A stretch of DNA of 30,393 nucleotides from Chalciporus piperatus (Eukaryota > Basidiomycota > Agaricomycetes > Boletales > Boletaceae), in the NCBI GenBank assembly GCA_038093975.1, contig JBBPTG010000273.1, positions 1-30,393 of the forward strand. Reading direction: 5' to 3'. The notes beneath the pieces were generated by a model, which saw only the letters and a list, made by a program, of their open reading frames with translations, was not told the DNA's origin and made no database searches. Made by a program: the position numbers and the translations under genes. This document shows, piece after piece, positions 1 to 30,393 of this stretch (the stretch's first letter is position 1; every line of letters starts with the position of its first letter).

Positions 1-342
1 GAGGGGTAATTTGATTTTATCAGCCCATCTCCGATCAACGAAGATAGCGTTAGCTCCTGAATCAAGAAGCGCTTCTGCTCGTGTGAAAGCAGAGGGAAGC
101 CGTTGCGAAGCGATGGAAGTAGATAGCTTCAATTCTCGATCCGTCGTGCGAATGAAACGTGGTCCTGGGTTTTCGGAAAGATATTGGATTATGGAAACGG
201 AATTAAGCACCTGACTAGAGTCCAGGCCAAGCTCATGATCAACATGAGACCCCGTTTGACTGTGTGAATAGTTTACAGATTTTCCTAACGAGTTAGTTGC
301 GGTCCGTTTGCCCAGATCATTCAGGCCGCTTTGCCTTTTCCC
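1..342 (-). CDS. pol: gypsy pol, N-terminal part (protease), truncated by window edge
   Basis: Minus-strand reading matches the start of the complete pol at 19498, including the aspartic protease region around the DSGA motif. Relative to that copy it has a 6-bp in-frame deletion near position 167 that removes two residues; no stop is seen. It is reached from gag by the same -1 frameshift heptamer, here at 336-342. The rest of pol lies outside the window. Confidence 0.8.
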
Positions 343-1527
343 TTCATTTCGATATCTTTCATATCGTAGAAGTAAGCCTTCATTTCGTCGAATGAACGGC
401 CTTCAAGAGTACTAGATTCGGTAGACAGTTCTCTCACCTGTCTCTTCCGAAGTTTGCAGGCACGTTTGTGTTCGCCTCGTGACCAACCACAGCCCTTGCA
501 TTTGGTACTAGGTACCGGACATTGTTGTTTCGGATGTCCCGGTTTCCCACAGTTCCAACAATTTCCTTGTTTCTTCTCTTTGGAATTGCTTGTGGTCGCC
601 TTTACGACAGATGATGCTTCTTCTTCTTCTTCCACGATTTCTCCTTCTTCGATTTCGGCAGAACCTATATCCATTGGGGCACCACGACCTGGCTGTGTGC
701 CTGTGTTGGTATATTTATATCGCGAGGTATCACCTGCGGTTCCTGTCTTGATCATGGAGATAAGCTGTTTCCTTCCTGCAAGAAGGCGTAACTCTTCGAC
801 ATATGTGTCATATTTGTCGAGTCGTCCTTTCTCCATCAAGATCCGATGTGTGATCTCTGGATCTGCGTTTAGCTCTAGGAGTTCGATGTGTCTCGCGTCA
901 TCCCAATCGTCCATAAGGCGATGAGTCTGGAACGTGGTAAGGAATTTCTCCATAGACATCTTGCCTTGTTTCAGATTCTTGATCTGGTTGCGGTGGTATT
1001 CCACTTCGTTACCCGAGCGGAATTGATCGGTGATTCGTTTATGGAACTCGGCGGAAGTATACGTGGTTCCATTCTCCAAGATGTCATGTGTCATGGCTCG
1101 TGAGAACGTTGCGGCGTCTCCTCCTGTCATCCGACTAAGGATAGCTCTGATCGCCGTCATTCCGGTTAGCACGGTGTTGTTTTCATCTATCCATGCTCGG
1201 ACTCTCGTCCACCATTCTTCGAACTTCCTTCCTCTAGATCCGTCGTAGTCTCCTGGATCTTTGACGATTTTGGATAGCTTAGGTCCGCTACTAAGGTCCG
1301 ACCGTAGGAGCTGGTATGGCGCCAGGCACTTGAATGGCTTGTACTTGCGCTTCAAGCTGCAAGACATTATTGTTTAGATTTTGATTTACTCTCTGAGCGT
1401 TGGTAAGCTGATCCGTCATTGTTTCTAACGCAAGTCTCAACTGCGTTCCAAGATCCCGTATGGACGCGTCACGATGTCCGAGAATGCCTGTTAAGGCAGC
1501 TGCTAAGTCTGGGGCGAGAACCGACAT
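321..1527 (-). pseudogene. gag: gypsy gag, frameshifted copy
   Basis: The start at 1527 (MSVLAPDLAAAL) and the stop at 321-323 correspond to the intact 399-residue Gag at 18314-19513. The two halves are in different frames. Near 1290 this copy has four extra bases (TAGT-like) just after the codons for PTVGP, which throws the capsid and zinc-knuckle part out of frame. The downstream part still encodes the capsid-like region, an acidic EEGEIVEEEEE stretch and two cysteine-rich motifs (CWNCGKPGHPKQQC and CKGCGWSRGEHKRAC). Apart from the frameshift, protein identity to the intact copy is very high, so the break is recent. Confidence 0.88.
336..342 (-). promoter_or_regulatory. -1 ribosomal frameshift heptamer GGGAAAA (second copy)
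   Basis: Minus strand reads G GGA AAA in gag phase, followed by the same 6-nt spacer and bulged stem as at 19492-19535. The whole signal is conserved between the two copies. Confidence 0.6.
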
Positions 1528-1570
1528 TCTTGATGCACTAGAATGGAAGGGATAAAACTAGATTTTTATT

Positions 1571-2308
1571 TCAGATCTCCTGAGATCCTTCAAGGGTTTC
1601 TCCTGATAACGAAGCAGGGGCGTCTCTTTGATAAGGTGGCGGTGGAATGCTTCTTCTGATGGAATGAGGCGCGGGATAGTACAGTTGCACTCCTGGTGCG
1701 TTTGTCTCTCTTAGTCCTCCTTCGTCTTCACTATCAGACTCTACTAATCCTGGTAATTCTTCGTCTTCTTCTAACTCTGCTTGTGATACAACAGGGGAAG
1801 GGGGAGGAGTAGGTAGTGCTACTGGACGATTCCTGTGAGATACGAGGATGTATGCGAAATCAAAGGTAACGCGAAGGTCGTCTGAGAGAATTACGTGGCC
1901 GAAGATGAGGTATGAAAGTAATAGGAAGGCCTGTAAGCTGTACTGGGCGAATTTTCCTAAGAGGGACGAGAGGCTTAGGGCGGCGAGTGCGGCGAGTAGG
2001 ACGCGGGGTTGATACTCTCTCCTTAATACGAGTACCGGCGTCCTCAGGGATACCTCTAAGTAGCCTGTCGCTTCGTCGGCGTTGACGTACCCGAGCGTCA
2101 ATGTTCTCTCGAATCGACTTCTCACCTGCCGGGGATATAAGCGTGTGATAGAGAGCGCGGCGGAAACTTTCCGTACGACCAGAGACTCCAATGGGGAATT
2201 GGTGTTGAAGAGCAAGAAGATCCTCGTCGATGGCTGTCCAATCAACGGGCTCCGCGAGCGGAGTTGGGGCTCTGGGGATGGAGGAGGCACGATAATATAA
2301 TTCTTCAA
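1571..2308 (-). CDS. pre-gag ORF B (second copy), overlapping ORF A in another frame, no ATG
   Basis: Open frame of about 245 codons, counterpart of ORF B at 17496-18251. It contains no methionine codon at all; the frame can only begin at a near-cognate codon (TTG at 2308, or ACG a few codons upstream), by frameshift or by splicing. It has a hydrophobic stretch (VLLAALAALSLSSLLG followed by FLLLSYLIFGHVIL) and then an acidic, proline-rich tail. Compared with the other copy it differs by a few substitutions and a single-codon indel in the acidic tail, so the frame is kept. Function unknown. Confidence 0.55.
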   Translation of the reverse strand: MKNYIIVPPPSPEPQLRSRSPLIGQPSTRIFLLFNTNSPLESLVVRKVSAALSITRLYPRQVRSRFERTLTLGYVNADEATGYLEVSLRTPVLVLRREYQPRVLLAALAALSLSSLLGKFAQYSLQAFLLLSYLIFGHVILSDDLRVTFDFAYILVSHRNRPVALPTPPPSPVVSQAELEEDEELPGLVESDSEDEGGLRETNAPGVQLYYPAPHSIRRSIPPPPYQRDAPASLSGETLEGSQEI

Positions 2309-2786
2309 CGCCGAAGGCGTCAGCTAGTATCTGCTGGGGGTTAGGCGGCGACGGTGCCCGGATAACCTCGATAGGCGGGAGTGATGGGTAACGACGATGG
2401 TCGATCTGGAGATCGGCGGGGTTAACAGTCGATACGTGACGTGGGTAAGGGGGAATTACCGGTTCTTCTAGCCAGTCAACGTAAAGGTCAGAGTAGTCAG
2501 GCCTTGTCGCGATTGGCACTGAGTACTCCTCGATGATCCTCCTTTGTTCTTCCTCAACTAGTGCTCGGGCCTGAGCGACTTCTTCCTGGATACGGGCGTT
2601 CTCTCGCTCAAGATCCGCGATGATGTTGGTGAAGCCTGGATATACTTCCACAGCGTTTCCGAGCTTCGCGATGACGTTAGCGAAGTCGGGGTTGGTCTCG
2701 ACGGCGGGGAGATCAAGTATCCCGTTCCACTGGATGGAAGGGACAGGGGACGCGGCGCGCGAAGATGCGGCGGGGTTGCTCGACAC
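1860..2786 (-). CDS. pre-gag ORF A (second copy), no ATG
   Basis: Open frame of about 308 codons that begins at GTG directly after an in-frame TAA, counterpart of ORF A at 16994-17959. No ATG codon lies within it. The N-terminal half has diverged strongly from the other copy, with several substitutions and a net 13-codon indel that keeps the frame, whereas the C-terminal half that overlaps ORF B is nearly identical. It holds a likely helical region with charged runs (DLERENARIQEEVAQARALV), a DYSDLYVDW motif and an Arg/Pro-rich C terminus. I recognise no family. Confidence 0.55.
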   Translation of the reverse strand: MSSNPAASSRAASPVPSIQWNGILDLPAVETNPDFANVIAKLGNAVEVYPGFTNIIADLERENARIQEEVAQARALVEEEQRRIIEEYSVPIATRPDYSDLYVDWLEEPVIPPYPRHVSTVNPADLQIDHRRYPSLPPIEVIRAPSPPNPQQILADAFGVEELYYRASSIPRAPTPLAEPVDWTAIDEDLLALQHQFPIGVSGRTESFRRALYHTLISPAGEKSIRENIDARVRQRRRSDRLLRGIPEDAGTRIKERVSTPRPTRRTRRPKPLVPLRKIRPVQLTGLPITFIPHLRPRNSLRRPSRYL

Positions 2787-2929
2787 TTATTCAAAAACAA
2801 GGTCAGCGATGACGAGGCGCGAACAAGCAGCGCGGTACCCACTAGTGATCAACGGTTGAAGTGGCGTACAAGAACACGTGTGGTAGCGACGAGACGCTAA
2901 GACAAAAGAAAATATTAGTCTTGTTCTAA

Positions 2930-3436
2930 TGAAACGACTCAACTCAACAAAGAGCTAAGACTCACAATAGACAATAGCGAGCCGATGAACTTGGCTGAGG
3001 TTCGATGAGGAAACTCCAGGAGAACAAGATTGGGGAGTCCAGTGCTTGTCGACCCGGGTTTATATACTATTGTCAATGTTTGTACATGTTGTGGCTAAAC
3101 CTTATCGTAGGTGACTGGGTATGACTCGTACTGACTACTAGCCAATGGCGTAACTAGCTCTACTGCGGAATGAGTAAGCGTGAGTCATATGATGAGTAAT
3201 GCTGACTGATGCTGACGAATGAGTGGTGAGTCATCAGTTAGTAAGCGAAGGTCTAGACCTAGCTTATGTAAGTAAGCGAAGGTCTAGACCTAGCTTATGT
3301 AAGTAAGTCACGTGATGCGATAAGATAAGATAACAAAAGAGAAAGTGAAACGACTAAGTTCATGAGACGAAGAGAAACCTAGTAAACGTAATGGAATGTA
3401 GGGATGATTAGGATAAGGAATGGAGCGTTCGTAACA
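2930..3436 (-). repeat. gypsy LTR (5' LTR of the minus-strand copy)
   Basis: On the minus strand it runs from TGTTACGAACG (starting at 3436) to GTTTCA (ending at 2930), 507 bp. It matches the 476-bp LTR at 16374-16849 except for point changes and an extra 31-bp tandem copy at 3241-3302. A TATA box and the predicted transcript start are conserved. Immediately inside lies the primer-binding-site-like AGAACAAGACT. Confidence 0.92.
3241..3302. repeat. 31-bp tandem duplication within the LTR
   Basis: Two exact 31-bp units (3241-3271 and 3272-3302), each containing the palindrome GGTCTAGACC. The other two gypsy LTRs in the window have a single unit, so this is a duplication private to this copy. 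It doubles a possible regulatory palindrome in U3. Confidence 0.9.
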
Positions 3437-3919
3437 CCATCCCTACGCATTGACACTGATTGCATCGGCCCATTCCTACGCATTGAGGCTCAACCCATTG
3501 GCCCATCCCTACACATTGAGGCTCAACCCATCGGCCCATCCCTACGCATTGACACTGATTGCATCGGCCCATTCCTACACATTGACACTGATTGCATCGG
3601 CCCATCCCTACACATTGACACTGATTGCATCGGCCCATTCCTACGCATTGAGGCTCAAACCATCGGCCCATCCCTACGCATTGAGCCTCAATGCATCGGC
3701 CCATCCCTACGCATTGAGCCTCAATGCATCGGCCCATCCCTACGCATTGAGGCTCAATGCATCGGCCCATCCCTACATTGAGCCTCAACCCATCGGCCCA
3801 TCCCTACGCATTGACACTGATTGCATCGGCCCATTCCTACGCATTGAGGCTCAACCCATTGGCCCATCCCTACACATTGAGGCTCAACCCATTGGCCCAT
3901 TCCTACACATTGAGGCTCA
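3437..3919. repeat. 33-bp minisatellite, about 15 units
   Basis: Tandem units of 33 bp built on CATTGA + (GGCTCAACC or CACTGATTG) + CATCGGCCCATCCCTACG. One unit near 3776 lacks 2 bp and the last is partial. Two middle-segment variants alternate. The block of the first three units recurs as units 12-14, suggesting a higher-order duplication. Because 33 is divisible by three, long open frames appear on both strands; they are artefacts. The left end abuts the LTR at 3436, so the gypsy element inserted in or at the edge of this array. Confidence 0.93.
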
Positions 3920-4222
3920 TCCCTATTCTCTATGGGCCGAACCCTGATGCAGGCAGGCCTGGGTGATTAGCACCAGTCGGCCAGGTCCTACCTCATGGAA
4001 CCTTTGTGTTGGCCATTCCCATTGCCAGGGCACAATGGTACATTGGCTGATCCCTACTCTACGTGTACATTCTATTACTAGCCGATCCCTAACCTAGGTG
4101 ATCATACACCAGCGGCCAATCGTTAGCCGGCCAGTAGAGCACGGCCTAATTGGTGATCAGCTGGCCCTGGATCAGGGTACAAATGGACTACACTATGTGA
4201 GTGAAGCTAGTGCTTCTGCAAA

Positions 4223-4241
4223 CCTCCTTTACTAAGGGAGG
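4223..4241. repeat. 19-bp hairpin repeat, copy 1
   Basis: CCTCCTTTACTAAGGGAGG: an 8-bp stem with one T-G wobble and a 3-nt loop. Three further copies follow at 4435, 4524 and 4600 with the same stem. Confidence 0.75.
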
Positions 4242-4434
4242 GCTCAGCGGGTTTAACGTCTAGCTCCCCGACCACTAGCGACGACCGAACGAACGGCTGT
4301 GGGAACTAGACAGCCGCGCGCGCACGACTAAAAAAAACGGGCCAGGTGACAAGCACAACGATTAAGAAAGTACTCACCCGTCGTAGTTTACTGTCATTTC
4401 AGACACGGCAGAGCGCGACTAATGCCACTGCGAA

Positions 4435-4453
4435 CCTCCTTCACTAAGGGAGG
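4435..4453. repeat. 19-bp hairpin repeat, copy 2
   Basis: CCTCCTTCACTAAGGGAGG, the same hairpin with a changed base next to the loop. It is followed by ACT, as in copies 3 and 4. Confidence 0.75.
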
Positions 4454-4523
4454 ACTCCCTTCCGTAGTAGTTTTGAGTCGGTTGAGCTTCACCGTCGCCA
4501 AGCGTGTCCAAACGATACTTTAA

Positions 4524-4542
4524 CCTCCTTTGCCAAGGGAGG
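4524..4542. repeat. 19-bp hairpin repeat, copy 3
   Basis: CCTCCTTTGCCAAGGGAGG, the same hairpin; preceded by AA and followed by ACT. Confidence 0.75.
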
Positions 4543-4599
4543 ACTTGGCCATGGGTTGCAGGTACAGACTTCAACGAGCGCATCCAAGCGACACGTTCG

Positions 4600-4618
4600 C
4601 CTCCTTTGCTAAGGGAGG
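4600..4618. repeat. 19-bp hairpin repeat, copy 4
   Basis: CCTCCTTTGCTAAGGGAGG, the same hairpin; followed by ACT. Confidence 0.75.
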
Positions 4619-5276
4619 ACTCGTTGAGCAGCGGGGCGTGCTGTCTTGACCATCGAATGCGAGTATGCGAGTCGCTGAGGACTTGCTGTGCGTTGTGCAT
4701 TTGAATGGCCCTCCTCTACCGCGAACTGAACCGTGGGAAAACACGAGCAGGTAGTGGTACTGGATCAAGGAGCGCCTGAGGGGTTGCTTTCGCGCTAATA
4801 TGAAGGGGTTCCCACCAACTATATTTCTTCGACACGGAAACCTCTCCATTGTCATTTTCAAAGAGTTCTATATGTGATGAGAGTTAAAAGTATAGGCGTG
4901 CGAGGTAGACTGAGAAATGTAATCAAATGATCAGTTCTCGCGCCGACTCGACTTCCTTGAACGTCACCCGGTGAAGTTAAAGCCGAAAGAAACGCAGGCT
5001 CGAAATACAGGCAACTTACTTGTCAGGAGGGATGTCGCGAAATCGTCAGTCAGGTCCTTGACTTTCGAGATAAATAAGATATAATTTGAGGCTGTCAAGC
5101 AACACTTGTAGTTTTATGGACTCGATTCGAGCCGAAGGGACAAAGTTACGGTAGTGTTGGAGGTATGTAGAACGAAAAGGGTAATCGACCTTGCTGCCAG
5201 CCACGAACAAAGTCACTACCCACCAAGTCACCAAGTCACTACCAACCATGCCGTCGAGCTGACTCGCTTCCTTTAG

Positions 5277-5898
5277 ACCGTGTTCCTACACCCCCTCCGA
5301 GACAACAGAATAAAGGCAAAGGAAAGGCACCAGCCCCAACCCCCACCCAGGAGGCTGTCGAATCACGCCTCGATGGTGTACGTAGCACATCCGGTCAAGT
5401 GAAAGACCCCAAAGGAGGATGTTTTTGTCAAGGTGAGTCATATGTGCTACCATCCACGCAAGGTCCTGGCACTGAGACAAGGCGTGGTGTCTAACAGCAC
5501 GAGAACACGATCTCTCGAACTACGTTCCGTGTCGCCAGTGTGGCTTGATCCTATGCACTCTCAACACACCCTACGACGCATGTCCACATTGCAGCGGACC
5601 ACTGTTGGACGAATCCCAACGCGCGGTGTTGATCGTACAGCTCGAGGACGAGCTGCGAGAACAACTCGCGAGGCAGGAAGCGGAGCGGCAGCGTGCTATT
5701 GATCTGGCGCGTGCTGCAGAAGGAGACTTCCGTGCGTCGACAAGCAGGCGGAAGAAGGAACTTGAAGGTGGGATGATTGATTCAGGTCGCGCGGATGGTA
5801 GACGAGACGTGATCATGGGACCGTTACTCTCCACACAGAACGACTCAGGAGACTCGATCACAACATTTACCCCTCGTATCTCGTTTAGGACGATGTGA
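5277..5898 (+). pseudogene. ASC-1/TRIP4-type C2HC5 zinc-finger gene, partial
   Basis: Two exons can be read: 5277-5432 and 5498-5898, joined by a 65-bp intron that starts GTGAGT and ends ACAG. The spliced frame gives GGCFCQG, then REHDLSNYVPCRQCGLILC and DACPHC, the cysteine/histidine spacing of the zf-C2HC5 domain of activating signal cointegrator 1, followed by a charged helix (LEDELREQLARQEAERQRA). Family knowledge: ASC-1 homologues act in transcription coactivation and ribosome quality control. The N-terminal part of the gene is not visible upstream, where the frame meets a stop at 5168 and no ATG, and the C terminus after the helix looks unlike the family. It is probably a truncated relic, though a divergent gene with an unseen first exon is possible. 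Confidence 0.6.
5433..5497 (+). other. intron in the zinc-finger gene relic
   Basis: GTGAGTC at the 5' end and CTAACAG at the 3' end. Removing it joins the first cysteine pair to the rest of the zinc finger in frame (phase 1). Confidence 0.7.
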
Positions 5899-6380
5899 CG
5901 ACTCAAGAGATAGTGGAGTGGGGGGTTTCGGTTTTTTTTTGCAAACCCAGAACCGTTCACTCCGCCGTTTCTCGTGCTCCATCTTCACGAGCATTGGTAT
6001 CAACCCTGACTCAACTTGAATTGCTAATGGTGACCAATTCATGTGTAGGAGTCGTCGAATTTCTGCTTTCATTCGGTCCGGGACCAACGTGACTAAGGGG
6101 CCCTTTCGTTCATAGTCTTCACACCAACTGGCAACTTTGCAACCCCCCGAAGTAGCCCTGGGCCTGATTCTTCGCGATCAAGAAGGCGAGGTGCATTCTG
6201 ATTACTACACTAGGTGCCGAGTACGATGGCGAACAAGGCGTTCGGAGGTAAACACGTATGTAACTCCCCAAAAAGTTGGTGGAAGCGAGCCTTGATATAC
6301 ATCACCAAGGCTGCGCCGTTGTTCCCGCGTGTTCCTCCATCCTCCACACCTCTCCATTCTGACTTTCAGCGAGGTTGACC

Positions 6381-8396
6381 ATGGCTCCGAGAACGATGCA
6401 GACGTTTACTAGGGAACAGGTGTCGAAGGTGCGTGGTCAGACGTGTCGGGAGATTAGGTGCTGACGGAGGTCGTGGTGAGCTAGCATAACAAGGCAGATG
6501 CCCTGGTAGGTCTATGTCGTCTCGTCAAGGAGAGACGTTTTTCAATGTATTTTTCACTATTGGCAGTGGGTTATCATCGACAGCAACATCTACGACCTAT
6601 CTCGGTTCAAAGACCTCCACGCCGGAGGTATATCTGTCCTCCTCGAAGACGTCATTCGTGCGTCCATTCTTTCAAAGCGATACACGTAACAATGAACTCA
6701 AGCGACCACCAATATAGCCGGTCAAGATGCTACTGATGCCTTTTATGGTCTTCACAAACACGAGGTGCTCAAGCGCCCTCAATATGCGAGATTACATATC
6801 GGCACCAATCGAGGGAGAGAAAAGCGCGATCACATCTGGAGAGATTGGTGAACTCAGTCGAGTCCCGTATGCTGAGCCCACTTGGTTGAGTTCTGGGTTC
6901 TACAGTCCTTATTACAAAGAGGTGAGTCTCCCCGACTCTCCCGTTGCTCGTGGAGATGGCGGATCGTGTTCACATCGGATGTAGAGTCATCGGAAGCTTC
7001 AAGTGGCGTTAAGGAAGTTCGTGGATGAAATGATTAAACCCGAGGCATTGGTAATTCGTTCGTATCATATACAAATGTGGGGTTTCATTTGGATGTTCTA
7101 GGTTCACGAGGAAAGCGGGAAACGAATCAGTCAAGGCGTCGTCGATGCGCTCGCGTTCGTTTATCCCTTGGCCGTCCCTATGCATTGAAGCTGACGCGAC
7201 ATAGAGAGCACAATATTATCGCCATGCGAATGGGCCCTGGTAGTCATCTGAAGGGTCGCAAACTCATGGGTGGGGTGGTTTCACCCGAGGAGTTTGACTG
7301 TTTCCATGACGTATGTGCAAGGTACTCCCTTTCTGAGCGCGTCCTGATCCCTGCGACAGTTGCTCGTCCAGCAAGAAATGTCACGACAAGCACAACGTGG
7401 CTACGGTGACGGTGAGTCTATTCCCTCGTCTGATCCTTTGCTCTTCCATCTTCAATCACACGACATTCGTAGGTCTGCTGAGCGGTGTCTTTATCGGTCT
7501 TCCGCCCATCATTCACTTTGGAACACCAGGAATCAAAGCGAAAATCGTTTCTGAAGTGCTTGGTGGGAAGAAGTTCATTTGTCCCGCTGTCACTGAGGCA
7601 TTCGCTGGAACTGATGTTGCGGGGATGCGCACGCGTGCTACCAAAACTCCGGACGGAAAGTTTGGCTCATCAGCGGAACGAAGAAGTGGATCACCATTGG
7701 GACGTGAGTAGTCTTATTAGATATGTTGTGCGCGTATCAAGTCATTGCGAAGTGACTTGGTATAGCTAATGGATGCCTGGGACCGGTTTGGGTTCTGCCT
7801 CGTGTCGGGGTGTCCTGCCATTCCAGAAGCGACGGAAGAACTCTCGCTCAAAACGATGTACTCCCCAACTGCAGGCACTGCGTACGTCACCTTCGACAAC
7901 GTCAAAGTACTCGTTGAGAACACGCTGGGTGCGGAAGGCGAGGGCATGTTCGTCATACTTTCGTGAGTGCTCGTTTGGTCTTGGTTGTCTTATGTGAAAG
8001 GCATAACTTCATGTTTAAAGGAACTTAAATCATGAGCATTGGGCGATGTGTGCTAACGTAGTTGCTTCGTAGCGGCTGATCATTGAGGATGTATTCAAGT
8101 ACGTCCACCTCTGGTTCTCTCTTCACATTTCCGTCTGCTCATCACGCGTTCGCAACTGAATGAAGATGTATAACTCAACGTCAAGTGTTTGGAAAACCAG
8201 TCTCTTCCCAACCTGTCATTAGGTACAAAGTGGTTGCCACGATCGCACGTTCGGAAAGTTGTCAGAGTTGGCTCGAGAACATCAGACTTCAGATGTGTAA
8301 CATGGTTCGTCTCTTCCTTTTCCATCCACTCTTTCGTTCCGTTGATGACGGTGCTTTCGGATAGTCGTACAACGAGCAAGCACGGAAGTTGGCAGG
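6381..8396 (+). pseudogene. cytochrome b5-acyl-CoA dehydrogenase fusion, decayed
   Basis: Host gene relic of the fungal fusion of a cytochrome-b5 heme domain with a flavin acyl-CoA dehydrogenase (lipid oxidation). Start at 6381 (MAPRTMQTFTREQVSK) in a good ACCATGG context. Many short exons can be followed: a 21-bp micro-exon 6485-6505, then from 6567 WVIIDSNIYDLSRFKDLH, GLHKHEVLKRPQYARLHIG, VPYAEPTWLSSGFYSPYYKE, MRMGPGSHLKGRKLMGG, the flavin-site-like VTEAFAGTDVAGM, and YSPTAGTAYVTFDNVKV. Breaks are an altered heme motif (HAGG for HPGG near 6624), an extra base near 6810, a missing base near 7660, an in-frame TAG at 8070-8072, and loss of the C-terminal third after about 8396. Introns keep GT..AG ends, so it is not a processed copy. 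Confidence 0.8.
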
Positions 8397-8636
8397 GTGA
8401 GTGTATGCGCTCCTACGCGTGTTGAGGGAGACGCTGACGCCGGCGTGTTGCATCTGCCTTCTTAAGCGAGTGTTTGTTGAGCGTCGGCTTATCCCATTGT
8501 GTTCGAGGTAGATCCACTCCGTTAACCGGGAGCCCAGACCGTTGCAGCTGTGTTATAACAAGTTTGCAACATTGCAACGACTCACCAACAACTGCATCGC
8601 GCAACAACTCTAGGCAAAGAGGCAGTCCGAGGACCG

Positions 8637-9688
8637 TCAAGGTACCTCACTGAGAGCGCGTACGATTGGCTGCCCCTGCGGCGAAGGTCCAAACCACTCC
8701 AGAAGCTTTCGTAGCATTCCCTCGACATATGTAGTGTAAAGTTCGACATCTTGAACCACCTCGGGCGGTTCAAACAGAGGGGGAAACGCCTCTCGAAAGT
8801 CATCTACGTAGCTTGCATCCATGTCTTCTTCCGATAGTCTAGATCTTGGTCAGCATAGAAGAAAGAACATTGAATAGAAAGATGTTTACCCATTCTGCCG
8901 ACATTCCTCCTCACGCACACCAGCCCAATCCACAGCGTCATTCATCCACTCGTGATATTCTTCCTTGAGCTGTCCCAGTTGGGCCTTTTCGTCCTCAGAC
9001 AGATGTACGTGGAATTGTAATGGCGAGGGCTCGTCTATGCCCTCGAACGATCCAGGGAAGAACGCATGAAGTCGCTTTGCGATCAGACACGATTCTGGGG
9101 CTGTCCAGATGTAATGGAGGTGCTGGATTGATGTCGGAGAGTCAGTGGAAGAGATCATCGTAATGGTGTATCGTGCTCACGACTTGAATGAGGCTTCGTA
9201 TCAGCATGATATACACCCTCCGTTTGTCATCCTTTTTCGTCACGTATCCCTGTAACACGCGCGTCTCTTTCTCTGTCAATAGTCTCACATCATCTGCGCG
9301 ACCCGCACGCTGCTCGCTAGCATAGTACTCCTGCCACAAGAGCGCCTCGTCAGCCTTCTTTACCACGAACTGGCGATACATGTCGATGGTGGAGAGGTAG
9401 TTGAGTAATTCGGGGATTTGTCCAATGATGAAGGATGGGTAAAGGATGTGGCGTGCGGCGTAGAATATGAGCGATGGGGGAGGTTGGCCCAGAGAATCAG
9501 AATGATCAGGTGGAACGAGGGATACGAGTTCATCTGAAGAAAAATCAGACGGCAAGAAGACGCAAGTTGACTTGAAGGATTGGACGTGTACTGTATAGAT
9601 TACGATGAGTTTCCTTGTTGTCCTCGTAGGAATACTCGTCGTTGAATTTGATGGATGCGACTAGTTCCTTGACTTTGTCCATGGACAT
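8637..9688 (-). CDS. four-exon gene, unknown function, about 292 residues
   Basis: Exons read right to left: 9604-9688, 9181-9533, 8890-9122 and 8637-8844, separated by introns of 70, 58 and 45 bp, all with GT..AG ends. Together they give 879 bp, an intact frame from MSMDKVKELVASIKF to ALSEVP. The protein has no signal peptide, membrane helix or motif that I recognise. It is rich in charged helices (KKADEALLWQEYY, LSEDEKAQLGQLKEEYHEW) and looks soluble. It is one of the few host genes here without a visible break. An extra 5' exon is possible because a CAG acceptor-like site sits just upstream of the start. Function unknown. Confidence 0.6.
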
Positions 9689-9767
9689 TCTGAGTGTCTG
9701 AGGGGTCGAGGGTCAACGTTTAAACTTTGTGGTAATACTAACGACGTCGTTGTGGCTCGCAGTCAGG

Positions 9768-10061
9768 TTACAAGCAGACTGGACTCAGACGTGCAGTGGG
9801 GTCGGGTAGGTCATGGTATTGCGGATGAACAAAGGCATTGAAGTAGGTCAATGTTGTCTCAGGCTCAACTTTGGCTCCTTCCACCGACGAAGGTTGACGA
9901 CCAACTTTACAGTTTAAAATAATGGACCATACATGGGATGTCAATCCATGGACATAGGACCATGGCCCGGGGTGAGTACTCGAGTCCTGCCATGATATAC
10001 TTGATCTCCGTTGGCTACTAGAAATGCTTACACAGACTTCCGCCCATCGGATTGTCCCCAA
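9768..10061 (-). CDS. small ORF, unknown, doubtful
   Basis: A 97-codon frame on the same strand as the gene at 8637-9688 and just upstream of it. The segment GAKVEPETTLTYFNAFVHPQ has protein-like composition, but I recognise nothing. It could be an exon of a decayed gene or chance. Confidence 0.2.
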   Translation of the reverse strand: MGTIRWAEVCVSISSSQRRSSISWQDSSTHPGPWSYVHGLTSHVWSIILNCKVGRQPSSVEGAKVEPETTLTYFNAFVHPQYHDLPDPTARLSPVCL

Positions 10062-10385
10062 CCTTCAAAATGATTCTACTATTAAGCATCTGCCGTGGAC
10101 GGAAGGGCCTATCCCATCCCGTTGGATTAGTGACGGTATGAGCCAACCCCGGGCGATTGGCTTGACAGCCCAGAATTTCAACGCTGCAGGCACACGGAAG
10201 GTATATTGATCACTCCTCCATGGATTTCTCGACCCCACACGGAATGATTGAAACCATCATTTACGACCGAACCAGGATTCAGCATCATGGCCTGGCCGAT
10301 ACGTTCTCAATCTATATCCGCAATGTCATGCCATGCAATCGAGCCGTTGGACGGACTTAGCCCACGTCCGAGTCGGTTGTTCCGC

Positions 10386-10862
10386 CTAAACGATATCAGC
10401 CATCACGACTTCCACTGGTTTCCACCACTTCAGGCTGACACTCGCCTCCATCCCATCGGCATTCTTCGAAGCCTGAAGCCTCTGTTGGTTGCGAATCCTT
10501 TCATAGATGAAATCTTTTGGATTATGAGGTTTTTGTACCAGCGCTTCAAGTTCCTCGGCCGCCACCATAGATTCCTCCGTGAACATCCTCATGAATGTGG
10601 ATCTCCTCGAGGCGGAAGATGCGCGGTCGTGGACCGTCGTCAACTTGTTGAGCTCGACATATGGTCGGAGCTCTCCTCGGGATGTCAGAACCAATGAGAG
10701 AGCACGCGAGTCGTTTGACTCATAAACTGCAATAGTGTCCGTATGTGCGGTTAGGTGATACCCATACATTATGACGAAAGTGAAGATCAAGGCGCGTACG
10801 TCTGACGTGACAGAAGAAAATACAGACGGTCTCCCGCAGTGCTCTCGGAAATGCAGCGGCAC
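10386..10862 (-). CDS. ORF of about 158 codons, unknown, probably an exon fragment
   Basis: Minus-strand frame with protein-like composition over ELRPYVELNKLTTVHDR, EESMVAAEELEALVQKPHNP and DFIYERIRNQQRLQASK. The N and C ends look like non-coding read-through, and the frame probably continues into introns. No family recognised. An overlapping plus-strand frame (10248-10697) is less protein-like. Confidence 0.3.
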   Translation of the reverse strand: MPLHFREHCGRPSVFSSVTSDVRALIFTFVIMYGYHLTAHTDTIAVYESNDSRALSLVLTSRGELRPYVELNKLTTVHDRASSASRRSTFMRMFTEESMVAAEELEALVQKPHNPKDFIYERIRNQQRLQASKNADGMEASVSLKWWKPVEVVMADIV

Positions 10863-10994
10863 ACGCCCCGAAACGGAAGGCTTCGTTGTATAGTATCAGG
10901 TACGATCTGGTCTCCTCCTACCTCTTTCCTCTCCCATGCCCAATTTCCCCATTCTCACTCCTTTTGACATCGCGCCCACCCAGGGAATGTCTGC

Positions 10995-11327
10995 TCAAAT
11001 GCTCATAGCTGTGTTCTCCCAAGCACTCTTGTTCATAGGCAAAGAACAGTTCGAGAAATGGGCTGTAGCATTGATGATCCTCTTCGCAAATTTGGGGTCT
11101 CCGTCTTCATAATGAATATCCGGCATTTGGTGGGTCATATGTTCATGAAATGATTCGTCCCATTTCTTCGTTCTCGATGGCAGACTTAGATATATAGATG
11201 GAAATGGATGCATCGATTTGGGTCGCACGATGCATGGCCCATGTTGCCACGGTTTGTCCGTAGTGAGAAGGAACGACTGCCTTCGTTCAATGTTCGGCCT
11301 GCTTAGAGGGACTTCGGTTTGTCTCAC
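10995..11327 (-). CDS. ORF of about 110 codons, unknown, doubtful
   Basis: Minus-strand frame starting MRQTEVPLSRPNIERR and ending NKSAWENTAMSI. No motif or family is recognised and no splice partners are obvious. Listed because nothing else explains this stretch. Confidence 0.2.
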   Translation of the reverse strand: MRQTEVPLSRPNIERRQSFLLTTDKPWQHGPCIVRPKSMHPFPSIYLSLPSRTKKWDESFHEHMTHQMPDIHYEDGDPKFAKRIINATAHFSNCSLPMNKSAWENTAMSI

Positions 11328-11663
11328 GGCTGCTACTTATACTGCACTCACTCCCACCCCACACTCGTATTCAATTGAACTCGTGTTCAATTGAGCAGGC
11401 CGCCCGCGGTCGTTCACATCTCACGTCGTGCGTAGATCTGTCTCGAACGATCCATATATGTACAGAGTATTGGGGCTACATGGTACATGGCCACGTCATG
11501 TTGCCAGAACTTTGCGCACTCTTACCCATGGTTTGAGTGGGGGCCGGGCTTCATTCACATCTAACGTCGTGCGTCGATAGCAGACATCCCATGACCATGG
11601 CGGCGTCCGCATCCATGGCGGTGAAGCTGAGAAGACTAGTAAGTATGACCAAAGGATCCCCTG

Positions 11664-11672
11664 CATAAAAAG
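11664..11672 (+). promoter_or_regulatory. TATA-like box of the small secreted protein gene
   Basis: CATAAAAAG lies about 70 bp upstream of the ATG at 11741, followed by a pyrimidine-rich leader (TTCTCATTCTCAATC). The spacing fits a fungal core promoter. Confidence 0.45.
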
Positions 11673-11740
11673 CGGCCTTCTCATTCTCAATCTATCCCAA
11701 CCCACCCACTCAGCCCACTTCTCCATTCACCGAGTAAACA

Positions 11741-12259
11741 ATGCAGTTCTCCCGTCTATTCTTTTTCGTCGCTGCTGCAACTGCAGTGCTCGCCGTCCCT
11801 CTTGTGAGTGACCGTTTGGACTCCGGTTCACTGATTGGCACGTCAGGGGGAGGGAACTAATGCGTGTCCATACTATTTCTTAGCTCCCTGAAGAGCGCCA
11901 ACTTGGTGGACTTGGCAATGACCTTCAAGCGCGCCAACATCAAGAGCGCCAACATCAAGAGCGCCAACATCAAGAGCGCCAATACCAAGAGCGCCAACAT
12001 CAAGAGCGCCAACATCAAGAGCGCCAACATCAACGCGGACTTAGCAATGACCTTGGACTCCTTGAAGAGGGGGGATACGTAAGCTCATTTGCTCTTTCAG
12101 TTGTCCTCGGTGTATTCATGCTATTCTCGTAGCCCGACAACTTGAAGCGTGACTCGTGGCGTACGTTCTTGCTCTCTTTCAGCTGCCTCGGGTGTGTTCA
12201 TACTATTTTCTTAGCTCCCTAAAGAGCGCGACCTCCCTCTCCCTGGAGAGCACGGACAT
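11741..12259 (+). CDS. small secreted protein with RQHQE pentapeptide repeats
   Basis: Exon 1 (11741-11803) encodes MQFSRLFFFVAAATAVLAVPL, a classic signal peptide. An 80-bp intron follows; exon 2 (11884-12078, 65 codons, phase 0) encodes LPEERQLGGLGNDL, then six to seven copies of RQHQE, then GLSNDLGLLEEGGY. Further exon-like pieces at 12133-12160 (PDNLKRDSW) and 12215-12259 (LPKERDLPLPGEHGH, resembling the start of exon 2) follow introns that resemble one another, but I cannot join all pieces without a stop, so the 3' end is uncertain. Likely secreted; role unknown. Exon 2 is also open in a second frame (ANIKS repeats), as expected of a 15-bp repeat. Confidence 0.6.
11934..12033 (+). repeat. 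15-bp coding minisatellite
   Basis: Six to seven tandem copies of CGCCAACATCAAGAG, one with TAC in place of CAT, inside exon 2 of the secreted-protein gene. It encodes the RQHQE pentapeptide repeat. Confidence 0.9.
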
Positions 12260-12822
12260 GTAAGTTCGCTATCCTGTTCAGTTGTTTGCCGTGTGTTCAC
12301 CTTATTCTCACCGGTTTCAGCTGTGGAGTTCGGCGTGCTCGTGCCATTCTTCTGGAAATCCCGTGACACAAACGCGACTCGTTGTAAATATCATGTTCAT
12401 CCGTTGTCTTTCTTATCGTGAGGCTTGTCGTCCTTCTATTCGGAATAAACCTTGTCCCATTTATCCCCTTTCTTGATTATTCGGCATCCTGGAATTTCTG
12501 TGTCGATATTTTGTTAACAAAGCGGAAAATATAAATCGCGGAAGTATCAAGTACTGACGAGTCGGCGGGTCGGCCGCGACAAGAATGACTCAGCCGATAC
12601 AGTTTGTAAGACTATCGCAATCAAGTTCATGGCCACCGACTTCCGACGGTCCCTTTGGTCAACTTCCAAGTTTGCGTCCGAGCAAGTTTCCGTTCACGAA
12701 CCCAGACATGTACAACCCAAACCGGTACGTATCGTGCCTAGGTTCATTATGTGTGAATTCGACCAGATCAATAACTCTGAGCGTAACTCGTACCGTCCCG
12801 ATCTTTCATCTTCCGCTGCACA

Positions 12823-13029
12823 TTACGCTGTTTGGCCAACAATGAAATTCCCGCTAGCGTGGTCGTAACTAACCTTCCACCGAGTCTTCTCTGGTAATGT
12901 ATCCAGATTTGCAGACCAGATGAGCTGTCCTGAGGTGGGTTCTAAAAGGACCTCTCCCTCCTCGTAAGTGGAAGTGAGATATGCACGAAGAACCGGTTTA
13001 AAATCAGTTTTAAAATCAGTCACGTTCAC
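12823..13029 (-). CDS. gene fragment of unknown function
   Basis: Minus-strand frame with protein-like composition (YLTSTYEEGEVLLEPTSGQL, WKVSYDHASGNFIVGQTA) that ends in a stop. It includes a small internal duplication giving DFKTDFKP. It may be the 3' exon of the gene whose other part lies beyond the solo LTR, but the connection is not proven. Confidence 0.35.
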   Translation of the reverse strand: MNVTDFKTDFKPVLRAYLTSTYEEGEVLLEPTSGQLIWSANLDTLPEKTRWKVSYDHASGNFIVGQTA

Positions 13030-13058
13030 GCGGCGTCCGTGGCTGACCAGTTAGTACT

Positions 13059-13839
13059 TCAACGGGTTTTCGACAAAAAGGTTTGAACTGGAAAGTGTGA
13101 AAACTAAACGAACTCAGCCGATGCCTAAGAGAGGCGGAAACGACTGAATTCACCTAAACGAACTAGGTACAACTCAAATAAGTAAAGGAACTAAGTAAAG
13201 AAAGTAAATACTCACCTCAGCCGATGCCTAAGAGAGGCGGAAACGACTGAGGCGCTCTGGAAGTGAGACGAGGAGTTTAAGTAAATGGGTGGAGATGTGC
13301 TCGGAACGATCCGACGTGATTCCGGTCCGGAATGACCGATTCCGGGTGCAAAAGGATCAAGGAATGTCAAGGACTTGACATGGATAAGAATAGAAAGGGT
13401 GAATGGTGAACAGAGATGTCACGAAAGGGAATAGACAAGTGAATGACATATAGGAGAACATACGAATGTAAAAGGGATCCGTTCCAATGAATCCGGAGAT
13501 GTTTCCGTGCGTTCCGGGCATCGGAAACATCGGATTAAACACGGAATGCATCCGGAAGTATCTGGTTCCGGATAGGGGCTATCCGGAAGCGGAAAGGAGC
13601 GGATAGGCACGGATTTGACTATAATTTGACAGAAAGACATACCCAATGTTGCGGAATACGCGCGTGAATTGAGGTAACCCCCCCAGCTGCTCTCGAAAAC
13701 CTGGCAAGTACAATATCAGTAGGTCGTCGTTAAAGAGGTCGTGGGTGCTCACCAAGAACGGCATCCACCTTCTCACCAGATTCATTCTGTAGCACCAATG
13801 CATCTGGCGGCAACGGTGGCCCAGGTTCTCCAACGGCAT
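13059..13839 (-). pseudogene. unknown gene 3' end interrupted by a solo LTR
   Basis: Minus-strand frame from about 13839 to 13637 (PPLPPDALVLQNESGEKVDA, then after a possible 50-bp intron FREQLGGLPQFTRVFRNIGY) continues on the other side of the inserted LTR, once one copy of the 5-bp target duplication is discounted, as VFPVQTFLSKTR and a stop at 13059. The host sequence therefore appears to have been coding when the LTR landed. No family recognised; the upstream limit is unclear. Confidence 0.35.
13096..13631 (-). mobile_element. solo copia-type LTR with target-site duplication
   Basis: A 536-bp TG..CA LTR in minus orientation, closely similar to the LTR at 25806-26341. It is flanked by a perfect 5-bp direct repeat GAAAG (13091-13095 and 13632-13636). 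No internal sequence is present, so it is the product of recombination between the two LTRs of a once complete copia insertion. Confidence 0.95.
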
Positions 13840-14025
13840 CCTCGGTAGCCTTTTAGTCTGAAGTTTCAGCCAACAAATACCACGATGAAAGCGTTACTCA
13901 CAGAGAGTTTGAAATCTTTACCATTCTGTGCGTATCAATGCTAAGTGTCCGTAGTGTGTACGAGTAGCAGAATAGAATGAAATGATATTGGTTCAGCTAC
14001 GAGTGTGTGTATACAAGCAAAAGGT
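13840..14025. other. short spacer between host fragment and DIRS element
   Basis: No coding potential seen. It probably contains the left boundary of the DIRS-like element, which I cannot place exactly. Confidence 0.4.
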
Positions 14026-14049
14026 TGGGCGAAAAGCCGTAGGCTTTCC
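14026..14049. repeat. hairpin near the DIRS 3' end
   Basis: Inverted repeat GGG..AAAAGCC / GGCTTTCCC around a GTA loop, about 130 bp beyond the recombinase stop codon. DIRS-like elements carry inverted or split terminal repeats, so it may be part of a terminus. Confidence 0.5.
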
Positions 14050-14175
14050 CGGTCCGAAACTGGACCCGAAGCTGTCGGGATGAGCGAGCTGTGACCCTGT
14101 GAGTTAGGAGCGGGCGATGCAAGCCGGTGTGAGCCGATATCCCGATAGTGTAGGAGCGGTGACTAACCTTAACGA

Positions 14176-15450
14176 TTACCGTACTGGCGGGAGAATGTAT
14201 CGTCTGAGATTCTGCATGAGTTCGGGCTGGTGTTGTAAGAACGGTGCCAGGACGAGGGCGTGATGCCTGAGATATGTAGTGAATGACTCGCTGGACCATC
14301 TTCCCATGGTCTTGACTACGTCGAAGGGTACGCCGGCGAGTAGATAGTGAAGGGTGCCGCCTATGCGTAGGCTGTGCCCTTTGAGATCGGGAAGATCGGG
14401 ATGTGCTTTGGTAATGCTATCGATTCGCTTAGTAACTTCTTTCTTGGATAATGGTCGCATGGAGCCGGATGGATGCTTCCATGAGAAAAGGTGTGCGTAC
14501 GTCTCAACATTGTTTACCCGGAAGTGCGCGTCTATGGCAGATTTTGGATCGGTGGGGGTAGGCGGCTCGTGCGGCGCACAGTGTACATCTTCCCCTTCGG
14601 TCGACACTTTGGTGGAGGGAATGGTAAACTTCATGACTGGGAGGTTGTTGTGGTTGTGGGTAAATGTTAGAGAAGAACGGGTTATGTGTTTAGTAGGGTC
14701 AAACTTTGATATGGCGGGGACCGTGAATTCACCTAGGCGCGCGATGCAATAGAAGGATGAGACTATGCACGCGAAAATCGCGGCGTCGCGCGGGTCATCT
14801 AGGTCCATGACCGCTTTGAATTTTTCTAGTATATGTACTGTGAAGGGGGAACGTTTGGGTCGCCTGGATGATGCGGGAGCGAGTCTGTTCGCACCTTCCA
14901 GTAGCGCTTTGTATTCTCGTTCGTTTATGTCCCAGGGAAGTCCGTGTAGGATATGCCAAGCTCTCAGAGCGGCAGCATAGTTGGCTATGGTAGAACCTGA
15001 CAGCGCGCCTGCGCAGCTGGCCAGGAAAGACGACAGTAAGTTTGGCGATATGGGGGAGCGTTTATCGTCTGGGATGTCGTGTATGTCGCAATAGACATGG
15101 TAGACTAAGAGACCGGTACCATATAGTTCTTTGGTAGTGTCTGCCCACGAGGCGCCGATGACGCTGAGTATGCGTTGTGTCTCGGCCTCGGTGAGGGGTA
15201 CGGTGGATTCGCCATTGACGATGCGTGGTGAGGTTGTGTTGGGAAGCCATTTAACGAGGCGGTGTTTGGCGAGGCAGTGTGGGCGCAATGCGGACGGGAT
15301 TGGGGTGAGGTCGGGTTTGTAGGGTCGAGGTTTGTGAATGCTGGTGGGTTCGTGAGACGGAACGGCCGCGTGAAAACGACTGGTGTGTTTGTTAGCGGCG
15401 AGCGAATGACTGGAAAACGAGTTGGTCGTCTCTTGACTGGGCAGCACTGA
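14176..15450 (-). CDS. DIRS-type tyrosine recombinase
   Basis: Minus-strand frame, open from 15999 but convincing from about 15450. The N-terminal half (TEAETQRILSVIGASWADTT, NYAAALRAWHILHGLPWDIN) is a SAM-like DNA-binding region. The catalytic part shows the first arginine in CIARLGEFTVP (near 14730), the HxxR box in GHSLRIGGTLHYLLAG (near 14365), GRWSS, and the nucleophile tyrosine in TTYLRHHAL (near 14273), ending at YILPPVR. Such enzymes insert a circular DNA copy by recombination, without making target duplications. All catalytic residues are present. The frame overlaps the end of the RNase H frame, so it may be expressed by frameshift or re-initiation. Confidence 0.85.
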   Translation of the reverse strand, partial: SVLPSQETTNSFSSHSLAANKHTSRFHAAVPSHEPTSIHKPRPYKPDLTPIPSALRPHCLAKHRLVKWLPNTTSPRIVNGESTVPLTEAETQRILSVIGASWADTTKELYGTGLLVYHVYCDIHDIPDDKRSPISPNLLSSFLASCAGALSGSTIANYAAALRAWHILHGLPWDINEREYKALLEGANRLAPASSRRPKRSPFTVHILEKFKAVMDLDDPRDAAIFACIVSSFYCIARLGEFTVPAISKFDPTKHITRSSLTFTHNHNNLPVMKFTIPSTKVSTEGEDVHCAPHEPPTPTDPKSAIDAHFRVNNVETYAHLFSWKHPSGSMRPLSKKEVTKRIDSITKAHPDLPDLKGHSLRIGGTLHYLLAGVPFDVVKTMGRWSSESFTTYLRHHALVLAPFLQHQPELMQNLRRYILPPVR

Positions 15451-16373
15451 TTCGTTCGTTGACTTCCTGCTCGCGCTTAAGGCGGTCAATGCATTTAGCG
15501 GCTGCCGGTGTGTACTTTCCGTCGTTGTGTGCTCTGAGTTCGTCGGGGGTGAGAGGGTGATCAAAGTCGACGATGTACGGGCGAAGAGGCTCAGGGATGG
15601 GGATTGGAGGGAGTAGCAGGTGGTCTGGGCCAAGAATTCCCCGGGATGGGTGGTCGGCTGGGTTGTGTTCGCTGGGGACGAACTTTGCGACGATGCTCGA
15701 GCCAAGAGTGGAGCGGCGAGCAAGGAACGCATGTATGCGTTTGAAAACGTCGTTGACGGCGTTGTTCTGGTGCCGTCCGATTCTCCAACTTTCCACGACG
15801 CTAGTGTTGTCGCAGTAGACGATGAGGTTGTGGTGTTGGGGAAAAAGGTTTGCGAGGGCTGCGATGAGGAGTTCGAGGCCGACTGCCTCTGCCCACGCGA
15901 TATCGCGCTTGCCGTTGTGGGTTTGCCAGCCTGGGATGAGTCGCCAGGCTCGCCATCTTTCGTCGATGACGACTCCGATGCCCACGCTAGAGCTAGCATC
16001 AGAGAACGCGTTTAGGTCATGGTAGGTGGGCAGAGGGATGATGGCGTGTGATGCTGCGCCTGTGGACAAAGTTTGTTGCCACCACTCGAGGTCAGGCTTG
16101 ATGGTTTTTTTTGGGCGATGGGGCATGAAAGGTTTTTTCTCACAGACGGCGAGGAACCGTTCGAGGCCGGTGAGGTAAGCTCTGCCTTCCGGAATGATCG
16201 CGGCTGTGTGTAGCAGCTTACCATACAATTTTTGTACGTCCTCGAGGATGTGTGTGCGGCGCTGGTTCCATTCGCTTATGGCCTTCAGGTATTTGTCGCG
16301 CTTGTCTGCGTTGAGAGAGACGGTGCGCGATTCGAGGTCCCACAGAAAACCGATGTAAACGGTCGAGCGGCCG
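15392..16373 (-). CDS. DIRS reverse transcriptase C terminus and RNase H, truncated
   Basis: Minus-strand frame open from the gypsy junction. It begins in the thumb region of reverse transcriptase (YIGFLWDLESRTVSLNADKR), runs through LYGKLLHTAAIIPEGRAYL and then an RNase-H-like domain with LNAFSDASSSVGIGVVI, AEAVGLELL, VYCDNTSVV and HNPADHPSRG, giving the D-E-D-D acidic residues. The catalytic part of the reverse transcriptase (palm) is missing because the gypsy LTR replaces it at 16373. The end of the frame overlaps the recombinase frame. Confidence 0.82.
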
Positions 16374-16545
16374 TGTTACGAACGCTCCATTCCTTATCCT
16401 AATCGTCCCTACATTCCATTACGCTTACTAGGTTTCTCTTCGTTTCTTGGACTTAGTCGTTTCACTTTCTCTTTTGTTATCTTATCTTATCGTATCACGT
16501 GACTTACTTACATAAGCTAGGTCTAGACCTTCGCTTACTAACTGA

Positions 16546-16657
16546 TGACTCACCGCTCACTCGTCAGCATCAGTCAGCATTACTCATCATATGACTCACG
16601 CTTACTCATTCCGCAGTAGAGCTAGTTACGCTATTGGCTAGTAGTCAGTATGAGTCA
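16546..16657 (+). promoter_or_regulatory. three Gcn4/AP-1-like sites in the LTR U3
   Basis: TGACTCA at 16546-16552 and 16592-16598, TGAGTCA at 16651-16657. These are perfect matches to the bZIP consensus TGASTCA and are also visible in the other LTRs. With the upstream CACGTG they suggest induction by starvation or stress regulators, by inference only. Confidence 0.5.
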
Positions 16658-16712
16658 TACCCAGTCACCTACGATAAGGTTTAGCCACAACATGTACAAA
16701 CATTGACAATAG

Positions 16713-16720
16713 TATATAAA
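16713..16720 (+). promoter_or_regulatory. TATA box of the gypsy LTR
   Basis: TATATAAA, 34 bp upstream of the sequence CAGTCTTGTTCT that pairs with the primer-binding site. It is conserved at the matching place in the 3' LTR and in the minus-strand LTR. Confidence 0.7.
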
Positions 16721-16851
16721 CCTGGGTCGACAAGCACTGGACTCCCCAGTCTTGTTCTCCTGGAGTTTCCTCATCGAACCTCAGCCAAGTACATCGGCTC
16801 GCTATTGTCTAGTGTGAGTCTTAACTCTTAGTTGAGTTGAGTTGTTTCATT

Positions 16852-16863
16852 AGAACAAGACTG
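16852..16863 (+). promoter_or_regulatory. primer-binding site, self-priming type
   Basis: AGAACAAGACTG begins 2 nt after the LTR end, the usual spacing. It is the exact reverse complement of CAGTCTTGTTCT at 16747-16758, which lies where the mRNA should start. Family knowledge: Tf1-type chromoviruses prime reverse transcription by folding back the mRNA 5' end onto such a site. I see no resemblance to a tRNA 3' end. Confidence 0.65.
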
Positions 16864-16993
16864 ATATTTTCTTTTGTCTTAGCGTCTCGTCGCTACCACA
16901 CGTGTTCTTGTACGCCACTTCAACCGATTGATCACTAGTGGGTACCGCGCTGCTTGTACGCGCCTCGTCATCGCTGACTTTATTTTTGAATAA

Positions 16994-17959
16994 GTGTCGA
17001 GCAACCCCGCCGCATCTCAGCGCGCCGCGTCCCCTGTACCTTCCATCCAGTGGAACGGTATACTTGATCTCCCCGCCGTCGAGAACAACCTCGACTTCAC
17101 CAGCGTCATCAGAAACCTCGAAAGAGCTGCGGAGGTCTTCCCCGGCTTCACTAGTATCATCGACGACCTCGAGCGAGAGAACGCTCGTGTCCAGGAAGAC
17201 TACGCTCGTGCTCAGGCGTTTCACGCCGAGAGAGAAAGGGAGATCATCGAGAAGTACTCAGCGCCGATAGTCCCAGAGCCCGACTATTCGGATCTCTACG
17301 TAGATTGGAAAGAACCTCCGGTAATTCCTTCCTACCCATACCAGTTACCTTCAGAGGTTTACATTCACCCTCTCGGTACCCTTCGGTTACCTCATCATCC
17401 CGCCAATCTCCAGATCGGCACTCGTCGACTTCCGTCGCTCCCTCCCATCGAGGCTATTCGGGCACCGTTGCCGCCCAACCCCCAGCAGATACTAGCCGAC
17501 GCCTTCGGCGTTGAAGAATTATTCTACCGTGCCTCCTCCATTCCCAGAGCCCCAACCCCGCTCGCGGAGCCCGTTGATTGGACAGCCATCGACGAGGATC
17601 TTCTTGCTCTTCAACACCAATTCCCCATTGGAGTCTCTGGTCGTACGGAAAGTTTCCGCCGCGCTCTCTATCACACGCTTATATCCCTGGCAGGTGAGAA
17701 GTCGATTCGAGAGAACATTGACGATCGGGTACGTCAACGCCGACGAAGCGACAGGCTACTTAGAGGTATCCCTGAGAACGCCGGTACTCGTATTAAGGAG
17801 AGAGTACCAACCCCGCGTCCTACTCGCCGCACTCGCCGCCCTAAGCCTCTCGTCCCTCTTAGGAAGATTCGCCCAGTTCAGCTTACAGGCCTTCCTACTA
17901 CTTTCATACCTCATCTTCGGCCACGTAATTCTCTCAGACGACCTTCGCGTTACCTTTGA
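16994..17959 (+). CDS. pre-gag ORF A, no ATG, unknown function
   Basis: An open frame of 321 codons that starts with GTG immediately after an in-frame TAA and contains no ATG. The first 30 residues (SSNPAASQRAASPVPSIQWN onwards) are nearly identical in the other copy, so translation must begin at or before this point. It could start at a near-cognate codon or be joined by splicing: CTGAC, a T-rich tract and AATAAG end exactly at 16994, like an intron 3' end. Middle: charged helix (DLERENARVQEDYARAQAF); then DYSDLYVDW, a proline-rich part, and an Arg-rich C terminus (RPTRRTRRPKPLVPLRKIRP). The last 460 bp overlap ORF B. A nucleic-acid-binding or Gag-like accessory role is possible but unproven. 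Confidence 0.6.
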   Translation: MSSNPAASQRAASPVPSIQWNGILDLPAVENNLDFTSVIRNLERAAEVFPGFTSIIDDLERENARVQEDYARAQAFHAEREREIIEKYSAPIVPEPDYSDLYVDWKEPPVIPSYPYQLPSEVYIHPLGTLRLPHHPANLQIGTRRLPSLPPIEAIRAPLPPNPQQILADAFGVEELFYRASSIPRAPTPLAEPVDWTAIDEDLLALQHQFPIGVSGRTESFRRALYHTLISLAGEKSIRENIDDRVRQRRRSDRLLRGIPENAGTRIKERVPTPRPTRRTRRPKPLVPLRKIRPVQLTGLPTTFIPHLRPRNSLRRPSRYL

Positions 17960-18251
17960 CTTCGCATACATCCTCGTATCTCACAGGAATCGTCCAGTAG
18001 CACTACCTACTCCTCCCCCTTCCCCTGTTGTATCACAAGCAGAGTTAGAAGTAGACGAAGAATCGGTACCAGGATTAGTAGAGTCTGATAGTGAAGACGA
18101 AGGAGGACTAAGAGAAACAAACGTACCAGGAGTGCAGCTGTACTATCCCGCGCCTCATTCCATCAGAAGAAGCATTCCACCGCCACCTTACCAGAGAAAC
18201 GCCCCTGCTTCGTTATCAGGAGAAACCCTTGAAGGATCTCAGGAGATCTGA
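17496..18251 (+). CDS. pre-gag ORF B, overlapping ORF A in the +1 frame, hydrophobic segment
   Basis: Opens after a TAG at 17493-17495 and runs to 18251 without any ATG; near-cognate candidates are ACG at 17499 and TTG at 17511. From the TTG it is 246 residues. It has a hydrophobic region of about 40 residues (VLLAALAALSLSSLLG ... FLLLSYLIFGHVIL) likely to span a membrane once or twice, then an acidic, proline-rich tail (LVESDSEDEGG, RRSIPPPPYQR). PPPPY and PTPPPSP could bind WW or SH3-like domains. In the part not shared with ORF A the two copies differ by few residues and one codon indel, so the frame is constrained. Function unknown. Confidence 0.6.
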   Translation, partial: PTPSALKNYSTVPPPFPEPQPRSRSPLIGQPSTRIFLLFNTNSPLESLVVRKVSAALSITRLYPWQVRSRFERTLTIGYVNADEATGYLEVSLRTPVLVLRREYQPRVLLAALAALSLSSLLGRFAQFSLQAFLLLSYLIFGHVILSDDLRVTFDFAYILVSHRNRPVALPTPPPSPVVSQAELEVDEESVPGLVESDSEDEGGLRETNVPGVQLYYPAPHSIRRSIPPPPYQRNAPASLSGETLEGSQEI

Positions 18252-18313
18252 AATAATAATAAAAAAAAAAAAAAGAAATCTAGTTTTACTCCTTTCATTC
18301 TAGTGCATCAAGA

Positions 18314-19513
18314 ATGTCGGTTCTCGCCCCAGACTTAGCAGCGGCCTTAACAGGCATTCTCGGACATCGTGACGCGTCCATACGGGATCTTGGAACGCAG
18401 TTGAGACTCGCGTTAGAAACAATGACGGATCAGCTTACCAACGCTCAGAGGATAAATCAAAATTTAAGCAATAACGTCTTGCAGCTTGAAGCGCAAGTAC
18501 AAGCCATTCAAGTGCCTGGTGCAATACCAGCTCCTACGGTCGGACCTAGCGGACCTAAGCTATCCAAAATCGTCAAAGATCCAGGAGACTATGACGGATC
18601 TAGAGGAAGGAAGTTCGAAGAATGGTGGACAAGAGTCCGTGCATGGATAGATGAAAACAACACCGTATTAACCGGAATGACGGCGATCAGAGCTATCCTT
18701 AGTCGAATGACAGGAGGAGACACCGCTACTTTCTCACGAGCCATGACACATGACATCTTGGAAAATGGAACCACGTATACTTCCGCCGAGTTCCATAAAC
18801 GAATCACCGATCAATTCCGCTCGGGTAACGAAGTGGAATATCACCGCAACCAGATCAAGAATCTGAAACAAGGCAAGATGTCTATGGAGAAATTCCTTAC
18901 CACGTTTCAGACTCACCGCCTTATGGACGATTGGGATGATCCAAGACACATCGAACTCCTAGAGCTAAACGCAGATCCAGAAATCACACATCGGATCTTA
19001 ATGGAGAAAGGACGACTCGACAAATATGACACATACGTCGAAGAACTACGCCTCCTTGCAGGAAGGAAACAGCTTATCTCCATGATCAAGACAGGAACCG
19101 CAGGTGATACCCCGCGATATAAATATACCAACACAGGCACACAACCAGGTCGTGGTGCCCCAATGGATATAGGTTCCGCCGAAATCGAAGAAGGAGAAAT
19201 CGTGGAAGAAGAAGAAGCACCAGCTGTCATAAAGGCGGCCACAAGCAATTCCAAAGAAAAGAAGCAAGGAAATTGCTGGAACTGTGGGAAACTGGGACAC
19301 CCGAAACAGCAGTGTCCGGTACCTAGTACCAAATGCAAGAATTGTGGTTGGTCCCGAGGCGAACACAAACGTGCCTGCAAACTTCAGAAGAGACAGGTGA
19401 GAGAACTGTCTACCGAATCTAGCACTCTTGAAGGCCGTTCATTCGACGAAATGAAGGCTTACTTCTACGATATGAAAGATATCGAAATGAAGGGAAAAGG
19501 CAAAGCGGCCTGA
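18314..19513 (+). CDS. gag: Gag polyprotein, gypsy
   Basis: 399 residues. The start ATG at 18314 is the first ATG downstream of the LTR promoter. Residues 1-75 form a coiled-coil-like N terminus (LRLALETMTDQLTNAQRI), followed by the retrotransposon capsid region (KFEEWWTRVRAWIDENN, FRSGNEVEYHRNQIKNLKQG, MSMEKFLTTFQTHRLM). An acidic linker (EIEEGEIVEEEE) precedes a CCHC zinc knuckle CWNCGKLGHPKQQC (near 19273) and a second, atypical cysteine motif CKNCGWSRGEHKRAC. Gag packages the RNA into particles. A pyrimidine tract with CTAG sits 10 bp before the ATG and could act as a splice acceptor. Pol is reached by -1 frameshift just before the stop. Confidence 0.93.
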   Translation: MSVLAPDLAAALTGILGHRDASIRDLGTQLRLALETMTDQLTNAQRINQNLSNNVLQLEAQVQAIQVPGAIPAPTVGPSGPKLSKIVKDPGDYDGSRGRKFEEWWTRVRAWIDENNTVLTGMTAIRAILSRMTGGDTATFSRAMTHDILENGTTYTSAEFHKRITDQFRSGNEVEYHRNQIKNLKQGKMSMEKFLTTFQTHRLMDDWDDPRHIELLELNADPEITHRILMEKGRLDKYDTYVEELRLLAGRKQLISMIKTGTAGDTPRYKYTNTGTQPGRGAPMDIGSAEIEEGEIVEEEEAPAVIKAATSNSKEKKQGNCWNCGKLGHPKQQCPVPSTKCKNCGWSRGEHKRACKLQKRQVRELSTESSTLEGRSFDEMKAYFYDMKDIEMKGKGKAA

Positions 19514-19535
19514 ATGATCTGGGCAAACGGACCGC
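19492..19535 (+). promoter_or_regulatory. -1 programmed frameshift signal between gag and pol
   Basis: Heptamer GGGAAAA (19492-19498) stands in the X XXY YYZ phase of gag (aaG GGA AAA). After a 6-nt spacer, GCGGCC (19505-19510) pairs with GGACCGC (19529-19535, one bulged A), and the gag stop lies in the loop. The pol frame is open across this point in exactly the -1 frame. Both copies keep the site. Confidence 0.72.
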
Positions 19536-22500
19536 AACTAACTCGTTAGGAAAATCTGTAAACTATTCACACAGTCAAACGGGGTCTCATGTTGATCATG
19601 AGCTTGGCCTGGACTCTAGTCAGGTGCTTAATTCCGTTTCCATAATCCGATATCTTTCCGAAAACCCACTGGCAGGACCACGTTTCATTCGCACAACAGA
19701 CCGAGAATTGAAACTATCTACTTCCATCGCTTCGCAACGACTCCCTTCTGCTTTCACACGAGCAGAGGCACTCTTTGATTCAGGAGCTAACGCTATCTTC
19801 GTTGATCGGAGATGGGCTGATAAAATCAGATTACCCCTCGTGCAACTCAGACATCCACTTACGGTATACAACGTGGACGGAACCCATAACTCCGCTGGAC
19901 AGATAACACACTGTGCGGAAATCATTATCCATTTCAACGGACATCGTGAGAAGGCCATTGCGGAAGTCACTGACCTCGGAAAGAATCAGGTGATACTAGG
20001 TTACGCATGGTTGAAGCAACACAATCCGGAGATAGATTGGAACAAAGGAACGGTCCACATGACACGTTGTCCTTGGTCTTGCTCCGTCTTACGAGATAAA
20101 CCACCATTCGCACGCCAACTTGATGATGAAGAACGAAACTCTCTTCGTCATATCAACGCCGCAAAGAGGGAGGTACCTGAACCAAAAATGGAAAAGACTC
20201 CGGAAGAACTTGTTCCAAAAGAATATCACAAGTATATTCACCTGTTCAAGAAAAAGGAATCTGAACGCATGCCAACCCGTAAGTCGTGGGATCATGCAAT
20301 TGACTTGAAAGACACCTACAAGCCGAAAAAGGGCCGTCTTATCCCACTCTCTGTCACGGAACAAGAAGAAGTCAGCGCATTCATTGATGATCAGCTCAAG
20401 AAAGGATACATTCGTCCTTCCAAATCTGAGCAAACTTCTCCCGTGTTCTTCGTTCCTAAGAAAGATGGCAAGAAACGCATGGTTCAAGATTACCGTTATC
20501 TGAATGAACATACGGTGAAAAACAACTACCCGCTACCCCTCATTTCCCAACTGGTTGATAAACTGAAAGGCGCAAAACTGTTTACCAAAATGGACTTGCG
20601 CTGGGGATACAACAACATCCGCATCAAAGAAGGCGATGAATCTAAAGCCGCATTCATGTGCTTCCGTGGCGCCTTCGAACCCTTGGTCATGTACTTCGGA
20701 TTATGCAATTCTCCTGCGACATTTCAAACCATGATGAACGACATCTTCTCGGATATGGAAGACGCCGTTGTTGTCTACATTGATGACATCATGATCTTTA
20801 CCAAATCCGACGACCCTGCTGTCCATGCCAAAATAGTCAGAGAAGTTCTTCGTCGCCTAGAAGAGAATGACCTCTTCGTCAAACCAGAGAAATGTGTCTT
20901 CCATACCAAAGAAGTAGAATTCTTGGGAATGACAATTACTCCCGAGGGAATCAGGATGGATGACGATAAGGTCAAGGCAATCACCGAATGGCCAACTCCG
21001 ACAAATGTCAGAGGTGTCAGAAGCTTCCTTGGGTTAGCAAACTTCTATCGCCGCTTCATTCAGGATTACGCCCAAGTGGCTAGACCCTTGAATGACCTTA
21101 CCAAGAAGGATACGAAATTCGCATGGGAAGATGCGCAGAAGAACGCTTTCAACATGTTGAAACAGAAGTTCATCACCGCTCCCATACTCGCCTTCCCAGA
21201 CAATGACAAACGCTTCCGTCTAGAATCGGATGCATCTAATTATGCCACGGGTGCTGTTCTATCTATAGAACAAGGAGACAAATGGCATCCCGTCGCATTC
21301 TCTTCCCATTCCATGTCACCGGAAGAACGCAACTATCCTATCGCGGATAAAGAGATGCTAAGCGTGATCAGAAGTCTAGAACAGTGGAGACATTATCTGG
21401 AAGGCTCCAAGCACGAGTTTGAAATTTGGAACGATCACGCGAACCTTCAGTTCTTCATGACTCGGCAAGATCTAAATCGTCGCCAAGCACGTTGGTCTCA
21501 ATATCTTAGCCGATTCAATTTCAAATGGTTACACAAGGCAGGTTCCCAAATGGGGAAAGCCGATGCCTTATCAAGAAGAGAAGATCATGCAATCGGTATC
21601 GAAACAGATAACAAAGCTGTCCTGGTGATACCTCCGGACAGAATAGCTGCCACGTCAACGGTTCAACTCTCAACCGATTCCGATTTGATCAAGAACAAAA
21701 TCAGAAAAGCAACCTTCAAAATACGTGAGACAGAAGTCATGAAACTCTGTAAGGAACACGGCATTTGTGAAGAGTCTGATGGAATTCTGATTGACAAGAA
21801 AGGAAAACTATACGTTCCTGAAGAAGAAGATCTCCGCATGGAGATTATTCGACTTCATCACGACACGCCCGTTGCCGGACATCCCGGATATGAAAAGACG
21901 ATTGAACTGCTACAGCGCAGTTACGCCTGGCCAGGAATGGCTACGCTCGTAAAAGAATACGTTTCACGCTGTGACAGATGTGCACGTTTCAAAGGGATAA
22001 ACTATGCTCCTTCTGGAAAACTCCGCCCCCTTGAAGTTCCGGATCTTCCCTGGGAACATATCTCTGCAGATTTCACTACCGACCTGCCACTCTCGAATGG
22101 ATTCGATTCTATTCTTGTCGTAGTCGACAGATTCTCCAAAGAAGTCGAATTCATTCCCTGCAACAAGACAGTCACCGCTCTCGACACCGCCCGTCTTTAC
22201 CTAACCCATGTATGGAAACATCATGGACTTCCTAAAACCATCATATCGGACCGAGGTCCGCAATTCGCATCTCAAGTGATGAAAGACATATGCAAACGTC
22301 TTGGCATTACGCCCAAACTCTCCACCGCCTTTCATCCCCAAACTGATGGACAAACCGAACGTATGAATCGAGATCTACAACAATATCTCCGTCTATTCAC
22401 GTCAGAAAAACAAGAAGAATGGACTGATTGGTTGCCAATTGCGCAATTCTCATACAACTCGAAGAAGCAAGCTTCTACATCCAAGGCACCTTTCAACGTC

Positions 22501-23232
22501 ACGCACACATATTCCCCGAGAATGGGTATAGAGAATTACACTTCTAAAGCACCCGCTGCTACGGACTTCGTTGACACGCTTGCCAACACGTTGAAAGAAA
22601 CCAAGGATAACATAATAGAAGCTCAGAAGCGTATGAAGGCGCAAGCTGACAAACACCGCTCTGAATCGCCATCTTACGAGATTGGTCAGAAAGTCTGGCT
22701 ATCTACAGCTAATCTCCGCCTGGCGCAGAGATCTAAGAAACTTTCCCCACGATGGTTGGGTCCTTACGAAATCACAACCCTGATTGGTCGGAACGCACTA
22801 CGTTTGAAGCTTCCGCGTACCATGAAAATTCACCCCGTCGTTAATGTTTCACGTGTCAAACCATATAAGGACAGGTTACGGAAGCAAACCGTTGACAAGC
22901 CTGGGCCTGTGATGGTGACAGAAGACAGAGATGATGAATATGAGGTGGATTACATCGTTGATTCTCGTTTACAGGGAAAAACCCTGAAATACCTCGTGCA
23001 CTGGAAAGGCTATGCGGAATCTGATCGGACATGGGAACCAAAATCGAATCTGAAGAATGCACAGGATGCAATAAGGGAATTCAACAAGATACACCCGTCC
23101 GCTCCACGATTCCTTCGCATGTCACGGAGTCTATTCGAGTCACTATTCCAGCCGTATGACAACTTAACGAGTCAGGTGGATGATGGACAAATCAACTGGT
23201 TAAATACCGTGCCGGATACCGAAAAGGTATAA
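19498..23232 (+). CDS. pol: Pol polyprotein with chromodomain, expressed by -1 frameshift
   Basis: An open frame of about 1244 codons from the slip site. It has no ATG near its start, consistent with expression as Gag-Pol. Domains in order: aspartic protease (ALFDSGANAIFVD, near 19775); reverse transcriptase (VFFVPKKDGKKRMVQDYRYL; catalytic VVVYIDDIMIF near 20776); RNase H (RLESDASNYATGAVLS; KADALSRRED); integrase with HHCC zinc finger (HHDTPVAGHP ... CDRC, near 21855-21980) and D, D, E residues in SADFTTDL, ISDRGPQFAS and DGQTERMNRD; then a C-terminal chromodomain (EVDYIVDSRLQGKTLKYLVH, WKGYAESDRTWEP, near 22940-23090). The chromodomain places it among chromoviruses, whose integrases are guided to modified chromatin. 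All catalytic residues are present. Confidence 0.95.
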   Translation, partial: RQSGLNDLGKRTATNSLGKSVNYSHSQTGSHVDHELGLDSSQVLNSVSIIRYLSENPLAGPRFIRTTDRELKLSTSIASQRLPSAFTRAEALFDSGANAIFVDRRWADKIRLPLVQLRHPLTVYNVDGTHNSAGQITHCAEIIIHFNGHREKAIAEVTDLGKNQVILGYAWLKQHNPEIDWNKGTVHMTRCPWSCSVLRDKPPFARQLDDEERNSLRHINAAKREVPEPKMEKTPEELVPKEYHKYIHLFKKKESERMPTRKSWDHAIDLKDTYKPKKGRLIPLSVTEQEEVSAFIDDQLKKGYIRPSKSEQTSPVFFVPKKDGKKRMVQDYRYLNEHTVKNNYPLPLISQLVDKLKGAKLFTKMDLRWGYNNIRIKEGDESKAAFMCFRGAFEPLVMYFGLCNSPATFQTMMNDIFSDMEDAVVVYIDDIMIFTKSDDPAVHAKIVREVLRRLEENDLFVKPEKCVFHTKEVEFLGMTITPEGIRMDDDKVKAITEWPTPTNVRGVRSFLGLANFYRRFIQDYAQVARPLNDLTKKDTKFAWEDAQKNAFNMLKQKFITAPILAFPDNDKRFRLESDASNYATGAVLSIEQGDKWHPVAFSSHSMSPEERNYPIADKEMLSVIRSLEQWRHYLEGSKHEFEIWNDHANLQFFMTRQDLNRRQARWSQYLSRFNFKWLHKAGSQMGKADALSRREDHAIGIETDNKAVLVIPPDRIAATSTVQLSTDSDLIKNKIRKATFKIRETEVMKLCKEHGICEESDGILIDKKGKLYVPEEEDLRMEIIRLHHDTPVAGHPGYEKTIELLQRSYAWPGMATLVKEYVSRCDRCARFKGINYAPSGKLRPLEVPDLPWEHISADFTTDLPLSNGFDSILVVVDRFSKEVEFIPCNKTVTALDTARLYLTHVWKHHGLPKTIISDRGPQFASQVMKDICKRLGITPKLSTAFHPQTDGQTERMNRDLQQYLRLFTSEKQEEWTDWLPIAQFSYNSKKQASTSKAPFNVTHTYSPRMGIENYTSKAPAATDFVDTLANTLKETKDNIIEAQKRMKAQADKHRSESPSYEIGQKVWLSTANLRLAQRSKKLSPRWLGPYEITTLIGRNALRLKLPRTMKIHPVVNVSRVKPYKDRLRKQTVDKPGPVMVTEDRDDEYEVDYIVDSRLQGKTLKYLVHWKGYAESDRTWEPKSNLKNAQDAIREFNKIHPSAPRFLRMSRSLFESLFQPYDNLTSQVDDGQINWLNTVPDTEKV

Positions 23233-23292
23233 GAGACTGATGTTTGACGGTCTTCACTCTCACGGTTTCTCTTCCACAAACCACCATCACCA

Positions 23293-23859
23293 ATGGATCT
23301 GAACGACGTCTACGCTTGGGAGAGTGTCCTCCGCGACATCTTCATTCGAAACTTTACTCGGGATCGAGGCAACTTCGTCCTCTCCCTCCTCTTTGTAATC
23401 TTCGTCATCTGCAACGGTTGGATCCTCCGCATGCTCATCCCCTCCCTCCTCGCTTTCATCGCCATCGTCGTCATCACCATCGCCATTCAGTACCTCATGT
23501 TCGCTCGGATGATCGTGACTAGACGGTCCACATCTATTGAGGTTAACTGGGACTGGACGACAAGGTGGATGAAGATCGTCGTATGGCACCCGGATCTGAG
23601 CAAGTGGGACAACGTAGTAGAGGTACAGCAAGAGAATCCTGATCAGCAGGAATGGCCCACAAATTGGCCTGATCTCGCTCAACCTCCTATTCCCGACCCT
23701 GCACTCGTAGGTGCTCCCCACCCTATTCCTGTCGACGAGAACGATGGTAACCCATTCGAACCACCAGTAACCTGGACAAACAACAACCTTCAGGTCGCTG
23801 CTGCTCCGCCAGCAGATGGAGTACCGTGGATGAATCAAGGTCCACTCGTCGAAGTCTGA
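23293..23859 (+). CDS. 3' ORF with two membrane helices, unknown, env-position
   Basis: 188 residues starting with ATG 60 bp after the pol stop. Residues 28-49 (VLSLLFVIFVICNGWILRML) and about 50-72 (PSLLAFIAIVVITIAIQYLM) form two strongly hydrophobic segments. The rest is soluble, with tryptophans (VNWDWTTRWMKIVVWHPD) and a proline-rich acidic tail. No signal peptide of the usual kind and no cleavage site are visible, so it is not a classical envelope protein, but its position after pol is that of env-like ORFs. It ends 34 bp before the LTR. The minus strand is open over the same stretch, which I regard as a shadow. Its expression route is unknown (subgenomic RNA or re-initiation). Confidence 0.65.
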   Translation: MDLNDVYAWESVLRDIFIRNFTRDRGNFVLSLLFVIFVICNGWILRMLIPSLLAFIAIVVITIAIQYLMFARMIVTRRSTSIEVNWDWTTRWMKIVVWHPDLSKWDNVVEVQQENPDQQEWPTNWPDLAQPPIPDPALVGAPHPIPVDENDGNPFEPPVTWTNNNLQVAAAPPADGVPWMNQGPLVEV

Positions 23860-23880
23860 TCATCTAGGAATACGATCCAT

Positions 23881-23890
23881 AGAGAGGGGG
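23881..23890 (+). promoter_or_regulatory. polypurine tract
   Basis: AGAGAGGGGG, three bases before the 3' LTR, where plus-strand DNA synthesis would be primed. Confidence 0.8.
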
Positions 23891-23893
23891 TAG

Positions 23894-24370
23894 TGTTACG
23901 AACGCTCCATTTCCTTAACCTAATCATTCCTACATTCCATTACGCTTACTAGGTTTCTCTTCGTTTCGTGGACTTAGTCGTTTCACTTTCTCTTTTGTTA
24001 TCTTATCTTATCGCATCACGTGACTTACTTACATAAGCTAGGTCTAGACCTTCGCTTACTAACTGATGACTCACCGCTCACTCGTCAGCATCAGTCAGCA
24101 TTACTCACCATATGACTCACGCTTACTCATTCCGCAGTAGAGCTAGTTACGCCATTGGCTAGTAGTCAGTATGAGTCATACCCAGTCACCTACGATAAGG
24201 TTTAGCCACAACATGTACAAACATTGACAATAGTATATAAACCCGGGTCGACAAGCACTGGACTCCCCAGTCTTGTTCTCCTGGAGTTTCCTCATCGAAC
24301 CTCAGCCAAGTACATCGGCTCGCTATTGTCTAGTGTGAGTCTTAGCTCTTAGTTGAGTTGAGTCGTTTCA
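23894..24370 (+). repeat. gypsy 3' LTR
   Basis: 477 bp, TGTTACG..GTTTCA, matching the 5' LTR with about a dozen differences. TATA box and downstream start region are conserved. It is directly joined to copia coding sequence at 24371, and its last base forms the A of an in-frame ATG. Confidence 0.95.
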
Positions 24371-25818
24371 TGTTCCGCATCAAACGCGATCAGAACGGCA
24401 TGATCGAACAATACAAGGTCCGGATTGTTGCTCGAGGTTTTACCCAGCGCGAAGGAGTTGACTATCAGGAAGTATTCGCTCCCGTAGCAAACCTCGATTC
24501 CGTCCGGACCATCATTGCTCTTGCCGCGAAGCATAACTTGGAACTGGATCAAATGGACGTTTCCACCGCATATCTCAACGGAGAGCTCGAGGAGGAATTG
24601 TACCTCCTACCTCCGGACGGTGTTCCCATTCCTTCCGGATGCTGTTGGAGACTCAGACGCTCCCTATATGGCCTTAAACAAGCCGGACGTACTTGGAACA
24701 AAATCCTGGACAAAAAGCTTGGAGAACTCGGATTCACCAGACTCGACACAGAGACCTGCCTTTACGTCCTTCGGAAAGACGGACAGGTCTGTTTCCTTGT
24801 TGTGTATGTCGACGACCTTCTCCTTGCAGCCACCTCCAGGGGTTTCATCAACTCCTGTAAGGAGGCCCTTTCCGCTGCATTCAAAATGCACAACCTTGGA
24901 GAAGCCAAGTACATCCTGGGAATCGAAATCCGTCGCGACCGGAAACTCCGCACCATCTCCTTGAGTCAATCCCAGTATGCTCGCACCGTTCTAGAGCGAA
25001 CTGGAATGTCCAACTCTGCTCCCGTCTGGACTCCTATGGTCCATGGCATACATCTCTCTGCGACAGATCCTGAGGACAACACCACGATTCCAGAACTCTG
25101 GATTGAAGGGAAGCTTGTTTCTTACCTTACCGTCATCGGGTCCCTCATGTATCTCATGCTTGGAACACGTCCGGATATCGTGTACACTGTTGGACACCTC
25201 GCCCATTACAGTTCCGCACCCAAGATGTGCCATTGGGAAGCCGCAAAGCGTGTCCTCCGTTACATTCGAGCAACTTCAGACATGGAACTTCGGTACGACG
25301 GAACTGATGTGTCCTTGGATCAGGACTTCCATGGATACTCTGACGCTGGATGGTCGCAGGACCCAGACAACTCCCGTTCCACTTCCGGATTCCTGTTTCT
25401 CAGCAATCGCGGTGCCATTTCCTGGTCCAGCAAACAGCAGAGCATGGTCGCACTGTCTACCACGGAATCAGAGTACATCGGACTCAGTCTCGCTGGACAG
25501 CATCTCGCTTGGCTCCGGACCTTCTTTGCAGAGATTGGACATCCTCAGAAGGGCCCAACAACGCTCAACTGCGATAACCAGGCCGCCATCATCCTTTCCC
25601 GTGATCCTCAGTTCCGAGCTCGAACCAAGCATATCAAACGGAAGTACCACTTCGTCCGGGACGACTTGGTTGCGACCGGAGAAGCCGTTATCCAATATGT
25701 TCCTACTGGGGACATGGTTGCTGACATCCTTACCAAGCCTCTTGTCAGGGAGCAACACTGGAAGTTCGTTCGTGGGATGGGATTACGATTGCGCTCGAGT
25801 GGGAGTGTCAAAATATAG
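24370..25818 (+). CDS. copia reverse transcriptase-RNase H, 5' truncated
   Basis: Ty1/copia Pol C-terminal half, 482 residues from an ATG that spans the LTR junction. The start matches the conserved FRIKRDxxGxIEQYK region; the first catalytic aspartate is in QMDVSTAYLNGELEEELY, and the catalytic pair in VCFLVVYVDDLLLAATS. RNase H shows GYSDAGWSQD, ALSTTESEYIGLS, LNCDNQAAI and HIKRKYHFVRD, and it ends with ADILTKPL before a short tail. The stop at 25816-25818 lies inside the LTR that begins at 25806. Gag, protease and integrase are missing, cut off by the gypsy LTR. The remaining frame is intact. Confidence 0.92.
   Translation: MFRIKRDQNGMIEQYKVRIVARGFTQREGVDYQEVFAPVANLDSVRTIIALAAKHNLELDQMDVSTAYLNGELEEELYLLPPDGVPIPSGCCWRLRRSLYGLKQAGRTWNKILDKKLGELGFTRLDTETCLYVLRKDGQVCFLVVYVDDLLLAATSRGFINSCKEALSAAFKMHNLGEAKYILGIEIRRDRKLRTISLSQSQYARTVLERTGMSNSAPVWTPMVHGIHLSATDPEDNTTIPELWIEGKLVSYLTVIGSLMYLMLGTRPDIVYTVGHLAHYSSAPKMCHWEAAKRVLRYIRATSDMELRYDGTDVSLDQDFHGYSDAGWSQDPDNSRSTSGFLFLSNRGAISWSSKQQSMVALSTTESEYIGLSLAGQHLAWLRTFFAEIGHPQKGPTTLNCDNQAAIILSRDPQFRARTKHIKRKYHFVRDDLVATGEAVIQYVPTGDMVADILTKPLVREQHWKFVRGMGLRLRSSGSVKI
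25797..25805 (+). promoter_or_regulatory. copia polypurine tract
   Basis: Purine-rich stretch ending AGTGGGAG directly before the LTR terminus TGTCAAA. Confidence 0.55.
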
Positions 25819-26341
25819 TCCAATCCGTGTCTATCCGCTCCTTTCCGCTTCCGGATAGCCCCTATCCGTTTCCGGATACTTCCAGAAACATTCCGTGTTT
25901 AATCCGACGTTTCCGATGTCCGGAACGCACGGAAACATCTCCGGATTCGTTGGAACGGATCCCTTTTACATTCATATGTTCTCCTATATGTCATTCACTT
26001 GTCTATTCCCTTTCGTGACATCTCTGTTCACCATTCACCCTTTCTATTCTTATCCATGTCAAGTCCTTGACATTCCTTGATCCTTTTGCACCCGGAATCG
26101 GTCATTCCGGACCGGAATCACGTCGGATCGTTCCGAGCACATCTCCACCCATTTACTTAAACTCCTCGTCTCACTTCCAGAGCGCCTCAGTCGTTTCCGC
26201 CTCTCTTAGGCATCGGCTGAGGTGAGTATTTACTTTCTTTACTTAGTTCCTTTACTTATTTGAGTTGTACCTAGTTCGTTTAGGTGAATATAGTCGTTTC
26301 CGCCTCTCTTAGGCATCGGCTGAGTTCGTTTAGTTTTCACA
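25806..26341 (+). repeat. copia 3' LTR (536 bp)
   Basis: Starts TGTCAAA and ends TTTTCACA. Same length and nearly the same sequence as the solo LTR at 13096-13631, whose target duplication fixes both ends. Contains many TCCG/CGGA words and a 33-bp direct repeat (26189-26221 and 26292-26324). Confidence 0.95.
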
Positions 26342-29001
26342 AGTTTCTCCATAGGGGTTTTCCAGTTTAACCTAGCCATTGGTGTACGATTGTACACATG
26401 GGATGCATGCGTAAGAGCGAATTCCCAGTAAGAATCAGGTAGGCAAGCGTGTAACCGCATTGCCTGTGCTTTGTCCATTAATGTGCGGATCAAGCGTTCC
26501 GCACGCCCGTTCTGCTGATGTGCGTATGGGGCGGACTGTTGAATACGAATGCCTTCATCGCGCATGTATTCCGTAAATGCTTTGAAGGTATATTCGCCTC
26601 CAGCATCGGATTTCCAAGCCTTTACTTTGGCGTTGTACTGCGTGCGGACGAAAGCAATGAATTGTTTGACCATTTTAAGGGTCTGGTCCTTTGTGCGTAT
26701 AAGGGCGAGCCAGGACATCGATGTGAAGTCATCGTAGAATACGACCGCGTATTTAAACTTATGGTACAATTCTATCTCAAACGACTTGAGATCGGAGTGA
26801 ATCAACTCAAAAGGAGCGCTTGCACGCGTCTCAGTATGAGGAAACATCCTGTTTGGCTGTTTGCCGAGTTCGCAACCGGGACAAATGGGAGGATTGGACG
26901 GAATATCAACGTCCGGGAAATCTTTGAGATGTTTGCGTGCGGCTTTTAGCACGTCACGCGAGGGATGACCGAGGCGGCGGTGTAGCAAGTCGTAGTCCAC
27001 AGCGGCCATGCTTATAGGCTTGGCATGTGGTTTGACTGTTGGCGCTTTGATCCAGTACATGGTGTCACGACCATGTGAGTGAAACGATAGTATGGTCTTT
27101 TTAATGCAGGTATCTTGAAATTCGATACCGTTCGGAACAGCTTTCAGTGTTAGACACTGATCTTTGAGTAGTGTACCCATCGAGATAAGCTTGATGTTAC
27201 AAGTGGGCATGTATATGGTCGGCGATAACCGCACGGTGTTCTCATTGAACTCCACAATCACTGTGCCGATGCCAAGAATTGGCGCACGACCGTTCGCTGT
27301 CTGTGAGTACTCAGGCTTGGTGAAAGCATTGTACTCGGCGAAATCGTTCATATTATTTGTAAAATGGGCCGAAGCCCCTGAATCTAGCAGCCAGAGGTCT
27401 GCTGGTGTCTCATATACATCGCTTTTTTGCTTGCCCTTATCGTTCTTATTACAGTTATCACACAGTGAGAACGGGGTAGCAGTAGATTTATTACTATCTA
27501 CTACATCAGACATATTGTTACGCAATATAAAGTTCTGAGGCGAACGCCGCACGTCAGTGTCTGTGTAGAGAAAAAGCGGGAATGGGACAGACCAAATGTT
27601 CGCGGCCCCAAAGTCGAAGTACTGCGAGATAAACTCGTCAGGTAATTCGTCGCCCAAGGAGACGGTGTCCTCGTTTTCCGCTTCATACTCCTCGTCGAGG
27701 GGCATGATGGAAGCGATCTCCATCTCCGCGTCTTCGATCGTTTCCTCCAGGTGCTCTAGAAGAGAGCGGGAGGGGGTCTCGTGAATACGGGAAAAACCAG
27801 AGGGGCCGAAGTAGGCCGCACCGAGCTGGTTCTGGAGAGTCCTATGGTCATTGACCGGATAGGACATAGAGGCGCCATCCTTCTTGTAGAAGGGCGAACG
27901 CGGGAGAGAGACGGAGGTCTCGTAGTCGATGTGGCGGTTAGCCACTGGGTCGAGCGTACGGACTGTCTCGATGGTAGGTGTAACACCCAGCCGGTCCGCT
28001 AGGGAAATGGCTTTCTGGGTGTGTGGAAATGCGGGAGGCCCATATTGGTGGGCGCCAGTAGTGTGCGCGAGGGTGCGAGGGTCGACGACGGGAGAGGTGA
28101 AGATGGTGGAGGCCGGGCTGAGTACCGGGGCGTTGGAGAAAGAGGAGAAGGCGAAGGACGCAGATGCGTCGTTCGCATTGGCGCGACGTTCGTCGCGCTT
28201 CTTCTTGCCCTTTTCCGAGCGTTTACCTTCTCTGCGCTTCTTCTTCTTCTGCTCGCCTTCCGGCTTCTGCGAGGCAGAGGACTCCTGTTGTTGATTAAGC
28301 TTGGGGTCGTCCCCCTTCCGCTTAACAGCGGAGATCTGGTTTGCCTGCTGAGCAGGCTGCGCATTCTTCGGCGCACGACGGGAGATATGCTGCTGGTAGG
28401 CAGCAACGACGCGTTGTTCGATTTGCACCAATGTAGGTGCAGCGACGGCGGGAGTGGTGGTGACGACGGTTGGGACGGATCTCTCGTTGACGGATTTCAC
28501 GACGTAGTCGGCGTAGGCGGGGAGCTTGGCCAACACGAACATCCGCTGGATGTTCTCTGGGATGGTATACGTCAGAGTGTTCAGCTTCGCGAACGAGCTG
28601 TTGAGAGCGGCGAAGGTCTTCCCCGGATGGTCTTCCTTGGGGAAGTTGATAGTGAGCATCTTCTGAATCTCCGAGTAGGCGGCGGCATCCGACGTAGAGT
28701 CGTACCGCGTTTTGATCGCGTTCCAGAGCGCAACAGAGTCGGGGTGAGTAGCGAGAGGGAACTGGCTGGCGACGTGCGTTTCTAGGCGCATGCGCATGGA
28801 TCCGAGGACTTTATCATCGTCGTCTACCCACGCGTCAATCTGCGCCTGGGTAGCAGGCGGGACATCGGTGGCAGCGGGCATGGCGCGGACCATAACCTTC
28901 TGCCATAAGCCTTGAGAGCGGATGTAATCTTGCATCTCCTCGGCCCAGCGAGTATAGTTGGTCCCGTTCAGGCGAGCGATCTCCTTGAGTGCGGAAGACA
29001 T
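26342..29001 (-). CDS. copia Gag-protease-integrase polyprotein, truncated
   Basis: Start at 29001 (MSSALKEIARLNGTNYTRWA), chosen because copia Gag begins with this region; the frame is open further upstream to 29157. About 886 residues. Gag capsid part (WNAIKTRYDSTSDAAAYSEI) is followed by a lysine/arginine-rich run (EQKKKKRREGKRSEKGKKKR) with no CCHC knuckle. Protease: LWLLDSGASAHFTNNMNDF. Integrase: zinc finger HRRLGHPS ... CPGCELGK; catalytic residues in LIHSDLKSF, WKSDAGGEYTF and QQNGRAERLIRTLMDKA. The frame ends by truncation after TPMEKL, where the LTR at 26341 starts, so no reverse transcriptase is made. Confidence 0.92.
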
Positions 29002-29275
29002 AGTGGAGGATCTAGTGGGATGAGGCGTCAGCGTTGCCTTTAATCGAAGAGGAGAAAAGGGAGCGGGTGGGACCGCGTCAGCATGAACGCTCAGAGCCCA
29101 TATCCTAGGGGGACATAGTCTCCCCATGGGATCTGACTCATTGTGGTCATGTCCCATCTGAGCGTGACCGCATCAGAGGGATGCCCGGCGGTGAAACCGC
29201 GCAGAGCGACCAAACGTTCTTGTAGGCAAGAACACCAGAGTAGTCAGCGGCGCTTTCGCGCACAGCTGAGCTACT

Positions 29276-29289
29276 CAGGGCTCATAACC
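29276..29289 (-). promoter_or_regulatory. copia primer-binding site, half-tRNA type
   Basis: The plus strand reads CAGGGCTCATAACC, identical to the anticodon arm of initiator methionine tRNA (anticodon CAT). On the element's strand it directly follows the LTR end TCAACA. Family knowledge: copia-type elements prime with the 5' half of initiator tRNA, cleaved in the anticodon region. Confidence 0.75.
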
Positions 29290-29473
29290 TGTTGAGAGGG
29301 TTCCAATGAGGAACTACTTCTGGTGCTTACCTAGTGTTGAGGTTGTTGGATAACGTCGAACGTTGTGGTTACAAGTCAAGTTGTATTAGAACTCAGATCG
29401 ACTGAGTCCGAATGTGATATAGAACAAGCGTGGTAACTACCTTCTATACTAAGAATGTACGCTACGTTCAACA
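29290..29473 (-). repeat. copia LTR, 184 bp
   Basis: On the minus strand it starts TGTTGA and ends TCAACA, a perfect 6-bp terminal inverted repeat, with the primer-binding site directly inside. Short LTRs of this size are common for copia. The second LTR is not in the window, so the right boundary rests on the inverted repeat alone. Confidence 0.7.
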
Positions 29474-29800
29474 TTATTCTGCAAGTGACATAGAGCACTT
29501 ATAAAGTACTATGAGAACTCTCAGATTACTATATAGCTTTTTGAAAGCGATATTGAGTACTATAAAGTTCTATAATAACTACCATAGTAAGGTCTGATAA
29601 GCGTATTTACTGATCATCTTCAACTTTCACGGAGCCATAGTGATTGAAATGGTAATTGTTGGCGAGTGGTATCATATGTGACTATTTGCGTGAGAGGGTG
29701 ACAATTGTGTCTGTAGCATCAAAAAGAGTGAGCGGCAAGAAAGATAAAAATGGAGGTAGCGACAAGGATGAGAGATGTTGCGACACAACATACCCAATTC
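29474..29800. other. AT-rich stretch flanking the copia LTR
   Basis: No gene seen. It has several related AGTACTAT/AGTTCTAT words within 29510-29590, giving a loosely repetitive AT-rich block. If the LTR is longer than I infer, part of this belongs to it. Confidence 0.4.
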
Positions 29801-30393
29801 ATTGTCATCGGTCCGAGGGTGAGGATGAACGAGTCAAGTCGAGAAACGATGGGACACACACGATCATGTGTGTTGCGTCGTCTCTCGTCGTTGTCATTGT
29901 CAGTCGAGTGAGGGTGAGGGTGAGGTGAGGGTGAAGGACGAGGAGACGAGAACGGGAACGAGAGATGACGACGACACATGATCGTGTGTTGTCGTTGTCG
30001 TTGTCGTCTAAGGGCGAGGGGCGAGGGTGAGGTGAGGACAAGGGAAAAGGGATGAGAACGGGAACGAGAGACAACACGACACACACGCTCGTGTGCCGTC
30101 GTCGTCTCTCGTCGTCGTCCTCTCCGGTCGAGCGTGAGTGTGAGGGTGCGACACGGACGTGCCAGGGCCGTCTCTCGTCGTCGTCGTCGGCCGAGGGTGA
30201 GAGGGTGAGGGTGAGGTGAGGACAAGGGAAAAGGGACGAGAACGAGAGACGAGACGACACACGTGATCGTGTGTCGTCGCGTCTCTCGTCGTCGTCCTCT
30301 CCGGTCAAGCGTGAGTGTGAGGGCGAGAGGACGACGACGAGAGACGGGATAGGGTGGGAGTGAGGGGGTGCGTGTGCGTCATGTCGTTCGCGC
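29800..30393. repeat. palindromic minisatellite with strong purine bias
   Basis: Loosely tandem units of about 110 bp. Each has a GAGGGTGAGGGTGAG-type purine block, a GAACGAGAGACGA block, and a palindrome built on ACACACG..CGTGTGT flanked by arms of the type CGAGAGACGA / CGTCTCTCGTCG. Palindrome centres lie near 29864, 29981, 30088, 30156 (weak) and 30265. Long frames on the minus strand here are low-complexity artefacts. The array continues to the window edge. Confidence 0.8.

Follow-up and report, generated by a model that had tools for sequence, protein, structure and literature searches.

Organization of the element and its copies

The window, that is the whole stretch of 30,393 nucleotides that was analysed, contains a Ty3/gypsy chromovirus (16374-24370) with two LTRs, gag, pol encoding a C-terminal chromodomain, and a third frame after pol. 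The 5′ LTR (TGTTACG...GTTTCA; 16374..16849, plus strand), whose boundaries were read from the sequence, forms a 98% repeat with the 3′ LTR (23894-24370). A TATATAA box (16713..16719, plus strand) lies upstream of the predicted RNA start, and the same box is present in 8 copies of a second family described below. The gag gene (18314..19513, plus strand) starts at the first ATG of the predicted unspliced RNA. Pfam analysis of pol (19432..23232, plus strand) identified protease, RT, RNase H, integrase and chromodomain. RVT_1 (2.3e-34), RNase H (2.9e-33), rve (3.1e-13) and Chromo (8.5e-16) follow each other in this order, so that the chromodomain stands at the C-terminal end of Pol behind RT, RNase H and integrase, as in the chromovirus class. 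A protein search with Gag gave two matches, 43% and 41% identical, covering 55-58% of the Gag length, and a search of viral contigs with Pol gave no match. The frame after pol (23248-23859), in the env position, encodes a small membrane-like protein (MDLNDVY...) whose residues 2-202 are stop-free in 44 of 81 genomic matches. Recognizable counterparts, 30-42% identical, occur in C19 and, at a distance of 6-8 kb, behind several family 2 leaders; the protein is therefore seemingly common to the three families considered here.

The intact copy lacks a matching target-site duplication (GGCCG before it at 16369-16373, TGTTC after it at 24371-24375) and is flanked, as judged by eye, by a tyrosine-recombinase-type element and a copia element; this position between two other elements, together with the missing duplication, suggests recombination or misassembly. 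A second copy lies on the minus strand (about 1-3437) and is cut by the left end of the window. Its leader (1528..3030, minus strand) contains ORF1 (1860-2786) and ORF2 (from 1571 upward), the two leader frames discussed below. Both are intact despite a gag (321-1571, minus strand) that is frame-shifted near residue 78, where the one-frame match covers residues 79-399 only. The outer edge of the second-copy LTR carries a minisatellite (3404-3962) in which a 33-bp unit is repeated about 12 times.

All copy counts refer to a genome of 35.5 Mb in 484 contigs. At least 42 matches were found in this genome (40 of 350 first-look candidates were scored). Long matches led to the extraction of 60 copies; one of them (L037), in which a leader insertion carries 9 ATGs, was set aside and is excluded from all later counts of this family, hereafter family 1. 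Of 39 loci fetched later, 19 were partial or diverged and stayed outside the alignment, which comprises 59 copies. Another copy (L060) was excluded from the allele and splice-site counts, and counts given for 51 copies leave out eight with cut-short or rearranged leaders. Family 2 has about 35 copies with a gag about 50% identical to that of family 1; its leaders were read for 13 of them, and two 600-nt pieces (L087 and L088) were left out of the leader counts. A third family is represented by L062, whose gag is 54% identical to that of family 1. No similarity was detectable between family 1 and family 2 leaders.

The putative RNA 5′ end was located by its complementarity to the sequence after the LTR. 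The 12 nucleotides CAGTCTTGTTCT (16747..16758, plus strand) are the reverse complement of AGAACAAGACTG (16852..16863, plus strand), which would be the primer-binding site, the RNA 5′ end serving as self-primer. In 31 of 38 copies an A at position 16863 shortens the match to 11 nt. The complement thus extends over 11-12 nt in family 1, and over 12 nt in L062 and 11 nt in family 2. The family 2 sequences differ from those of family 1 on both sides and pair nonetheless (AGCTTAGTTCA / TGAACTAAGCT, by eye). This complementarity is that expected of a self-primed, Tf1/sushi-like element, and the pair at 16747-16758 / 16852-16863 would place the 5′ end of the genomic RNA upstream of the whole leader. 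In Tf1, the sequence after the LTR is derived from the LTR and is complementary to the RNA 5′ end. The present families resemble Tf1/sushi-type chromoviruses in the complementarity of the post-LTR sequence to the putative RNA 5′ end. Neither a leader ORF nor a leader intron is known to us from Tf1. Self-priming is described in PMC2864245.

Depletion of ATG in the leader

The leader (16747..18313, plus strand; 1567 nt) contains 0 ATG and 27 CAT. The initial annotation of this DNA had reported an absence of ATG and about 25 CAT, and had described the second-copy leader as ATG-free as well; the latter (1528-3030, minus strand) indeed contains 0 ATG and 25 CAT. The nearest ATGs are an upstream one at 16692, located in the LTR ahead of the TATA box, and a downstream one at 18314, where gag starts. 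Dinucleotide-preserving shuffles gave an expectation of 9.6 ATGs for the first leader and 11.5 for the second copy, and zero was reached in 0/2000 shuffles for either leader of the window, so that the absence is as far from chance as had been claimed. Among the 64 trinucleotides, ATG is the most depleted in 16747-18313. Single quarters of the leader are weakly depleted, with zero ATG in 1-9% of shuffles; the strength of the depletion therefore rests on the leader as a whole.

Leader ATGs are absent from 47 of the 59 aligned copies. Among complete leaders, 40/51 have none and 11/51 have 1-8, the maximum of 8 being found in L060, a 75% identical copy in which both leader frames are broken. The distribution of ATG alleles was then compared with that of all triplets across 58 copies. 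For ATG, 12 positions have the allele in a single copy and 1 has it in three copies, and no position has it in five or more; for all triplets taken together, single-copy alleles number 808, those in two to four copies 474 and those in five or more 2367 (672+1695) (Fisher P 1.4e-7, positions taken as independent). At 11 of the 12 single-copy ATG positions other copies have ACG, which is the likely source of these ATGs. Conversely, 46 positions carry ACG; ATG is found alongside at 11 of them, every time in one copy, whereas of the ACA alleles found there, 7 are confined to one copy and 8 are present in more (P 0.007). ATG alleles thus arise as singletons and almost never spread, indicating that they are purged in transmitted copies. 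This is the pattern expected if ATGs are harmful only during activity of the element, in which case they would appear in dead copies without being inherited. The exception is an ATG at 17529 (GTG>ATG, in the ORF2 frame) common to L013, L021 and L027; since the flanks of these three copies differ, one ATG-bearing family 1 lineage did move.

A comparable depletion was found in family 2. Of the first 8 copies read, 7 have no ATG between RNA start and gag, the eighth being L083, which is described below; zero was reached in 12/2000 and 23/2000 shuffles for the two copies tested. Three diverged family 2 copies with complete leaders (L089-L091) have 3, 1 and 1 ATGs, two positions being shared by two copies, and these ATGs sit where other family 2 copies have ACG. 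In L062 the leader is broken by two insertions that hold all ATGs between RNA start and gag (limits by eye).

The initial annotation had attributed the lack of ATG to selection and had held that leader ATGs in other family members would contradict this view. Some members do carry them, but with L060 and L037 left out, 12 of the 13 positions are single-copy. The selection is borne out by a depletion that affects every frame along the entire leader and by singletons that almost never spread. Such selection supports scanning of ribosomes to gag, from which it would be expected.

Leader frames and candidate intron

Two long overlapping frames are open in the leader, as the initial annotation had pointed out. 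ORF1 (16995..17959, plus strand; frame 16994-17959) comprises 321 aa, with a possibly helical N-terminal part and an arginine-rich C-terminal part, the first base of its predicted ATG being A16937. ORF2 overlaps ORF1 in another frame; it extends over 251 aa stop to stop (17496-18251), of which about 219 aa with a hydrophobic middle (17592..18251, plus strand) follow the candidate start ACG 17592. Coding constraint was estimated from crude allele counts that are not tree-based. In 39 copies, N/S relative to expectation is about 0.32 in ORF1 alone and about 0.25 in ORF2 alone; where they overlap, the two frames have values of 0.53-0.65. Stop alleles in these copies amount to 3/228 in ORF1 alone, 0/109 in ORF2 alone and 0/138 in the overlap. 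In a larger set, ORF1 is mildly restrained in the overlap (N:S 20:11 and 68:44), with two single-copy stop alleles. These allele patterns indicate that ORF1 and ORF2 are both coding and under purifying selection. Among complete leaders, ORF1 reaches at least 302 aa in 44/51 and ORF2 at least 249 aa in 48/51. Genome-wide, stop-free spans are found in 46 of 88 matches to ORF1 and in 51 of 81 matches to the stop-to-stop frame of ORF2, the rest being mostly fragments.

The ORF1 frame opens directly after a stop codon (TAA, then GTG TCG AGC). Upstream of it, the sequence ACTA/GTGGGT...GCTGAC...AATAAG/TGTCG has the hallmarks of a small intron as found in fungi. Removal of this candidate intron (57 nt; 16938..16994, plus strand) would join A16937 to T16995, and the joined flanks read ATG TCG AGC with A at -3. 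The donor GTGGGT (16938) is identical in 57/57 copies; among GTRNGT donors, conservation in 56/57 copies or more is seen only at 16814 and 16938, and a third, weaker donor-like site (GTACGC 16910) is kept in 55/57. A16937, CTGAC and AG/TG are identical in 38/38 copies, while ten other intron positions vary. The family 1 acceptor is AAG, whereas the usual acceptor is YAG. A pattern search of the genome for an intron-less family 1 copy found no exact junction (46 places with up to 2 mismatches, 10 in a backward control, none of them inspected). From the conservation of these signals, the ORF1 AUG is most likely made by splicing out 16938-16994. A weaker and unproven candidate intron (GTGAGT...TTAG; 16814..16882, plus strand) would remove the primer-binding site. 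Its donor is present in 56/57 copies and reads GTAAGT in L062, but the whole stretch is conserved and family 2 has no such donor (by eye). The leader intron and the first ORF1 codons recur at about 80% identity in L075 (1006-1140) and L076 (744-959), sites that show no match to the rest of the leader.

The same layout is found in the other two families. In L062 the intron would be 53 nt long, with better sites (CACAA/GTAGGT...CTGAC...AACAG/TGTCC). In family 2, the intron CGCAA/GTGCGT...CGTAG/TG is retained by 12 of the 13 copies read, with a length of 50 nt (51 nt in a single copy), and precedes a leader frame of 258 codons, for which the span is stop-free in 25 of 38 genomic matches and an internal stop is found in 1 of 38. 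The thirteenth copy, L083, lacks exactly the GT-to-AG stretch, the placement being unambiguous, and its junction CGCAATGTACTTCC holds the only ATG of its leader, which is the predicted start codon. L083 is most simply read as the product of reverse transcription and integration of a spliced RNA. A genome-wide pattern search gave no second clear intron-less family 2 copy (7 places, 7 in a backward control; only the L083 place was followed). A start codon that would be completed at a splice junction is therefore encountered in all three families, together with a genomic copy in which the junction is already formed.

The coding signature of ORF2 sets in at about 17589-17600 (N:S 22:8 before, 17:16 after), and a frequent double change at 17603-17604 leaves the ORF2 protein unaltered but alters that of ORF1. 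ACG 17592, kept in 54/56 copies, lies at this onset; ORF1 also constrains that ACG, and its context is poor (T at -3). ORF2 probably starts there, judging from this codon signature. A start at the stop-to-stop limit, 17496, was rejected because the frame is unconstrained until about 17589. Access to ORF2 through an internal ORF1 intron (CAG/GTGAGA, 17694) was also rejected, as the GT is present in only 44/56 copies and the site lies downstream of the signature onset, and so was a +1 frameshift at the CTT codons 17600/17603, which vary between copies. A +1 frameshift into ORF2 elsewhere near 17600 is conceivable.

Neither leader protein could be assigned by homology. No ORF1 homologue outside the own genome was found among 5.8 billion proteins (3597 candidates), ORF2 had no match in viral contigs, and a Pfam search of both gave no match. 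A profile comparison, with shallow profiles, revealed no similarity between ORF1 and the family 2 leader protein. AlphaFold models from two-sequence alignments had a mean pLDDT of 51 for ORF1 and 36 for ORF2; these low-pLDDT models are of no use beyond hinting at long helices in ORF1 (residues 49-87 and 218-255). One might guess that the arginine-rich stretch of ORF1 would fit an RNA-binding regulator.

Proposed switch and its alternatives

We propose that the element is a self-primed chromovirus in which a leader intron would act as a switch between Gag and ORF1, with ribosomes scanning to gag and ORF2 being translated from an ACG. Based on the sequence data, we give this reading a probability of about 0.7. 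The RNA would start at about 16747. When the intron 16938-16994 is kept, ribosomes would meet no AUG for 1.57 kb and would scan to the gag AUG at 18314, and this unspliced RNA would also be the self-primed genome. When the intron is removed, A16937 would join TG16995 into an AUG with A at -3, from which ORF1 (321 aa) would be translated, and on this spliced RNA ribosomes would largely be kept from gag. Since the ORF1 AUG would be made by intron removal, unspliced and spliced RNA would differ in their first AUG, and splicing would switch one transcript between Gag and the leader protein. ORF2 may be reached by occasional initiation at ACG 17592 on the AUG-free RNA. The initial annotation had interpreted the leader by analogy with pararetroviruses that use leaky scanning from a non-AUG first start. 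Of that interpretation, the likeness of the ATG-free stretch, the selection against ATG, the coding nature of both frames and the idea of scanning are retained here, whereas a non-AUG first start is given up as the main device in favour of a splice-made AUG for ORF1 and kept only as the best guess for ORF2.

Under leaky scanning alone, unspliced RNA would be translated into ORF1 from a non-AUG codon, GTG 16994, and the intron signals would be coincidental. An ATG-free leader with two open frames is indeed what is described for RTBV (PMC5902531), but GTG 16994 directly follows a stop and has T at -3, the A/GT...AG/TG layout recurs in three families, and L083 is devoid of exactly that stretch, which leaves this explanation improbable. 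We consider it just as improbable that gag is translated from an mRNA whose leader has been spliced out from donor 16814 to acceptor 18303. These sites are well kept (GTGAGT in 56/57 copies and the AG of TTCTAG in 51/51), but purging of ATGs down to 18313 would then be needless for gag, and the bases before gag in family 2 look by eye like no good acceptor.

A slightly smaller chance is given to an RNA start or a ribosome entry just upstream of gag, through an internal promoter or an IRES. The A-rich tract that precedes gag in the window (about 18251-18278) would suit such a device; neither of the two, however, requires an ATG-free leader, and the self-priming pair puts the 5′ end of the genomic RNA at about 16747. 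Taken together, a purging of ATGs that continues as far as the gag start is better explained by scanning than by an IRES, by a shunt or by an always-spliced leader. That the rarity of ATG merely reflects base composition, coding constraint or chance is very hard to credit: methionine is a rare residue and each leader quarter alone is weakly depleted, but taken as a whole the leader is depleted in every frame, also relative to dinucleotide shuffles, and single-copy ATGs do arise and almost never spread.

The proposed switch can be compared with several known systems. In springer errantiviruses the spliced product is Env, encoded after pol. Here, by contrast, the protein concerned is the leader protein ORF1, placed before gag, and the intron is 50-57 nt long; ORF1, upstream of gag and without Pfam match, does not have the position of an Env downstream of pol. 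The two systems are alike in that the AUG would be completed at a splice junction, as in the springer-subclade insect errantiviruses, for which PMC12992720 describes an env exon spliced to an AU dinucleotide. In RTBV, where leaky scanning involves a first ORF starting at a non-AUG codon (AUU), long leader ORFs likewise have no internal AUG (PMC5902531). The present case differs in that the first ORF most likely has a splice-made AUG, the AUG-free stretch is 1.57 kb and the host is, judging from the element type and the small introns, a fungus. In the barley copia element BARE, splicing divides tasks between RNA pools and favours Gag (PMC3735527), whereas here it would oppose Gag. L083 resembles the SpIREs of human L1, which are genomic copies of spliced element RNA (PMC5860796). 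L1, however, is a non-LTR element, and its spliced SpIRE forms are generally dead ends according to the same source. A CAEV paper (PMC2291067) deals with a novel fused ORF and not with a splice-made start. According to the survey of fungal Gypsy elements in PMC2864245, most full-length elements have one or two ORFs; further ORFs whose function is unknown are mentioned in a figure legend. Searches of the open-licence literature with narrow phrases found no report of a fungal retrotransposon with a splice-made start codon ahead of gag, nor of any leader protein that starts in this way before gag.

In a broader and more tentative reading, to which we give somewhat less than even odds, fungal chromoviruses would include retrovirus-like 'complex' elements: the removal of a short leader intron would supply the AUG of accessory proteins that occupy overlapping frames ahead of gag, and would thereby act as a translational switch, with all other AUGs purged so that the unspliced genomic RNA remains accessible to translation of Gag. 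A Rev-like loop, in which splicing or export is controlled by the leader protein, is conceivable. If the switch is real, it would provide a compact route to two first-AUG proteins from one LTR transcript, with an intron of 50-57 nt deciding on the early AUG, and splicing-controlled accessory genes, a retroviral trait, would exist in fungal Ty3/gypsy elements. Such leader genes would be hidden from annotation because their start codon is absent from the DNA. Long-range scanning could also be studied here as a natural experiment, dozens of copies having leaders of about 1.5 kb that are devoid of ATG and the decaying copies serving as control.
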